Source: a virus
DNA: 64,000 bases
Virus record (IMG/VR): IMGVR_UViG_3300028573_000011
Coordinates: 1 to 64,000 of that record
Reading direction: 5' to 3' (one strand)
Within the stretch, counting starts at the first letter, position 1, and each line of letters starts with the position of its first letter. The notes beneath the pieces were generated by a model, which saw only the letters and a list, made by a program, of their open reading frames with translations, did not search any database and had not been told where the DNA came from. The position numbers and the translations under genes were made by a program. This document shows, one piece after another, positions 1 through 64,000 of the stretch.

Positions 1-7824: not shown

Positions 7825-7873
7825 CGGCGGTCGTCCTCACGTCGGGGTGGTTGCTGTGTTTGATGCAACCGTA

Positions 7874-7891
7874 GCGCTATGGTGCTATAGC
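7874..7891. promoter_or_regulatory. Operator-like repeat upstream of the transfer operon
   Basis: GCGCTATGGTGCTATAGC holds an 8-bp palindrome GCTATAGC and a second imperfect copy of the same core. It lies about 50 bases upstream of the HTH gene at 7824. The same core is the centre of the palindrome in front of the GntR gene, so both are probably bound by that regulator. Confidence 0.5.
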
Positions 7892-7937
7892 GTCAATGCG
7901 GCTAGCGTGATCGCGCGCCGGTTTCGACGCAACAGAA

Positions 7938-7962
7938 AAGCCCCGGAGCATATCCGGGGCTT
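7938..7962 (-). terminator. Rho-independent terminator of the GntR gene
   Basis: AAGCCCCGGA and TCCGGGGCTT form a 10-bp stem with a 5-base loop; on the minus strand it runs into TTTTCTG. Located about 30 bases after the GntR stop. Confidence 0.8.
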
Positions 7963-7993
7963 GCAACGCTCAATTGATATGAAGGGCAGGCGC

Positions 7994-8731
7994 CTAATCG
8001 TGAACAGGGAGGTCGTATTCGAGGCGGTACCTGTTGCCGCCGAAGACCATCTCCAGCGCTTCGACGGGTCGGTCGTCGTCGGTCCAGGTCATCCGCAGCA
8101 GCCGAAAGACCGGCACGCCGGTCTGGAGCCTGAGGGTCTCGATCTCGTACGACGTCGGCATGCGGGCGTCGACCCATTCCCGGGACCGGCGCGGTGGGTA
8201 GCCCAGGCTGCGCAGGGCCGTCGGAACGCCGCCAGCCAGCTTCACGTGGCGGCCCAGCTTCGTCCCGCCGGCGATTTCAATCGGCAGGTGGGAGACCGCG
8301 ATCTCAAGAATCTCGTCGCCCTCGCGCATGTGCCGTGTGCGCCTGACAGCGGGTTCACCCGGATCGAGACCCAGCAGCTCGGCGATCTCGTCCGGGGGTG
8401 CCACCTCGGTAACCTCGATAAGGTCCGTGACAGCGTTGTAGGAGGCTGGCGCGCCCGGAACGACCGGGGAGACGTGATCTGCCGACCGGCTGATCTTTCG
8501 CCGGACCTCGCGCACGAAGACGCCGACGCCGGGGCGGGTCTCCACGAGCCCGGCCGCCTTGAGCGGCCGCAGGGCCTTCTGGACGGTGGCGTTCGCGATG
8601 CCGTAGGTCCGCATCAGCTCGTTCACGGACGGGATGGGCGCGCCGGGCGGGATCTCCCCCTTCTCAATCTTCGCCCGCAGGTCGTTGGCTACCCGCAGGT
8701 AGGCCGCCGGACCGCTGTCCCACTCGGACAT
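7994..8731 (-). CDS. GntR-family repressor with UTRA domain (KorSA-like)
   Basis: 245 residues from the ATG at 8731 (GGGAG upstream); a GTG at 8749 would add six. The N-terminus is a GntR winged helix (AYLRVANDLRAKIEKGEIPP, then PSVNELMRTYGIANATVQKA). The rest is a UTRA-type ligand domain (RRTRHMREGDEILEIAVSHLP). KorSA-type GntR proteins repress transfer and replication genes of actinomycete elements. A palindrome at 8764-8787 sits in its own promoter and related cores precede the HTH operon and the tra genes, suggesting one circuit with autoregulation. Confidence 0.85.
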   Translation of the reverse strand: MSEWDSGPAAYLRVANDLRAKIEKGEIPPGAPIPSVNELMRTYGIANATVQKALRPLKAAGLVETRPGVGVFVREVRRKISRSADHVSPVVPGAPASYNAVTDLIEVTEVAPPDEIAELLGLDPGEPAVRRTRHMREGDEILEIAVSHLPIEIAGGTKLGRHVKLAGGVPTALRSLGYPPRRSREWVDARMPTSYEIETLRLQTGVPVFRLLRMTWTDDDRPVEALEMVFGGNRYRLEYDLPVHD

Positions 8732-8763
8732 CGCCGCCACTCCCGCCACGCTCGCAATGCGAC

Positions 8764-8787
8764 GCTATGCCGCTATAGCAGCATAGC
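8764..8787. promoter_or_regulatory. Palindromic operator of the GntR gene
   Basis: Outer arms GCTATGC (8764-8770) and GCATAGC (8781-8787) are exact inverted repeats around the palindrome GCTATAGC (8772-8779). Located 33-56 bases before the GntR start codon, where an autoregulatory site is expected. Confidence 0.65.
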
Positions 8788-8852
8788 CCACTACGCAGGG
8801 GCTCCCAGGTGCTGTGGGTGCCGAGACCCCCCGGACGAGTCGAACGCAAGAA

Positions 8853-8900
8853 GGCCGGCCCCGAAGGACCGGCCCACGGACCGGCGAGCTGTCACTCGCC
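8853..8900. promoter_or_regulatory. Two GC-rich hairpins ahead of the initiator-like gene
   Basis: GGCCGG/CCGGCC (8853-8874) and GGCGAG/CTCGCC (8883-8900) form two adjacent stems in the 250 bases between the divergent GntR and initiator-like genes. There is no clear U-run on either strand. They may be leader structures controlling the plus-strand gene at 9038 or part of the intergenic control region. Nothing else recognisable lies in 8790-9037. Confidence 0.35.
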
Positions 8901-9037
8901 GATCAGACGCTCCCCCAATGCCGCGAAGCAAGGAGACCGTTCAGTGCTCACTGTAGCAACAGGACGCTGCCCCGCCAGGGCGGTTCCGTGAGGAACAGCG
9001 CACTGCGGCGGGTCCGGCATGCCGCCGGAGGCCCCGC

Positions 9038-10051
9038 GTGAAGATCATGAAGCCGGTACCGGACGGAACCGGCTGGGTAGCCATCCCAAACGCCACGGCG
9101 CGGGACACCCAGCTCGACCGCCGGGCCCTCGGCCTGCTGGTCGAGATCCTGTCCTTCCCCGACGGCTGGGAGATGAACGCCGACAGCCTCGCCACCGACG
9201 GCACCGAGGGCCGCAACGCCGTGCGCGCCGCCATGCGGAAGCTCGAGGATGCCGGCTACGTCGTCCACATCCGCCACCGCGGCGACCGCGGACGCTGGCT
9301 GACCGCAGCGTTCGCGGGCAACTCCCCTGCGGCGGCGCGCGCCGCCGCAGACGCGTGGCTGGAGCAGAATCCGGACGCGGCAGAGACACAAACGCCCAGG
9401 TCGGACCGAGGTACAGGAAACGGGGCGTCGGCCAACGGGGCGTCGGTGGAGGGGGCGTCGGCCGACGGGGTGTCGGCCAACCGGGCGTTCTATGAAAGAA
9501 GGGAGCCAAAGAAGGTGCCAAAGAAGGTCTCTAACACGTCCCCACCTGCGGCCCCGGCTCCCTCTCCCTCTCCCCCGGCTGCACCGGCGACTACGACCGT
9601 GGCCGAGCCAGACGGCGGAGAGAGGGGAAACCCATCGCCGTGGCTGCCACAACTCGATCCCGTCGCCGACGTCGTTGATGCCTGGGCCAAGGCCCGGGCC
9701 GAAACCGGCATGCCCGCGATGGCCAGCGAGCGAAGCCGGGTCCGATCCGGCGCCGTCGAGCTGCTCGGCGCAGGGCACGACGTCGCCTACCTGGCCCGGG
9801 TGGCATCCTGGATGGCCAGCGCGCATCCGGGCTGGTCAGACCTCGGGAGAGCTCGCACCGCCCCCGGCGCGCCGCTATTCGGTCACGGGCAGACGGCCGC
9901 CGTACCCGCGCCACGCCAGGACCGGCCTCCGTGTGTCGCGGATGCCTGCCGTGGCTGCGATCACGATGAATGCAATCGCAACGGGTTCCTGATCCACAGC
10001 GATCTCGGCGTCCGCTGCCCGTGCTGGTTCGTCCCGGAAGCGAGGTTCTAA
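9038..10051 (+). CDS. HTH replication-initiator-like protein
   Basis: 337 residues. The N-terminal ~95 residues form a winged helix typical of phage or plasmid replication proteins (VAIPNATARDTQLDRRALGL, then NAVRAAMRKLEDAGYVVH). A 5-residue repeat (GASAN, GASVE, GASAD, GVSAN) written by 15-bp tandem DNA repeats follows, then a Pro/Ala linker and a helical region (DVVDAWAKARAETG). The C-terminus has a Cys cluster (CVADACRGCDHDEC, CPCW). I infer initiation of replication or primosome loading. A second, lambda-O-like initiator lies at 41-42 kb, so the element may have two replicons. Confidence 0.6.
   Translation: MKIMKPVPDGTGWVAIPNATARDTQLDRRALGLLVEILSFPDGWEMNADSLATDGTEGRNAVRAAMRKLEDAGYVVHIRHRGDRGRWLTAAFAGNSPAAARAAADAWLEQNPDAAETQTPRSDRGTGNGASANGASVEGASADGVSANRAFYERREPKKVPKKVSNTSPPAAPAPSPSPPAAPATTTVAEPDGGERGNPSPWLPQLDPVADVVDAWAKARAETGMPAMASERSRVRSGAVELLGAGHDVAYLARVASWMASAHPGWSDLGRARTAPGAPLFGHGQTAAVPAPRQDRPPCVADACRGCDHDECNRNGFLIHSDLGVRCPCWFVPEARF
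9422..9481 (+). repeat. Four tandem 15-bp repeats inside the initiator-like gene
   Basis: Units GGGGCGTCGGCCAAC, GGGGCGTCGGTGGAG, GGGGCGTCGGCCGAC and GGGGTGTCGGCCAAC run head to tail in frame. Spacing and position inside an initiator-like gene resemble iterons, but they could equally be a coding minisatellite that sets linker length. Confidence 0.75.
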
Positions 10052-10053
10052 CC

Positions 10054-10578
10054 ATGGAGTACGAGCCCACCGGATCGCGCCCGTGCCACCGCGGGGAATG
10101 CGAACGCCACCACCACCCGCCGTGCAACCAGGGCTGGATCAGCGTCGATCGCGTGTGCCCGTGCTGGTCGGCCCGGCGGCGTCTGGTCGTGAACCACAGC
10201 GGGCCGCCGGACCAGGCGCCGCCCGCGCCGATGCCTGCGAGCATCCGGGCGGCCTGGAACACGGCCCGGGCCGACGCGCGCCCGCTGCCGCAGTCCGGAC
10301 CGTCGCGGCGCCCGGATCCGGCGAGCAGTCCCCCGCCGGTACCGGGGCCGCTTGATCCCCGCGGCGCCGAGGTGGTGAGCCGCCTCAGCCTCGATCCGGC
10401 GCCGGCCGGTCCGCTACTGCGGCGGCTGGTCGGCGCCGTCGCGGCAGCCCTGGATCAGGGGTGGACCGTCGAGGATCTCGTGCAGCTGCTGGACGCCGAC
10501 CGGGATCCGGACCGTGAGCCGGTCCGGTACTGGATCTGGCGGCTCGGCTGGATCGGGCCGGCGCTTGATGCACGCTGA
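10054..10578 (+). CDS. Small Cys/His-rich protein, unknown function
   Basis: 174 residues, ATG three bases after the stop of the initiator-like gene, so co-expressed. The N-terminus has a compact Cys/His cluster (PCHRGECERHHHPPC and CPCW) that echoes the CPCW end of the upstream protein. A Pro-rich linker and a helical C-terminal region (RLVGAVAAALDQGWTVEDL, then YWIWRLGWIGPAL) follow. The last part resembles a small wHTH-like helical domain. A partner of the initiator is the simplest reading; family not recognised. Confidence 0.65.
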   Translation: MEYEPTGSRPCHRGECERHHHPPCNQGWISVDRVCPCWSARRRLVVNHSGPPDQAPPAPMPASIRAAWNTARADARPLPQSGPSRRPDPASSPPPVPGPLDPRGAEVVSRLSLDPAPAGPLLRRLVGAVAAALDQGWTVEDLVQLLDADRDPDREPVRYWIWRLGWIGPALDAR

Positions 10579-10603
10579 CGGTGGGCGGCATCTGTCGACT
10601 GGG

Positions 10604-11227
10604 CTACACCTTCCAGTCCAGGATCGTGGACTCGATGCTGTACTCGATCCGTACCGGATTGCCGGTCTGCGCGGCGGGAATGTCGAAGGGGATCAGGCCC
10701 GTTCGGCACTGGCCGGTCTTCACGGCAGCCGTGTCGCTGTCGTTGGGATACAGCGGCTTGGGAAAGTCGCGAGGGCTGTACGCGCTGAGCGGTTGGACTC
10801 CGGCACCATCGGCGAAGATCAGGCTCCAGTACGTCCAGCTCAGCGCAGACACGCCACCCGGGGGCGACTTCAGACAGGTGGTCACGCTGATCGTGGCGAT
10901 CCGGTCGGCGGCGGGCACCAGGTCACCGTTCGCTCCGGCCTTGCGCGCGGTGTAGGCGCCGGCGGCGAACGTCACTGTCGTGCCGTCGGAATCGGTGAAC
11001 GTCTGCACCGTGCCGCTGGCGGGATCGGCGGACATGGAACTGGTCGGCGCCGTCGCCGCGGCGGTGGCGGCCGGGGCCGACGTGGCCGCCGCGGCCGATG
11101 TCGGCGGCGCACTGCTCGACGTCGGCACGATCGCCGCGACGGGATGAGAGGGGTGGCTGCTGGAGCATGAGGTCAGTACGGCGGCGGCCAGGACCGCAGC
11201 CGTAGCTATTCGAGGTCGACGGGTCAC
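10604..11227 (-). CDS. Secreted lipoprotein of unknown function
   Basis: 207 residues from the GTG at 11227: basic n-region VTRRPR, hydrophobic helix IATAAVLAAAVL and a lipobox LTSC give a type II signal peptide. A Ser/Ala/Thr-rich tether (~residues 25-70) follows, then a beta-rich domain beginning GTVQTFTDSDGTTVTF. The domain resembles the general actinobacterial cell-surface lipoprotein style but I cannot name it. Start overlaps the end of a small upstream frame by four bases. It could be a surface or superinfection factor; that is a guess. Confidence 0.72.
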   Translation of the reverse strand: MTRRPRIATAAVLAAAVLTSCSSSHPSHPVAAIVPTSSSAPPTSAAAATSAPAATAAATAPTSSMSADPASGTVQTFTDSDGTTVTFAAGAYTARKAGANGDLVPAADRIATISVTTCLKSPPGGVSALSWTYWSLIFADGAGVQPLSAYSPRDFPKPLYPNDSDTAAVKTGQCRTGLIPFDIPAAQTGNPVRIEYSIESTILDWKV

Positions 11228-11430
11228 GCACCGACCGTAGCCGCGCGTCTGTGCTGTGACTGGCCGAATCGGGAAACTACCGCCGTCGCTTCCCCGCCAG
11301 TCGGTCGGCCACTCACTTGGGTGATGGACGTGTCGCCACAGCGCGTCTCGCAGCTGCTGCGCGCGCACACCACGACCACGGCAACCATGGCGAGCACGAC
11401 CACGCTGGCCTCAGCGGCAGCGCTACTCAT
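11224..11430 (-). CDS. Small membrane protein (doubtful)
   Basis: 68 residues from the ATG at 11430; one hydrophobic helix near the N-terminus (ASVVVLAMVAVVVVC) and a polar Ser/Thr/Arg tail. Its TGA overlaps the GTG of the lipoprotein gene by four bases, which favours a real gene. Against it: no good ribosome site and no recognised family. Confidence 0.35.
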   Translation of the reverse strand: MSSAAAEASVVVLAMVAVVVVCARSSCETRCGDTSITQVSGRPTGGEATAVVSRFGQSQHRRAATVGA

Positions 11431-11588
11431 GACGCTAATGCTCAACCTCTTCCGCGACTGATGCGCCAGGCCCTCGCCCGCTTACGTTCTGTCACCGGCT
11501 CGCAGTAGCCTGACGCCGTCGGCCACTGGCGGCCTTAAGCCCGTCGGAGCCGTCCGTTTCCAACCCGATTCGGCTCTGGAGGACAGGC

Positions 11589-11741
11589 ATGGGCGCACAC
11601 GGCCGCGATGACAAGGACGACGACGAGGACGTTCCGCAGGACACGGACGATGAGGTCCACCGCGGCGTCTCCAGCTCCGGCAAGGGCAAGCACGGCGGCG
11701 GCGCGGACGGCGATGACAAGGACGAGGACGAGGACGACTGA
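11589..11741 (+). CDS. 50-residue Asp-rich peptide, candidate RiPP precursor
   Basis: GGAGGA precedes the ATG, and the TGA overlaps the ATG of the PCMT-like methyltransferase by one base (TGATG). The peptide has two mirrored acidic blocks, GRDDKDDDED near the start and GDDKDEDEDD at the end, around a Ser/Gly/Lys/His centre (VSSSGKGKHGGG). No Cys. An Asp-rich, Cys-free short gene fused by coupling to a PCMT homologue is the layout of aspartimide-forming RiPPs (imiditides and related classes). No ATP-grasp, lanthionine or protease gene is adjacent. Alternative: a charged accessory peptide unrelated to modification. Confidence 0.65.
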   Translation: MGAHGRDDKDDDEDVPQDTDDEVHRGVSSSGKGKHGGGADGDDKDEDEDD

Positions 11742-12931
11742 TGCGGCCCGGCTGGCGTCCCCTGCACGACGCTCTCACCGAACAGCTCATCGCTGACGGC
11801 GCCGATTTCCTCGTCGACCCGGCGTGGCGTGCGGCATGGGACGCCAGCCCCCGCCACCTGTTCATCCCCGACGACGTCTGGCTGAAGGACGGTGCGGCCT
11901 ACCGGGCGGTATCCGCCGGAGACGCCGGCTTCGACTGGTTGCAGCTGGTGTACTCCGACCAGTACGTCACCGTCCAGGTCGACGACGGCCAGACCGAACA
12001 CGCTCCCGGGGCGGTCGGCGCCCGGGCCACGAGCTCGGCATCGGAACCGGCGCTCGTGGCCCGCATGCTCCACCTGGCCGAGCTCAAGCCGGGACAGCGC
12101 GTGCTGGAGGTCGGGGCCGGCGTCGGCTGGTCGAGCTCCATCACCGCGGCGTACGTCGGAGACGCCGGCGTCGTCGCCGTCGAGATAGACCCCGCGCTCG
12201 CCGTGGGAGCCGCGGCACGCGCCCGCCGGGCCGGCCGCAGCCACCTCATCGCCACCGGCGACGGCCTGGCCGGGTGGCCGCGGCGCGCGCCGTTCGATCG
12301 GATCGTGCTCACCTGCGCTGTTGCGAAGGTCCCGGCCGAGCTGATCGCGCAGACCGCGCCGGGTGGCATGCTGCTGGTGCCGTACTCCAGCTCCGGCTAC
12401 GGCGGCGCGATGGCGCTGCTCACCGCCGACGGGCACGGCGGCGCCGCCGGGCCGTTCGTCGCCGAGGCGCACATGATGCAGTCCCGAAGCCAACGCGTCG
12501 GCTACGTCCCCCTCAGCCGCGAGCCGGTGCGCGAGCGCACCTCGGAGCTTCCGGTGGAGGCGTTCGACAGCTGGCCAGCGCGGACGCTGCTTGAGCTGGC
12601 CATCCCGGACCTGGTGGCCCAGCCGCCGCGGCGCCGTGCCGACGGCTGGCTGTGGATGACCGTGCGCACCCCCGACGGGTCGAAGGCCTCGGCGGCCGTG
12701 CTGCCGCCGCCCGGCGAGGCCACGGACAGTACGTACGACGTCTACGAGTACGGGCCGCGCCGTCTGTGGGCCGAGCTGGAAGACGCCTGGTCGACGTGGC
12801 TGTCGGCGGGCCGGCCGGCGCTCCAGGACCACGTCCTGGCCGTTGACGCGGACGGCCGGCACCGGGTCGTCACCCAGAAGGGGGAAACCGTCGCGTCAGG
12901 GGTCCCCGCCATGACTGCGCCAGTAGCCTGA
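11741..12931 (+). CDS. PCMT-type (isoaspartyl) O-methyltransferase with C-terminal extension
   Basis: 396 residues. The N-terminal half is a protein-L-isoaspartate methyltransferase fold: substrate-loop segment SPRHLFIPDDVW, SAM motif I VLEVGAGVGWSS (~residues 114-125), acidic motif VVAVEIDP, and FDRIVLTCAVAKVPAEL. Classical repair PCMT is about 210-230 residues; the extra ~180 C-terminal residues (YEYGPRRLWAELEDAW and a short final domain) match the long PCMT homologues found in RiPP clusters. Translational coupling to the Asp-rich peptide suggests that peptide is the substrate, giving an aspartyl ester and possibly an aspartimide. General protein repair is the alternative. Confidence 0.85.
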   Translation: MRPGWRPLHDALTEQLIADGADFLVDPAWRAAWDASPRHLFIPDDVWLKDGAAYRAVSAGDAGFDWLQLVYSDQYVTVQVDDGQTEHAPGAVGARATSSASEPALVARMLHLAELKPGQRVLEVGAGVGWSSSITAAYVGDAGVVAVEIDPALAVGAAARARRAGRSHLIATGDGLAGWPRRAPFDRIVLTCAVAKVPAELIAQTAPGGMLLVPYSSSGYGGAMALLTADGHGGAAGPFVAEAHMMQSRSQRVGYVPLSREPVRERTSELPVEAFDSWPARTLLELAIPDLVAQPPRRRADGWLWMTVRTPDGSKASAAVLPPPGEATDSTYDVYEYGPRRLWAELEDAWSTWLSAGRPALQDHVLAVDADGRHRVVTQKGETVASGVPAMTAPVA

Positions 12932-13014
12932 GAGTGCTGCGGGCCCCGGTACGGACCCCCGAGCGTGCCGGGCCGCAGCAGCCAAGGGTCCAGCGGGGAC
13001 AGCTGACTCATCAC

Positions 13015-13046
13015 GGCGCCCATACCGGGTCCTCGGTATGGGCGCC
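13015..13046 (+). terminator. Terminator-like hairpin after the methyltransferase gene
   Basis: GGCGCCCATACCG and CGGTATGGGCGCC form a perfect 13-bp stem with a 6-base loop, 83 bases after the stop. No long U-run follows, as is common in high-GC actinobacteria. Confidence 0.65.
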
Positions 13047-13113
13047 GCGGCGTTTCCAGGAACGGCCTTTCCGCACGCGTGGACGGGGCGCGCCGCCGGG
13101 GTGCCGACCTGGC

Positions 13114-13422
13114 ATGATCACGTCCGTGTCTTCTGTCGAGTTCCCTGCCGACCTGCTCGATCTCAAGATCGGGTTCCTTGACGTGGAAGCCGAGATCGCT
13201 GCGCACGCGGCGACGCTTCCCGCCGGCGCCGATATCATCGCCGGCCGGGCGAAGATCAGCGACGAGGACCGTGAGCGTTCGCGCGCGCTGCACGCCCGGG
13301 CTGCCGATCTGGCGAGCCGGATCAGCGGGCACCCGTTCTGGGCGGCCATGCAGGGTGCCGCGCGGGTGGACGCCATGACCGCGCTGACGCGGGCGGCCAG
13401 GGACGCTCGGGACGCGGCGTAG
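13114..13422 (+). CDS. Small helical protein, unknown function
   Basis: 102 residues from the ATG at 13114 (a GTG four codons later is an alternative). Almost entirely helical and charged: LLDLKIGFLDVEAEIAAHAA, then SDEDRERSRALHARAADLAS and VDAMTALTRAARDARDAA. It probably forms a coiled coil or helical bundle. No membrane segment and no known motif. It stands alone between terminators. Confidence 0.55.
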   Translation: MITSVSSVEFPADLLDLKIGFLDVEAEIAAHAATLPAGADIIAGRAKISDEDRERSRALHARAADLASRISGHPFWAAMQGAARVDAMTALTRAARDARDAA

Positions 13423-13445
13423 CCCGGAGGCCGGGCCGGCTGTCG

Positions 13446-13709
13446 TCAGATCTGGAGCGGGACGATGAGCGTGCCATCGTGGACGGCCCAGAGCATCGCC
13501 GACCAGCCGTCGTGCATGCCGTCGGAGGCGTGCTCGATGAGCAGGACCCACCGGCCGTCCTGAAGCTGCGCCTGGACCTTGACGATGCCGATGAGCCAGC
13601 GGCCGCGGTGGCGGAAGCGCACCGGTCTCCAAGCCACCAGCCAGCGGCGGACAGCCTCCCGATCCGGGGGTTTATCGAGAACGGCGACGTCGGACACGCA
13701 CGCAACCAT
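13446..13709 (-). CDS. Small basic protein, unknown function
   Basis: 87 residues from the ATG at 13709, without a clear ribosome site; a GTG at 13697 is possible. The middle reads as beta strands (WLVAWRPVRFRHRGRWLIGI, VKVQAQLQDGRWVLLIEHA), a small SH3- or OB-like barrel pattern with many Trp and Arg. Typical of the small orphan proteins of actinophages. Role unknown. Confidence 0.5.
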   Translation of the reverse strand: MVACVSDVAVLDKPPDREAVRRWLVAWRPVRFRHRGRWLIGIVKVQAQLQDGRWVLLIEHASDGMHDGWSAMLWAVHDGTLIVPLQI

Positions 13710-13755
13710 AGTCGCACTAACGTTCGATTGCGAGGGCGGGGCGCGCCGCACCCAG

Positions 13756-13992
13756 TCACTCGGCGACCCGGCCGTATCCCGGCGGTGCGCTCGCGGCGGG
13801 CCGGCGCAGCGCCGGCGCCCGGCGCCCGGCGGCGCGCGCCGCCAGCTGCCGCAGGAGGTCCGGCACGCCGCAGGAGCACGGCCCGTCGCGGTCGCCATCG
13901 ATGAGCGCGCCAGGGCACAGGTCGTGGTGGATGGCGTCGGCGTCGGCGGCCGCGGCGCGCAAGGCGTCGGCGAGCGCCCCGGTTCGTTCCAT
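13756..13992 (-). CDS. Small Cys-containing protein, unknown function
   Basis: 78 residues: an N-terminal helix (ALADALRAAAADADAIHHDL), then CPGALIDGDRDGPCSCG with three Cys that could bind a metal, a second helix (VPDLLRQLAARAA) and an Arg/Pro tail. The acidic DGDRDG loop looks calcium-binding-like, but one loop alone is weak. Codon use is the usual GC-rich pattern. Confidence 0.45.
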   Translation of the reverse strand: MERTGALADALRAAAADADAIHHDLCPGALIDGDRDGPCSCGVPDLLRQLAARAAGRRAPALRRPAASAPPGYGRVAE

Positions 13993-14045
13993 GTACCGGT
14001 TTTACCCGGCCCGGCCCACACCCGGAGGCTTCCCGGGAAAACAGG

Positions 14046-14071
14046 GCCGCCCCGGCCGGAGCCGGGGCGGC
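14046..14071 (-). terminator. Terminator of the 14.1-14.5 kb gene
   Basis: GCCGCCCCGGC and GCCGGGGCGGC form an 11-bp stem; on the minus strand it leads into CCTGTTTTCC. Confidence 0.75.
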
Positions 14072-14078
14072 GTGTGGG

Positions 14079-14480
14079 CTACTCGCGGTTCTCCTCGCCG
14101 CCGGGCGCGTCGCGCTCGGTGATGAAGTCCTCCTCCGCGCCCTCAGCCGCCCCAAGGGCGAACTGCAAGGCGATGTCGGCGGTGGTGAACCGGCCGTCGT
14201 GCGGTCCGGCGCCGAACTTCAGGACCTGGTCGAAGGCGATGATCCACAGGTGGATCGCCACCATGACGGCCTCGGCGGTTTCCTCGCCGATCGGCGAGAT
14301 CTCCACCAGTTCCAGCGCGTCGTACAGCGGGGCGATGGTCACCGCCGGAGACTCCCCGCTGATGATGGGGGAGATCCGGATCGGGAGAGGGAACTGCTGG
14401 AGCAGTCCCACGATCATCGCGTAGATGACGGCGAGCTTGGTGAGCAGCTCTTGGAACTGCTCTTCCTCAGGAGCGTCCAC
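14079..14480 (-). CDS. Small helical protein, paralogue family copy 1
   Basis: 133 residues. Acidic N-terminus, then long helices (FQELLTKLAVIYAMIVGLLQ, IGEETAEAVMVAIHLWIIAF) around a central block FPLPIRISPI followed by ALELVEI. Two other genes (14755-15141 and 15747-16124) share this order: a short N-terminal helix, a P-P-I block, then an A-E-x-M-x-HAA-like helix. Each sits behind the same promoter sequence. Soluble helical bundle, function unknown. Confidence 0.65.
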   Translation of the reverse strand: MDAPEEEQFQELLTKLAVIYAMIVGLLQQFPLPIRISPIISGESPAVTIAPLYDALELVEISPIGEETAEAVMVAIHLWIIAFDQVLKFGAGPHDGRFTTADIALQFALGAAEGAEEDFITERDAPGGEENRE

Positions 14481-14499
14481 GTTCCTGCCTTTCAGTGTG

Positions 14500-14582
14500 G
14501 TGTTGTCAATCTGCTGCCGTTCGGGTTCTCAACCCCTCTCGACACTTCTAACTATACAACATAGACTCCTAGCTATGCAACA
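14500..14582 (-). promoter_or_regulatory. Repeated promoter, copy A
   Basis: Minus-strand TTGCAT (14580-14575), an 18-base spacer and TATAGT (14556-14551) look like a -35 and -10. The transcript start region GTGTCG and a small hairpin GGGTT-GAG-AACCC follow. The two boxes lie in direct repeats TTGCATAGCTAG and TTGTATAGTTAG, a possible operator. Near-identical to copies at 15153-15239 and 16138-16223. Confidence 0.75.
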
Positions 14583-14717
14583 CTCGGGCTGGTGTTCATC
14601 CGATCGAATGGACTATCGTGGGCCGGGACGTCCCGCGAGAGTGTGGCGTCAATCTGCTGGGCCGATGGGGTTCTCAGAACGGCAAACCCCCGTCGGCCCC
14701 AAGACTTTGAAACGCAG

Positions 14718-14745
14718 AAGGGCCCCGGCTTCCGCCGGGGCCCTT
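14718..14745 (-). terminator. Terminator of the 14.8-15.1 kb gene
   Basis: AAGGGCCCCGGC and GCCGGGGCCCTT form a perfect 12-bp stem with a TTCC loop, nine bases past the stop codon. The interval 14583-14717 shows no gene. Confidence 0.8.
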
Positions 14746-14754
14746 CCTGCTGGA

Positions 14755-15141
14755 CTAGCCCTGAACCTCCCCATCCCCGCCGTCTGCGACGAGACCGAGC
14801 CCTGCGATGCGCAGCGCCTTGCCCGCTTCGAGCAGCAGGAGCCTGGTGTTCATCTCGGCCCAGTCACCGCCGCGAGCGGCGAACCAGGCCATTGCGAACA
14901 TCGCGCCCATCGTGCGCTGGAGCGCCTTGCGCATCATCATGGCCACGCTCGGCGCCAGACCCGGCATCACGCCGATGAGCTCGGCCGCGTGCATCAGCGT
15001 TTCGGCCGATGCCTCCAGGTTGTCGGCGAGTTCGAACCCGACGGGGATCGGCAGCGCCGCCATGAAGTCCCTCAGGAAGAGCGCCTGTTCGGCGAACTCC
15101 AGCTTGAGGACCTGGAGACGTGCCTCGTGGTCTTCGGACAT
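14755..15141 (-). CDS. Small helical protein, paralogue family copy 2
   Basis: 128 residues from ATG 15141 behind a strong GGGAGG site. Begins MSEDHEARLQVLKLEF, then ALPIPVGFELADNLEASAET and LMHAAELIG, matching copy 3 (RPPINVAAEGNLSVAVENM, RHAADVL). The hydrophobic stretch MFAMAWFAARGG is not long enough for a confident membrane helix. Expressed from its own copy of the repeated promoter. Function unknown. Confidence 0.68.
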   Translation of the reverse strand: MSEDHEARLQVLKLEFAEQALFLRDFMAALPIPVGFELADNLEASAETLMHAAELIGVMPGLAPSVAMMMRKALQRTMGAMFAMAWFAARGGDWAEMNTRLLLLEAGKALRIAGLGLVADGGDGEVQG

Positions 15142-15152
15142 GCTGTCCTCCC

Positions 15153-15239
15153 TGTTGTGTTGTCAATCTGCTGTCGTTCGGGTTCTCAACCCCTCCCGAC
15201 ACTTCTAACTATACAACAGGGAACCCTAGCTATGCAACA
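15153..15239 (-). promoter_or_regulatory. Repeated promoter, copy B
   Basis: TTGCAT (15237-15232), 18-base spacer, TATAGT (15213-15208), the hairpin GGGTT-GAG-AACCC and the GATTGACAACAC leader. Differs from copies A and C at only a few positions, mostly in the spacer. Confidence 0.75.
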
Positions 15240-15256
15240 GTCGTCAGGGTGAACCC

Positions 15257-15655
15257 TCAGTCGGCGGCCGGCCTGCGCCGCGGCCGCCGACTCTCCAGGT
15301 AGTCCGCGACCGCGTTCGCCCGGTACTGCATCACGCCGTCCTTCTCCACACCCTCCCCGAACAGGCCGCGGTGCGCGTGCCCGGCCATCGTCGACCGCGG
15401 CTGCCCGATGATCTCCCCCACCTCCCGAGGCGTCACCAGCCGCGTCCCCAGCTTGCGCAGCCGGCTGACCGCGGCCAGGTTGCGTCGTGCAGCCAGCACG
15501 GCCTCCACTGCGGCCGCCTCGTAGGTGTCGTAGAGCCCGCGCTTGTCCCCCTTGGGCGGCCAGTCCTGCTGGCCAACCCACAGGTCCACCGTCTTGATCG
15601 AGACGCCGTACTTCGCGGCGATCTCCTTCTTCGTGAGCCACTTCGTGTCGTTCAT
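15257..15655 (-). CDS. Helix-turn-helix DNA-binding protein
   Basis: 132 residues. The N-terminus is a classical HTH of the terminase-small-subunit/excisionase kind: WLTKKEIAAKYGVSIKTVDL followed by WVGQQDWPPKGDKRG. A second HTH-like segment, LVTPREVGEIIGQPRSTMAG, comes near residue 80, and the end is Arg-rich (ESRRPRRRPAAD). It sits between the paralogue genes without its own copy of the repeated promoter, so it is a candidate regulator of them. Confidence 0.68.
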   Translation of the reverse strand: MNDTKWLTKKEIAAKYGVSIKTVDLWVGQQDWPPKGDKRGLYDTYEAAAVEAVLAARRNLAAVSRLRKLGTRLVTPREVGEIIGQPRSTMAGHAHRGLFGEGVEKDGVMQYRANAVADYLESRRPRRRPAAD

Positions 15656-15709
15656 GGTCGCGTTCTCCTCTTCCGGCGGCCAGGGAGGACCGTCCAGTCC
15701 GAAGCTCGG

Positions 15710-15740
15710 GGCCGCCCCGGTTGAGAAGACCGGGGCGGCC
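15710..15740 (-). terminator. Terminator of the 15.7-16.1 kb gene
   Basis: GGCCGCCCCGGT and ACCGGGGCGGCC form a 12-bp stem with a 7-base loop, directly after the stop codon. It separates the paralogue gene from the HTH gene. Confidence 0.75.
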
Positions 15741-15746
15741 GTCAGG

Positions 15747-16124
15747 CTACTTAGCGCCCGGGGGCAGCTGGCCGCCGAGGGCGACCAGACACCTTCCGGC
15801 GAGTTCGAAGCTGACCACTGCGTGGAACCGCGACTGGCGCAGGATCTTCGGCATGCCGTGGTAGCTGCGCGCGTGAGCCAGGATCGCCGCAGTGATCCAG
15901 TTCTCGACCGCGTACAGCGCCAGGTTCTCCGCCTCGTTGAGGCCGCCGCGCTCCATGAGCACGTCGGCCGCGTGTCGCATGTTCTCGACCGCGACGGAGA
16001 GGTTCCCTTCGGCGGCGACGTTGATCGGCGGTCGCAGGATTCCGAGGAGTGCTGCGAGCACCGTCGTCTGTTCCGCCAGGTAACGCACCAGATCGGCGCG
16101 CTGGGCCTGGATGTCTTCGGACAT
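15747..16124 (-). CDS. Small helical protein, paralogue family copy 3
   Basis: 125 residues, MSEDIQAQRADLVRYLAEQ followed by long helices and the block RPPINVAAEGNLSVAVENM then RHAADVLMERGG. Start and ribosome site (GGGAGGACACG) are the same as in copy 2, and the upstream 85 bases are nearly identical. Divergence at protein level with near-identity of the promoter suggests conserved regulation. Function unknown. Confidence 0.68.
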   Translation of the reverse strand: MSEDIQAQRADLVRYLAEQTTVLAALLGILRPPINVAAEGNLSVAVENMRHAADVLMERGGLNEAENLALYAVENWITAAILAHARSYHGMPKILRQSRFHAVVSFELAGRCLVALGGQLPPGAK

Positions 16125-16137
16125 CGTGTCCTCCCTG

Positions 16138-16223
16138 TTGTGTTGTCAATCTGCTTGCCGTTCGGGTTCTCAACCCCTCCCGACACCTCTAACTATACAA
16201 CACAAACTTCTAGCTATGCAACA
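16138..16223 (-). promoter_or_regulatory. Repeated promoter, copy C
   Basis: TTGCAT (16221-16216), 18-base spacer, TATAGT (16197-16192), hairpin GGGTT-GAG-AACCC. Third copy of the promoter block. Confidence 0.75.
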
Positions 16224-16224
16224 C

Positions 16225-16587
16225 CTATTGCGGGTCAAGTTCCCCACGCTCGGACAGCCTGAAGGACACCAGCTCCCCATCGGCGACCACAGCCAGGAAC
16301 CGCATGCCCGGCAGCGCCTCCGCGTCAACCCCGAGCTGCTCGGCGACCAACTCCGCCGGGAACCAGTGCTTGTTCCCGCTCGGCGGGATCAGCAGCGCGC
16401 GCGCCTCAGAACCGCGGCCGATCGTCAGCGACACGCGTACCGGCACGGGCTCGTTGGCGACGGCTGCCATCCCCCGCGCCTCATCACGGCCCTGCGCTGC
16501 GTCGGGACCGGCGCCGGCAAGCATGATTTCGACGCGTGCCAGGACACCCTCAGTCGCCTCGCTCCCCACGCTCGCGGCCCGCGGCAT
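16225..16587 (-). CDS. Protein downstream of a Phd-like antitoxin, unknown
   Basis: 120 residues; ATG one base after the stop of the antitoxin-like gene. The N-terminal half is low in features (VLARVEIMLAGAGPDAAQGR). The C-terminal half is beta-rich (VPVRVSLTIGRG, ALLIPPSGNKHWFPAELVAE, MRFLAVVADGELVSFRLSE). The position is that of a toxin, but I see no known toxin fold (Doc, RelE or PIN). It may be a co-regulator or an unrecognised partner. Confidence 0.6.
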   Translation of the reverse strand: MPRAASVGSEATEGVLARVEIMLAGAGPDAAQGRDEARGMAAVANEPVPVRVSLTIGRGSEARALLIPPSGNKHWFPAELVAEQLGVDAEALPGMRFLAVVADGELVSFRLSERGELDPQ

Positions 16588-16588
16588 C

Positions 16589-16804
16589 TCAGGCACGATC
16601 GGCCCCCGCCAGAACCGCGAGCACTGCATCCGGGCCGCCGGCGCGCTGAATGGCCTCGCCCAGCTCGGCAGGGACGAGGGCAACCTGGCGCTTTCCGCGG
16701 CTGGTCAGGAAGTACGTGCGGCGTAGCAGCTTCACCGCGTTCATCAGTTCGCTGAGGTTCGCACGGGCTTCGACAATCGGCTGGTCTTCGGAGTTCATGT
16801 CCAT
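16589..16804 (-). CDS. Phd/YefM-like antitoxin
   Basis: 71 residues from MDMNSED (a start two codons later is equally possible). Pattern of the Phd/YefM DNA-binding fold: PIVEARANLSELMNAVKLLR then RTYFLTSRGKRQVALVPAEL. Such proteins neutralise a toxin and repress their own operon. A pair of TGTACA palindromes lies just upstream. The downstream partner is unusual for this family. Confidence 0.7.
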   Translation of the reverse strand: MDMNSEDQPIVEARANLSELMNAVKLLRRTYFLTSRGKRQVALVPAELGEAIQRAGGPDAVLAVLAGADRA

Positions 16805-16831
16805 GGCGGCGATTCTAGCAATCCGGCTTGA

Positions 16832-16854
16832 TGTACAGGAAGGCTTCATGTACA
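16832..16854. promoter_or_regulatory. Paired TGTACA sites between divergent genes
   Basis: TGTACA at 16832-16837 and 16849-16854, 17 bases start to start, in the short gap between the antitoxin-like gene (minus) and the small zinc-finger gene (plus). A likely autoregulatory operator for the Phd-like protein. Confidence 0.5.
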
Positions 16855-16896
16855 TTAAGACTCGTAAGGCCGAGCCGTACAAGCCGAGGAGCCACG

Positions 16897-17118
16897 ATGA
16901 CCACCACCGCCCGCCAGACCACCGCCCGCCTCGCCGGCGCCACTGTTCTCCTGGCCGCCCTGGTCATCGCTGCCCTCATCGAGCAGTACGACGAGTGCGA
17001 CCTCTGCCCCCGCCGCGTCACCGAGCGCTTCACCCGCATCGACAACCGCGACGGCGCCGAGGTCGACGTCTGCGAGCACTGCGCCGACCACGGCGACGTC
17101 TCCCACATCGCCGGCTGA
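16897..17118 (+). CDS. Small membrane-anchored zinc-finger protein
   Basis: 73 residues with GAGGAG before the ATG. One hydrophobic helix (LAGATVLLAALVIAALI), then CDLCPRRVTERF and VDVCEHCADHGD, a CxxC-CxxC zinc knuckle as in small rubredoxin-like proteins. First of five plus-strand genes with even spacing. Function unknown. Confidence 0.65.
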   Translation: MTTTARQTTARLAGATVLLAALVIAALIEQYDECDLCPRRVTERFTRIDNRDGAEVDVCEHCADHGDVSHIAG

Positions 17119-17151
17119 CCACCCACCGCCACGACTCCGAAGGGCTCCACG

Positions 17152-18018
17152 ATGACCACCACCCGGCGCGCGTTCCAGGTCGTCGGCACCACCGACGACG
17201 TCACCACCTGCGGCTTGTGTGGTCGCGACGAGCTGCGCGGCACGATCGTGCTGGCCGTCCTCGACGCCGACGGCAACGACACCGGCGAGCGCAACTACTA
17301 CGGCTCGACCTGCGGCGCCAAGGCCGCCGGCTGGACCGTCGCCGAGATCAACCACCGCGTCCAGGCCGCCCACAAGGCCAAGCTCGACGCGGCCGAGCAG
17401 GACGCCGCCGCCTACTCCGCCCGCCGCTTCGAGGCCCTGGTCACCTGGGCCGGCCAGACCCTCGGCATCACCGACCGCAAGGCGCTGCGCGACTTCGCCA
17501 TCTTCAAGCAGTTCTGCGAGTCCGACGCCTACACCGTTTTCCAGGCCGCCGAGAACCGCACCCCGGCCACGCCGGCATCGGGCCCGGTCGTCGACGAGCA
17601 GCCCCGCGCGATGCGCCAGCCGACCGACCGCCCCCGCAAGGGCGCCAACCGCCCGGCCCGCACCGGCCGCGCTGCCCGGGCCCGCGTCGGCCACCACATG
17701 TCGATCGGCCGCCGCCACGCCGTCCTCGACGCGCTCGTGGCCCGCGTCAACGCCGGGAAGCTGACCGCCGCTCAGTACCTCGCCGACGTCCTCGGCGCCG
17801 ACGGCGCGTTCATCGGCTCCTACGCCGGCCCGTTCGGCAAGGCGATCGCGACGGCCTGGCGCGCCGTGCGCGGCACCGACCCGCAGCGCACGGGCCTGGC
17901 ACTTGTCGGCCGGCGCCTGGTGTCCGTCTTCGCCTACAGCGCCGACGAGCTCCCCATCCTGCAGGCCGCCGCCGAGGCCTACCCGCGCACCGCCGCGCTC
18001 CTGACCGCACGCCCGTGA
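17152..18018 (+). CDS. Zinc-binding protein of actinophage type, unknown function
   Basis: 288 residues. The N-terminus has CGLCGRDELRGTIVLAVLD and a later GERNYYGSTCGAKAAGW, together a small beta-rich zinc domain seen in many Streptomyces plasmid and phage proteins. A long helix with Lys/Arg/Ala (VQAAHKAKLDAAEQDAAAYS), a basic linker (RPRKGANRPARTGRAARAR) and a C-terminal helical domain (RRHAVLDALVARVNAGKL) follow. Probably nucleic-acid associated. I cannot name the family. Confidence 0.65.
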   Translation: MTTTRRAFQVVGTTDDVTTCGLCGRDELRGTIVLAVLDADGNDTGERNYYGSTCGAKAAGWTVAEINHRVQAAHKAKLDAAEQDAAAYSARRFEALVTWAGQTLGITDRKALRDFAIFKQFCESDAYTVFQAAENRTPATPASGPVVDEQPRAMRQPTDRPRKGANRPARTGRAARARVGHHMSIGRRHAVLDALVARVNAGKLTAAQYLADVLGADGAFIGSYAGPFGKAIATAWRAVRGTDPQRTGLALVGRRLVSVFAYSADELPILQAAAEAYPRTAALLTARP

Positions 18019-18047
18019 CCGCCAACCCGACCAGCAAGGAGAACACC

Positions 18048-18488
18048 ATGCCCGAGGAGACCACCGACATCGAGCCCGGGGACCGCGTGACCCTGTTCAT
18101 CAGCGAGTACCCCGACATGGTGTCCGGGACGGTCCTGCGCGTCTACCTCGACGCGATCGGCAGCCTGGTCGCCGACGTCGAGCTGTGCTCCGGGGACGTC
18201 TGGCCGCAGTGCGTGCGGTTCCTGATGAAGGACACGGCGCACCCCCCATACAAGGAGCGGCTGCTCCAGCGCTGGCGCGACGCGGACGAGGCCCTGCGGG
18301 CGCACCCGGGCGACCACCCGGTGTGCGCGTTCCCCGGCCAGCGCTGGGGCTGCCCGGACTGGCAGCGCCTCAGCACGGTCATGGACGACATCGAGTCCCG
18401 GATGCTCGACGCCGGCATGCCGTCGCCGAGCTCCGAGGTCTACGCCGGCGCCGGGGGCGCCGAGTTGTATCTCGCCGACCTGGCCTGA
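18048..18488 (+). CDS. Small protein, unknown function
   Basis: 146 residues, ATG with AAGGAG upstream. The N-terminal third is beta-rich (EPGDRVTLFISEYPDMVSG, TVLRVYLDAIGSLVADVEL), an OB- or SH3-like barrel. The middle is HPPYKERLLQRWRDADEALR and the C-terminus is acidic and helical. The gene is followed by a 51-base repeat with a strong hairpin. Confidence 0.58.
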   Translation: MPEETTDIEPGDRVTLFISEYPDMVSGTVLRVYLDAIGSLVADVELCSGDVWPQCVRFLMKDTAHPPYKERLLQRWRDADEALRAHPGDHPVCAFPGQRWGCPDWQRLSTVMDDIESRMLDAGMPSPSSEVYAGAGGAELYLADLA

Positions 18489-18489
18489 C

Positions 18490-18540
18490 CGCGCACGGCG
18501 CTCCCCGGAATCGGGGCCGGGAAGCGCCGCGCACGACCAG
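18490..18540 (+). repeat. 51-base intergenic hairpin repeat, copy 1
   Basis: Near-identical to 18869-18919 (three or four differences). CGGCGCT pairs with AGCGCCG and CCCCG with CGGGG, forming a two-part stem directly after a stop codon. Probably a terminator or an RNA-processing element shared by neighbouring genes. Confidence 0.75.
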
Positions 18541-18564
18541 CCCGCCGGACCGAGGAGAGAGACC

Positions 18565-18858
18565 ATGACCATCACGACCACCGCCCGAGACAAGCTGTTC
18601 GCCTTCTACGCCGCCCACCCGGACGTCGAGAACGCCGACGGCGACCAGTTCCTGGCGCTGCCCGACACCCTCACCGCCGAGCTGGACTCCCTGCTGTTCG
18701 AGGCCGCGATGGAGAAGGCCATCAACGAGCACGTGGCCCAGTGCGTGCCGTGCCGGGAGCTCGGCCTCTGCGTCACCTTCCTGGCCGAGGGCACCATCCG
18801 CTGCCACTACGACAGCGAGGACGGATGGGACGGGCGCCGGTACGACAACCAGGCCTGA
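18565..18858 (+). CDS. Small protein with Cys pair, unknown function
   Basis: 97 residues after a GGAGAGAG site. Helical N-terminus (ARDKLFAFYAAHPDVENADG, then LPDTLTAELDSLLFEAAMEK). The C-terminal half has CVPCRELGLC and a lone Cys in IRCHYD, a possible metal site. It lies between the two copies of the intergenic hairpin repeat. Confidence 0.6.
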   Translation: MTITTTARDKLFAFYAAHPDVENADGDQFLALPDTLTAELDSLLFEAAMEKAINEHVAQCVPCRELGLCVTFLAEGTIRCHYDSEDGWDGRRYDNQA

Positions 18859-18868
18859 CGGTACTGGC

Positions 18869-18919
18869 CGCGCACGGCGCTCCCCGGGTTCGGGGCCGGG
18901 AAGCGCCGCGTACGACCAG
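18869..18919 (+). repeat. 51-base intergenic hairpin repeat, copy 2
   Basis: Second copy of the element at 18490-18540, again placed between a stop codon and the next ribosome site. Confidence 0.75.
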
Positions 18920-18956
18920 TCCCTGCGCTTTCCACCCACGACGAGGAGCCCACACT

Positions 18957-19466
18957 GTGACCACCACGCCCACCATCCAGGCGCCGACCTTCCGGCTGAC
19001 CGCCGACACCCGCCAGGTTCCCGCCGTCGGCGCCTACGCGGCCGGCTACGCCGTCACCCACGGTCGCGACGCGCTCGGACGCTTCGCGAGCAACATCAAC
19101 CAGGTGCGGGTCCGGGTCACCCGGCGCGGCCACTGGTACCGCACCGACGACGTCAACGACGGCCTGAACAACGACACCGTCTGCCGGGGCTGCGGCCACC
19201 ACGGCCACTTCCCCTACATTCTCGACTACGAGGCCTGCTCCAGCCCTGCCACCGCCGCCGGCGTCGCCGCCGCCCTGTCCGGCCCGGCGCGCGCCTTCCA
19301 GGCCGGCGACGAGGTGCACGGCTACCTGGTCGCCCTCCGCGGCCACTTCACGGCGACCGTGAAGCGCTTGTACATGAAGGACAACGCCGAGGTCGCCGAC
19401 GTCGAGACGCGCGACGGCACCGCCGCCACGTGCCTGACGCCGAAGGACCTGCGCCGAGCGCACTGA
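18957..19466 (+). CDS. Small zinc-finger protein, unknown function
   Basis: 169 residues from a GTG with GAGGAG upstream. Contains CRGCGHHGHFPYILDYEAC, a Cys/His zinc site, inside a beta-rich N-terminal region (VGAYAAGYAVTHGRDALGRF). The C-terminus (GHFTATVKRLYMKDNAEVAD, then VETRDGT) reads as an SH3-like barrel, similar in style to the protein at 18048. Last gene of the plus-strand run. Confidence 0.6.
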   Translation: MTTTPTIQAPTFRLTADTRQVPAVGAYAAGYAVTHGRDALGRFASNINQVRVRVTRRGHWYRTDDVNDGLNNDTVCRGCGHHGHFPYILDYEACSSPATAAGVAAALSGPARAFQAGDEVHGYLVALRGHFTATVKRLYMKDNAEVADVETRDGTAATCLTPKDLRRAH

Positions 19467-20009
19467 ATCGCCCCGCCGGCTGTACTGTCACAGGGCGGGG
19501 CCGGGCACTGCCGGAGAACGCTGGGCGTCGAAGACGCTGAGTCGGAGGCTGACCGGGTGGCCACGGCGCGCTGTGCCGGGGCCAGGACGCGCCGATGCCG
19601 GGCGACGGAGACGAACTCGCGCCGGACCGGCCCCGCCTGAACCCCAACGTGCGTCCTCATCGCACGGCGCCCAGGTGTCCGATGGCCCTCGAAGACCTCT
19701 GGCGATCCGGATCCTGCTGACAACCTCCGGCCCGTCATGCTTCGTGCCGTCGCGGCCCGAATCTCAGCCGTACGTGTATCCGGCGGACCCTCTTCACCTG
19801 ATGGTGTGACCTGCGGGAATCCGATTCTCGAGTGCCGTTTTTAACCAGTATCGTGTCCTTGGGTGTTTCCTCGGCCGTCCGGCACATCAGGCCGGACGGC
19901 CTCCCCTTTCCCGGTCGCAGCGCTGCCGGATCCTTGCCCTGGACTGCCCGCGTCTCGGACAGAGACGATGAATTCGCACCTCCGCCCCCACGCGAACGGA
20001 GCGCTCACC
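19467..20009 (+). other. 540-base stretch without a convincing gene
   Basis: Short frames here are Arg/Pro-rich, lack ribosome sites and look like noise. The sequence has a T-run (GTTTTTAACC near 19839) and ends in a strong hairpin at 19873-19901. It may hold a noncoding RNA or a long 5' leader of the gene at 20010; no tRNA, tmRNA or RNase P signature is visible. Confidence 0.4.
19873..19901 (+). terminator. Strong hairpin upstream of the 20.0 kb gene
   Basis: GGCCGTCCGGC and GCCGGACGGCC form a perfect 11-bp stem with a 7-base loop, followed by TCCCCTTT. It may end a transcript coming from the non-coding stretch before it. Confidence 0.7.
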
Positions 20010-20525
20010 ATGGACACCACCAGCGCGGACGAAGCCGCCGAGCAGATCCTCCAGGACGCCGGCACCACCTACCACGAGGCGCATGGCTTCTACCTGCGTG
20101 CGGTCGCCGCCGAGCTCGACCGCCGCGGCGTCCCCGTCCTCGAAGTCGGCGCCCACCCGGATGATCCCCGCAGCGGCTTCATCGCCGTCGACGTCCTGGC
20201 CAAGCCCGACGACGACAGCTTGTTCGTCGCCTGGCACGAGGAGGACGGCTGGACCTACTGCCCGTGTGCCGACGAGGAAGGCAGGCCGTACGACGACATC
20301 GCGCTCAGCGTGGAGCTGCTCGCCTACCCGGTCGACGTGGTCTCCGCGTTCCTCGCGGCCCTCGGCCGCGACGTCCTTCCAGTGCCGGCTCAGTGGGAGC
20401 CGCCAGCTGGGTACATCTCCGAGATCACCAGGAGCGAGTTCACTGAAACCAGCCCCGATCTCGAGCGCTCCCTGGTCGCGTACATCGGCTACCCAGGTGC
20501 CGACTGCGAACGGTACGCAGGCTGA
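20010..20525 (+). CDS. Small acidic protein, unknown function
   Basis: 171 residues from the ATG with GGAG nine bases upstream (an ATG at 19968 is the alternative). N-terminal helices (ADEAAEQILQDAGTTYHEAH, FYLRAVAAELDRRG), then mixed strands with SLFVAWHEEDGWTYCPCADE and a C-terminal segment. The DUF6292-like look (regularly spaced Trp, two Cys) is only a suggestion. Followed by a 70-residue gene 18 bases on. Confidence 0.55.
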   Translation: MDTTSADEAAEQILQDAGTTYHEAHGFYLRAVAAELDRRGVPVLEVGAHPDDPRSGFIAVDVLAKPDDDSLFVAWHEEDGWTYCPCADEEGRPYDDIALSVELLAYPVDVVSAFLAALGRDVLPVPAQWEPPAGYISEITRSEFTETSPDLERSLVAYIGYPGADCERYAG

Positions 20526-20543
20526 GATGGCAGGACATCCGGG

Positions 20544-20756
20544 ATGACCAGCACCCTGGATCTCGCGCGGAGTCTCGCCGCCCGATACGGCGTCGATGTC
20601 CTCGAGATGATCAGGCCCGTGGTGAGCTACACCGCAGAGATCGTCGACGACCCGGCCCTGTGGGACGAGGACGCGCAGGAGCTCTTTGACGCAGGCGTCG
20701 AGGTCGTGTCCGGCGAGATTGCCGTATGGCAGGGCGAGGGTCCCGAACTGTACTGA
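20544..20756 (+). CDS. Small acidic protein, unknown function
   Basis: 70 residues, helical first half (LDLARSLAARYGVDVLEMIR), acidic second half (ALWDEDAQELFDAGVEV, then WQGEGPELY). Co-directional with the gene before it and closed by a terminator. No family recognised. Confidence 0.5.
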   Translation: MTSTLDLARSLAARYGVDVLEMIRPVVSYTAEIVDDPALWDEDAQELFDAGVEVVSGEIAVWQGEGPELY

Positions 20757-20769
20757 TCAGCCGCGCAGC

Positions 20770-20796
20770 ACCGCCCGGTCCGCCAGGCCGGGCGGT
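20770..20796 (+). terminator. Terminator of the plus-strand small genes
   Basis: ACCGCCCGG and CCGGGCGGT, 9-bp stem with a 9-base loop, 14 bases after the stop at 20756. Confidence 0.7.
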
Positions 20797-20883
20797 CGGT
20801 GCGTTCCGCTGACAGTGCCAGCACGAACTACTACCGGAGGAGCACCTCCGATGCCTGTGAACGCCAGCACCCGCACGCAGAAC

Positions 20884-20908
20884 AGCGCCCGGCCGTTGGC
20901 CGGGCGCT
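20884..20908 (-). terminator. Terminator of the Nudix operon
   Basis: AGCGCCCGGCC-GTT-GGCCGGGCGCT, perfect 11-bp stem. On the minus strand it leads into GTTCTG. Convergent with the plus-strand terminator just before it. Confidence 0.78.
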
Positions 20909-20932
20909 GCGCGTGTCTGGCAGAGGCAGGGC

Positions 20933-21400
20933 TCAGCTGCCGACGTCGTACCCAGCGGCCACGATCAGCGCCCGCGCGTCCCGGACGATCCGGGCGTGGT
21001 CGAACGCAACCTTCGCCGCGGGGTCCAGAACCTCGTTGACGAAGACCCACTCGACGTCGGCGGCATCGTCGCCGGCCGTGACCGCGGGTCGCTTGGGGAG
21101 CACGACCGTGTACGCGAAGGTGACGTAACGGCCACGCGGGTCCCGTCCCGGTTCGGCGTAGACGCCGACGGGCTTAAGGGTCCTGCCGCCCAGGTCCAGA
21201 TTGGTCTCCTCGGTGAGCTCGCGGCGCGCGGCCAGCTCGATGTCCTCGCCCGGGTCGACGTGTCCGCCCGGGAGCGCCAGGGCCCCGGCGAACGGCTCGT
21301 ACGCGCGGCGGATCATCAGGACGTACAACTCGCCATCGTTGATGCCAAAGACAACAACGTCCACTGTCAGCCTGGCGGTCTCTCGCCCGGTATCGGTCAT
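20933..21400 (-). CDS. Nudix hydrolase
   Basis: 155 residues. Hydrolyses a nucleoside diphosphate linked to another group. The Nudix box is complete: GGHVDPGEDIELAARRELTE then ETNLDL. The ATG at 21400 has AAAGGAA upstream and lies 28 bases after the glycosyltransferase stop, so it shares that operon. In that place a sugar-nucleotide or oxidised-nucleotide substrate is plausible. Length and fold match the ADP-ribose-pyrophosphatase-like class. Confidence 0.9.
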   Translation of the reverse strand: MTDTGRETARLTVDVVVFGINDGELYVLMIRRAYEPFAGALALPGGHVDPGEDIELAARRELTEETNLDLGGRTLKPVGVYAEPGRDPRGRYVTFAYTVVLPKRPAVTAGDDAADVEWVFVNEVLDPAAKVAFDHARIVRDARALIVAAGYDVGS

Positions 21401-21428
21401 GATCAGGTTCCTTTCGAAGGGAAGGTAT

Positions 21429-22820
21429 CTAGCTGGGCTGCTCGGCAGCTGTCGCGAGCGGCTGGGGTCCGGCCGATGCGCCGGCCCAGACCGGTGCCTC
21501 AAGGCTGACCTCGACGGCAGCGCGCGTGGACCAGCCGGTTCGGGCGAAGGTGCACAGCCCGACCCACTGCAGGACCCAGCCCAGGTACAGCTGCAGGACC
21601 GAGGCGACCGGGGCCAGCGCGAACGTGAGCCACTGCGATCCGCGGGGCAGGTCGGTCCGGACCAGGGACAGGTAGCGCACAGCACCGACGTAGGACAGCA
21701 GGACGTACACCGCGGCGAAGCCGGCGGCCGTGTGCCAGTCCTGGCAGCTGCGCCACAGCACCGCCGGCAGGATCAGCGCCATCCACGCGAACGTGATGAA
21801 GTCCCAGGTGACCATCCACCAGGCGATCCGGCGGGCCTGGAAGTTCCGCAGGAACCAGGCGTTGCCCCACCAGAATGACCGCCACCAGCGCGTCCGCTGC
21901 TTGGACAGGTGCCGCAGCGTCACCGGGTGCAGGGTGTAGCCCAGCGCGCGCCGCTGGAACACGGTGCGCCCGGCCTTGAGCGCGAACTTGGTGAGCATCG
22001 CGTCGTCACCGCTGGCGACCTGGCGGCCCGCGACCGTCTGGCCGAGGTAGAACTCGAGGTTGTCCCGGACGACGCGGCCGCGGTAGAACGCCAAGCCGCC
22101 GGCGTTCACCGTGACCGAGCCGAGCCGGGAGTACTGGGCCCGCCCGGACAGGAACGAGCAGACGAACCCGAGGTCGACCAGCCGCGTGAGCAGGTTCGCG
22201 GTGGTGTTCGCACCGACCAGGAACCCGGCCACGGACATGGTCCGGCGCCTGGTGAACGGCATCAGCCCGTACTCGATCGCCCCGGGGTCCAGGATGACGT
22301 CGGAGTCGACGGTCACGTAGATGTCGGCGGCCGGGTCCATCTCGAACGCCCGCGCCTGGGCGTGCCGCTTGCCGCCGTTGTCCTGGCGCACGAAGTCGGC
22401 CTCCAGGCCGTCCGGGCACCGGGCACCGTGCCAGGTCTCGAACACCAGCTGGCAGTCGCGGGTGTCGGATCCGTCGTCGACGACGATGAGCCGGGCCGGG
22501 AGCCGGGTCTGCGCGCCCAGGGAGTCGAGCATCCGGGCGAACATCGCCGGGTCCTCGTTGAACAGCGGCACCACCACCGTGACGTGCAGCGCGGCGAGCT
22601 TCGCCGCCGTCGCGCCGGTGGCCGGCACGATCGTGTCGCGGTGGGCTTGGGCCAGGACGGCCATGAGGACGAGCCAGCAGAACGCCGCGGTGGCGACCGC
22701 CGCGGCGTTGCTGGGGTGGCCGGACATCAGGGCGTCGGCGTGCCGTAGCCCGAGCCAGCCGAGGACGGCGGCCAGGGCGAGCAGGACCAGCGGGTAGCTG
22801 CGGCGCGGGCGCACGGTCAC
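21429..22820 (-). CDS. Family 2 glycosyltransferase, hyaluronan-synthase-like
   Basis: 463 residues. Processive membrane glycosyltransferase: two N-terminal membrane helices, a GT-A catalytic domain with VVDDGSD, VDSD, GDDAMLTKFALKAG and the product motif QRTRWWRS, then about three C-terminal helices (LILPAVLWRSCQDWHTAAGF onward). The motifs fit the HasA/NodC group, which makes extracellular beta-linked polysaccharide from UDP-sugars. The GTG start overlaps the stop of the small membrane gene upstream. In an element this may coat or alter the host surface, for example to exclude other phages; inferred. Confidence 0.88.
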   Translation of the reverse strand: MTVRPRRSYPLVLLALAAVLGWLGLRHADALMSGHPSNAAAVATAAFCWLVLMAVLAQAHRDTIVPATGATAAKLAALHVTVVVPLFNEDPAMFARMLDSLGAQTRLPARLIVVDDGSDTRDCQLVFETWHGARCPDGLEADFVRQDNGGKRHAQARAFEMDPAADIYVTVDSDVILDPGAIEYGLMPFTRRRTMSVAGFLVGANTTANLLTRLVDLGFVCSFLSGRAQYSRLGSVTVNAGGLAFYRGRVVRDNLEFYLGQTVAGRQVASGDDAMLTKFALKAGRTVFQRRALGYTLHPVTLRHLSKQRTRWWRSFWWGNAWFLRNFQARRIAWWMVTWDFITFAWMALILPAVLWRSCQDWHTAAGFAAVYVLLSYVGAVRYLSLVRTDLPRGSQWLTFALAPVASVLQLYLGWVLQWVGLCTFARTGWSTRAAVEVSLEAPVWAGASAGPQPLATAAEQPS

Positions 22821-22972
22821 CGCTGCTTGAGCTTGGCGTGGGCGCGCATGCTCAGCGCGCCGATCAGCACGAAGGCGGCGGCCGCGATGGCGAGCCAGGG
22901 CACGGTGACGCCGGCGACGGCGACTCCGGCCAGCGCGGCACCGGTGTGGGCCAGGGTGGGGCGTCCATACAT
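22817..22972 (-). CDS. 51-residue membrane peptide ahead of the glycosyltransferase
   Basis: ATG at 22972 with AAAGGA upstream. Two hydrophobic segments (HTGAALAGVAVAGVTVPWLA, AIAAAAFVLIGALSM) and a basic tail HAKLKQR. Stop overlaps the GTG of the glycosyltransferase by four bases. Probably an accessory subunit or leader protein for that enzyme. Confidence 0.6.
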   Translation of the reverse strand: MYGRPTLAHTGAALAGVAVAGVTVPWLAIAAAAFVLIGALSMRAHAKLKQR

Positions 22973-23033
22973 GAGCAGGGGGTCCTTTCGGATTGAGAGG
23001 TGGATGGCGGCGACGTGCGCGACGCTGGGGAAT

Positions 23034-23055
23034 GGCCCCCGATCAGCCGGGGGCC
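23034..23055 (-). terminator. Terminator of the long early operon
   Basis: GGCCCCCG-ATCAG-CGGGGGCC style stem 40 bases after the last gene of the operon that starts near 29.5 kb. Confidence 0.6.
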
Positions 23056-23093
23056 CTCGCGCACGTTCTTCCTGGCTGCCCGGCCGCCCGGTG

Positions 23094-23618
23094 CTACTCC
23101 GCCCGGACGTCCGGGTCGGAGAACTGTGCGTACAGGGCGTCGGCACGCTGCAACGTGCCGGGGAACACCGCGCACACCAGCAGCGCGGCGTCCGGGCCCT
23201 GGTCGCGGACGCGGTCCTGCGCGACGTCCTCGGCGGCCAGCGGCGACAGCGCCCAGACGTGCTCGCAGTACCGCTGGCCGCCGGTGCGCTGGGTCCACTC
23301 CGGGTCGGCCCGGTCGATGACCAGGCCCAGGACGGTCCAGTCGGTGACCTCGAGCTCGTTCATGTCCGGCGTGAGGTTCTTGGCGTCCGCGTTGCGGACG
23401 TCGCGCGGGTCGACGTACAGCGTGTAGCCGTCGGCGGTCGGGACCTTGCCCTCCAGGACGCCGGCGACGTGGAAGCGCGCGCCGGCCTCGGCCGCGCTCA
23501 TTCGAGCCAGGTCCTCGGCGGCGCGCGCCGACGTCGCCGTGTACCGGTCGCCGAAGCGCTCCTGGTTGTGCGGGAAGTACCCGAAGACGCTGAACTCCCG
23601 CTCGTCCAGTCCCGTCAT
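23094..23618 (-). CDS. Small soluble protein, unknown function
   Basis: 174 residues, last gene of the 29.5-23.1 kb operon, coupled by ATGA to the lipoprotein gene. Begins DEREFSVFGYFPHNQERFGD, then YTATSARAAEDLARMSAAEA (a helix) and a beta-rich end. This layout resembles the small proteins of mycobacteriophage early regions with a VFGYF-type start. Function unknown. Confidence 0.62.
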   Translation of the reverse strand: MTGLDEREFSVFGYFPHNQERFGDRYTATSARAAEDLARMSAAEAGARFHVAGVLEGKVPTADGYTLYVDPRDVRNADAKNLTPDMNELEVTDWTVLGLVIDRADPEWTQRTGGQRYCEHVWALSPLAAEDVAQDRVRDQGPDAALLVCAVFPGTLQRADALYAQFSDPDVRAE

Positions 23619-24244
23619 CGTCGGCCCCCGCGCAGGGACCCGCCGGAGATGCCGCCGCTGCTGGTCCGGGAGCCGCTGGTGCCGCCGATGGTCGTCTTGG
23701 AACCGCCGGTGGTGCCCGTCCCGGACTTGGAGCCGCCGGTCACGCTGCCCGAGGTGCCGCCGCGCAGGGATCCGCCGCCCATTGTCCCGACCGAGCCGCT
23801 GCCCGAGCCGAACTTCAGCTTGGCCGTCGACGGACCGGTCACCGTCTTGCCGGTGCTGGTCTTGTAGACCGCGGTCTTGGCCGCTGCGGTGATCTGCTTG
23901 GAGTACGTCGTGTGGAACACGGTCTCGGTGTGCACGTAAACGGTCCGGTGCGCCGGAAGCACGTAGACGTTGTAGTAGGCCGGGCTGTCGTAGTACGCGA
24001 AGTACTCCTCCTGCCACGACAGCGGCGCCCGGGTCGGGATCCAGCCGGCGGGGCAGCGGCCGTCGGCCAGCATCTGCTGGGCCTCGTACGGGTCGTCGAG
24101 GTAGTAGCAGCGGCCGACGCCGTTGATGACCTGGCCGGCGGCGACCGGGACGAGAGTGGGCTGCGACCCGCTGGAGCAGCCACCGAGGGTGACACCGAGG
24201 AGGATGGCCAGCGCCAGCAGCAGCGCGCGCAGGGTCTTCTTCAT
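23615..24244 (-). CDS. Secreted lipoprotein with Ser/Gly/Thr-rich tail
   Basis: 209 residues. Type II signal peptide: MKKTLRALLLALAILLGVTL then lipobox GGC. The folded part (~30-130) has Cys pairs (RCYYLDDPYEAQQ, GRCPAGWIP) and many Tyr. From ~140 on it is a repetitive Gly/Ser/Thr tail (GGTSGSVTGGSKSGTG), flexible and likely surface-exposed. It could anchor to or block the cell surface. No family recognised. Confidence 0.7.
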   Translation of the reverse strand: MKKTLRALLLALAILLGVTLGGCSSGSQPTLVPVAAGQVINGVGRCYYLDDPYEAQQMLADGRCPAGWIPTRAPLSWQEEYFAYYDSPAYYNVYVLPAHRTVYVHTETVFHTTYSKQITAAAKTAVYKTSTGKTVTGPSTAKLKFGSGSGSVGTMGGGSLRGGTSGSVTGGSKSGTGTTGGSKTTIGGTSGSRTSSGGISGGSLRGGRR

Positions 24245-24789
24245 GAGGCACGCGTTCCTTCGGTGCGCCACAGCGCACGGCCGTTGTTGCGTCCGGTGAA
24301 CCAGTCCGGGAGTTCGGCCCATGCTTGGCCGAACAGAGCCTCCAGGCCCTCAGGGCTCTCGGCGAGGATGTCGCGGCACAGGCCGGCGACGGCGCGTGCG
24401 TCGGCGAGGAGAACCCCGGGGTCAGCCGTCTCGTGGTCGTCCGGCCAGGAGTAGGTCGCGCCGGCCGTCTTCGCGAGCTCCTTGACGCGGGCCTCGAGCG
24501 CGTCGAGCCGGTCGTAGGAGAAGTGCGCCAACCGGGGGTCGTCTCGGTACTGCGCCGCGACGTCGGCGCGATAGATCACGCGCGCACGAGCTTCCATCGT
24601 CCGGGCCGCGTACTCGCGGGCGAGCGTCTCGTCCTGGTAGGGCTCAGGGCCGGCCGCGTCGCGCTGACAGGGCTCGCACACCACGGCGGTTTCGGGTGGT
24701 GCGCCAGGATCGCACTCGGGGGCGTGGTTGTCCACGCCGTGGTGTGCTGTGCACACATAGTGGCAGCGCCGGACGGCGGTATCGGTCAT
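24241..24789 (-). CDS. Cys/His-rich protein with C-terminal LPDWxTG motif
   Basis: 182 residues. The N-terminus looks like a zinc finger (CHYVCTAHHGVDNHAPEC then CEPCQRD). Helices follow (LAREYAARTMEARARVIYRA, LDALEARVKELAKTA). The end LPDWFTGRNNGRALW is close to LPDWLTGDGTGRALW at the end of the protein encoded at 32175-32705, so the two share a tail module. Coupled to genes on both sides by four-base overlaps. Confidence 0.62.
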   Translation of the reverse strand: MTDTAVRRCHYVCTAHHGVDNHAPECDPGAPPETAVVCEPCQRDAAGPEPYQDETLAREYAARTMEARARVIYRADVAAQYRDDPRLAHFSYDRLDALEARVKELAKTAGATYSWPDDHETADPGVLLADARAVAGLCRDILAESPEGLEALFGQAWAELPDWFTGRNNGRALWRTEGTRAS

Positions 24790-25199
24790 GCTCGGGTTCC
24801 CTTCTTGATCGATTCGGTGGACTTCCCGACGGCGGGTGCCGCGGGCTCCTCGGCGAGCGTCAGGCCCTTCAGTGCGAGCGCCGTTTCGATCTCGTTGAGG
24901 CGGTTCAGCCCGAGGCCTCGGATGTCGAGCAGGTCGTCGCGGGTTCGGGTGAGCAGCTGCGCGATGGTGCCGATCCCGCCGCGCCAAAGCGCGCCCTGGG
25001 CCGGGTCGGGCAGATTCAGGTCGCGCAGGTCGCTGACCATGAGGCTGGCCGTGGAGAACACGGCGCGCAGGTCTGCGACGGAGATGCGGATCCGGAATGC
25101 CGCGTCGCAGACGATCTCGACGCCGTCCCGGTCGCACCGGTCCAGCGCCAGACCGATCCGGTCGAGCGGAGTTACGGCAGAGACGTTGCTATCCGGCAT
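24786..25199 (-). CDS. RNA polymerase alpha-CTD-like protein 1
   Basis: 137 residues from the ATG at 25199 (GGAGG eight bases upstream; a GTG at 25208 is less likely). N-terminal ~60 residues form a small beta-rich domain with IGLALDRCDRDGVEIVCD. The C-terminal part DLNLPDPAQGALWRGGIGTI then AQLLTRTRDDLLDIRGLGL and NEIETALALKGL follows the helix-hairpin-helix plan of the RNA polymerase alpha C-terminal domain. The DNA-contacting Arg and Asn of true alpha-CTD (RSxN) are not conserved here, so it may bind protein rather than DNA. Overlaps its paralogue by 11 bases. Confidence 0.72.
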   Translation of the reverse strand: MPDSNVSAVTPLDRIGLALDRCDRDGVEIVCDAAFRIRISVADLRAVFSTASLMVSDLRDLNLPDPAQGALWRGGIGTIAQLLTRTRDDLLDIRGLGLNRLNEIETALALKGLTLAEEPAAPAVGKSTESIKKGTRA

Positions 25200-25626
25200 G
25201 GCTGTCACCTCCCGCAGGATCGGTTGTCGCCATGCACTCGAGGGTGGCGGCCAGCTCGTCGGCGAGCGCCCGTTGGAGCATGGCCTCGGCGCGCTGGAAC
25301 CTGATCTGTGCCGTCAGCAGGTTGCTGTAGGCCGCATGGCATACGGCTTTGAGCTCGGGGATGCTCGTGCCGGTCTGGGCCGGCTCAGCCTCAGCCGGTT
25401 CCGGCGGCGCGAGGAGGTCCAGCCCGGCGGCTTCCATCGTGTGGAGGATGTCTGCCAGGGACGTTGCGCCCAGGCCCTTCAGCGCGGCGAGTTCAGTGAC
25501 GCTGAGCTTCGTGAGCTGGCCGATGGTGGTGATGTCACTGTTAGTCAGTGCGTTGTAGGAGCGCGGGAGCAGGCCCAGTTCGACGATGTGGTCGCCCGGC
25601 CGAAGCGCGGTGTCGGTGTCAGCCAT
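25189..25626 (-). CDS. RNA polymerase alpha-CTD-like protein 2
   Basis: 145 residues. Residues ~8-70 align from memory with bacterial RpoA C-terminal domain: LRPGDHIVELGLLPRSYNAL, then TIGQLTKLSVTELAALKGLG and SLADILHTMEAAGLDL. The key RSxN (Arg265 and Asn268 in E. coli numbering) is present, the usual Lys of GKKS is replaced (GATS). After a Pro/Ala linker comes a helical C-terminal region (LKAVCHAAYSNLLTAQIRFQ). A free alpha-CTD could compete for UP elements, activators or anti-terminators of host polymerase. Sits in the early operon beside the DnaB-like gene. Confidence 0.82.
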   Translation of the reverse strand: MADTDTALRPGDHIVELGLLPRSYNALTNSDITTIGQLTKLSVTELAALKGLGATSLADILHTMEAAGLDLLAPPEPAEAEPAQTGTSIPELKAVCHAAYSNLLTAQIRFQRAEAMLQRALADELAATLECMATTDPAGGDSHAG

Positions 25627-26023
25627 GGTCGTCGCTCACCGCCCCACTCAGCGCACAGACGTGGAGCTCGGCGAAGCGCGCGAGGTCGACGAGCGTCCAG
25701 GCGTGCCCGGTGGTGCGGTAGCCGCAGTTGCGGCATCCGATCTCGACGGCGCCCTGCTGGGCGCGCACGTCGAAGTCGCGGATAGTGCCGGCGCTGATGG
25801 CGCGGATCGGGCTGTCGGGCCACTCGACGGCGATGATCGCCTCGGTGAGGGTGTTGGCCAGGCGGTTGCGGACCAGGTTCGCGGCGCTGTAGCCGAGGCC
25901 GGAGAACCGCGGGTCGTCGCGGACGATCTGGCCGAGGGCGTCCCAGTCGACGGCCCGGACTGCGCGGGTGACGAGCTCGATGGCGACGGCTTGGACAAGG
26001 TCGTTGTCGGGCAGGTCGTTCAC
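25619..26023 (-). CDS. Small protein with CRNC zinc-like motif, unknown
   Basis: 134 residues; GTG at 26023 overlaps the previous stop (GTGA). N-terminal helices (LVQAVAIELVTRAVRAVDWD), LTEAIIAVEWPDSP, then a beta region with IGCRNCGYRTTGHAWTLVDL. The late CxxC with Trp/His looks like a small zinc ribbon. Between alpha-CTD-like and other unknown genes. Confidence 0.6.
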   Translation of the reverse strand: MNDLPDNDLVQAVAIELVTRAVRAVDWDALGQIVRDDPRFSGLGYSAANLVRNRLANTLTEAIIAVEWPDSPIRAISAGTIRDFDVRAQQGAVEIGCRNCGYRTTGHAWTLVDLARFAELHVCALSGAVSDDHG

Positions 26024-26358
26024 GGCCGACTGCCGTTCGTGATCGACGGTGCCTGCCGCCGCTGGATCGAGCCGTGGATGTGCTCGCCGATGACACCGAC
26101 GAGGGCCGCGACATACTCGCCGACCAGGTAGTCGGTGACGGTCTCCCGCCGCCGCAGTTCGGGCAGCAGGTGCGGGAGGTAGTGACCCAAGTGCAGCAGG
26201 ATCTTGGCGACGTGCTCCTCGGGGACGTCGGGCAGCTCCTGGCGGAGGACGGCGGCGAGGCGCGATGCGGGATCGGCCAGGGTGTCGGCCATGGCCCGGC
26301 GTCGGCGCAAGTTGTCGCGGACGGCGATGGCGAGGGCGTCGGTGGACCGCTCGGGCAT
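26020..26358 (-). CDS. Small helical protein, unknown function
   Basis: 112 residues, nearly all helix: STDALAIAVRDNLRRRRAMA, PASRLAAVLRQELPDVPEEH, VAKILLHLGHYLPHLLPELR, TVTDYLVGEYVAALVGVIGE. No membrane segment long enough to be sure. Probably a helical bundle, family not recognised. Confidence 0.55.
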   Translation of the reverse strand: MPERSTDALAIAVRDNLRRRRAMADTLADPASRLAAVLRQELPDVPEEHVAKILLHLGHYLPHLLPELRRRETVTDYLVGEYVAALVGVIGEHIHGSIQRRQAPSITNGSRP

Positions 26359-26360
26359 GA

Positions 26361-27215
26361 TCAGTCTCCTGTCGGGACAACAACGAGAGCGCCCAAGCGC
26401 TGTGCACACCGGTGATCGGCGATGCGCGTCAGCAGCTCGGCGGCGTCGAGTTCGTAGGGATCGGCGGGGCCGCCGAAGGGCCAGGCGCCGCAGGGATCGT
26501 GGCGGACGTAGGCATACGCGCGACCGTCGTCGTCGATGTCGCCGCGGATGCTGAACTCGGCGGGCGCGAGCGCTTTCGCGGCCGGCGTCGCGCGGGCGCC
26601 GAGCTTGGCCAGGGCGATGAGTTCGCGCATCTCGCTGACCTTCAGGGTCTTGCGATCGGGGTCGCGTTCCCACGGTGTCGTGGCCGCGATGTGGTTCCAA
26701 CCTGCGGCGGTGAAGACGTCGACGAACGTCTGGACTCGCGCGACGACGTCGGTGTCGTCGTCGGGTTGCCCGGCGCCCATGGCTTCGCCGGCCGCCCGGT
26801 TGGCTGCGGCCTCGCCTGCCGTCGTACCGGTCCAGTCGGACCAGGTTCCGGTGGTTTCGTCGAGCACCTGGGTGTCGAAGCCCTCGACGGGCTCGGGGTC
26901 ATCGCCGTCGCGGCCGGTGCCGATGAGCCACCAGGTGGTACGGACCCGGTACGTCCCGTACTGGTCGCCGGCGGGCCACCAATGGCGGTGCGGGTCATGG
27001 GCGAACCAGCAGCTCGCGCCCGGGGGCAGCGTTTCGCACTGGGCCGAGTGGCCCACCTCGTAGAGGTTGTGCAGGCCCGGGTCGAAGGGGTGGTCGCCCT
27101 GGAACAGCCGCAAGGTGTGCCAGGCGAAGGCCGCGCCGGTGCTGCTGGAGTAGCTGTCGTCGTCCTCGGCGGAAGCGCGCAGCGCCTTGACCACGTTCTC
27201 AGTGGGATTCGCCAT
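26361..27215 (-). CDS. Early protein with Trp-rich centre, unknown function
   Basis: 284 residues from the ATG at 27215 (a GTG two codons earlier overlaps the upstream stop). Contains SCWFAHDPHRHWWPAGDQYG and YRVRTTWWLIGTG, then a helical part (AAGEAAANRAAGEAMGAG) and a C-terminal helical domain ending YELDAAELLTRIADHR. Several other early proteins of this operon share the style of a Trp/Tyr-rich beta domain plus acidic regions. Role unknown. Confidence 0.6.
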   Translation of the reverse strand: MANPTENVVKALRASAEDDDSYSSSTGAAFAWHTLRLFQGDHPFDPGLHNLYEVGHSAQCETLPPGASCWFAHDPHRHWWPAGDQYGTYRVRTTWWLIGTGRDGDDPEPVEGFDTQVLDETTGTWSDWTGTTAGEAAANRAAGEAMGAGQPDDDTDVVARVQTFVDVFTAAGWNHIAATTPWERDPDRKTLKVSEMRELIALAKLGARATPAAKALAPAEFSIRGDIDDDGRAYAYVRHDPCGAWPFGGPADPYELDAAELLTRIADHRCAQRLGALVVVPTGD

Positions 27216-27217
27216 GA

Positions 27218-28102
27218 TCACTCACCGGCCCTGGGCGTCTGCGCGTCAGCTGCGGTCGGGGAAACCGGTTCGGGATCGACCATGGGCACGATGCGTCCGA
27301 AGTGCCCCTGGAACGCGGCGGTCAGCACGGCTGTCGGACCGCTGCGATGCTTGGCCAGGATCAGATCGACCTCACCGAGGCGCGGGGTGTCGCGCTTGTC
27401 GGTGTCGGGGCGGTGGACGAGGATCACGAGGTCCGCGTCGTGTGCGTAGGTGTGGCGTGCCCCAAAGTCGGCCAGAGTGGGCGGGTCGTAGTAGTTCTTC
27501 GGCGTGCGGGGCGCCAGGTGAGTGGTCACGATGACGTGCATCTGGCGGTTGATGGCCCAGGCCTTCAGGAGGTGGGATGCCGCTGCGGTCCGCTCGTGGA
27601 TCAGGCGCGGGTCGGAACCGGCGTCGAGCAGGTCAACGCCGTCGATCACCAGGAGCTCGGGGGCGCCGTCGTCGTAGGCATCGAGGTACCTCTCGATGTC
27701 GGCGAAGGTGAGGGGGCTGTCGAGGATCAGCGGCAGCGGTTCGGCCTGGATGCGCTTGCGGGTCGCCTCCATCCGGGCGGCCTCGGCCGGCGCGGACACA
27801 CCGGCGGTGATCCAGTGCATGGCCACCTGGGATTCGGCGGCAGCGAAACGCCGAGCGGTGTCGTCGACCGAGCTCTGCAGGGCGGCGAAGTAGGTCTCGC
27901 GCTTGGCGGCAACGGCGGCGCGGGTGAGAGTGAGGGCGAGGGTGCTGCATCCGTGACTGGGCCGTCCGGCGATGACGGTGAGGTGTCCGGGCTGCAAGCC
28001 GCCCGTGAGGGTGTCGAGGTCGGGGAAGCCGGTAGGGATCCCAGCGGCGATGCTGTGGAGACCGTCGGTGACGGCATCGTGAATGTTGTGTGAGAGATCC
28101 AT
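27218..28102 (-). CDS. DnaB-like RecA-fold protein with altered Walker A
   Basis: 294 residues, only the C-terminal ATPase half of replicative helicase DnaB: GIPTGFPDLDTLTGGLQPGH, then LTVIAGRPSHGCSTLALTLT in the Walker A place, Walker B ELLVIDGVDLL and later DLVILVHRPDTDKR and LAKHRSGPT, which fit DnaB motifs H3 and H4. The Walker A lysine is a cysteine (GCS, codon TGC), so normal ATP hydrolysis is doubtful. It may be a helicase accessory or a decayed helicase. Overlaps the next stop by one base (TGATG). Confidence 0.8.
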   Translation of the reverse strand: MDLSHNIHDAVTDGLHSIAAGIPTGFPDLDTLTGGLQPGHLTVIAGRPSHGCSTLALTLTRAAVAAKRETYFAALQSSVDDTARRFAAAESQVAMHWITAGVSAPAEAARMEATRKRIQAEPLPLILDSPLTFADIERYLDAYDDGAPELLVIDGVDLLDAGSDPRLIHERTAAASHLLKAWAINRQMHVIVTTHLAPRTPKNYYDPPTLADFGARHTYAHDADLVILVHRPDTDKRDTPRLGEVDLILAKHRSGPTAVLTAAFQGHFGRIVPMVDPEPVSPTAADAQTPRAGE

Positions 28103-28641
28103 CAGGCGTCCTTGGACTCGGGATTGATGTGGGATGCGCCAGCGGCAGCGCGCGCCGCGTCTGCGGCGGCCAGGTCGTACTCGGTCCAGCCATCGGCCCA
28201 CTGGGCGGGGCCCATGGCGGCGCTGATCCAGTCGTTGCCCGGGAAGGCGTGTGCCTCGAAGCCGAACGCGCGCGGCTCGTTCTTGGCGGGATGCTTGGCC
28301 AGCACGACGCAGGAGAAGATCTCGAGCAGCTCGGGAGGCGTCCACGGCGCGCGCCGGATGTAGGTCTTGCCGTCCTCGAAGAAGTCCGGCGTCTCCGGGG
28401 CCGCGGCCTGCTCGGCCAGGGCGACCTTCCGCATGAAGCGCTCGCTGACGTCAGCAGGAGTGCGCGCTCGGATCGCCAAGGCCTCCGGGGAGCCGAGACT
28501 CGACGCGGCGAGCAGCTCATCGAAGTCATCGACGGCGGCGCGGAGCGTCTTGGCCGGGAGCTCGAACAACTCGGACTCGGGGTAGGCGTCCAGCCAGCCG
28601 CGGATCTCTTCGATGGCGGTCGACGGGTCCGTGGCCGCCAT
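28102..28641 (-). CDS. Early protein, unknown function
   Basis: 179 residues. N-terminal helices (TAIEEIRGWLDAYPESELFE, LRAAVDDFDELLAASSLGS), a middle segment (FFEDGKTYIRRAPWTPPELL, EIFSCVVLAKHPAKNEPRAF) and an Ala-rich acidic C-terminus. Head-to-tail with the DnaB-like gene and probably co-translated. No family recognised. Confidence 0.58.
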   Translation of the reverse strand: MAATDPSTAIEEIRGWLDAYPESELFELPAKTLRAAVDDFDELLAASSLGSPEALAIRARTPADVSERFMRKVALAEQAAAPETPDFFEDGKTYIRRAPWTPPELLEIFSCVVLAKHPAKNEPRAFGFEAHAFPGNDWISAAMGPAQWADGWTEYDLAAADAARAAAGASHINPESKDA

Positions 28642-29468
28642 CAGAGGTCGTCCCGCCCCACTCGGGTCATGGGGCCGAAGTGCTGCTGGACCTCGTTGGC
28701 GTTGGCGTCGCCGGGGTGGAGGGTGCGCAGCGTTCCGTTGGGGAGCGTCACCCAGGGGTCGCCCTCGCTGTCGCGCCAGAAGGTGCCGCCGGGGCCCGGG
28801 AACTGCGGCACGACAGGCTCGGGCTGGCCGACGCGGGTGATCGGCTTCTCATCGACGTAGATGTACTCGTCGCTGACAGCGCCGTTGGCACCCGACAGAA
28901 CCACCCAGGCCGCGTACTCGCCGGGCGTGGTTCCGGGGGCGATCGGGATCTCGCCCTGGGCGACCTGGTCGAAGGCGCAGGTCTCGCCGTACGGGAGACG
29001 GTCGCAGTCCGGTCCGTGGGTGATCGTGTAGTTCCAGGTGCCGTCGGCACGCTGGTCGCTGACGACGATGGTGTGGATCGCGAAGGGGTTCGGCTCGGGC
29101 TCGTGGCCGGCGCGCCAGGCCAGCAGCTGGTTCACGAACCAAGTGGACGTGGCGGCCTTGACGAGGCCGACGCGCGGGTTCCGCTCGGGGTCGTCGTCGA
29201 CCTCGTCAGTGAAGTACACGTCGTGGTCCGTGAGCAGCTGGTCCAGGAGGATCGCGCTGCCGGTGCCAGGCATCGTGATCACGCGGTCAACGAACGCTTC
29301 GGCCCAGGCCTGGTTGTAGGCGGCGCGCTCCTGGGGCGTGATGTTCGCCGGCCAGGTCATGCTCAGGGCCGCGCGGAGCACGTCGGCCGCGTTCGGGGCG
29401 TTGGTGACCAGCAAGTCCATGGACTGCCTGGGGTCGCTCAGGGGCGCTTCGACGGTGGTGTCGGTCAT
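28641..29468 (-). CDS. Early protein, first gene of the operon, unknown
   Basis: 275 residues, GAAGGA before the ATG. N-terminal helix NAADVLRAALSMTWPAN followed by helical turns (ERAAYNQAWAEAFVDRVI), then a beta-rich C-terminal half (TIVVSDQRADGTWNYTITHG, IPIAPGTTPGEYAAWVVLSG, FWRDSEGDPWVTLPNGTLRT). The last part looks like a small WG/DUF-type beta domain. It opens the operon that contains the DnaB-like and alpha-CTD-like genes. Role unknown. Confidence 0.6.
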   Translation of the reverse strand: MTDTTVEAPLSDPRQSMDLLVTNAPNAADVLRAALSMTWPANITPQERAAYNQAWAEAFVDRVITMPGTGSAILLDQLLTDHDVYFTDEVDDDPERNPRVGLVKAATSTWFVNQLLAWRAGHEPEPNPFAIHTIVVSDQRADGTWNYTITHGPDCDRLPYGETCAFDQVAQGEIPIAPGTTPGEYAAWVVLSGANGAVSDEYIYVDEKPITRVGQPEPVVPQFPGPGGTFWRDSEGDPWVTLPNGTLRTLHPGDANANEVQQHFGPMTRVGRDDL

Positions 29469-29593
29469 CAGAATTCCTTCGTGCCGCTGCGGCGACGTCA
29501 TCGTGGGCTGATCTTCCAGGCATGCCGGAAGAAGGATGGTGAAGGGGGATCTTGGACAGCTGCAGAACGCAGCGTCTTGTGTCTAACGAGGTA

Positions 29594-29625
29594 GCCCCGG
29601 CTCGGGTAGCTCCCGAAGCCGGGGC
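29594..29625 (-). terminator. Terminator between early operons
   Basis: GCCCCGGCT with AGCCGGGGC plus inner CGGG/CCCG, 10 bases after the stop at 29636. The 125 bases from here to 29468 hold only the promoter of the next operon. Confidence 0.72.
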
Positions 29626-29635
29626 GAAAGCCGGT

Positions 29636-30553
29636 TCAGGTCCGGGCGGTGCGGATCGCCTCGGCGAGGTCCAGGATCGCGATGCAGAGCGCTTCGGTGG
29701 CGGCGAGCTGGACGGAGTCCTGGCGGGTGACGTTGTCGCCGGGGATGGAGTGCAGGAGGTGCTCGGCCCGGCCGGCGGCGGTCCGCGGCTTGTACTCGTG
29801 GCGGCCACCCCTGGCCAGCGCCCGGCCGATCGTGGCCAGGCCGTCGAGGGGCCCAACCGGCAGGTACCTGCCCTCGTTCTCGGAGAGACCCTCGTCGTCC
29901 TCGGCGAAGATCCACACGTCGCCGTCGCGGAGCGTGGCCACGACGCCCGGCCGGTACTCCCCCTCCCAGTCGCCCGACTCGTCGTCGTAGTGGCGGGTGT
30001 CCTGCGCGGGGAAGATCGGCACGCAGAGCGCGCCGTCGTCGCTGTTGCGGACCGCCACCTTCTTGTCGACGGGCACGCCGATGGCCTCGAACGCGTCCCA
30101 GATCCTCTGGAAGTCGGCGGCGGCCGTCTCCTGCGCGGCCGCGGTGCGCCTGGTCTCCTCGTGGTCGAAGGCGGCGGCAGCGCGCGCCGCCAGTTCGCTG
30201 GTGTCGTTCATCGGGACTGCTTCCTGATCAGTGGCCGGCCGCGGTCGGCTGGCCGAAGTGAGTCGCCCGCCGGGTGTTGATCCCGGGTCTGCCTCGGTGC
30301 CGTCAGCGGTGTGGAACCGCTTGGCCTCGGCCTCGCGCATCCGCTTGCACAGCTTGCACTCGAACATGCAACGCGTCTCGATCAGCTGTACCGCCTCGTC
30401 GAAGGTGCACTCGGTGAGGTCCGGACAGTTGCCGCGGCCGACGCCGTTGCGCAACCGCTGGTAGTTCGCGACGGTCGCGCATCGCATGGTGTGGGCGACT
30501 CCGCGTCCCTGGCTGCTCAGGTGGGCGGTGCGGGTGGCGGTCGCGGTGGTCAT
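29636..30553 (-). CDS. Two-part early protein with Cys cluster
   Basis: 305 residues from the ATG at 30553 (AGAAGGG upstream). The N-terminal ~95 residues have CPDLTECTFDEAVQLIETRC then CKLCKRMREAEAK, a four- or five-Cys cluster. A linker rich in Thr/Pro/Gly leads to a second domain (MNDTSELAARAAAAFDHEE onward) with its own ribosome site (AGGAAG) and ATG at 30211, so two products are possible. The second domain ends in a helical part. Two operator-like palindromes lie in its promoter. Function unknown. Confidence 0.58.
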   Translation of the reverse strand: MTTATATRTAHLSSQGRGVAHTMRCATVANYQRLRNGVGRGNCPDLTECTFDEAVQLIETRCMFECKLCKRMREAEAKRFHTADGTEADPGSTPGGRLTSASRPRPATDQEAVPMNDTSELAARAAAAFDHEETRRTAAAQETAAADFQRIWDAFEAIGVPVDKKVAVRNSDDGALCVPIFPAQDTRHYDDESGDWEGEYRPGVVATLRDGDVWIFAEDDEGLSENEGRYLPVGPLDGLATIGRALARGGRHEYKPRTAAGRAEHLLHSIPGDNVTRQDSVQLAATEALCIAILDLAEAIRTART

Positions 30554-30573
30554 GTCGGAGCCCTTCTCGCTAA

Positions 30574-30638
30574 AGTCACTTTTTGTGACTCTAGAACCAT
30601 GCTCTCACCAGCCGCTTCTAAAGTCAACGAATGTGACT
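30574..30638. promoter_or_regulatory. Two 17-bp operators in a divergent promoter
   Basis: AGTCAC-TTTTT-GTGACT (30574-30590) and AGTCAA-CGAAT-GTGACT (30622-30638), 48 bases apart, between the minus-strand gene at 30553 and the plus-strand HTH gene at 30697. Likely bound by that HTH protein as a dimer. Confidence 0.7.
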
Positions 30639-30696
30639 TACGATGGGCTGGGAACCACCCCACCGATCTGCGATCATGTGCCGAGTGGAGGACGTG

Positions 30697-30909
30697 ATGA
30701 GTCGACTAGCCGCTCAAGCCGCGCGCGAAGCCGGCGAGCGCGCCAGGACCGAGGCCCTCATCGTCGAGGCGTACGGCGACGACCGCAGCCTCCGCGACAT
30801 CGCGCGCACCGTCGAGCTCAGCCACGAGCAAGTGCGCCGAATCCTGACGCGCCACGGAGTCGAGATCCGCGGCCGCGGTCGCGCCGCCCAGCCGAAGCCC
30901 GCCGAGTAG
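30697..30909 (+). CDS. Small Hin/resolvase-type HTH protein
   Basis: 70 residues; GGAGG seven bases before the ATG fixes the start. LAAQAAREAGERARTEALIV forms a helix, then EAYGDDRSLRDIARTVELSH and EQVRRILTRHG form a classic HTH as in the DNA-binding end of serine recombinases and small regulators. The only plus-strand gene in this part, facing two 17-bp palindromes, so it is probably the repressor of the divergent promoter. Confidence 0.78.
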   Translation: MSRLAAQAAREAGERARTEALIVEAYGDDRSLRDIARTVELSHEQVRRILTRHGVEIRGRGRAAQPKPAE

Positions 30910-30923
30910 GACTCGTCACCACA

Positions 30924-31055
30924 TCAGGGCTTCGCCCAAAAGCGGCTCATCGCCCGGTTCATCTTCTTCTCCGCGCGGCGCCGCTGCTTCGGAGTGAGGA
31001 GCGACTCCGGCCCTTTACTACGGGTGTAGACCGCGATACGGCGCTGTGTGTCCAC
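30924..31055 (-). CDS. 43-residue basic protein
   Basis: Short frame from a GTG at 31055 that shares its G with the TAG of the gene before it. Sequence is strongly basic (TPKQRRRAEKKMNRAMSRFW), fits the high-GC codon pattern and resembles the small conserved basic proteins of Streptomyces phages. Likely real because of the coupled start. Confidence 0.6.
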   Translation of the reverse strand: MDTQRRIAVYTRSKGPESLLTPKQRRRAEKKMNRAMSRFWAKP

Positions 31056-31546
31056 TAGTCCACGCCTTCGGACAGTTCTTCGTCGACGCGTTTCCAGCCA
31101 CCGACGGAACGCCGGTACAGGTAGTTCTGGCAGTCGGGGTCCTCAGCGAAGTGGCGCGCGTCGGCTTCCCGCATGATGTGGTTCGAGTCGTAGGGGTCGA
31201 CGTCGTCGCCGAGCGTCCACTCCGGGCGCATTCCGTTGAGCTGCCGGCGCGCCTCGGCCAGCTTGGCGCATGTGGAGTCGTAGACGTCGAGCAGCGCACG
31301 CAGCTCATCCAGCGTCGTCTCGGGCTGTGGGAGGTCGTGGTCGAAGGCGAACGGACGTGCCGGTCCAAGCAGTTGCGGCGCCAGCTGGACCACGTAGCTG
31401 TGGCGGTAGTGCGTCGGCGGGCTGATGTCGTCGGGACCGATCGCGGCCGAGGCCCTCTCGATCTCCCGGACCCGGGCCCGGAGCCACGCCAGGGCCGTAT
31501 CGGCGAGCGCTTGGCGTGTACTGACCGCCGGCCCGGCTGCGTTCAC
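31055..31546 (-). CDS. DUF6221-like small protein
   Basis: 163 residues from a GTG overlapping the upstream stop by four bases. TRQALADTALAWLRARVREI, LDELRALLDVYDSTCAKLAE and NHIMREADARHFAEDPDC give the helix-rich pattern with a His/Arg core that I associate with DUF6221-type proteins of actinophages. Function unknown. Confidence 0.55.
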   Translation of the reverse strand: MNAAGPAVSTRQALADTALAWLRARVREIERASAAIGPDDISPPTHYRHSYVVQLAPQLLGPARPFAFDHDLPQPETTLDELRALLDVYDSTCAKLAEARRQLNGMRPEWTLGDDVDPYDSNHIMREADARHFAEDPDCQNYLYRRSVGGWKRVDEELSEGVD

Positions 31547-31824
31547 AGGGTCACCGCCGGGTCGAGATTCATGCAGGCGTTGTCCGGCAGCTCGGCGCCG
31601 TCCTCGTGCGGGATCGTCCAGGCGCCGACGCCGTCGAGCACAACAAGCGCGCCGACAGTCCAGGTTGGCGGCCGCGGGTTGGTACCTTCGAGGCCCTGGA
31701 CGTTGCGAAGGTCGTGATCTTCGATGACGGCGCCGCACCAGCCACAACGCTGGCGCAGGTGCGGGCCGATCTGGATGTCAGTGCCTGCGATGTGAGTGAT
31801 CTGGCCCCTGGGCTCCTGCATCAT
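31543..31824 (-). CDS. Small zinc-ribbon-like protein, unknown
   Basis: 93 residues with two start ATGs side by side. RCGWCGAVIEDHDLRNVQGL carries a CxxC and is followed by a beta region (PTWTVGALVVLDGVGAWTIP) and an acidic end with a single Cys. A half zinc ribbon is likely. In line with the small-gene operon from 35.7 kb. Confidence 0.58.
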   Translation of the reverse strand: MMQEPRGQITHIAGTDIQIGPHLRQRCGWCGAVIEDHDLRNVQGLEGTNPRPPTWTVGALVVLDGVGAWTIPHEDGAELPDNACMNLDPAVTL

Positions 31825-31830
31825 CGGGCC

Positions 31831-32175
31831 TCAGCTGAACTTGGAGGTCAGTCGCCACAGGGGCGTCTGGTCAGTCAGGTTGTAGTCGAGCACGGCCGCG
31901 GCGGCGGCCAGCTGCTCGGCGGCGTCCGGCGGCAGTTCCAGGGACTCGATCTCTGTGGCTGCGCCGGCCGTGTTGTGGTGCGATGCAACAGCGAGGATCG
32001 TGGCGCCCGTGTGGTCGTCGTAGACGAGGGTGACGGGGTTCTCGATTCCGGCCGCGCGGAGTGACCGGGTGCCGTATTCGCCGATGTCGTCCAGGTCGTC
32101 GTTGTCGTGCCAGTGCGGGGACTGGTTGGTGACGTCGTGGCCGTACGTGAGTGCGGCTCTGGCGCTGTAGCCCAT
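31831..32175 (-). CDS. Small protein, unknown function
   Basis: 114 residues. Acidic N-terminal half (HWHDNDDLDDIGEYGTRSLR), a beta pair (PVTLVYDDHTGATILAVASH) and a helix (PPDAAEQLAAAAAVLDYNL). TGATG links it to the next gene. Family not recognised. Confidence 0.55.
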   Translation of the reverse strand: MGYSARAALTYGHDVTNQSPHWHDNDDLDDIGEYGTRSLRAAGIENPVTLVYDDHTGATILAVASHHNTAGAATEIESLELPPDAAEQLAAAAAVLDYNLTDQTPLWRLTSKFS

Positions 32176-32705
32176 CAGGTCTGTCCTCCGTGTTGGTTGT
32201 CGGCGCGGTTCTCGGCGTTGTCGGAGCCGTGTGCCCACAGCGCGCGCCCGGTGCCGTCGCCGGTGAGCCAGTCGGGCAGGACGTCCCAGGACAGTCCGTC
32301 GCCGAAGACGTCGTCGTCGCCGATGAAGTCGCGCAGCCGGTTGAAGATGACCTTGGTGAGGTCGCGTGCGTCGTCGATCAGCGTGTCGGGCGCGATGTCG
32401 CGCCAGCGGTGGCCGTTGCCGTCGTCGTGGTCGCCGTCGTGGCCGTCGTTGAGGGTGCAGACATGATCGCCTTCCCAGTCTTCCGTTTCGCAGGGAAGGT
32501 GGATGTCGTGCTGGCGGAAGGCTGCGATGATCGCGGGCTCAGTGGAGTACTGAGCGAGGCTGTCGTGGTGGGTGTCCCAGTCCTCGCTGCGTAGCAGGCT
32601 GATGAGGTCCGAGCACACCTCGGTGACGACGTCGTCCGGGGCGCCGCTCTCCAGGAGAGAGTCGGCCACCCGCTCGAAGATGGTCCCTGCTGTTCCCCAG
32701 CCCAT
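32175..32705 (-). CDS. Acidic protein sharing the LPDWxTG tail
   Basis: 176 residues. N-terminal helices (FERVADSLLESGAPDDVVTE, VCSDLISLLRSEDWDTH), a His/Asp-rich loop (NDGHDGDHDDGNGHRWRDIA), then ARDLTKVIFNRLRDFIGDDD and the end LPDWLTGDGTGRALW shared with the 24.2 kb protein. Two early proteins with the same tail suggest a common partner. Function unknown. Confidence 0.6.
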   Translation of the reverse strand: MGWGTAGTIFERVADSLLESGAPDDVVTEVCSDLISLLRSEDWDTHHDSLAQYSTEPAIIAAFRQHDIHLPCETEDWEGDHVCTLNDGHDGDHDDGNGHRWRDIAPDTLIDDARDLTKVIFNRLRDFIGDDDVFGDGLSWDVLPDWLTGDGTGRALWAHGSDNAENRADNQHGGQT

Positions 32706-33106
32706 CAGGCACCGCCGCCGGTCGGGATGACGACGATCAGCGCGGCTCCGTGAACGACGTGGCCGGCACGGATGACGGTGAGGGTGCCTGGCTGTGCGTC
32801 GAACCAGAGGTCGGTGAACGGGAAGTGCTCGTCCTCGTCGGCGATATCGGACGCGTCGGCGCCGGTGACGGAGACCAGACGAAGGCTGACGCCGCTCGCG
32901 CTGCGCTCGTCCGCCTCGGCGAGGTAGGTCAGGCCGATGCCGACGTCCTCGGCTGAAGCGCTGAGAACGACGTCGCCGGCCTGGAGCGGATACCAGGGCT
33001 GCGCCTCAAGGTTGTCCTCGGCGGCCTGCAGAACCGTCATAGCAGTGCCGAGGTGGCTATGGTGCATCGCTTTGATGGCAGTCTCGTTTGGGGACTGGTC
33101 GGTCAT
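32705..33106 (-). CDS. Small beta-rich early protein, unknown
   Basis: 133 residues: helix (AIKAMHHSHLGTAMTVLQAA), then a barrel-like series (YPLQAGDVVLSASAEDVGIG, VSLRLVSVTGADASDIADED, GTLTVIRAGHVVHGAALIVV). Fits a small SH3- or PRC-like barrel. Coupled to neighbours by short overlaps. Confidence 0.55.
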   Translation of the reverse strand: MTDQSPNETAIKAMHHSHLGTAMTVLQAAEDNLEAQPWYPLQAGDVVLSASAEDVGIGLTYLAEADERSASGVSLRLVSVTGADASDIADEDEHFPFTDLWFDAQPGTLTVIRAGHVVHGAALIVVIPTGGGA

Positions 33107-33149
33107 GAGGGTCTCGATCCTGATCGTGAGTCAGCGCGCACTGTGCTGC

Positions 33150-33788
33150 TCATGAGCGGCCCCCCAGCGCGAACTCGGTCTTGTCCTGGGTGGGCTGCTG
33201 CTGCTCTGCCTCGGTGAGGTCGTCAACGTTCACGGCGCCGCGGATACGTTCCAGGAGCTCGCGGCCCTCCTTGACGGCGCATGGCCGGGATGACAGGTGC
33301 GTCTCGCAGTCGCCGTGGTGGTTGGGGACGCAGGGGTCGTCCTGGTGGTCGACGAGGCGGCCGAGGACGTTCAGCATGGCGGACTGGTCGGCGGCGGCAA
33401 TCGGGGTGGTGCGCGCGCCCAGCTGGTCAACGAGGGTGAGGACAACGTCGAGATCGTCGTCAGCGCTCGGGACCACGGGTCGGGGTACGAGTCCCGCGTC
33501 GTATTTGATGGCGTTGCGCAGCTGGCGGTCCTCGGCGCGCGCCCGGATCCGGTTCAGCACCGTGATGTCTGGGATGGGCTGGCCGAGGCGCTCGATGCGC
33601 TGGATGGCGTCGCGGATGTCGCCGGCGTGCAGCGGGACGTATTCGCCGATCTCTCCGGCCCACTGGGCTTCGTGGCCGTGCTGGCAGGCCACGACGGCGG
33701 TTCCGTGGCCAGCCCGTGCGTAGGCGCCGTACCAGGCGCGCAGCCGGTCCAAGACCGTGCCGGTTGCGGGGCGTGGGCGGTCAGTCAT
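33150..33788 (-). CDS. Early protein, unknown function
   Basis: 212 residues. Begins with a helix (TVLDRLRAWYGAYARAGHGT), then VVACQHGHEAQWAGEI, AIQRIERLGQPIPDITVLNR, a helical centre (LDVVLTLVDQLGARTTPIAA) and DPCVPNHHGDCETHLSSRPC with Cys/His residues. Its start overlaps the end of the next gene by eight bases. Not recognised. Confidence 0.58.
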   Translation of the reverse strand: MTDRPRPATGTVLDRLRAWYGAYARAGHGTAVVACQHGHEAQWAGEIGEYVPLHAGDIRDAIQRIERLGQPIPDITVLNRIRARAEDRQLRNAIKYDAGLVPRPVVPSADDDLDVVLTLVDQLGARTTPIAAADQSAMLNVLGRLVDHQDDPCVPNHHGDCETHLSSRPCAVKEGRELLERIRGAVNVDDLTEAEQQQPTQDKTEFALGGRS

Positions 33789-34314
33789 CGGTGTCCTCGG
33801 GGGTGCGGGGTGCGGGGTTGGTGACGGCGTCGCCGGTGATGCGGGCGCGTTCCTTGGCTGCTTCGAGCTCGGCCATGCGGATCTCGAGTTCGATGGCTGC
33901 GGCGCGTGCTTCGGCTTCGGCACCTCGGCGCCGGCGCAGCTCGGCCAGGTCGTCACGGATACGGCGGGCAGCGGCCCGGACGCGGAGGTTGTCGTGGCGG
34001 CTGCCCCAGTCGAGCAGGTCGCCGACGGTATCCGTGATCGGCTCGGTTGTCGCGCCGGTAGCCGCGGTTGTTGCCGTCCGGGTTGTCGTTTTGGTTGTCG
34101 TTCCGGTTGTCCGTGGCGTGCGGGGGCGCGACCGTGAAGCGGAGGTGCCGGCGCGCGCCGTGAGCGGTCCGTGGGTGGCGTTGTCGAGGGCGTCTTGGAC
34201 GTCGCGCTCGTTCAGGCCGGTCTGCTTGGCGATCTCCGCGACGGTCTTTCCGGCGGCTCGGAGGCCGACGACGTGGGTGTGCGGGAGTTCGGGTAGGACG
34301 GCGGGCGCTGTCAT
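33781..34314 (-). CDS. HTH protein with Thr-rich linker and coiled coil
   Basis: 177 residues. Residues ~10-50 give a homeodomain-like HTH (VVGLRAAGKTVAEIAKQTGL, NERDVQDAL). A linker of Thr/Arg/Ala (TTGTTTKTTTRTATTAATGA) and a charged coiled coil (AEARAAAIELEIRMAELEAA) follow. The build suggests a DNA-binding oligomer, such as a small silencer or replication accessory protein. Confidence 0.62.
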   Translation of the reverse strand: MTAPAVLPELPHTHVVGLRAAGKTVAEIAKQTGLNERDVQDALDNATHGPLTARAGTSASRSRPRTPRTTGTTTKTTTRTATTAATGATTEPITDTVGDLLDWGSRHDNLRVRAAARRIRDDLAELRRRRGAEAEARAAAIELEIRMAELEAAKERARITGDAVTNPAPRTPEDTDD

Positions 34315-34481
34315 TCGGCGTCCGGTGCGGCGGTCAGGGCGGTGTGCTGGGCGTCGGCGGCGCGGAGGCGCTCGTAGGCGTTGGGAACCGCCGCCAGGAG
34401 CTCGGTCAGGTCGGCGGGTGTCCGGGGCTGCCACTCGACCAGCAGGCCGTCAGGGGCGCGGTGTCGTGCGCGACCGGTCAT
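34311..34481 (-). CDS. 56-residue protein, unknown
   Basis: Short frame bounded by four-base overlaps at both ends (ATGA upstream, and its own TGA overlapping the next ATG). Sequence: basic start (TGRARHRAPDGLLVEW), then a helix (TPADLTELLAAVPNAYERLR). High-GC codon use. Probably real because both junctions are translationally coupled. Confidence 0.6.
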   Translation of the reverse strand: MTGRARHRAPDGLLVEWQPRTPADLTELLAAVPNAYERLRAADAQHTALTAAPDAE

Positions 34482-34771
34482 GATCGTCGGGTCCTGTCGT
34501 CGTCGGGGGCCGGCCAGTGGCGGCCGATGACGCGGTCGACGCGCTGGTCGGGCCGGTGGGCATGGCGGAGTGCTTCGGCTTGGAGGCGGCGGGCGCGGAC
34601 GTCCCGCAGGTTCGGGATGGGCAGCGCGACCGCCGCGGCGTAGAGCGCGCCGGCGAGAAGCCCGAGGAGAACGCTGCCTGTGAGCAGTGCTGCCAGCGCG
34701 AAGGCGGTGGCGAACACGGCGACGTCCCGGGCGCGCGCGCCGAAGCCGGGCCAGGAGCGGCGGGGCGTCAC
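34478..34771 (-). CDS. Small membrane protein
   Basis: 97 residues from a GTG coupled to the previous stop. Two adjacent hydrophobic segments (DVAVFATAFALAALLTGSVL, LGLLAGALYAAAVALPIP) form a membrane hairpin, then a basic tail (RARRLQAEALRHAHRPDQRV). Upstream lies another membrane protein, so the pair may form a complex. Confidence 0.62.
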   Translation of the reverse strand: MTPRRSWPGFGARARDVAVFATAFALAALLTGSVLLGLLAGALYAAAVALPIPNLRDVRARRLQAEALRHAHRPDQRVDRVIGRHWPAPDDDRTRRS

Positions 34772-35253
34772 GGCTGGTTCCTCCGCGCAGCGGTCCTGGC
34801 CGCCGTTTCGGGCTCGGGTTGGGTTTCCCACTGGGCCATCAGCAGGTTTCGGGCTCTGCTCGCCGTGGCGGCGTTCGCCACGATGGTGACCCAGCCGATC
34901 ACGAGGTAGACGATCGATGTCTTGGCGTGGCCGGTCAGTGCCTTGTACATCGCCCAGGCCCACAGGAGGCTGGTGGCCGTTCCCGCGGCGTAGGAGAGGC
35001 GCTGCCAGACGCGAGGGCTCCGGCGGAGTCGTTGCACGCGCATCTGGGTGTGGTCTGAGAGGACGTCGGCGTTCCACAGGGCCACGGCCCAGAGCACGAA
35101 AGCGCTCGCCGCAGTGCCCAGCAGGATGGACGACGCCAGGGGGTGGGATGTCAGCAGGGCTACGAGTGACGCGATGGCGGTCAGGACGGACGTGAGTGCG
35201 GCGATGCACATCACGACGCGCCAGACGAGGGCGCGGGTCGAGCACGAGTCCAT
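34768..35253 (-). CDS. Four-helix membrane protein
   Basis: 161 residues with about four membrane helices: LVWRVVMCIAALTSVLTAIA, SSILLGTAASAFVLWAVALW, AAGTATSLLWAWAMYKAL and SIVYLVIGWVTIVANAATAS. Basic loop after helix 2 and a polar C-terminus. No family recognised; small membrane proteins in early phage operons often act in superinfection exclusion or host takeover. Confidence 0.65.
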   Translation of the reverse strand: MDSCSTRALVWRVVMCIAALTSVLTAIASLVALLTSHPLASSILLGTAASAFVLWAVALWNADVLSDHTQMRVQRLRRSPRVWQRLSYAAGTATSLLWAWAMYKALTGHAKTSIVYLVIGWVTIVANAATASRARNLLMAQWETQPEPETAARTAARRNQP

Positions 35254-35282
35254 GGGGATGCTCCGGGGTTCCGGCGGGGAGA

Positions 35283-35312
35283 GCGCCGGGGCGGCATGTG
35301 CCGCCCCGGCGC
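35283..35312 (-). terminator. Hairpin after the 35.3-35.7 kb gene
   Basis: GCGCCGGGGCGGCA and TGCCGCCCCGGCGC form a perfect 14-bp stem with a 2-base loop, 15 bases after the stop codon, with no U-run. It separates the gene above from the membrane-protein operon. Confidence 0.7.
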
Positions 35313-35327
35313 CGGTGGCGGGGTGGA

Positions 35328-35747
35328 TCAGTCGGCGACGGTGCGGACCTCGTCGGCCATCTCGCGCTGGCGGCCGCACTGGTAGGTGCCGGGGACGAAC
35401 TGGAAGGCGCCGTGCTCCGGGTGGAGCATGAACGCCTCGGAGCCCTCGGGGACGCGCAGGGTGCCGAGCGCCAGGCCGCCGTTGTTCGGGGCGGGCTCGT
35501 AGTAGATCGGTCCGTTGCCGTGCAGGCTGTGGGTGTTGCCGCCGTTCTCGCCGGCGACGACGGCGACGCCGTCGGCCGGGACGGGCTCGGTGCCCTCGGC
35601 GATCACGGGCAGGTCGGTGCCGATGCGCAGGATGCTGACGTCGCCCTGGCAGGCCGCCGTGGTCACGACGGGGATGGCGGCCTCGAGGTCGAGGTGCTCC
35701 AGGACGTCGACGCCGGTGGCGTCGGTCAGCTCGGCGAGTGTGGTCAT
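35328..35747 (-). CDS. Small beta-rich protein, unknown function
   Basis: 139 residues. LDLEAAIPVVTTAACQGDVS, ILRIGTDLPVIAEGTEPVPA, DGVAVVAGENGGNTHSLHG and a C-terminal FQFVPGTYQCGRQREMADEV. Repeated short strands with many Gly and one His-rich turn suggest a beta barrel or sheet fold. Located between the DUF6745-like genes and a strong hairpin. Confidence 0.6.
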   Translation of the reverse strand: MTTLAELTDATGVDVLEHLDLEAAIPVVTTAACQGDVSILRIGTDLPVIAEGTEPVPADGVAVVAGENGGNTHSLHGNGPIYYEPAPNNGGLALGTLRVPEGSEAFMLHPEHGAFQFVPGTYQCGRQREMADEVRTVAD

Positions 35748-35811
35748 CAGTGTCTGCCTCTCGTGATGAGGGGTGACCGGGATCCGCGGGTGCGGTCCCG
35801 GGGTCTGTGGG

Positions 35812-37098
35812 TCAGCGCCGGTGCTCCAGCGCTGCGTACTGTTCGCGGGTCCAGCCGAAGGACCAGGCCGCGGCCGCGACTGGGTCGGCGAAGTGGCCGG
35901 GGACGGTCAGGCCGAAGCGGCGGCGGGTACCGTCGCGCTCGGTGGAACCGTTGGTACACAGAAGAACGCGCACGTGGGCCCGGTAGACACGGCTGGGTAC
36001 GTCGTACAGCGCGAGTTCCTGGCCCGGGTTGCCGGGGTCCGGGACGGGCAGGCCGACGGGCACCATGGCAGCCTGGTCGATGAACCGGTCCCAGCCGAGG
36101 CGTTCGATGGCAACGCGTCGGATCTCGGTGTTGCGCTCGGCCAGGATCTTGTCGCTGGGCCACTCGGGGCCTTCGATGAGGTCGGCTGGGACTTGGGTGC
36201 CGTGCCAGGCGTGGATGCCCCATCCGTCGCGGTAGGCCACGGCTGGGCCCTTGTCGGCGTGAAGCTGTTGCTGATCGTCCAAATGGATGGACTCGGGTCG
36301 GTCGCAGATCACGACGGTGTCCTGGAAGGGCCACCAGGGGCCGGCGTTGCTGGCGATCAGCATCTCCGCGTGGAGCGCCGGCTTGTTGGGCTCGAACTTC
36401 GCCGGCGGAACCCCGTCGATCAGGGGCCCGCTGAGACGCGACCGGTTCCACGGCATGGGCAGGTACTCGGACATCTCCCTGGCTCGCCGCCGGTCCTCGG
36501 CTCCCATTCGCGCGATGAGCTCGCAGCGGGTCAGCCTTTCGGCATCGAACTGCCCCGGGTGCACGCGGAGTCTGCGGAGTGCGTAGTAGAGATCAGCGTC
36601 TCTGGCTGATCGAAGGTCGAAGCCCACCTGAAGAGTAGTCTCGCGATTCGGAATGACCGCGTTTGTGAGCTGGGCTCCGATGGGCCGGATGAAGTCGGCC
36701 GCGAGCATGCCTGAGACCCTGCTGGCCCACCAGACATTTTCGGTGTTGTAAAAGCCCTGTCGTTCGTGTGGTGGCAGGAGTACGTCCCAGGGCAGCGGCT
36801 GGTCGTGCGCGAGGAGGCATTTTTTGACGAGGCGGACGGCGTCGGCGGGCGAGGTGGCCCATTCGATCCAGGGCTGTCGCTGCTCGCGGGCCCGGTAGAA
36901 GTCGCTGATCCCGATCTCGGCCAGCTGCCGGTTGGCGGGCTCGGTGGACAGACCCCAGGTCCGCCACGTCCGGCTGAGTTCCTGGGCCCGGGTCGCCGGA
37001 TCCAGGTAGCGGTGAAGAGGCACCCACGCCTCGCGGGCCGACCAGTACGGCGAGAGGGGCGGCCGGGTCGAACTGTTGGGGATCGGTTCCGACGTCAT
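35812..37098 (-). CDS. DUF6745-like protein, copy 1
   Basis: 428 residues. The C-terminal ~220 residues hold the block shared with the two genes upstream: GPWWPFQDTVVICDRPESIH, YRDGWGIHAWHGTQVPADLI, RRVAIERLGWDRFIDQ, VPDPGNPGQELALYDVPSRV and the end TREQYAALEHRR. Conserved Trp/Asp/Gly/His residues suggest an enzyme or binding fold, but the biochemical role of DUF6745 is unknown to me. The N-terminal half is more divergent. Head-to-tail with copy 2. Confidence 0.75.
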   Translation of the reverse strand: MTSEPIPNSSTRPPLSPYWSAREAWVPLHRYLDPATRAQELSRTWRTWGLSTEPANRQLAEIGISDFYRAREQRQPWIEWATSPADAVRLVKKCLLAHDQPLPWDVLLPPHERQGFYNTENVWWASRVSGMLAADFIRPIGAQLTNAVIPNRETTLQVGFDLRSARDADLYYALRRLRVHPGQFDAERLTRCELIARMGAEDRRRAREMSEYLPMPWNRSRLSGPLIDGVPPAKFEPNKPALHAEMLIASNAGPWWPFQDTVVICDRPESIHLDDQQQLHADKGPAVAYRDGWGIHAWHGTQVPADLIEGPEWPSDKILAERNTEIRRVAIERLGWDRFIDQAAMVPVGLPVPDPGNPGQELALYDVPSRVYRAHVRVLLCTNGSTERDGTRRRFGLTVPGHFADPVAAAAWSFGWTREQYAALEHRR

Positions 37099-37137
37099 CA
37101 GGAGCCTCGATTCGGGTGGCGGGGGTGGCCGGCGGGT

Positions 37138-38307
37138 TCAGCGGCGATGTTCCAGGGCTGCGTACTGCTCGCGGGTCCAGCCGAACGTCCAGGCGGCGGC
37201 TTCGACCGGGTCCGTGAAGCCTGCGGGGACGGTGAGACCGAACCGCCGGCGCGTGCCGTCGCGCTCGAGAGAGCCGTTCGTACAGACCAGAACGAGAACC
37301 GGCCTGTCGTAGATGCGGACGGCGGGGACGTAGAGGCGTAGTTCCTGGCCTGGGTTGCCGGGGTCCGGGACTGCCGGCCCGAGGGGCTGCAGGATGTCGG
37401 ACTCGACGAAGCGGTCCCAGCCGATGCGTTCGATCGCAGCTCGGCGCACCTCAACGTTCCGCTGGGTGAGAACCTGCTCGGGGGTCCAAGGCGGCCCTTC
37501 AATGAGGCTGGCCGGGACGACGGTGCCGTGCCAGGCGTGGACGCCCCAGCCGTCGGGGTAGCGCACGGCCGGACCGTTGTCGGCGTGGAGGCGCAGCTCA
37601 GGGTCGAAATGGATGGCTGTGGGGCGTTCGCTGATGATGACGATGCTTTCGAAAGGCCACCAGGGGCCGGCGCTTCGAGCGATCTGCAGCAGCGCGTGCC
37701 AAGCGCCGTAGTGCACCGCTGAGATGGATGCCTCTTCCTTCACCAGCTCCAGTTCGTAGCGGGCGAGAGCCTCGGCATCGAACTGGCCCGGCACGACGGC
37801 ATGGCCCTTCATCCGCAGAGTGTGGAACGGGCCTAACGTCATGTTGGCGGTCAGGTCGGTCGCGGCCAGGACCTGTTCGCCGACCTGGCGGGCGGCTCGG
37901 AGCGGACGGAGCTGCTGTTGCACCAGTCCCCAGTTGATCCGGTGGTTCCGGCCAAGGACGTACAGCTCTGATTCGGGCGTGAGATCTTCGCGGGCGCACG
38001 GCCACGCTGTGCCCTGCGCCACGGCGTAGTCCGCTGCTCTGTGCGCCGCGTGGGGCGAGTCGGCCCAGATGATGCGCGGTTTCTGTCTGCCGCCCAGCTG
38101 CCTGAAGGCATAGAGGTCGATGATCGCCCGTTCGGCCGCGTCCCGGTCGGCGGGGTCCGTGGACAATCCTCGCTTGGCCCACCACGCGGCACTGTCGAGG
38201 TACCTGAGCGTGTCGTCGGAGTACTCGCGGAGGTACTTGGCGAAGTACTGCTCGACCAGCGGCGGGACCAGCTGGTCGGGTTGCGTCTCGGGCTGTGGGT
38301 CTGTCAT
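37138..38307 (-). CDS. DUF6745-like protein, copy 2
   Basis: 389 residues. Same C-terminal block (GPWWPFESIVIISERPTAIH, RYPDGWGVHAWHGTVVPASL, VPDPGNPGQELRLYVPAVRI, VLVCTNGSLERDGTRRRFGL). The N-terminal half has a helical region with LSTDPADRDAAERAIIDLYA, matching LSTEPANRQLAEIGISDFYR in copy 1. So the whole protein is paralogous, not just the tail. Confidence 0.75.
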   Translation of the reverse strand: MTDPQPETQPDQLVPPLVEQYFAKYLREYSDDTLRYLDSAAWWAKRGLSTDPADRDAAERAIIDLYAFRQLGGRQKPRIIWADSPHAAHRAADYAVAQGTAWPCAREDLTPESELYVLGRNHRINWGLVQQQLRPLRAARQVGEQVLAATDLTANMTLGPFHTLRMKGHAVVPGQFDAEALARYELELVKEEASISAVHYGAWHALLQIARSAGPWWPFESIVIISERPTAIHFDPELRLHADNGPAVRYPDGWGVHAWHGTVVPASLIEGPPWTPEQVLTQRNVEVRRAAIERIGWDRFVESDILQPLGPAVPDPGNPGQELRLYVPAVRIYDRPVLVLVCTNGSLERDGTRRRFGLTVPAGFTDPVEAAAWTFGWTREQYAALEHRR

Positions 38308-38372
38308 GGGTCCTCGCTTCGGATGGTGGAGGCTTCACGGTCAGCGCGCGCCGTGACTGGCGCCGCGGTGGA

Positions 38373-39695
38373 TCAGCGGCGGTGCTCCAGGGCGGCGTAG
38401 TCGTCGCGATCCCAGCCGAAGGTCCAGGCCGCGGCTTCGACCGGGTCGGTGAAGCGGGCCGGGACGGTCAGACCAAAGCGCCGACGCGTGCCATCGCGCT
38501 CCTCGGAGCCGTTCGTGCACAGCAGGACACGTACGGGGTTGCGGTAGATCCGGCCGGGCACGTCGTACAGCGCGAGCTCCTGGCCGGGGTTCCCCGGGTC
38601 CGGGACAGGGGCACCCACGGGCGCCAGCTTCGCGTCTGCGATGAACCGGTCCCAGCCGATGCGCTCGACGGCCGCGCGGCGGACCTCGGTGTTGGGGTGG
38701 GTCAGGATCTGCTTTGCGGTCCAGCCGGGCCCGTCGATCAGGTCGGCGGGGACAGGCGTGCCGTGCCAGAAGTAGACGCCCCAGCCGTCCGGGTAGACCA
38801 CGGCGGGGCCGTCCTCGGCGTGAGGACGCTCCTGCTGGTCCATCAGGATGCCGCTGGGGCGCTCGCAGGCGATGACCAGCTTGTCAAAGGGCCACCAAGG
38901 TCCGGCGCTGCGCGCGATTTTTGCCAGGGCGTCCAGGGCAGCGCTGCGGGGTCGGTTCGGGCGGGCCCGCTTGCCGACCTCGTGCAGAGCGAAGCTCTCG
39001 GCGTCGAACTGCCCGGGGATCAGCGGAGGGCCGTCCTTGCTGGCAAAGCGGACGAGCGTTCCTGCGGGCGACGTTGCCAGTGCTGCGCGGAAGACCTCGC
39101 GGCCGATCTGACCCACCAGCTGCAGGTTGGCCGTAGTCCCGAGCATGAACCTCCAGAGAACGTCGGTTCCCCCGACCAGCGCCTTGTATTCGTTGTCAGG
39201 CATGAGCTCGTCGCGTGACAGGCTTCTGGCATCAGCAGCGGCGATCACGGCCTTGTAGATTCCGACTGCGGCACGGGGTGACTGCGCCCAGATGATCTGG
39301 GACGGCTGTGGCAGCCCGCGCGCCTGGTACACCTTGCGGATACCGGCCTCGGCCGTGGCACGATCGGCGGGCTCGGTCGACAGCCCGGCTTTCGCCCACC
39401 GCGCGGTGGTGCTCGTTGAGATGCTCACGTCTCCGAAAGCCTCCACAGTGCTGAAGAACACGGGCAGGTCGAATTCCACGGAGAAATCCATCGTCGAGGG
39501 CAGCAGCGCACCTCTGTGATCGACGTTCCATGACACCGGCGTGTTGACGCCCGGGATCAGAACGGGTGGTGACGGGCTCACCGCGCCCGCGTGCTTCCGG
39601 GAGCGACGCCGGTGGCGGTGCAGGCCGACGGCCCCGGCGGCGGCACCGGCCGCTGCTGTGACGAAGGGCGCGACAGTGAGGATGGCGGTGATCAT
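38373..39695 (-). CDS. DUF6745-like protein, copy 3, with N-terminal membrane helix
   Basis: 440 residues from the ATG at 39695, which overlaps the stop before it (TGATG). Unlike copies 1 and 2 it begins with a hydrophobic helix (MITAILTVAPFVTAAAGAAA) and a basic stretch (LHRHRRRSRKHAG), so it is probably membrane-anchored. The body repeats the family block (GPWWPFDKLVIACERPSGIL, YPDGWGVYFWHGTPVPADLI, VPDPGNPGQELALYDVPGRI). Gain of an anchor by one paralogue suggests divided roles. Confidence 0.75.
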   Translation of the reverse strand: MITAILTVAPFVTAAAGAAAGAVGLHRHRRRSRKHAGAVSPSPPVLIPGVNTPVSWNVDHRGALLPSTMDFSVEFDLPVFFSTVEAFGDVSISTSTTARWAKAGLSTEPADRATAEAGIRKVYQARGLPQPSQIIWAQSPRAAVGIYKAVIAAADARSLSRDELMPDNEYKALVGGTDVLWRFMLGTTANLQLVGQIGREVFRAALATSPAGTLVRFASKDGPPLIPGQFDAESFALHEVGKRARPNRPRSAALDALAKIARSAGPWWPFDKLVIACERPSGILMDQQERPHAEDGPAVVYPDGWGVYFWHGTPVPADLIDGPGWTAKQILTHPNTEVRRAAVERIGWDRFIADAKLAPVGAPVPDPGNPGQELALYDVPGRIYRNPVRVLLCTNGSEERDGTRRRFGLTVPARFTDPVEAAAWTFGWDRDDYAALEHRR

Positions 39696-39829
39696 CAGGG
39701 TCCGATCAGCTGGTCGACGCAGCAGGCGAGAGCAACGCCGCCGAGGGCTGCGATGAGGACGATCAGGGCAAGCAGCCCGGCTGCGGCTGCCAGGCGTCCG
39801 GCGGCCCACGCGGCCCGGCGCGCGGTCAC
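39695..39829 (-). CDS. 44-residue membrane peptide
   Basis: GTG at 39829 overlaps the upstream stop by four bases and its own stop overlaps the ATG of DUF6745 copy 3. One or two hydrophobic segments (AAAAGLLALIVLIAALGGVA, LACCVDQLIGP) after a basic start TARRAAWAAGRL. Too small for a family call. Coupling on both sides supports expression. Confidence 0.52.
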   Translation of the reverse strand: MTARRAAWAAGRLAAAAGLLALIVLIAALGGVALACCVDQLIGP

Positions 39830-40296
39830 GGCGTCCTGCCGGGGCGGCTCGCGGTCGCGCGGCGGTGAAACTCGACGCGGCGCATGACGGCGCGGGCGTG
39901 CTCGCGCACGGGCGTGGGTGTCGGCGAGTTGGCGACGGCACCGACGACGCCGAGCAGCCCGTCGACGAGCCGGGCCGGCAGCAGGACGGCATTCCCGCCA
40001 GTTGGCGGCCGCGGCACCGGGACGGGGATGGGAACGGGAGCGGGCGTCTCGGGCTGCTGGGCTGGCCCCGGGGGTGCCGGGATGGTGCCGAGGCCGATGG
40101 CGATCGCAGCGGCCTCGGTGCGGCTGGCGGCGCCGAGCTTGAGGCAGATGCGGCTGAGGTGCGACTTGACGGTGAAGAACGCGATGCCGAGCTCGGCGCC
40201 GATCCGGGCGTTGGAGTGGCCGGCGGCCACCAGCACGAGGACGTCGATCTCGCGGGTGGACAGCGGGGAGCCTAGGCGGGGCGTGCGGCGCTTCAT
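39826..40296 (-). CDS. LuxR-type HTH regulator
   Basis: 156 residues. N-terminal LuxR/GerE HTH: PLSTREIDVLVLVAAGHSNA then RIGAELGIAFFTVKSHLSRI. A Pro-rich linker (PVPIPVPVPRPPTGGNA) and a helical C-terminus follow. No receiver or autoinducer domain, so an orphan single-domain regulator, first gene of the DUF6745 operon. Confidence 0.82.
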   Translation of the reverse strand: MKRRTPRLGSPLSTREIDVLVLVAAGHSNARIGAELGIAFFTVKSHLSRICLKLGAASRTEAAAIAIGLGTIPAPPGPAQQPETPAPVPIPVPVPRPPTGGNAVLLPARLVDGLLGVVGAVANSPTPTPVREHARAVMRRVEFHRRATASRPGRTP

Positions 40297-40453
40297 CGCG
40301 GAAGGTCCCTTCGCGCGCCCTGGACGGTCGTGTCACGGGCGGATGGGTTTGGGCCGGTACGCCTGGGCCGGACCGGTGTCGGCGCGCCTTCTGCGTGGCT
40401 TGTGGGCGTTTGGCCGTAGGCGGAGCCATTCGTCAGTTCGTTTGATGACGTGA

Positions 40454-40906
40454 TCATGCTGCTGCGCCTGTGGGGTATCCGGGCCCGGAGAGGCTGGAGG
40501 CGTCGTCGGGGACGGTCATGTCGGGGGTGGCGAGCAGCCGGACGTGTACGGCGAAGGGGAGGAGTTCTTCGTCGCCGGTGGTGGTGTTGCGGAGGTGGAC
40601 GTCGACGATCTGGGGGGCGTTCTCCCAGTTGGTGTCAGGGTTGTCGCGGGTGCTGGGTGTGCCGATGACCTGGCATTCTTCGCCGTTGATGCGGACGAGG
40701 TACTTGTCCCGGATGTCGGTGATGCCCATCGGTACCCAGGGGCGGCGTTCGGGTTCGGGTTCGTCGTCTGGGGTGAGGGTGTTGCGGAGGACGGCGAGGG
40801 TGCGGCGGATGGCGTCGGCGAGGCCTTCGGTGAGTTCGAGGGCGGCGTCGAGGATGGTGGTGGCGATGCCGGGGACTGCGCGGGTGGTGGCTTGCAGCAG
40901 GTTCAT
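40454..40906 (-). CDS. Small early protein, unknown
   Basis: 150 residues. A long N-terminal helix (AVPGIATTILDAALELTEGL, ADAIRRTLAVLRNTL), then an acidic linker and a beta-rich half (IRDKYLVRINGEECQVIGTP, PQIVDVHLRNTTTGDEELLP). Overlaps the upstream gene by four bases. The 150 bases between 40297 and 40453 show only promoter-like sequence, no gene. Confidence 0.58.
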   Translation of the reverse strand: MNLLQATTRAVPGIATTILDAALELTEGLADAIRRTLAVLRNTLTPDDEPEPERRPWVPMGITDIRDKYLVRINGEECQVIGTPSTRDNPDTNWENAPQIVDVHLRNTTTGDEELLPFAVHVRLLATPDMTVPDDASSLSGPGYPTGAAA

Positions 40907-41223
40907 GGTCGGTCCGGGGGGTCGGGGGTTGGTCTGGCGGCGTCGAGTCGGGAGGGGTGGAGCGCGGTCATGGGGCGGCCGGTGACGGTTTGGCAGCCGA
41001 GTCCGGGGGCGGCTTTGCAGAAGGGGCAGCGGACGGCTCGGGCGCCGCCCTGTCGTGTAGGGATGGCCGGGGTGCCGTCGGGGGCTGGTATGGGGTTGGC
41101 AAGGGGCGGTCTGTGAGGCTTAACGACGTTGGTGCGCGCAAGGGCGCGGATGCCGTCTGACATGCGGCGGGCGTCTTCCATGGCGCGGCGTTCGGCGTCG
41201 GGCTCAGTGTCGGTGTTGGTCAC
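40903..41223 (-). CDS. Small zinc-finger protein with CPFC motif
   Basis: 106 residues: acidic start, then helical DARRMSDGIRALARTN, a Pro-rich spacer and RCPFCKAAPGLGCQTVTGRP, a compact Cys motif as in the small zinc beta-ribbon (CPxC...GxxC) proteins of actinophages, which often bind nucleic acid. Coupled to the next gene by overlap. Confidence 0.65.
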   Translation of the reverse strand: MTNTDTEPDAERRAMEDARRMSDGIRALARTNVVKPHRPPLANPIPAPDGTPAIPTRQGGARAVRCPFCKAAPGLGCQTVTGRPMTALHPSRLDAARPTPDPPDRP

Positions 41224-41300
41224 GGGTGCTCCTCGGTGCGGCTGTCGTCGGGGCCCGGTGGGGTCGGGCCGGCCGGGGCTGGCGGTTGACGGGACGGTGG

Positions 41301-42374
41301 CTATGGGCCGTGGAGGCTGGGCATGCGGCTGCGGGCGCAGGCGGCGGCGCGGGTGATGACCAGCGGGGTGGGTGCGTTGGTGACGCCTCGGCGGGCGAGG
41401 TCGGCTTCGACTTCGGCCTGGAGGGCGGCGCCGAAATCGTCGAGTTGGCCAAGGAGCCGGCGGGCGGCGTTGTACTCCTCGTCGGTGATCACGATGTCGT
41501 CGAGGTTTTCCACAGACGTGATCGTTTCGACAAGTGAGGTGGTCGCCTTGGGTGAGTTGGTTGGTGGTAGTTGGTCAAGGTTGGTCACCGGCAACGGGTT
41601 GCCGGAACTGTGGCAACCCGTTGCCGGAAGGCTGGCAACGGGTTGCCGGAAGGGGTCGTCGCCCGGGGCGCCACTGGCGGCAACGGGTTGCCGGGAGCCT
41701 GGACCGTCGGCGGGGTTTTCCACAGGGCCTTGCGGCACCGCGTTGCCGGAAGCGGCCGTGTTGTCCACAGGGCGTTCCGGCACCGTGTTGCCGGTAGCGT
41801 GGATCCCGGGGTTCTGTTCCGGCATCCCGTTGCCGGGAGCGGGCTCGTCGTTGCCGCGCTGTTCCGGCACCGCATTGCCGGTAGGGGTCTTGGGCTCGCG
41901 GTCGATCGGCATCGCCCGGGCTGGCAGCGGCTTGCCCTGGAGCTCGGCCAGGAAGGGCCGGAGCGCGAGCGGTTTCGGCCGGATGAGCTTGCCGTCGTCG
42001 TCGCGCTCGCAGGGCTGTCCGTCGCGGCCGATGGGCTTGCCCTGGGGGTCGCGGCGCATCGGGATCGCGGGGTAGCCGGGGCCGGGCAGCGTCAGCTGGT
42101 AGGTGTCCGGGACGCCGAGCTTCCTGCCGTACTTGGTGATCTCGATCAGCCCGAGTTCGGTCAGGACACGGATGTTGTCGCGGAGGTAGCGGACGTCGGA
42201 GATGATCGCCTCGTCGGCGAGCGTCTCCTCGCTGACCTTGACGTTGGAGCCGTCGGGGTCCGCGTAGGTGGCGAGGATCCCGGCGACGGCCTTGACGATC
42301 TGGGGCAGGTCGGAGCGTCGGATCCAGACGGCCCACATGTAGTTGCCGACCGGCTGGTGCTTCAGGTCAGCCAT
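41301..42374 (-). CDS. Lambda-O-like replication initiator
   Basis: 357 residues. The N-terminal ~90 residues give a winged helix (MWAVWIRRSDLPQIVKAVAG, VSEETLADEAIISDVRYLRD, VLTELGLIEITKYGRKLG) as in phage O-type initiators. The middle is a linker rich in Gly/Asn/Pro whose codons form about nine copies of an iteron, so origin and protein share the same DNA, as in lambda gene O. The C-terminus is a helical domain (NAARRLLGQLDDFGAALQAE) that could contact a helicase or loader. Confidence 0.75.
   Translation of the reverse strand: MADLKHQPVGNYMWAVWIRRSDLPQIVKAVAGILATYADPDGSNVKVSEETLADEAIISDVRYLRDNIRVLTELGLIEITKYGRKLGVPDTYQLTLPGPGYPAIPMRRDPQGKPIGRDGQPCERDDDGKLIRPKPLALRPFLAELQGKPLPARAMPIDREPKTPTGNAVPEQRGNDEPAPGNGMPEQNPGIHATGNTVPERPVDNTAASGNAVPQGPVENPADGPGSRQPVAASGAPGDDPFRQPVASLPATGCHSSGNPLPVTNLDQLPPTNSPKATTSLVETITSVENLDDIVITDEEYNAARRLLGQLDDFGAALQAEVEADLARRGVTNAPTPLVITRAAACARSRMPSLHGP
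41516..41881. other. Candidate replication origin: iterons and DnaA boxes inside the initiator gene
   Basis: Nine copies of CCGGCAACGGGTTGCCGG-like sequences (18-bp palindrome at best) lie between 41588 and 41881, mixed with three DnaA-box-like sites: TTTTCCACA at 41516-41524 and 41716-41724, and TTGTCCACA at 41761-41769. This is the usual mix of initiator and DnaA binding sites of phage and plasmid origins. Confidence 0.72.
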
Positions 42375-42481
42375 GGCGGCGCCCTTTCTCTCGTGTGCTC
42401 GGTCGGGGATCGGCGGGTCGGCCCGGCGCGTGGCCGGCGGTCCGCGGCCTGCCGGGCTCCCCTCCCGGCGGCGTGCTTGGG

Positions 42482-43135
42482 TCAGGGGCTGCCGCTGGCG
42501 ACGAGCCCGGCGGCTGGCGACGTCGAGTCGGCGCCCCAGGGACGGCCCGGGTCCCGCAGGCCCGCGGTGACGAGCGCGCTGAGGATGGCGGGAAGGGTCG
42601 CGTCTCCTATCCCGGGCCGGCTGCGCAGGTCGGCGTCAGAGGCGGCCATGAGTTCGGCGACGGTGTGGATGCCGGCCCGGCGCAGCCGGTTGTGCACCTT
42701 GACGGGCAGCGCGAGCGTCCACAGCGGGGCGTCGGGGTTGAGGGGCGTCTGCGGGGCCGCCAGCTGGGCGGCCCGGGCCGCGCGCGAGGTGTCCCGGAGC
42801 GCGTGGGTCGGCGGTGTGCCCAGCATCAGGGGCGCGTGCACGGCGGGAGGCGTAGCCCGAATCGCGTCTCGCGCCTGGGCCAGGGCCCGCTTGCCGTACG
42901 CGGTGATCATCAATCCCCCGCGTTGGCGCTCAAGGAACCCGTCGCGCACTAGGTAGCTGGCAACATTCGCGACGTGGTTGGCGGACCGGCCGATGCGCAG
43001 CGCGATCTCGGCGGGTCGCGCGCAGGGCTGCTTGGCGCACGCCGACAGCAGCAGGTAGTCCATCCCGTTCAGCCCGAGGTGCCTCAGGCGGTAGGTGTCG
43101 GCGTGGCGCTGCTGGGTGCCGGGGAGTGTGGTCAC
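42482..43135 (-). CDS. Winged-HTH protein fused to an alpha-CTD-like domain
   Basis: 217 residues from a GTG coupled to the RusA gene. N-terminal MarR/ROK-type winged helix (ACAKQPCARPAEIALRIGRS, NHVANVASYLVRDGFLERQR). The C-terminal ~60 residues, LWTLALPVKVHNRLRRAGIH then TVAELMAASDADLRSRPGIG and ILSALVTAGL, follow the alpha-CTD pattern, with Lys in place of Arg265 but the Asn kept. A DNA-bound protein that presents an alpha-CTD-like surface could recruit or block polymerase parts. Confidence 0.7.
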   Translation of the reverse strand: MTTLPGTQQRHADTYRLRHLGLNGMDYLLLSACAKQPCARPAEIALRIGRSANHVANVASYLVRDGFLERQRGGLMITAYGKRALAQARDAIRATPPAVHAPLMLGTPPTHALRDTSRAARAAQLAAPQTPLNPDAPLWTLALPVKVHNRLRRAGIHTVAELMAASDADLRSRPGIGDATLPAILSALVTAGLRDPGRPWGADSTSPAAGLVASGSP

Positions 43136-43620
43136 GGGGTAGCTCCGATCGTCCAGATGCGGATGAGCACACCCGGAGCGGCTGGCGCGAGGGGGTGCTG
43201 GCCCGGGTAGTACTTGCCGGTGTCGCGGTACTCGACGACCTGGGCGTCGTCGAGCCACGCCAGGCCCTTGAGCGCGTCCTCGGTGGAGCGCAGCAGCTTG
43301 GACAGGTCCGGGGTGCAGCTGGGCAGCACGCGGCCCTTCGGCATGCGCTGGGGCGGCTGGAGCGTGAAGATCATGGAGGCGGCCAGTGCGCCGGCCAGGG
43401 GCGCGCAGTTGGCAGCGGCGTCAGCAACAGCCGCGCGCCAGGGCTTCACCTTGGCCGAGGACTCGACGAGGATCGGCGTGCGGCCGCCGTTCTTCGCGGC
43501 CCGCGTCCCGACCGCCTTCTTCGAGCCCTGCGGGCCGGGCGTGCCGCTCACGGCGAGCTGGATGGCGGGGTCGGTGTCCAGGTTGAGGCACCGGGCGCAG
43601 CAAGTGGTCGGGAAGTTCAT
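43132..43620 (-). CDS. RusA-family Holliday junction resolvase
   Basis: 162 residues. Cuts four-way DNA junctions during phage recombination and genome maturation. Motifs of RusA: VSGTPGPQGSKKAVGTRAAK, SAKVKPWRAAVADAAANC, then PDLSKLLRSTEDALKGLAWL and DDAQVVEYRDTGKYY, which carries the acidic metal-binding residues. Two Cys pairs at the start (CCARC) are extra. ATGA overlaps link it to the methyltransferase. Confidence 0.85.
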   Translation of the reverse strand: MNFPTTCCARCLNLDTDPAIQLAVSGTPGPQGSKKAVGTRAAKNGGRTPILVESSAKVKPWRAAVADAAANCAPLAGALAASMIFTLQPPQRMPKGRVLPSCTPDLSKLLRSTEDALKGLAWLDDAQVVEYRDTGKYYPGQHPLAPAAPGVLIRIWTIGATP

Positions 43621-45359
43621 GCTGTCACCAGCTCGCGGTCAAGCTCGATCCCGTGGATGATCTCGGAGAGCGCCGAGACGATGACCTCGGCGGGCGGGGG
43701 CGTGACCGCGTTGCCGTAGAGCCTGGTAGCGACCTCAGCGCTGATGTCGTCGGGCATCACGAAGTCGTCGTCGAAGGCCATGCCCCTGTGCGACTCGTCG
43801 ATCTTCATCATCCGGAACAGCACGGACTCCAGGCCCATGCGCTCGGCGGTCCTGGCCGCCTCGGCGCCGAGCCGGGCGATAGCATCCGTGTGCCGCTTGT
43901 CGTCGTCGGCCCGGCCCGCGTCGTCCTTCTTCAGCTCCCGGGTCTTCAGGGTGATCTCCTGGATCCGCTCGACGGACTGGATGATGTGCCGCGGGTCGAC
44001 CTCCAAGCTGTTGTGGGCGCGGGACAGGGCGTAGCGGTCGCGGGTGGTCAGGGTGCCCATGGGCTCGTCGGCGGGCGCGGCGTTGCCGTTGCCGTAGTAG
44101 GGCACCATCAGGTCGAGCGTCGGCTGCTGCATCAGGCCGATGTGGTTGCCGTTCGCGGTCAGGGTCGGCATCGGTGCGGCGGTCTTGCGGGCGCCGTTCA
44201 GGGAGCCCCCGCCGCGCATGGTGATGAGCATCGGCGGGATCGTGACGCTGGCGGTGCCCGTGTGCTGCCGGGCCCAGGCGGCCGATCTGCCTTCGGTGTC
44301 GTGCGCGATTTCGATGGGGGGCACAGCGATGCCGTCGGACTCGCGGGTGGTCCTGGTCGGCATGGGCTCGGAGACGGGCGTCGGGCTGGTCCGCCAGGTG
44401 CCGCCCGCCGGGACGAGGAAGGGCTCTCCGTACTTGACGACACCCATGCCGATGCGGGCCATGGTCATGGGGGCGAGCGGCGCCTCGCGGTCCCCGATCG
44501 CGGTGATCGGCTTGGTGAAGTCGAGGGCTGTCGCCGCGCCGATGACTTCGGGGTGGACGACCTGTCCGCGGCAGTCGCTGTTCGGGCAGCGGTAAACGTA
44601 CTGTCCGCTCTTGATCCCGTAGACGCCCATATCCTTGCGCGGGTCCTTGAACACCTGCATCGCCCACACTCGGCGGTCGCAGCGCGGGCACCAGGCGCGG
44701 GGCCGCAGCCACTTGTCCCAGTCGGGGTCGCGGCCGAGGGCTTCGAGCCAGTACGCCAGGTACGCGCGGTCGCGGGACTGCGGGCAGCGCTTGGTACGCA
44801 CCGGGACGGCGTGTGCCGAGTTCAGCGCGATCAGCTTGGTCTTGTAGCCGAGCATGTGGAACCGGTGCAGGTACTTGTCCCACTCGGCCCACTTGCGGAC
44901 CTGCGGCACGTTCTCCACGACGCCAGCCAGCACCGGAAATCCGGTCAGCCACATGGCTTCCAGATACAGGGGCACCTCGGTCATCAGCGCGCGGGAACGG
45001 ATCCCCGTCTCGGAGATCTCCGGCTCCAGCCCGGGGATGGCGTACTGGTTGATCTTGTCGAACCACATCGGGCGGCCGGCGGCGTCGGTCCAGTGCGGGC
45101 AGGCCGGGGAGTCCCACTTGAACGCGCGCGGCTTGCGCTTGCTCACGCAGGTCGTCTGGATGTCGGTCTGGAGGTGCTCGGCGTCCGGGAAGTTCAGCGC
45201 ATGCACGCGGATCGCGTGCGGACTGTGGTTGATGCCCTCAACGACCCTGATGCCGGGAACCTTCCGGAGCGCCTGGGAGGAGCCGCCGGCACCGCAGAAG
45301 CCGTCTCCGGCTTCGATGTCGCCGTCGCGGTCGCGGCCACAGGTCAGCAGCGAGGTCAT
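43617..45359 (-). CDS. C5-cytosine DNA methyltransferase with zinc insertion
   Basis: 580 residues. Transfers a methyl group to cytosine C5. Motif I DGFCGAGGSSQAL near residue 20, catalytic loop SPACPHWT with Cys87, motif VI ENVPQV, motif VIII QSRDRAYLAYW. A Cys-rich insert (WCPRCDRRVW and YRCPNSDCRGQVV) looks like a zinc ribbon and is not part of the standard enzyme. The target domain and motif X (RLYGNAVTPPPAEV) follow. Probably protects the element's DNA from restriction. Start overlaps the GntR stop. Confidence 0.85.
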   Translation of the reverse strand: MTSLLTCGRDRDGDIEAGDGFCGAGGSSQALRKVPGIRVVEGINHSPHAIRVHALNFPDAEHLQTDIQTTCVSKRKPRAFKWDSPACPHWTDAAGRPMWFDKINQYAIPGLEPEISETGIRSRALMTEVPLYLEAMWLTGFPVLAGVVENVPQVRKWAEWDKYLHRFHMLGYKTKLIALNSAHAVPVRTKRCPQSRDRAYLAYWLEALGRDPDWDKWLRPRAWCPRCDRRVWAMQVFKDPRKDMGVYGIKSGQYVYRCPNSDCRGQVVHPEVIGAATALDFTKPITAIGDREAPLAPMTMARIGMGVVKYGEPFLVPAGGTWRTSPTPVSEPMPTRTTRESDGIAVPPIEIAHDTEGRSAAWARQHTGTASVTIPPMLITMRGGGSLNGARKTAAPMPTLTANGNHIGLMQQPTLDLMVPYYGNGNAAPADEPMGTLTTRDRYALSRAHNSLEVDPRHIIQSVERIQEITLKTRELKKDDAGRADDDKRHTDAIARLGAEAARTAERMGLESVLFRMMKIDESHRGMAFDDDFVMPDDISAEVATRLYGNAVTPPPAEVIVSALSEIIHGIELDRELVTA

Positions 45360-45754
45360 CGGGCGTAGCCGTTGAGCAGCTGCATCATCTGCTCATACAG
45401 CGGGTTGCCCGGCAGCGCATGGCCTTCGACGACGCCGGCGAGTTCGACGGCGGCCTTGGCCATCTCCTCTCCCACCGGGGTGTGGCTGATCCAGGAGCTG
45501 ACCTGCGTATCGAGCATGTTCCAGTTGGCGATCGGCATGACACGCGTGCCCAGGTTGGGACGCGCGTTGATCATGCCCTTCGCTTCGAGGATCTTGAGCG
45601 CTTCGCGCACCGCCGTACGCGAGAGGCCGTAGGTGCGTGCCAGAGCCTCCGGAGAGAGCGCGCCGCCGGGGGTGTATTCGCCGGCCGCGATGGCCTTGCC
45701 GAGGATCTCGGCAAGGCGATGCGGCAGGGTGCGCCTGATGATGATCGTGACCAT
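45356..45754 (-). CDS. GntR-type winged-helix regulator without ligand domain
   Basis: 132 residues from the ATG at 45754 (AAAAGG upstream). RRTLPHRLAEILGKAIAAGE, SPEALARTYGLSRTAVREAL, KILEAKGMINARPNLGTRVM is a full GntR winged helix. The C-terminal ~60 residues are too short for an FCD or UTRA domain (WNMLDTQVSSWISHTPVGEE). Directly upstream of the methyltransferase, so a likely regulator of this operon. Confidence 0.8.
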   Translation of the reverse strand: MVTIIIRRTLPHRLAEILGKAIAAGEYTPGGALSPEALARTYGLSRTAVREALKILEAKGMINARPNLGTRVMPIANWNMLDTQVSSWISHTPVGEEMAKAAVELAGVVEGHALPGNPLYEQMMQLLNGYAR

Positions 45755-45822
45755 AATGTGCCTTTTCGGTGTGAGGTAAGGAAGACCGGTGCGTATGCCA
45801 CGATCCGGATCGTGAACAGATG

Positions 45823-46395
45823 TCAGATCGCGTCGGCCGGCAGCAGGCGGGCCAGGCTTCGGACGGCTCGGTATTGCAGGGTCTTGACGGCGCCTTCCTG
45901 CTTGCCCATGATCTCGGCGGTCTCGGTGACGGACTTCTGTTCGAGGAAGCGCAGCGTGACGCACATCTGCTGCTGCTCGTTGAGCCGTTTGACGGCGCTG
46001 CGGAGTACGCAGTTGTCCAGGTACGTCACGATGGCGTCCTCGGTCGACGGCTCCAGCTCATCGCCGTCGAGCATTTCGCCGGTCGAGACCTCCCGGCGGT
46101 GGCGACTCGACTTGAAGTTGTCCGCGATGAGGTTGCGGGCGATGGTGATGAGCCACGCTCCGAGGTCCTTGCCCTGCCAGCTGAAGGTGGTGATCCGGCA
46201 CAACGCGCGGACGAACGTCTCGCTGGTGAGGTCTTCGGCCAGCGGACGGGTGGCGACGCGGTAGTAGATGAAGCGGAACACCGTGTCGCGGTAGGCGACA
46301 TACAGCTCGCCGAAGGCTTCTCGGTCGCCGGCCTGGGCAGCCGTGACGATCTCCACCATTCGCTCGTGCGCGAGCACCTGGGTGCGGTCAGTCAT
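45823..46395 (-). CDS. ECF-type RNA polymerase sigma factor
   Basis: 190 residues. Region 2: DREAFGELYVAYRDTVFRFI, YRVATRPLAEDLTSETFVRA, then FSWQGKDLGAWLITIARNLI. Region 4: MCVTLRFLEQKSVTETAEIM, GKQEGAVKTLQYRAVRSLAR. No region 1 or 3, so an ECF sigma factor that directs RNA polymerase to its own promoters. Overlaps the preceding membrane-protein gene by eight bases. Together with the alpha-CTD-like proteins it suggests the element controls its own transcription. Confidence 0.9.
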   Translation of the reverse strand: MTDRTQVLAHERMVEIVTAAQAGDREAFGELYVAYRDTVFRFIYYRVATRPLAEDLTSETFVRALCRITTFSWQGKDLGAWLITIARNLIADNFKSSRHRREVSTGEMLDGDELEPSTEDAIVTYLDNCVLRSAVKRLNEQQQMCVTLRFLEQKSVTETAEIMGKQEGAVKTLQYRAVRSLARLLPADAI

Positions 46396-46609
46396 CGTGG
46401 AGTCCTGGGGTTGGTCTGGGTGAGGGGACAGAGACCGGTGCTGCGCGTCGTGCCGTGCGCCTGTGTAGGGCCTTCTCGATCAGCGACAGCGAGGCGCCGA
46501 CCGCGATCACGGTCACCAGGAAGATCAGGGCGAGCAGCAGGCTGGCCAGCGGGTCGACGCAGATGGCGCCGAGGATGCGCCAGCTGGCGGTAAAGATCCG
46601 GAAGATCAC
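46388..46609 (-). CDS. Small membrane protein upstream of the sigma factor
   Basis: 73 residues if the GTG at 46609 is used; no strong ribosome site, and other starts are possible. One strong membrane helix (LLLALIFLVTVIAVGASLSL) after IFRIFTASWRILGAICVDPL, then a basic Arg-rich tail. Its stop overlaps the sigma-factor start by eight bases, the position in which small anti-sigma factors occur. No zinc (HxxxCxxC) motif, so an anti-sigma role is only a suggestion. Confidence 0.5.
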   Translation of the reverse strand: MIFRIFTASWRILGAICVDPLASLLLALIFLVTVIAVGASLSLIEKALHRRTARRAAPVSVPSPRPTPGLHDD

Positions 46610-46771
46610 CGCGGGGAGCCCGCGGAGCTGCCGACGGTCACGCCGCGGCGAGGTGAAGAAGACATGCCGAATACGGCTTTCGAGAGTGATGAATGCGACG
46701 TGCTGCGAAACCGGCGGGCGCGCACTCCAGGAGAATCGCTCGAAACTCGACGCGCGCCCGTCGGCGATGAA

Positions 46772-46815
46772 GGCCCAGCCCGCCCGACCGGGGGGGAAGA
46801 GAGGCGGGCTGGGCC
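46772..46815 (-). terminator. Terminator of the recombination operon
   Basis: GGCCCAGCCCGCC and GGCGGGCTGGGCC form a 13-bp stem with an 18-base loop, 13 bases after the stop at 46828. The interval 46610-46771 shows no gene. Confidence 0.68.
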
Positions 46816-46827
46816 GCTCGGGGGCCG

Positions 46828-47061
46828 CTACTCGGCGGCGGCCGGTTCCTGCATTGGCGGCGCGTGCGCGAGTGGGGGCGTCGTAGCCCAGCGGGACGGC
46901 GGGACGTGCTCGAAGGCTTCGGCGCGACCCGCCCTCGGGCGCCGCGGCGGGATGATCGGCTCGTCCTTGTCGCGGCGGATCGCCACGTAGCTCATGGCCA
47001 CACCGACGCCGATGCAGATGCCGACCAGCAGCACGGCGCCGTAGGACAGGAACGTCATCAT
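46828..47061 (-). CDS. Small membrane protein, end of recombination operon
   Basis: 77 residues; ATG at 47061 overlaps the stop of the annealing protein. One hydrophobic N-terminal helix (FLSYGAVLLVGICIGVGVAM) then a basic, Pro-rich tail (EPIIPPRRPRAGRAEAFEHV). Function unknown; a membrane tether or a superinfection protein is possible. Confidence 0.6.
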   Translation of the reverse strand: MMTFLSYGAVLLVGICIGVGVAMSYVAIRRDKDEPIIPPRRPRAGRAEAFEHVPPSRWATTPPLAHAPPMQEPAAAE

Positions 47062-47957
47062 GACGCTGCCGCCGTTTCGGTTTCGGCGACCTCGGGCGCG
47101 GCTTCCGCCGTCGCGTCCTCGCCGACCGGGGCGGTGGCCGAGGGGAGGTCGAGCAGCCCGCGCACGGTGTCCTCCTGGAGAGGGAACTCGATCGGGATCG
47201 TGCACCCACCGCGGCCCAGACTCGACCAGATGATTTCGAGCTGTACGACGTCCTGGATGCCCCAGTTGCGCTTCTTGCAGCTGACCTTGCCCTCCAGCCG
47301 CTTGAGCTCGACGTTTCGACTGGCGTAGTTGGAGACGACCTTGGCGATGCGGTCTTCCAGAGACACACCGTTGCCGCGCTCCAAGGTCTGGAAGCACAGC
47401 GCCTTGGCCTGGTCCACGTACCAGAGCGGCAGTACCTGGAAGATCACCTCCCGGACGAACGTGGCGCCGATCCTGTTGATCGGGCCTCGGTTGTCCGGCT
47501 GTCGCTGGTCGCTCGACGGCACCACCTCGCGGCGTACCCAGTCGGGCACGAAGAACGTGGCGCTGGCCTCGCTGTTGTCTTCCTGGTCCCAGGCGAAGGC
47601 GCGGGCGTGCGTGCCGCTGTGCTGGCTGTCGCGGTGGAGCTCGATCGTGCCCCACACGGTGTTCGTCCAGCAGCGGGCGATCTCGCGTGCCAGGTAGACG
47701 CTCGCGCCGCTGGTCTGAAACGGCTTGCCGTCGTGGTCCCGTAGCGTGCGCCGGTAGAACGCCCTTTCCGCCACCACCGGGATGCTGCACGTGTAGGTCA
47801 TCATCTTCCGGGCGCGCTCGATGTCGCGGGGGAACCGGCGCGCGGTGGCGATCGCGGTGTGCTTGTCCGCGATGAGCTGGGCCAGCTCCGCGTTGGCGTT
47901 CTCCCGGGCCACGATGGCCCGGTGCGGCAGCGAAACCTCGTCGTCGAGAATGCTCAT
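47058..47957 (-). CDS. Phage single-strand-annealing protein (RecT-like)
   Basis: 299 residues. RARKMMTYTCSIPVVAERAF, then TSGASVYLAREIARCWTNTV, AFAWDQEDNSEASATFFVPD and INRIGATFVREVIFQVLPLW match the pattern of the actinophage RecT-like family that is usually encoded beside a RecE-type nuclease, as here. It promotes annealing of complementary single strands and strand exchange at phage DNA ends. The last ~35 residues are acidic and Ala-rich. Five bases separate it from the nuclease gene. Confidence 0.72.
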   Translation of the reverse strand: MSILDDEVSLPHRAIVARENANAELAQLIADKHTAIATARRFPRDIERARKMMTYTCSIPVVAERAFYRRTLRDHDGKPFQTSGASVYLAREIARCWTNTVWGTIELHRDSQHSGTHARAFAWDQEDNSEASATFFVPDWVRREVVPSSDQRQPDNRGPINRIGATFVREVIFQVLPLWYVDQAKALCFQTLERGNGVSLEDRIAKVVSNYASRNVELKRLEGKVSCKKRNWGIQDVVQLEIIWSSLGRGGCTIPIEFPLQEDTVRGLLDLPSATAPVGEDATAEAAPEVAETETAAAS

Positions 47958-47961
47958 CGCT

Positions 47962-48900
47962 TTACCAGCGCTCCCAGTTGTAGGCGTTCATCACCCACGG
48001 CGGCAGCGGCAGGCGTTCGATCCGGTCGGGGTAGGCAGGCCATTGGCCGGACTCGGTGCACTCCCGGTAGAGGCGGATAGCCTTGCGGTTCAGCTCGCGG
48101 CCGATCTGCATCGCGTCGGGGTCGGGCCGGACGCAGCGCACGTAGTAGGGCGCCGTCTTCTCCTGGCAGACGAGGAGGAAGTCGATGTCGTCCTTGTCGG
48201 CCAGGCCGAGCTCGACGGCGCCGTTTTCGTACCAGTCGGCCTGCTGGTGCCAGCCCTTCTCGTGCATCGCCTTACTCAGCGACAGGTCGTCGATGGCGTG
48301 GCAGCTCTTGAGGTCAACGATGACGAGACGTCCGCGACGCGTGAAGATCATCGAGTCGGGCCGGGCCCGGAGCATGACGCCGTGCTCCTCGTCGCGCCAG
48401 AACAGCGAGTGCTCGACCATGGCGTCGTCGACGGCGAACAGCGGGCCGGCCTCAGGATGGCGACGGACGATGTCGGCCATCGCCTTCATCCGGAGATACT
48501 CGTGCTTCAGCAGCGTGATCACGCCGCTCGCACGGTTCGCCTGCTCCTTCTCCTGCGTGTCCTTCTTCCGCCGGTTCTGCTCGTCGAGCATGACGACTTC
48601 GGGGTCGCCGCCGAACAGCTCGCTGTGCAGCGCGGTCCCGAACTCCATCTCGGGGGTCGCGATGCGGCCGTGGAGGCGGTCGTAGTCGAAGCGGGCCGGG
48701 GTGCCCGGCGGGAGGATCCGCCGGGCGCCGGTGGAGGACAGGGAGCCGCCGGCGACGGGGTCGGCGTGGTACTCGCGCAGCGACATGCGCGCGCGGATGC
48801 CGGGCTCGGTGATCGGTTCGCCGCGGTACTCGGCCAGGAACTGCGCCGGGGCGTCCGAGGCGGCCGGGTCGATGGCGAGGATGTCAGCGATGACGGTCAC
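47962..48900 (-). CDS. PD-(D/E)XK exonuclease (RecE/YqaJ-like)
   Basis: 312 residues from a GTG coupled to the upstream stop. Motifs of RecE-type nucleases: FGTALHSELFGGDPEVV (motif I region), then LRARPDSMIFTRRGRLVIVD and LKSCHAIDDLSLSKAMHEKG with the D...ExK-like metal site (D-x10-15-DLK), WHQQADWYENG and the end LPPWVMNAYNWERW. Digests one strand from D NA ends to give substrate for the RecT-like protein. Confidence 0.85.
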   Translation of the reverse strand: MTVIADILAIDPAASDAPAQFLAEYRGEPITEPGIRARMSLREYHADPVAGGSLSSTGARRILPPGTPARFDYDRLHGRIATPEMEFGTALHSELFGGDPEVVMLDEQNRRKKDTQEKEQANRASGVITLLKHEYLRMKAMADIVRRHPEAGPLFAVDDAMVEHSLFWRDEEHGVMLRARPDSMIFTRRGRLVIVDLKSCHAIDDLSLSKAMHEKGWHQQADWYENGAVELGLADKDDIDFLLVCQEKTAPYYVRCVRPDPDAMQIGRELNRKAIRLYRECTESGQWPAYPDRIERLPLPPWVMNAYNWERW

Positions 48901-49196
48901 AGTCCTCGTCCCTTCGACCAGTCGGTGAGGCCGATGGTCTGCTCCCACGGCAGATGCGTCGGCCCGGCGGGGTGGTTGACGTGCGGCGGGTACTGCCGTC
49001 CCGCCTGCCGCGTCTCGTCATCGACCTGGGTGCCGGCGGCGATGGCGGCCGCGATCGGCCGCCAGGCCTCGGCGGCCTCGGCCGCGAGTCGCTCGGCGTC
49101 GTCATGGGCGCCGCCCCAACCGCCGGTGTCGGTCAGCGACACGGCGTACGCGGCCTGCTCGGCCGCCGCATGGGCGCGCAGGAACGTGGCGCTCAC
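48897..49196 (-). CDS. Small helical protein, unknown
   Basis: 99 residues from a GTG overlapping the upstream stop. Helix (ATFLRAHAAAEQAAYAVSLT), then AERLAAEAAEAWRPIAAAIA and a Pro/His-rich end. Sits between recombination and unknown genes in one operon. No family recognised. Confidence 0.55.
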   Translation of the reverse strand: MSATFLRAHAAAEQAAYAVSLTDTGGWGGAHDDAERLAAEAAEAWRPIAAAIAAGTQVDDETRQAGRQYPPHVNHPAGPTHLPWEQTIGLTDWSKGRGL

Positions 49197-49669
49197 CACC
49201 GGGCCACCGCTTCCAAGAACTGGGCGTGGACCGCCTCGGAGGCGGCGCTGGCCTCCTGCGGGGAGCCTCCCGCGCGAAGGACACGGGCGTAGGCTTCGAA
49301 GCGGTTGTCCTGAACCGGGCCGGGCTGGGCCAGCACCTGCATACGCACGCTGACGGTCTTGCTGAACGCGACGTCGTACCAGGTCCCGCGGGCGTCGGTG
49401 TGTTCCTGGCGGTAGTCCCAACGCGCGCGGACCTGCTTCTCAGCCGACTCCGCAACGGCTTGGAGGCGCTCGATGCGCCGGGAGTTGTCCTCGTACTCCT
49501 CGCTCGGCACGATCAGCGTGATCGGGTCCAGGCCGCCGGGCATGATCCGTGCCGCCTGCTCGGGGTGCTCCTCGATCCAGTCCGCGAGCGCGCGGAGTCC
49601 GGCAACAGTGGTGTCCGCCAGTTGCAGCGTCGCGAGCGGGATGTCGGGGTGCAGCTGGTCCTCGTTCAT
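49193..49669 (-). CDS. Small early protein, unknown
   Basis: 158 residues. Helices (ATLQLADTTVAGLRALADWI, NSRRIERLQAVAESAEKQVR), a beta segment (WYDVAFSKTVSVRMQVLAQP) and a helical C-terminus. Coupled to both neighbours by four-base overlaps. Confidence 0.58.
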   Translation of the reverse strand: MNEDQLHPDIPLATLQLADTTVAGLRALADWIEEHPEQAARIMPGGLDPITLIVPSEEYEDNSRRIERLQAVAESAEKQVRARWDYRQEHTDARGTWYDVAFSKTVSVRMQVLAQPGPVQDNRFEAYARVLRAGGSPQEASAASEAVHAQFLEAVARW

Positions 49670-50517
49670 GCCGCCGCTCCGAGTGCTTCGGCGATCTGCT
49701 CGACGCTGGCGTCCAGCGCGATCGCGCGGCCGACGATGGCCTTCGTGAGCTCGGCGGCGACGTAGTCGCCGGACTCGGAGCTGTCCGCAGCGACCTGGAC
49801 GCGGGCGCGGTCAACGGCGGCGAGGTTGTACCAGCGGGCGTGGAGCGACGTGGTGCGGGCGTCGGCCCGCTCTCCCGCGGCGTCCGGGTTGCTTACGTGG
49901 CGGACCCAGGCAGCGCGGCCGGCGTCGACCGGACCGAGCGTCTGGCGGGTTCGCGCTTCGAGCTCCATCAGCGGGCGGTCGTCGCGAATCGGGGCCATCT
50001 CCCGCGTCTGCTCCACGTCGGCGACCGGGACGTCGGGCCACTCGTCGTTGCTGCGCGTGTCGTGCTTCGCGGCCCACCACAACGTGGGGTCGAGGGCGAT
50101 CCAGCGCGCTCCGTCGAAGGCGTTCGGCTGGGTAGGCGGCGCGGGCGGAACCGAAGCGTTCTGCGTTCCGCTGGTGCCCGGCTTGGCCAGGAGCAGCGTC
50201 GTCGCCGAGGCGCCGTCGACCGTCGCTGGCCAGGTCGCCGAGTCGTAGGGGTTCACGCCCCAGCCGGCACCCTCGAAGACCAAGCTGACGGTCGTCGACG
50301 GCGGCAGAGACGCGATGCCGACCTCGGCGGGAACGGGCTCCATGTCGATCAGCGTGGGCGCCGAGTCGTTGACGCGCTGGGCCATCTGCGGACGACTGAC
50401 CCGCGACATGGGTCGAGCGGGACGGGTGTCGGTCTCGCGGGCGAACGGTGCCCGGATCCGGCGAAGTCCGGTCGGTTCGGTGGCGCTGCGCCCGTTTCGG
50501 GCGCTACGGTTCATCAT
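49666..50517 (-). CDS. Early protein, first gene of recombination operon
   Basis: 283 residues from MMNRSARNG (GGAGG eight bases before). Basic start, then a domain with PSTTVSLVFEGAGWGVNPYD, a linker and LWWAAKHDTRSNDEWPDVPV, plus a C-terminal helical part (AAELTKAIVGRAIALDASVE). Function unknown. Opens the operon running to the RecE/RecT-like genes. Confidence 0.58.
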   Translation of the reverse strand: MMNRSARNGRSATEPTGLRRIRAPFARETDTRPARPMSRVSRPQMAQRVNDSAPTLIDMEPVPAEVGIASLPPSTTVSLVFEGAGWGVNPYDSATWPATVDGASATTLLLAKPGTSGTQNASVPPAPPTQPNAFDGARWIALDPTLWWAAKHDTRSNDEWPDVPVADVEQTREMAPIRDDRPLMELEARTRQTLGPVDAGRAAWVRHVSNPDAAGERADARTTSLHARWYNLAAVDRARVQVAADSSESGDYVAAELTKAIVGRAIALDASVEQIAEALGAAA

Positions 50518-50588
50518 GCCGGTCACCTCCAAGTGCTGATGTCGGGAAATAGGTGGCTGTGCGTGGCGGCTGTTCCGGGCTGGGCTGG

Positions 50589-50897
50589 CTACGGAACGGC
50601 CGCCTTCGTCTTGCGGCGGGCTTCGCGTTGGACTGCCTTGTCGTAGGACTTGGCCGGGGTCTCCCGCCGCGGCACAAGGGGCTCCCGGGCCTCGACGCGG
50701 TTCTCGCGGCGCAGCTTTTCGCGGTAGGCGCGCGCCTCGGCCCGGAGGAAACGCGGGTCGCGTCCGTTTCCGGCCCAGTAGAAGGGCACCCGGCCCTCGG
50801 TCACGAGCAGCTCCACGTGGCTGACCGGCTTCCCGAGGAACTCGGCGAACTGCTCCTTGGTCAGGTCGGGAAGGTCGTCATCGCTGGTGTGGCTCAT
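50589..50897 (-). CDS. Small HTH/excisionase-like protein
   Basis: 102 residues. TKEQFAEFLGKPVSHVELLV then TEGRVPFYWAGNGRDPRFLR is a MerR/Xis-type winged HTH, followed by a very basic helix (ARAYREKLRRENRVEAREPL). Stop-start overlap with the XRE gene. In this place, next to the switch and near the integrase, a recombination directionality factor is possible. Confidence 0.65.
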   Translation of the reverse strand: MSHTSDDDLPDLTKEQFAEFLGKPVSHVELLVTEGRVPFYWAGNGRDPRFLRAEARAYREKLRRENRVEAREPLVPRRETPAKSYDKAVQREARRKTKAAVP

Positions 50898-51178
50898 CGC
50901 GGCGCTCCCACGCGCTCGCGCCGGCGCGGCTCGTCAGTCACCAGCCGGAACAACCGCTCGTAGGCGGTGCCCGGCTTGACCCCGGTGCCGGTGGCGACGT
51001 GCATCAGGCCGGAGACCACCTCGATGCCGCAGGCGTCGTGAATGCCGCGGCTCACGGACGAGGCATCGACGCCGGCCGCGTGGGCGATCTGCTCGTTGGT
51101 GTCCAACTTGGCCCTGCGGCCGAGCCATCTCAGGCCCGCAGGGTCGATCCGGTGGTGCGCGGGCGCCTTGGATCGCAT
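50894..51178 (-). CDS. XRE-like HTH protein (Cro-like position)
   Basis: 94 residues. GLRWLGRRAKLDTNEQIAHA then AGVDASSVSRGIHDACG is an HTH of the XRE/lambda-repressor kind. Transcribed away from the repressor-like gene at 51451, with shared operator repeats in between. That is the layout of a cro/cI switch; this would be the Cro-like side that opens the early leftward genes. Confidence 0.7.
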   Translation of the reverse strand: MRSKAPAHHRIDPAGLRWLGRRAKLDTNEQIAHAAGVDASSVSRGIHDACGIEVVSGLMHVATGTGVKPGTAYERLFRLVTDEPRRRERVGAPR

Positions 51179-51205
51179 GACGGTTTGCTCCACAGTTGTG
51201 TTGTA

Positions 51206-51416
51206 TGGATGCAATCTCGCATCGCATTGCGTGGATGCAATCTACGCCGCGTATCCATGCAATGCAACTGGAGCTGGTATTGATACGTGTTCGCAGGTGG
51301 CGTGCGTGCGCCCGTTGGCGTGATTTCGCTCTCGCGGTCGGATGCGCGCGCGGCTAGCCTGACCGCTGGGCGGGTGCGGCGCGGATTTGCGCCCGGGTAC
51401 CGGGCTCAGATTGCAT
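51206..51416. promoter_or_regulatory. Operator repeats of the divergent switch
   Basis: ATGCAATCT occurs at 51209-51217 and 51235-51243 (26 bases apart) and inverted as AGATTGCAT at 51408-51416. A related site TATCCATGCAATGCA lies at 51252-51266. They flank both start regions of the divergent XRE genes. Apart from these repeats no gene is seen in 51179-51450. Confidence 0.6.
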
Positions 51417-51450
51417 GTATGCGATGCACGCACGGCGCGAGAGGTCACGT

Positions 51451-51900
51451 ATGCCCAGGTTGGACAGCGCGGAACGCAAGAAGGTGTGGCAGGCGTACGT
51501 GAAGAGCCGCCTCGACGATTCGGGCCTCAAGCAGTTTGAGCTCGAAGCCCTCACGGACGGCGTTGTCACCACCACGATGGTCTCGAACTGGGTGACCGGC
51601 CGGTCCGGCGTGGAGGCGGAGGCTGCGGCGCTCTTCGCGCTGGCGACGAACTCCCCCGTGGGGGAAGCGCTCGAGGCTGCCGGCTACGGCAAGTTCGCCG
51701 AGATCGTCGCGTCCCAGATGGCACCACAGGCGGATCCGCGAATCACCCGGCTGCTGGACGACCCGCTCTTGACGGAGGAGGACCGGTCGGACTTCCGGGA
51801 GCTGCTTCAGCGTCGGCAGAACCGCCTTGCCGTCGAACTCGTCGCGATCCTTGTCGAGATGGTGAAGACGCGCCAGTCGGAGTCGAGCAGGCAGGAATAG
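51451..51900 (+). CDS. Phage repressor-like HTH protein
   Basis: 149 residues from the ATG with GAGAGG upstream. DDSGLKQFELEALTDGVVTT then TMVSNWVTGRSGVEAEAAAL is an XRE-type HTH. The C-terminal half is helical (ITRLLDDPLLTEEDRSDFRE, NRLAVELVAILVEMVKTR), probably for dimerisation. Placed between the operators and the attachment site, on the side of the integrase, as lysogeny repressors usually are. Confidence 0.7.
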   Translation: MPRLDSAERKKVWQAYVKSRLDDSGLKQFELEALTDGVVTTTMVSNWVTGRSGVEAEAAALFALATNSPVGEALEAAGYGKFAEIVASQMAPQADPRITRLLDDPLLTEEDRSDFRELLQRRQNRLAVELVAILVEMVKTRQSESSRQE

Positions 51901-51923
51901 ACCCTTGCACAGCCATGATCAAC

Positions 51924-52123
51924 GGTGCACTTTTCTGGTGCACGGCCCGGGAGAACTTGGGCGAAGTTCGGGGAACATGGACGATGATCGGCGTCTCAGC
52001 GCCCTGATCAGCAGAAGTTAAGGGGGTTCAAGTCCCCCCTCGGACACTTTGCTGAGCTCCTGAACTGCATGTTTGCAGTCAGGGGCTTTACACTTTCGGA
52101 ATCTGGTGCACCGTCTGGTGCAC
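51924..52123. other. Phage attachment site (attP) with arm repeats and a tRNA 3' end as core
   Basis: The core 52008-52047 contains a T-arm GGGGG-TTCAAGT-CCCCC and a 3' acceptor strand CTCGGAC plus A, which is the last part of a tRNA gene without the first half. Paired direct repeats of GGTGCAC lie on both sides: 51924-51930 and 51937-51943, and 52105-52111 and 52117-52123. Arm-type sites on both sides of a tRNA core, next to the integrase, define an intact attP. The host tRNA would start with GTCCGAG. Confidence 0.75.
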
Positions 52124-52185
52124 CTCCGAGTGAGCGCCATACGAAAGCCGGTCCACCGACGGTCCACTCGTCGTACGTTCCAAAT

Positions 52186-53595
52186 ATGGCGTGGATCGAG
52201 ACTACCGAGCGCAAGGCCAAGCCGGGGCAGAAGAAGAAGCCCCTCTCCTACCATGTCCGCTGGCGCCAAGGCGGCGCCCGGGACGGCGGCAGCGAGGTCG
52301 AGACCTTCCGGGACGAGAAGGAGGCCGAACACTTCAAGGCCGCAGTCAACCTCGCCGGTGACCAGTACCCCCCCAACTTCATCCCGAAAATCGGCTGGGT
52401 CACGCCCGACGTGTACAAGGCGTTCCTCGTCGACGTCGAGGCCGCCGAGACGGAAGCCGAGCAGCCACCGCCGCCCGAGACGATCGGCGCGTTCGCCCGG
52501 AAGCTCGTACTGAGCATGACCAAGGTCGGGCGGGGCGGAAAGAAGAAGTACCTACGGATAATCGCTCTCCACATCAATCCCTGGTGGGGATCCCTCCCGA
52601 TCAATGACGAGGCAACCCTCAACATGATCGGCATCGGCACGTGGATCAACGATCTGCTGGACGGCAAATCACCCCCCGTCGACCAGACGCCGCAAGATCC
52701 GCACCCGAAGCGCACGAAGCTCAAGCCGAAGACCGCCCGGAACATCCACGGTCTCTTCTTCGCGATCATCCAGACCGCGCTGGAGATGAAGCTGCGGGCC
52801 GACAACCCGTGCCTGAAGACACAGCTGCCGAACGTCGATGACGGCGAAGGCGACTGGGAGATGGTCTTCCTGTCCCCCGAGGAGTACGGCATGATCCGTC
52901 GCCACATGCGCGCCGACGCGGTGGATCTCACGGACCTACTTGTCGGCACCGGGGCTCGCTACTCAGAGGCCACGGGCTTCCGAAAGCGCGACCACGTCCA
53001 TGACGAGACCGGCCGACCCTGGCTCAACGTGCGCAAGGCGTGGAAGAACGAGGCCGGCAACTGGGTCTTGAGCAAGCCCAAGACGCGGAAGTCCGTACGC
53101 GGGCTCGTTCTCACCGCAAGCCAGGACGAACTGGTTGCCAGACTCACGGAGGGCAAGCAGCCCGACGACCTGGTCGTCACGAACCGGGGTGGCAACCGAT
53201 GGATTCACCAGACCTACTACACACAGTGCTGGCGCCCGGCGGTCTATTGCGCGGTCCGCTGCGAACGGCACAGGAACGCCGACCTGGCCGCGGGTATCGG
53301 ACGTCGCGGCTATCGGTACCTGCTTTCCGCGCACATCGTGCCCTGTGGATGTCCGGGCACGCTCACGAAGGTCCCGCGCATCCACGACCTACGGCACACT
53401 CACGTAGCGTGGCTGATCGCCAAGAAGGTCCCGGTGAAGGCGATCCAGGAGCGGCTCGGCCATCGATCGAGCCAGACTACGTTGGACCGCTACGGGCACC
53501 TGCTGGATGAGGTCGTCGACGACGTCCAGGCTGCAGTCGACGTGATGATGGAGCGGGCAGCCGTGGACGTGGCCCAGCTGCCCGCCGCAGCCTAG
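52186..53595 (+). CDS. int: Tyrosine-family site-specific integrase
   Basis: 469 residues from the ATG at 52186. N-terminal arm-binding part (SYHVRWRQGGARDGGSEVET), a SAM-like core-binding part (FARKLVLSMTKVGRGGKKKY) and the catalytic domain with Arg258 (TGARYSEATG), H400-x-x-R403 (HDLRHTH), His426 and Tyr436 (GHRSSQTTLDRYGHL). All catalytic residues are present. It lies 139 bases after the attP core and reads away from it. It recombines this attP with a tRNA gene in the host. Confidence 0.93.
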   Translation: MAWIETTERKAKPGQKKKPLSYHVRWRQGGARDGGSEVETFRDEKEAEHFKAAVNLAGDQYPPNFIPKIGWVTPDVYKAFLVDVEAAETEAEQPPPPETIGAFARKLVLSMTKVGRGGKKKYLRIIALHINPWWGSLPINDEATLNMIGIGTWINDLLDGKSPPVDQTPQDPHPKRTKLKPKTARNIHGLFFAIIQTALEMKLRADNPCLKTQLPNVDDGEGDWEMVFLSPEEYGMIRRHMRADAVDLTDLLVGTGARYSEATGFRKRDHVHDETGRPWLNVRKAWKNEAGNWVLSKPKTRKSVRGLVLTASQDELVARLTEGKQPDDLVVTNRGGNRWIHQTYYTQCWRPAVYCAVRCERHRNADLAAGIGRRGYRYLLSAHIVPCGCPGTLTKVPRIHDLRHTHVAWLIAKKVPVKAIQERLGHRSSQTTLDRYGHLLDEVVDDVQAAVDVMMERAAVDVAQLPAAA

Positions 53596-53879
53596 TCGCT
53601 GGACTCGGTCAGCGCGCCACGGAGCTTCAGCAAGCGCTGGTCGGCACGGTCCTCGGCATCGGTCAGTGCCCACTTGACGTCCGTCACGTGGGCCCGGCCT
53701 AATCGTGCGACCGCATAGCCCACCGTCAGCGCCAGCGCGAGGGCGTCGGCCAGGTCTGCGACCTCGCCGCTCCTCGGCGTCGTCGGCAACCACAGCGTGA
53801 TCACTGCCGATACCGCCCACGCCACCGCCACGGCCGGACCGCCGATCCTGCGGAAAATGCGAACAACAACTTCGGACAT
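53592..53879 (-). CDS. Small membrane protein convergent with the integrase
   Basis: 95 residues. Hydrophobic helices (IGGPAVAVAWAVSAVITLWL, VADLADALALALTVGYAVA) followed by a polar, charged C-terminus (VTDVKWALTDAEDRADQRLL). Its stop overlaps the end of int by four bases on the other strand. Function unknown. Confidence 0.6.
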   Translation of the reverse strand: MSEVVVRIFRRIGGPAVAVAWAVSAVITLWLPTTPRSGEVADLADALALALTVGYAVARLGRAHVTDVKWALTDAEDRADQRLLKLRGALTESSD

Positions 53880-54124
53880 CGGGTTGTCTCCCCACAGCCT
53901 GAACTGCCTCTACTTGCCCCCAAGTGAACGACACGCTACGCAGCGCGTACCAGCGACGCGATCACCAACACAGAGACACTTTTCGAACTCGGGACGTTTC
54001 GGAATACCCTGACATACGGCGCCTTTCATCGATATTTGATTCTCCAACGACACAGGGCTCTGACGTGGCAGTGTGGTGCGACGCGCCAGGGGACGCGGTC
54101 GGATCCAGGGGAGGGCACGGCGGC

Positions 54125-54979
54125 ATGGCGGGCATGCAGTGGAGCGATACACGGATACGGGGTGCGGGCCACGTGGTAGAGGTGCTCGCGGTCTCATGGC
54201 GTGGCTCTTCCCTGGCCGCACTGAAAAACGGACCGTTGTCTCCCCCGGAGCTGCTTGCCGTCTTCAAGACAGTGCAGCCGTCGACCGTGCCGGTTTTCGG
54301 ACCGCATGCGGTCTACATCGAATGTGTCAAGCGGCACCTGGCCGTGCTGGCCCGCGGCGGTCTACTCGACGTCGGGCCGCTGAACGGCGGTCGCCGGCAG
54401 TACCTGCTCACGCCGTTTGCCCGCGCGATGCTCGATGCCGCAGAGCAGACTGCGGACTATGGCGTGCGGGTTTACGACTGGTTGGTCGACGTCGGCCGCC
54501 AGTCCCGCAAGATCAGCACATCCCTGTCCGCGCGGGACTTCGAGCCCGCGGTCCTGGGCATGTCCGAGTCGGAGCGCTTCCGTTGGCGCGCGGTCTTGTT
54601 GATCTTCGCGCGGTTGCTTGGCCATCGCTGGTCGTTCACAGTTCTGGCAATGCTGGCCGACGGCCCAGCACGGTTTTCCTCGCTGCTGGAGCGCGCAGGC
54701 AGCCTTCTGCCAGCCGCTCCAACATCCGCCTCGACGACCGTACGCCTCGGCCGGTCCACCCTGACCAACCGACTGGAGTACCTACGCAGTGTCGGACTGG
54801 TCGAGAAGGTCGACGACTCGGCTCATCGCAACCCGGCGCGGCCCCCGGGCTCCAGGGAGGTGGCCTATGTCCTCACGGACGGTGGCCGAGATCTTCTGGA
54901 GAACTTGGAAGGCATCGCTGAATTCGGCGTCCTGCACGATGCGGCACTCGTCAAGGCGGTTCGAGCCCTAACCCCGTAG
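54125..54979 (+). CDS. Transcription regulator with two HxlR-like winged helices
   Basis: 284 residues from the ATG at 54125 (GGGGAGGG upstream). First winged helix: LAVSWRGSSLAALKNGPLSP then RHLAVLARGGLLDVGPLNGG and YLLTPFARAMLDAAEQ. Second: LLGHRWSFTVLAMLADGPAR then RSTLTNRLEYLRSVGLVEKV and AYVLTDGGRDLLENLEG. Both have the HxlR-type layout, so it is a tandem version. Lower GC than its neighbours on the left. Divergent from the integrase side and just before the P450, which it may control. The 245 bases before it have no gene. Confidence 0.75.
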   Translation: MAGMQWSDTRIRGAGHVVEVLAVSWRGSSLAALKNGPLSPPELLAVFKTVQPSTVPVFGPHAVYIECVKRHLAVLARGGLLDVGPLNGGRRQYLLTPFARAMLDAAEQTADYGVRVYDWLVDVGRQSRKISTSLSARDFEPAVLGMSESERFRWRAVLLIFARLLGHRWSFTVLAMLADGPARFSSLLERAGSLLPAAPTSASTTVRLGRSTLTNRLEYLRSVGLVEKVDDSAHRNPARPPGSREVAYVLTDGGRDLLENLEGIAEFGVLHDAALVKAVRALTP

Positions 54980-55053
54980 CGCTGACGGCACGCGCTCTTC
55001 CCCCTACGATGAGTGCTGACGTACAACCGTAGGCGGCTCGCTTAGGGGGAACC

Positions 55054-56271
55054 ATGCAGGACGCTGCGGATCTCAATGCGCTTCAGCTGCCCTTCCCGCC
55101 AGGGCCCGATGGCGGCCCTCCCCCCCTGTACGCCGAGCTCCGGCAGCGGTGCCCGGTGACCCACGTGACAACGCCGGCCGGGGACGACGTCGTGCTCCTG
55201 CTCACCGCGGACGATGCACGCTACCTCTACGAGGACCCCGACCGGCTACTGTCCCGGAACCTGCGCAGGCCAGGCGCACCCCGGTACGTCGACGGCGCCG
55301 ACCCCACGATGGTTCCGGGCACGATGATGAACGAGGACGACCCCGAGCACCTCCGGCTACGCCGGGCGTGCGCCAGGTGGTTCACACCGCGAGCAGTGGC
55401 CGGCTACCGCGACATGCTCGTCGGCATCGCGGAGGACTTCGCGGATTCGCTGACGTCCTGCTCCAGCCCAGTGGACATCGTGCCGATACTGGCCGCTCCG
55501 CTCCCAGTCAGAGTGATCAGCAGGGTGATCGGTTTTCCCGAGGACGACGACGTCGTCCTGTCGGCCTTGTCCTCGACGATCCTGTCGACCAGCACCTCCG
55601 ACGCCGAGCAACGCATCGCCGCTCGCGCTGAGTTCGTCAGCTACATCCGCGAGATCCTCGACTGGCAGCGGCGGGAGGGCCCGGCGGATACGCTGCTTGC
55701 TCACGTCACCGCAGAGAGCGACCGCGGCGCCGGCCTGACCGAGGCCGAGCTGATCCAGTCGCTGCTCACAGTGATCCTGGCCGGCCACGAAACCACCGCG
55801 CACGTAATCGCCCGCGGCGTCCTAAGATTCCTACGGACCGGCGTCTGGAGCCAACTGGCCGCCGATCCCTCGATCGTGCCGAGCGCCGTGGAGGAGCTAC
55901 TCAGAATTGACGTGCCGGGCCACGGTGCGATCCTGCGCCTGACAATGGAAGACGTCGAACTGCCATCCGGCGTGACGATACCTGCGGGGACCGGGCTCCT
56001 GGCCCCGACTGTGGTGCACAACCACGACCCGGACCGCTACCACGATCCGGACCAGTTCGTGCTCGGCCGGGAGAGCCCCCACCTGACTTTCGGCGACGGC
56101 ACCCATGTCTGTCTCGGCGAGTCCCTCGCGATCGCCGAGCTGGAGGCTGTCTTCACAATCCTCCCTCCGCGTTTCCCCGATCTCCGAGTTGCCGCTGCGC
56201 CTGACGCAGTGAGATGGAGCGATCCGACACTCAAGATCAACGGTCCGACTCGGCTGCTGGTCGCTTGGTAG
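55054..56271 (+). CDS. Cytochrome P450
   Basis: 405 residues, typical of soluble actinobacterial P450 enzymes. I-helix oxygen motif AGHETT at 243-248, ExxR at 281-284 (EELLR), heme motif FGDGTHVCLGE with Cys353. Inserts one oxygen atom into an unknown substrate and needs a separate ferredoxin and reductase; none is encoded nearby. GGGGGA-like ribosome site before the ATG. Its cargo position between integrase and lysis genes is unusual for a phage. Confidence 0.93.
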   Translation: MQDAADLNALQLPFPPGPDGGPPPLYAELRQRCPVTHVTTPAGDDVVLLLTADDARYLYEDPDRLLSRNLRRPGAPRYVDGADPTMVPGTMMNEDDPEHLRLRRACARWFTPRAVAGYRDMLVGIAEDFADSLTSCSSPVDIVPILAAPLPVRVISRVIGFPEDDDVVLSALSSTILSTSTSDAEQRIAARAEFVSYIREILDWQRREGPADTLLAHVTAESDRGAGLTEAELIQSLLTVILAGHETTAHVIARGVLRFLRTGVWSQLAADPSIVPSAVEELLRIDVPGHGAILRLTMEDVELPSGVTIPAGTGLLAPTVVHNHDPDRYHDPDQFVLGRESPHLTFGDGTHVCLGESLAIAELEAVFTILPPRFPDLRVAAAPDAVRWSDPTLKINGPTRLLVAW

Positions 56272-56321
56272 GACGCTGGTGCGAACAGGGCGTTGAGGCA
56301 ACGAAACTCGCGTTTCTCACG

Positions 56322-56834
56322 CTAGGCAGCTCCCGAAACCGCGTCCAATCCGAGCCCCCAGGGGAACGGCTTGCTCTGGTTCCGGTCCTCGCCGAGGACG
56401 ATGTCCACTCCGTCCCCACGGAGGTACGCCACCGAGCGATCAAACGCGGAATGAGCGGCCTGCCACGAATTCAGGTGGGGCAGCGCCGCCAGCGGTACTG
56501 ACTTGCCGACGCCCTCTGTAATCAGGCCTAGGGCCAGAGTGTCGGCGATCCCCGCGGCCCACTTGTTGATCGTGTTGAAGGAGGCCGGAGCCACCAGGAT
56601 CGCGCTCGCCGGCGGCAGGACGTCGGGCTCTCCGGGGCGCTTGTATCGGAACCGGACGGGGTGCCCCGTCAGCGCTGCTAGGGCTGGCAGTTGGTCCTCC
56701 AGCCACACCGCTGCTGTCGGTGTCAGAATCAAGCACACATCCCAGCCGCGGGCCTTCGCCCGCTCGACCAGATCAGCGATCTCAAGCACCGGCGGTGTAG
56801 CACAGCCAACGAGGTACAGAACAGGTTGAGTCAC
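56322..56834 (-). CDS. Flavoprotein (HFCD family)
   Basis: 170 residues from a GTG coupled to the regulator gene. Flavin-binding fold of the phosphopantothenoylcysteine decarboxylase/EpiD group: start VLYLVGCATPPVLEIADLVE, motif LVAPASFNTINKWAAGIADT, end of domain PHLNSWQAAHSAFDRSVAYL. These proteins bind FMN and decarboxylate cysteine-ended peptides or act in cofactor synthesis; small forms paired with an XRE-TPR regulator are common in Streptomyces. Substrate unknown. Confidence 0.82.
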   Translation of the reverse strand: MTQPVLYLVGCATPPVLEIADLVERAKARGWDVCLILTPTAAVWLEDQLPALAALTGHPVRFRYKRPGEPDVLPPASAILVAPASFNTINKWAAGIADTLALGLITEGVGKSVPLAALPHLNSWQAAHSAFDRSVAYLRGDGVDIVLGEDRNQSKPFPWGLGLDAVSGAA

Positions 56835-58000
56835 AGGGCTACTCCAGCGCGCAGCGCGAGTGCGCGCAAACCGCGTCCATCCGCTGGCGTCTGTTCGGTG
56901 ATCAGATCGGCGATGACCGCCCGCGCCAGGTTCCATGACCGGACTGTCGCCGGGTCCTCCCGTTCGGCATCCAGCAGCAGTCGTAGGGCTGTGTCGGGTT
57001 TGCCGGCGCGCTGGGCCGAGCGGGCCGTGTCCACCAGGTGGTGGATACGACGCTCCCTGGGCAACGCGGCGTAGCCGCGGGGATCGATCTGCATGACAGC
57101 CTGGAGGGCCTGGTCGTAGAGACCGAGATCGCCAAGTATCGAAGCCTCGTAGACCGAGACGTTGGTGATGTTGAACGTGCTCAGGCGGTGGTTCGCATCG
57201 GGGGCGATCAGCGCAGCCAGAGCGCGGCCTTGCTCGATCATCAGGGTCGCCAGCCCGGGATCGGGAAGGCTGCCCGCCGCGTAGGCCGCCTTCAGGTACA
57301 CCATCCCGAGCGCAGACACCCCGTCGTCTCCCAGCCCGCGCAGATCGCCCCCGTACCGATCGATGACGTCCTGAGCCAGTCCGAGGCCGACGTCCGGGCG
57401 TCCCGATGCGGTGGCGGCGTAGACGGCGCTCTGGGTAGCGAGCGCAATCCCGATGGGGTCGCCCGCGGCTTCGGCCTTCAACACGCCCTCGTGGCCGGCT
57501 GCCCATCCGCCCACCGCGTCGCCGAGCGTGGTGAGCGTGACAGCGGCCAGGTGGCAGACATCGGCGAGCTGCGCGAGCGCGCGCGGCTCCCCAGCGCCGC
57601 CCTCGCGGGCCCGGGCCGCGTTGATCAGGCGCGGCAGCAGGGCCACCGCGTCGTGCCAGCGTCCTGCGTGGAACGCGTGGTAGCCGTATGTGGTCTGTTG
57701 GAGGACGTCGAGTCCCGGGTCCTGTTGTGCGGCCGGGGTGAGCAGAGCGGCCCTGACCTCGTCTGCGGACGTGTCGTCACTACCGTCCGGGTCGTCGTCG
57801 ACGAGGACGGCCAGTGGAACAGCGAGGGTGCGAGCCAGGCTTTTCAGCACGCTGAGACGCGGGTCGGTCTGGAGGCCGCCGCCCTCGAAGCTCTTGACCC
57901 ACGGCAGGCTCATACCGAGCGCGGTCGCGAGCTGTTGCTGCGTCAGGCCGCGCTGAACCCGCAGTGCCTTGACACGTGGTCCGATACCGAGCTCTGCCAT
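56831..58000 (-). CDS. XRE-family regulator with TPR-like repeats
   Basis: 389 residues. N-terminal XRE HTH: RVKALRVQRGLTQQQLATAL then GMSLPWVKSFEGGGLQ. The rest is an array of helical TPR-like repeats (FHAGRWHDAVALLPRLINAA, LADVCHLAAVTLTTLGDAVG, RSAQRAGKPDTALRLLLDAE) as in actinobacterial signalling regulators that sense a peptide or small molecule. Coupled by a four-base overlap to the flavoprotein gene. A palindrome GGTATA/TATACC lies in its promoter. Confidence 0.82.
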   Translation of the reverse strand: MAELGIGPRVKALRVQRGLTQQQLATALGMSLPWVKSFEGGGLQTDPRLSVLKSLARTLAVPLAVLVDDDPDGSDDTSADEVRAALLTPAAQQDPGLDVLQQTTYGYHAFHAGRWHDAVALLPRLINAARAREGGAGEPRALAQLADVCHLAAVTLTTLGDAVGGWAAGHEGVLKAEAAGDPIGIALATQSAVYAATASGRPDVGLGLAQDVIDRYGGDLRGLGDDGVSALGMVYLKAAYAAGSLPDPGLATLMIEQGRALAALIAPDANHRLSTFNITNVSVYEASILGDLGLYDQALQAVMQIDPRGYAALPRERRIHHLVDTARSAQRAGKPDTALRLLLDAEREDPATVRSWNLARAVIADLITEQTPADGRGLRALALRAGVAL

Positions 58001-58008
58001 ATCAAGAC

Positions 58009-58027
58009 GGTATAGGACTCGTATACC
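58009..58027. promoter_or_regulatory. Palindrome between divergent cargo genes
   Basis: GGTATA at 58009-58014 and TATACC at 58022-58027 form an inverted repeat with a 7-base gap, 9-27 bases upstream of the XRE-TPR gene. A related half-site GATACCG lies further on. Likely autoregulatory operator and divergent promoter. Confidence 0.5.
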
Positions 58028-58084
58028 CACGGTGAGCGTCTTTGCCGATACCGTCCAAACTACCAGGTCAGAGCGGAGGGCGCC

Positions 58085-58354
58085 GTGGTGGACGAGCTCG
58101 AACAATGGCGCGTTGAAGGACGCGTGGCCAGGGCTGTCAAGAACGTGCAGGAGTCCCTCACGCGGCTGCAAGCCGACGGGCAGGAACTCGCCACCGCCGT
58201 CAACGAGGCCCGCGCCCTCGGCATTTCGCCTCAGCACGCTGGGTCGAGTGCCCTGTCCTGGTGCTGGTTTGGGAATGGCTGCGCACAACGTATGGCCCCA
58301 CCTCGACGAGGAGAGCATGATGCCCCCGCCCCTACGTCAACTTGCACGCGATGA
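58085..58354 (+). CDS. Small protein, unknown function
   Basis: 89 residues from GTG 58085 or 58088. The first ~50 residues are a clear amphipathic helix region (ELEQWRVEGRVARAVKNVQE, SLTRLQADGQELATAVNEAR). The last part (SSALSWCWFGNGCAQRM onward) has poor coding character and overlaps the next gene, so the true end could be a frame change near 58250. Divergent from the XRE-TPR gene. Confidence 0.45.
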   Translation: MVDELEQWRVEGRVARAVKNVQESLTRLQADGQELATAVNEARALGISPQHAGSSALSWCWFGNGCAQRMAPPRRGEHDAPAPTSTCTR

Positions 58355-58517
58355 ATCCGGCCGCATCGGCGAGATCATGGGATCTCCCCAGCCCAACTCG
58401 CGTCTCGTCGCGCTGCGCCCTCCCGGCGGTGGCCTCGAATGGAATGTCCCTGAGGAGTCCATCACACGGGTTGATATCGACGGGAACCCGCTTCAGTCGC
58501 CCCAGGACGATGCATGA
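58317..58517 (+). CDS. 66-residue protein, unknown
   Basis: Two adjacent ATGs after GAGGAG. PPPLRQLARDESGRIGEIMG then LVALRPPGGGLEWNVPEESI and a strand. Reads as a small all-beta protein, similar in size to the DUF6406/6290-style proteins near XRE-TPR regulators. TGA overlaps the next ATG by four bases. Confidence 0.55.
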   Translation: MMPPPLRQLARDESGRIGEIMGSPQPNSRLVALRPPGGGLEWNVPEESITRVDIDGNPLQSPQDDA

Positions 58518-58813
58518 GCCAGCGACCGACGCCTGACGACGTCACCCTCTTCGGCGGTCGCCAAACGTGCCGTGCTGATCGCCTGGCCGTCGGCACATGT
58601 ATCTCAGCTGGCTGGACCTGTGGGCCCATCGCCGAGCTGCGCCGCGGCGTACCCATCACTCACGAAGGCGAGGTCGTCCAACGTGTCAGTGCACGTATCA
58701 AGGACGATGACCAGTGGCATACCTGGTGGCCCGGTGACCGCGTCTACCTCGAGCCCCCGGCTCACCTGCTCCCGCTCCTGGCGCCGCCTGCCGCGCCCAC
58801 GATGCCATCGTAG
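58514..58813 (+). CDS. Small beta-rich protein, unknown
   Basis: 99 residues. Strands (VTLFGGRQTCRADRLAVGTC, ISAGWTCGPIAELRRGVPIT, VVQRVSARIKDDDQWHTWWP) with three Cys and three Trp, then a Pro/Ala tail. Coupled to the 66-residue gene. The three small plus-strand genes form one unit opposite the regulator-flavoprotein pair. No gene is seen in 58814-58930. Confidence 0.55.
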   Translation: MSQRPTPDDVTLFGGRQTCRADRLAVGTCISAGWTCGPIAELRRGVPITHEGEVVQRVSARIKDDDQWHTWWPGDRVYLEPPAHLLPLLAPPAAPTMPS

Positions 58814-58930
58814 CCGGACGTAAGTCTGTGCCGCCGGGCTCGTCTTCGTCCAGCGAGTTTCCAACTACGACGACTACGGCTGGCCAACAAGCGCGTTGGG
58901 CGGCTTGGTGGCCGGGAACGCAAAGAAGCC

Positions 58931-58961
58931 GCCCGCCCTCCCCTTGACGGGGAGGGCGGGC
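58931..58961 (-). terminator. Strong terminator closing the late operon
   Basis: GCCCGCCCTCCCC and GGGGAGGGCGGGC form a perfect 13-bp stem with a 5-base loop; on the minus strand it runs into CTTCTTTG. It marks the end of the leftward tail-lysis transcript. Confidence 0.85.
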
Positions 58962-58975
58962 GATGCAGTGGTTTG

Positions 58976-59662
58976 CTATGAGCGCGGACGCTCCGGCGGG
59001 AATGCCAGCGCGCCGAACAGGAGCAGGAGGGGCCAGGCGGGTACGCCTTGCTCGTGGGTATCGGCAGCTCGGATCGCGGCTGGGGACGCTGACGGCGTGC
59101 CGGGGTCGGATGCCTCGCAGACCACCGCGGCGTGCTCGTTGATCGTCTCCGGCGTCGCGGTGTAGCCGTCAGGACATTGGGGCCCGGCGGGCCCGGACGG
59201 TCCGGTAGGGCCCGGGTTCCCGGCGGGGCCCTGTTCGCCGGCCGGGCCCGATGGCCCCGGCGGTCCAGGCTCGCCTTCCGCGCCGGCGGGACCGGCAGCT
59301 CCTTCCGCGCCGGTCGGTCCGGCTGGCCCGGCCGGGCCCGGAGATCCCGCTGGGCCCGCTGTTCCCGGCGCGCCGGATGGGCCAGCAGCGCCGGCGGGAC
59401 CGGATTGGATCCGCTCGATGATCTGCTGTGGGGCGGGCTGGGATGGTGCGATCCCGTGCTGCTTCAGCTGTTCCTGGGCTCCGGTCAGGTTCACGGACAG
59501 GTCGGAGATCGTCTGGGCCTGGCGTGTTTGCTGCTGGCGCAGCCCTTGCAGCTGGTGCGAGGCCGCGCCGAGTTCGGCCAGCATGAAGCCCAGCACGATG
59601 CCCACGGCCGTGACCAGGACGGCCACGACCGCGTTCCACCAGTGGCGGCGGATCCAGTCCAT
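58976..59662 (-). CDS. Membrane-anchored collagen-like protein of the lysis module
   Basis: 228 residues. One N-terminal membrane helix ([20 protein letters not shown]), a coiled coil ([20 protein letters not shown]), ~70 residues of collagen-type Gly-Pro-x repeats ([19 protein letters not shown]), a head with two Cys ([20 protein letters not shown]) and a C-terminal hydrophobic stretch [14 protein letters not shown]. The order and place after the endolysin suggest a spanin-like or cell-wall-spanning role, or a membrane-tethered fibre. Inferred only. Confidence 0.72.
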
Positions 59663-60027
59663 CAGTGGATGCCCTTCGACTGCCCCAGGAGCGTAACGAC
59701 CACCAGCGCGAGCGCGGCCAGCGCGCTGATCAGCCCGATGGCCTTCTGCCAGGTGAGCTCCGCGCGAGAGCTGGTCTCGTCGCGGAGATCACGGATCTCT
59801 TTGCGTACTTCGTCAACGTCGCCGGACAGCGTCTGCCCGAGGTCCTTCGTGCTCTGCTCCACGCGCGCGATGTGCTCCACGAGCGCCTTGTGCTGGACGT
59901 TCCAGAGGGCGACCGGTAGGAGTTCGGTAGCCAGCCGCGTGATCTGTGCCGCGAGGGCCTGGTCTGCGGTTTCCAGCCGAGCGATGGCGCGGCCGGCTTC
60001 GCGCGGGGTCAGCCCGTCGTCGGTCAC
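59662..60027 (-). CDS. Holin-like coiled-coil membrane protein
   Basis: 121 residues. Long helical coiled coil ([40 protein letters not shown]) and one C-terminal membrane helix ([20 protein letters not shown]) with a basic end. Such single-helix proteins next to endolysins are typical of phage class III holins or anti-holins. TGATG-type overlap with the collagen-like gene. Confidence 0.65.
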
Positions 60028-60044
60028 CAGATCTCCAGACGCGG

Positions 60045-61019
60045 TTACGGGGTGGCTAAGGCTGTGGCCAGGTGCGCGACGACGGCGGTCGCGATCTGGT
60101 CCGCGGTTGCCCCGGCAATCAGCAGCGGGGCCAGTGCGGCGGCCAGCGCCTTCGCGTCGACGGCCGGGGGCTGCTGGATCTTGACGGCCAGTGCGTTGAC
60201 GGCGTCGCGGGCCTGCTTGGCGTACAGGGCCGCGGCCCGGGCGCCGCCGTCGGCCCAGATCAGCGCGGCGTCGTCGTCGAACTGGCCATTCGCCGGGAAG
60301 TCAGCCGCGATCTCCGGCCACTTCTGGCCGATGGTGGCTGGGATGGTGCCCATGAGGTCTCCGGAGGTGGTGGCGGTCGCTGTCGGCGTTTCCGCGCTGA
60401 GGAGGGTGAGGAGTTGCGCGACGGTGCCCCGGAAGGCGTTGTAGTCGAGCGCGCGACCGCCGTCGGTGGCCTGGTTGGTGTACTGGTACAGCGCGGGGGT
60501 CACACCGCCGTAGGCGTTCCAGCCCGAGGCCTTGTCCCCGGGGTACAGGTGCGTGGGGCTGCCGGCCCCCCCGGGGTAGGCCGAGGAGATGAGTCCCAGG
60601 CCGCGCGAGGTCAGGCCGCTCAGGCTCGGCGACCCGAGCTCCTGCCAGTACCAGTGCGGGAGGTAGACCAGGCGCAGCCGCAGTCCCGCCGCCTTCGCCG
60701 CGTCGGCGTAGGCCAGCACCTGGCTCAGGGTGGGTTTGGACGAGCCGGACGGCTCGACGTCGAGCATGCCCGGCAGGGTCGGGTCGCCCACACACGCCTT
60801 GGTGTGCGCGATCTGCGCCGGGACGCTCTCGCTGGTCAGGAAGTGGTACCAGACGAAGGGCCGCTTCAGGCTCGCGGCCTGCCGCCGCCAGCCCTGGTAC
60901 GCGGAGTCGGTGTAGTACGTGCCCTCGCTCGCCTTGGCGATGACGAAGGAGGCGGCCGCGAGGCGCGACAGGTCCAGCCCGGCCTGATAGGCGGAGATGT
61001 CGGGTCCGTGGATCGTCAC
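60045..61019 (-). CDS. GH25 lysozyme-type endolysin
   Basis: 324 residues from a GTG coupled to the upstream stop. N-terminal GH25 (Ch-type) muramidase: DISAYQAGLDLSRLAAASFV, AKASEGTYYTDSAYQGWRRQ, VWYHFLTSESVPAQIAHTKA and catalytic DVE in GMLDVEPSG. Cuts the glycan chain of peptidoglycan at host lysis. The C-terminal ~110 residues are Ala-rich and helical (IWADGGARAAALYAKQARDA), a likely wall-binding or multimer part. Confidence 0.9.
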   Translation of the reverse strand: MTIHGPDISAYQAGLDLSRLAAASFVIAKASEGTYYTDSAYQGWRRQAASLKRPFVWYHFLTSESVPAQIAHTKACVGDPTLPGMLDVEPSGSSKPTLSQVLAYADAAKAAGLRLRLVYLPHWYWQELGSPSLSGLTSRGLGLISSAYPGGAGSPTHLYPGDKASGWNAYGGVTPALYQYTNQATDGGRALDYNAFRGTVAQLLTLLSAETPTATATTSGDLMGTIPATIGQKWPEIAADFPANGQFDDDAALIWADGGARAAALYAKQARDAVNALAVKIQQPPAVDAKALAAALAPLLIAGATADQIATAVVAHLATALATP

Positions 61020-61345
61020 GGCGTGGCCTCCTGGGGCGGTTCGTCTCCTGCTGCGGGAAAAGGCCCTGCGAGTCGTGCGGCGGCGGCGATCCCGGCGGCC
61101 GAGATGCGGGCGGGGACCCGGGGATGGTGCCGCTTGCAGGTCTTGAACGGTGTGCCCGGGACCGGGTGGATGGCTGGCCGCCAGCAGCGCTTCGGGTGGT
61201 CCACGTGGCAGAGGTGCCGCTTGTAGTGGGCGGCAAGGGTGCCGATGATGGCGAGTTCGCCGAGGTCGGAGCCCATGCCGGACCACCACATGTACCAGTA
61301 GCCTGATCCGCTGTCCAGGCCGAGCACGTGCGCGAGCCAGTTCAC
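61016..61345 (-). CDS. Conserved actinophage lysis-region membrane protein
   Basis: 109 residues. A membrane segment around YWYMWWSGMGSDLGELAIIG then TLAAHYKRHLCHVDHPKRCW and KTCKRHHPRVPA with Cys/His residues. I recognise this GSDLGELAIIG...CHV...RCWR...KTCxRHHP pattern as a small protein of the lysis region in many Streptomyces phages, possibly the true holin or a regulator of lysis. Coupled to the endolysin. Confidence 0.7.
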   Translation of the reverse strand: MNWLAHVLGLDSGSGYWYMWWSGMGSDLGELAIIGTLAAHYKRHLCHVDHPKRCWRPAIHPVPGTPFKTCKRHHPRVPARISAAGIAAAARLAGPFPAAGDEPPQEATP

Positions 61346-61788
61346 GCCGGCTCGTCTCTGGCCGGCACGAACTCGGCCGCGGCGTCAGAGCCGTCGCGTC
61401 GCCACCGGTTGGCCTCCCAGAGCGCCGCAGGCAGCACGTGGATGCCGTAGTGGGTCCGGTGGTGCGCCGCGCACAGCACCTCCAGGTTCCCCGGGGACTC
61501 AGCCCAGGCCTGGAAATCCTCGTCGGAGTTGAAGTGCAGCCCCAGGGCTCGTTCGATCTTGTGCGGGTCGGTGTGGTTGATCTGGGAGAACTCCACGTGG
61601 GTGTGGTGGAGCTCCGGCGTGCCGTCGCAGAGGTCGTCGTCGATGACACACTTCCACAGGCCCTGGCGCTTCAGCCGGGCCTTCGCGGCTTCGAACAGGT
61701 GGTAATGGGGGTCGTTCTCGCGCGGGGCGTGTTCGGGGATGTGCGTCAGCAGATGCACTGTCTGGCGCTGGTCGTGGGCCGCGGTCAT
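61342..61788 (-). CDS. HNH endonuclease-like protein
   Basis: 148 residues. The HNH-type core is TPELHHTHVEFSQINHTDPH then NLEVLCAAHHRTHYGIHVL, with the His-His and late Cys-x-x-His-His expected for metal binding. Upstream helical part (HYHLFEAAKARLKRQGLWKC). HNH nucleases in phage late regions help terminase cut concatemers or are homing enzymes; this one lies near tail genes, so the second is possible. Confidence 0.75.
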   Translation of the reverse strand: MTAAHDQRQTVHLLTHIPEHAPRENDPHYHLFEAAKARLKRQGLWKCVIDDDLCDGTPELHHTHVEFSQINHTDPHKIERALGLHFNSDEDFQAWAESPGNLEVLCAAHHRTHYGIHVLPAALWEANRWRRDGSDAAAEFVPARDEPA

Positions 61789-61827
61789 CGTGGTCCTGCC
61801 TGGAATTCGACTGTGGAGAGAACTTGG

Positions 61828-62364
61828 CTACGAATGCAGCCAGAACAGCGTGAAAGTCGATGTGATGTCCGAAGACGTGAAGGTGTTCAGCGGGCTTCCA
61901 GTGCTTTGCGACACGTACAGTTCGACATAGTCTCCTACGTTCAGGAAGACGGGCATCGAAACTGCCGGATATGCGGTTGCGTTTCCTGTGGACACCGGTG
62001 GTGCAAAGGTCGTGGTCCCCTGGATCACCGTGCCGTTCTTCGCGAACTTCACGCCTCGTGCGCTCGTACTGCTCGACGCGAAAGCGCCGCATCCAGCAAG
62101 CATGTACCAGCCGGCCACCTGGGCCGTGATCCTGGTGTTGTTGACCGAGTTGCTGTGCTGATTGTCGGTATCGAGATTCGATCCGTCATAGTTGACCGGA
62201 GCCCAGATGCCGCTGGGGATGGACTGTGTGGCGATCTGATACACGGAGGCGGCCGGAACCGCTGTCAGAAAAGAGTTGCTGGCGGCAGGGCCCGCATTCC
62301 ACAGAGCACCGGTCACCAGATTTCCCGGGGCTTGGTTTGCACTGACGGGGACTGTCCGGGGCAC
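61828..62364 (-). CDS. C1q/TNF-like tail adhesin
   Basis: 178 residues from a GTG with GGAGG spaced six bases upstream. All-beta: WNAGPAASNSFLTAVPAASV, YQIATQSIPSGIWAPVNYDG, STSARGVKFAKNGTVIQGTT, FLNVGDYVELYVSQSTGSPL, STFTLFWLHS. The jelly-roll strand order and the final strand STFTLFWLHS match the C1q/TNF-like heads that form trimeric adhesins on phage tails. Probably binds the host surface. Confidence 0.7.
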   Translation of the reverse strand: MPRTVPVSANQAPGNLVTGALWNAGPAASNSFLTAVPAASVYQIATQSIPSGIWAPVNYDGSNLDTDNQHSNSVNNTRITAQVAGWYMLAGCGAFASSSTSARGVKFAKNGTVIQGTTTFAPPVSTGNATAYPAVSMPVFLNVGDYVELYVSQSTGSPLNTFTSSDITSTFTLFWLHS

Positions 62365-62403
62365 GATACCCTCCTTTTTCTGTATTTCGCCGCAGGCACA
62401 AAT

Positions 62404-62430
62404 GCGCCCCGCACGGCATGTGCGGGGCGC
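62404..62430 (-). terminator. Hairpin between tail genes
   Basis: GCGCCCCGCA and TGCGGGGCGC form a perfect 10-bp stem with a 7-base loop, between the tail gene at 62445 and the adhesin gene. Weak T-run on the minus strand. It may reduce read-through into adhesin and lysis genes. Confidence 0.6.
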
Positions 62431-62444
62431 TGAAGTGCTTGGGA

Positions 62445-64000: not shown

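Follow-up and report, generated by a model that had tools for sequence, protein, structure and literature searches.

We found that two overlapping genes of a temperate tailed phage, g39 and g38, are predicted to encode the C-terminal domain of the alpha subunit of RNA polymerase (alpha-CTD), an assignment that is well supported by sequence family and by modelled structure. The alpha-CTD is the part of the bacterial polymerase that is contacted by activators and by upstream promoter DNA. The explanation that we consider best supported, at a probability of roughly 55%, is that g39, g38 and a third gene, g66, form a set of RpoA-derived transcription modulators that would act on host transcription. 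It draws on three scores over the cut-off of family PF03118, on matches to RpoA in the PDB and on models that resemble RNA polymerase; on the retention of DNA-contacting residues in g39 and the absence of R265, N268, K298 and S299 from g38, which yet keeps the fold; and on the fusion of alpha-CTDs to transcription domains in other phages, together with an ECF sigma factor encoded by the same phage.

The phage and its operon

The window, the whole stretch of DNA analysed here, corresponds to bases 1 to 64,000 of an IMG/VR virus record of 95,441 bases (95.4 kb) with a G+C content of 0.70, for which 133 genes were called with a simple codon-usage script. The PHROGs names found among the ten proteins that were scanned included tape measure, major head protein, large terminase, head maturation protease, exonuclease VIII, DNA methyltransferase, sigma factor and integrase, the last of these (52186..53595, plus strand; phrog_1, E 2.8e-38) pointing to a temperate life style. 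The DNA is that of a temperate tailed phage, and the plasmid life that the first-pass annotation had entertained is not needed. The nearest terminases were those of Arthrobacter phages (about 31% identity) and the nearest exonucleases those of Gordonia phages (about 40% identity); the host is probably an actinobacterium.

Both reading frames lie on the minus strand where they had been placed, g39 (initially copy 2; 145 aa) at 25189..25626 and g38 (initially copy 1; 137 aa from an ATG) at 24786..25199. A GTG would provide an alternative start for g38 (24786-25208, 140 aa), but the ATG at 25199 is the better one, with a good ribosome-binding sequence (GGGAGGTGACAGCC) ahead of it. The operon that had been proposed around the two genes proved to be tight: in the single-strand run from g45 to g35 (23094..29468, minus strand) adjacent genes either share 1-11 nt or are separated by no more than 2 nt (gaps of -11 to +2 nt). 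The same operon contains g43 (27218..28102, minus strand), encoding a protein with a DnaB-like helicase C-terminal domain (PF03796, 120.7 bits for the 295-aa form), which would also be compatible with a role in replication. A scan for promoters and terminators near the operon was uninformative (one promoter-like site, on the opposite strand, and two terminator-like sites versus 2.3 expected by chance). Elsewhere in the window, three successive genes (35812-39695, minus strand) have C-terminal halves that are alike; the first matched DUF6745 and the other two were linked to it by eye.

Family, fold and DNA-contact surface

A search of the 95.4-kb record with PF03118 (RNA_pol_A_CTD; Pfam curated cut-off 23.8 bits) identified three places, all over the cut-off: g39 (45.9 bits, E 4.7e-12), g38 (31.9 bits, E 1.1e-7) and g66 (32.5 bits). 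The general helix-hairpin-helix (HhH) family HHH_5 (PF14520, cut-off 27 bits) stayed below its cut-off for g39 (13.2 bits) and g38 (14.3 bits), and just below it for g66 (25.4 bits). The best PDB sequence matches were the RpoA C-terminal domain of 4noi for g39 (1.8e-7) and the RpoA C-terminal region of 5vi8, chain T, for g38 (2.7e-7). The reported resemblance to alpha-CTD is far beyond chance. No Pfam family corresponding to the N-terminal dimerisation and assembly domain of RpoA was found in g38, g39 or g66.

The AlphaFold2 models, which do not count as evidence separate from the sequence since the aligned relatives had been picked by an alpha-CTD motif, were confident over the domains, with a mean pLDDT of 88.6 for g39 (28 aligned sequences; ten-residue blocks of the domain at 95-98) and of 79.5 for g38 (26 aligned sequences; domain blocks at 94-96). 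For both proteins all 50 Foldseek matches listed were RNA polymerase entries. The g39 model superposed on 3n97, a complex of alpha-CTD and sigma region 4 with DNA, at 0.8 A over 62 residues and, over about 60 residues, on the E. coli alpha-CTD of 3n97 and 1lb2 (0.8-0.9 A); for the g38 model the best matches, to these entries and to chains related to them, reached about 0.8-1.1 A. Structure prediction had been proposed beforehand as a check, and it returned RNA polymerase rather than an unrelated fold or a plain HhH. For these two proteins, on which both programs were run, the predicted fold is that of alpha-CTD, and a plain HhH repair domain was ruled out as the best description by the PF03118 and HHH_5 scores together with the fold. 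Chance resemblance or a misread frame is a negligible prospect in view of the E-values, the gene-like composition, the tight operon and the fold, and is refuted by the PF03118 scores and the Foldseek matches.

Two NCBIfam models gave weak signals. The polymerase beta' model PRK14906 matched g38, and the model of the BREX protein PglW matched g39 locally (16.8 bits, E 0.001) and also g38 and g66. The latter would fit proteins that counter a host defence which itself uses an alpha-CTD-like domain, like the PglW kinase of BREX/Pgl systems, but the match lies far below the cut-off (990 bits), all the RpoA models listed for these two proteins, g39 and g38, score higher in bits, and we regard such a role as very improbable.

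In g39 the alpha-CTD-like domain (residues 13-72; 25411..25590, minus strand) is followed by a low-confidence linker and a predicted C-terminal helix (residues 89-134). All four strings attributed to this protein are present (LRPGDHIVEL, RSYNAL, IGQL and LKGLG), but the first is not in the register of RpoA, its LRP lying, by our count, three residues further from R265 than in E. coli RpoA; a similar start occurs in L054, a small viral protein described below. The C-terminal helix might tether g39 to another protein, although such tethering is unsupported: its amphipathic and coiled-coil patterns were not significant (shuffled sequences scored equally high in 2216 of 5000 and 697 of 5000 cases), and a coiled coil was dropped as its identity. 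In g38 the domain (24843..25031, minus strand) is preceded by about 55 residues, modelled at low confidence as helix, beta hairpin and helix.

The two domains differ at R265, N268, N294, G296, K298 and S299, which we take, in E. coli numbering, to form the DNA-binding (265) determinant. Equivalents of R265, N268, G296 and S299 are retained in g39 (four of six), with K298 replaced by T and N294 by G. The determinant is lost in g38 (one of six identical), where R265 is replaced by P, N268 by G, N294 by G, K298 by N and S299 by R; the V-R-S-Y-N of RpoA reads D-P-A-Q-G here, and the first-pass annotation was right that this copy lacks RSxN yet keeps the fold, as AlphaFold2 and Foldseek bear out. 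With K, N, G, A and T at positions 265, 268, 294, 298 and 299, g66 has two of six. The K298 to T replacement also occurs in 6 of 30 sampled actinobacterial RpoAs, whereas N294 is present in all 30 and is G in all three phage proteins, as in the general HhH hairpin. At D259 and E261, presumably sigma-contact positions in the same numbering, g39 has E and G and g38 has D and N, unlike the E. coli pair, though E, G and N are found there in sampled RpoAs. The residues at 294 and at 259/261 would count against a function in transcription.

The main alternative is that these domains, though derived from alpha-CTD, now serve only as generic HhH modules for binding the minor groove in replication, repair or repression, without touching the polymerase. 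The G at position 294, which makes the hairpin GxG in all three proteins as in generic HhH domains, the HHH_5 score of g66, the DnaB-like helicase in the operon and the occurrence of alpha-CTD-like domains in viral proteins with no obvious role in transcription (a very long frame and a NinX-domain protein, see below) all speak for it. We nevertheless find it somewhat doubtful, as HHH_5 is far outscored by PF03118 for g38 and g39, the structural matches are RNA polymerase entries, and the loss of the DNA surface in g38 would be hard to explain if DNA binding were the sole job.

The distribution of conserved positions is consistent with a split of roles in which g39 would bind DNA and g38 a partner. 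Compared with 29 distinct actinobacterial RpoAs, the mean identity in helix 1 (264-273) is 47% for g39 and 21% for g38, and in residues 285-293 the order appears to be reversed (31% and 41%, respectively), each figure being based on 9-10 positions. These figures and the overlap of the two genes, which makes them translationally adjacent, favour a narrower form of the transcription-modulator explanation, in which g38 acts as a decoy, occupying a host activator or sigma factor where the host's own alpha-CTD would bind and so preventing activated transcription, and forms a hetero-complex with g39, its partner for DNA binding; given the few positions behind the identities, we hold this specific form to be rather unlikely.

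A third gene, and relatives in viruses and cells

The third gene, g66 (42482..43135, minus strand; 217 aa), encodes a winged-helix-like N-terminal domain followed by an alpha-CTD (residues 136-188). Its N-terminus matched MarR (20.2 bits) and wHTH-PRTase_assc (22.2 bits), both below cut-off. Near g66 we found genes for a GntR-type HTH protein, a LuxR-type HTH protein and g70 (45823..46395, minus strand), an ECF-type factor of the sigma-70 family with regions 2 and 4 (PF04542, 51.8 bits, and PF08281, 40.7 bits, both over cut-off). The general sigma70-ECF model TIGR02937 supports this assignment of g70 (88.6 bits over a cut-off of 42.9), whereas the nearest NCBIfam model, TIGR02952 of the BldN family, does not extend to it (193.6 bits, below 206.45). 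Matches to g70 were seen in 19 of 50,697 phage records, for instance in Streptomyces phage Gilgamesh (33%).

The three domains are not a recent family, judging by their sequences. BLASTP gave no alignment between the domains of g38 and g39, which rules out a recent tandem duplication; g38 is closer to g66 (36%, 28.1 bits). The 'duplicated pair' of the first-pass annotation is therefore neither duplicated in this sense nor a pair, the record having three such genes. In a tree g39, g38 and g66 took three different places, but resolution was poor, with 43 of the 88 inner branches open, and the tree does not show their origin.

Close relatives of the individual proteins were scarce. PHROGs gave one weak and uninformative family for g39 (E 0.15), none for g38 and none at 0.01 for g66. 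Single-protein scans of viral contigs found no close relatives of g38, g39 or g66; the same was true of genome contigs for g39 and of a tblastn search of the 50,697 phage records for g38. As these scans of phage records and contigs yielded no relative of g38 or g39 over the whole protein, a conserved neighbourhood could not be read. At the level of the domain the picture was different. With g39, g66 and a mycobacterial alpha-CTD as queries, tblastn of the same phage records gave hits that were annotated as bacterial RpoA or had no annotation, and further hits in Bacillus phage Goe8, four Microbacterium phages, Morganella phage Mecenats66 and Mycobacterium phage Mithril. The first-pass annotation knew of no such duplicated pair in actinophages; proteins of this kind are not unique to this phage, and the four Microbacterium phages carry one as an annotated 'DNA binding protein'.

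Degenerate-codon patterns run over 2.9 million viral contigs returned 13, 8, 44, 1 and 1 stretches, the first three patterns giving 53 distinct domain segments. The first of these requires N268 and G at 294, the second G at 294, and the third N268 and R265, and conservation at such required positions was not counted as evidence. From the 53 segments a set of 49 proteins was compiled, in which 46 loci were kept unchanged, L034 and L036 were taken in a longer form (L222 and L223) and L229 was added, while L013, L014, L015, L025 and L026 were excluded as very long, truncated or weakly matching. PF03118 was present in all 49, and none of the 14 families found in them was the RpoA N-terminal domain. 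Among the partner domains were transcription domains: Sigma70_r4 in five proteins (four over cut-off), HTH_17 in three, an NrdR zinc ribbon in two and a Cro/CI HTH in one. Sigma-70 region 4 joined to alpha-CTD was found over cut-off, on the minus strand of their contigs, in L019 (6863-7606), L043 (6417-7652), L050 (259-1149, with an additional Cro/CI HTH) and L222 (604-1386, with a sub-threshold HTH_17), and below cut-off in L059 (454-1107, plus strand). The NrdR-type zinc ribbon accompanies the alpha-CTD, according to the Pfam scan, in L055 (1275-1811) and L063 (3639-4190), both on the minus strand, and two alpha-CTD-like units per chain occur in L027 (1120-1593, minus), L028 (374-793, plus), L064 (1979-3022, minus) and L058 (897-1631, plus). 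The domain was also seen within a viral frame that exceeds 3,000 residues (L013, 7844-8029, minus strand), which by eye is like a polyvalent injected protein, in a fragment of an L013-like protein (L014, 817-1002, minus strand) and in a NinX-domain protein.

At least two alpha-CTD places were found in 6 of 31 whole virus records, all 31 chosen for having one, and among these six the places lie in separate frames only in G012 (two separate genes) and G017 (a probable terminal repeat). None of the 31 had three. Three separate alpha-CTD genes in one phage are thus unusual, in a biased sample that may include fragments.

In cellular genomes the domain was found mainly where it is expected. Matches to g39 occurred in 213 of 396 genomes from the phylum to which a coriobacterial genome belongs, and in all 30 loci read among them the domain forms the C-terminal end of an open stretch of 312-541 residues, as in RpoA; none of the 30 was a solo chromosomal relative of g39. 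One pattern gave at least 120 matches in genome contigs, mostly from Coriobacteriia among those listed. In this class a frame of about 1,470 residues, as large as RNA polymerase beta', contains an alpha-CTD-like domain close to its C-terminus. Examples are L084 (around 7500-7660) and the majority of the other loci of this pattern, with scores over the Pfam cut-off in the coriobacterial genomes checked.

Proposed action and comparison with known systems

If the three proteins are transcription modulators, they would act at the initiation of host transcription. As a free alpha-CTD, g39 would bind DNA upstream of promoters and possibly sigma region 4, and might thereby favour phage promoters or compete with the alpha-CTD of the host. 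Having lost the DNA-contact surface, g38 would engage only protein partners (an activator, a sigma factor or g39), as decoy or as partner, and g66, by means of its winged-helix-like domain, may recruit an alpha-CTD to a particular DNA site. The pattern of retained and missing residues, like the sigma-region-4 fusions of other phages, agrees with the first-pass suggestion that such proteins work by copying or blocking the alpha-CTD. More tentatively, phages may harbour an undescribed class of transcription regulators in which the host alpha-CTD was lifted from RpoA and recombined with sigma region 4, HTH and zinc-ribbon domains; the three members in this phage, with the ECF sigma factor, could then be a kit for re-routing the host polymerase, with g39 binding DNA, a DNA-blind g38 sequestering activators or sigma factors, and g66 acting site-specifically.

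A free alpha-CTD made by a virus, one form having the DNA surface and another lacking it, would be a directly testable route to rewiring host activation, and the small size of the proteins lends itself to simple binding and transcription tests. The fusions of sigma region 4 and alpha-CTD suggest single-chain readers of promoter-upstream DNA, and the look-alikes in many phages point to a route of viral interference with host transcription that has received little study.

Known phage proteins that target the alpha subunit or sigma region 4 include Alt/ModA and AsiA/MotA of T4 and Rac of the phiKMV type. These proteins modify, cut or bind a host subunit, and to our knowledge none of them is a copy of alpha-CTD. 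Our searches of the open-licence PMC literature showed no description of phage alpha-CTD proteins, whether stand-alone or fused to sigma parts, and the passages seen in two jumbo-phage papers (PMC7824862 and PMC13282480) did not deal with them.

Compared with the C-terminal domain of RpoA, g39 and g38 belong to the same family over cut-off and have a predicted fold within about 1 A. They lack the RpoA N-terminal domain and hence are not complete polymerase subunits, and they differ in having G for N294. Most of the DNA-contact surface is retained in g39, which has its extra part behind the domain and not before it, whereas that surface is absent from g38. The 210-residue product of Goe8_c00050 in Bacillus phage vB_BmeM-Goe8 (our L038), annotated as 'RNA polymerase subunit alpha', is likewise an alpha-CTD without the RpoA N-terminal domain, but it has a different N-terminal part and the canonical N294; the record shows its gene both at 2397 and at 156544, probably because of a terminal repeat. 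Gp26 of Microbacterium phage Mazun (50.5 bits with PF03118) and the corresponding places in Morrill, Atraxi and TrippleS are small and end in an alpha-CTD, but again with another N-terminal part, and with one alpha-CTD place listed per record. The nearest relative of g39 that we found is L054 (77 aa, from IMGVR_UViG_2898615884_000001), which aligns with g39 (42% over 71 residues) and with g38 (47% over 55) and shares with g39 the start PGDxI...L.L.PRxYNAL; unlike g39 it consists of the alpha-CTD only, has the canonical NFG and is the one match in its 84-kb record. The alpha-CTD domain being known and a few phage members being named in databases, these proteins are not categorically new.
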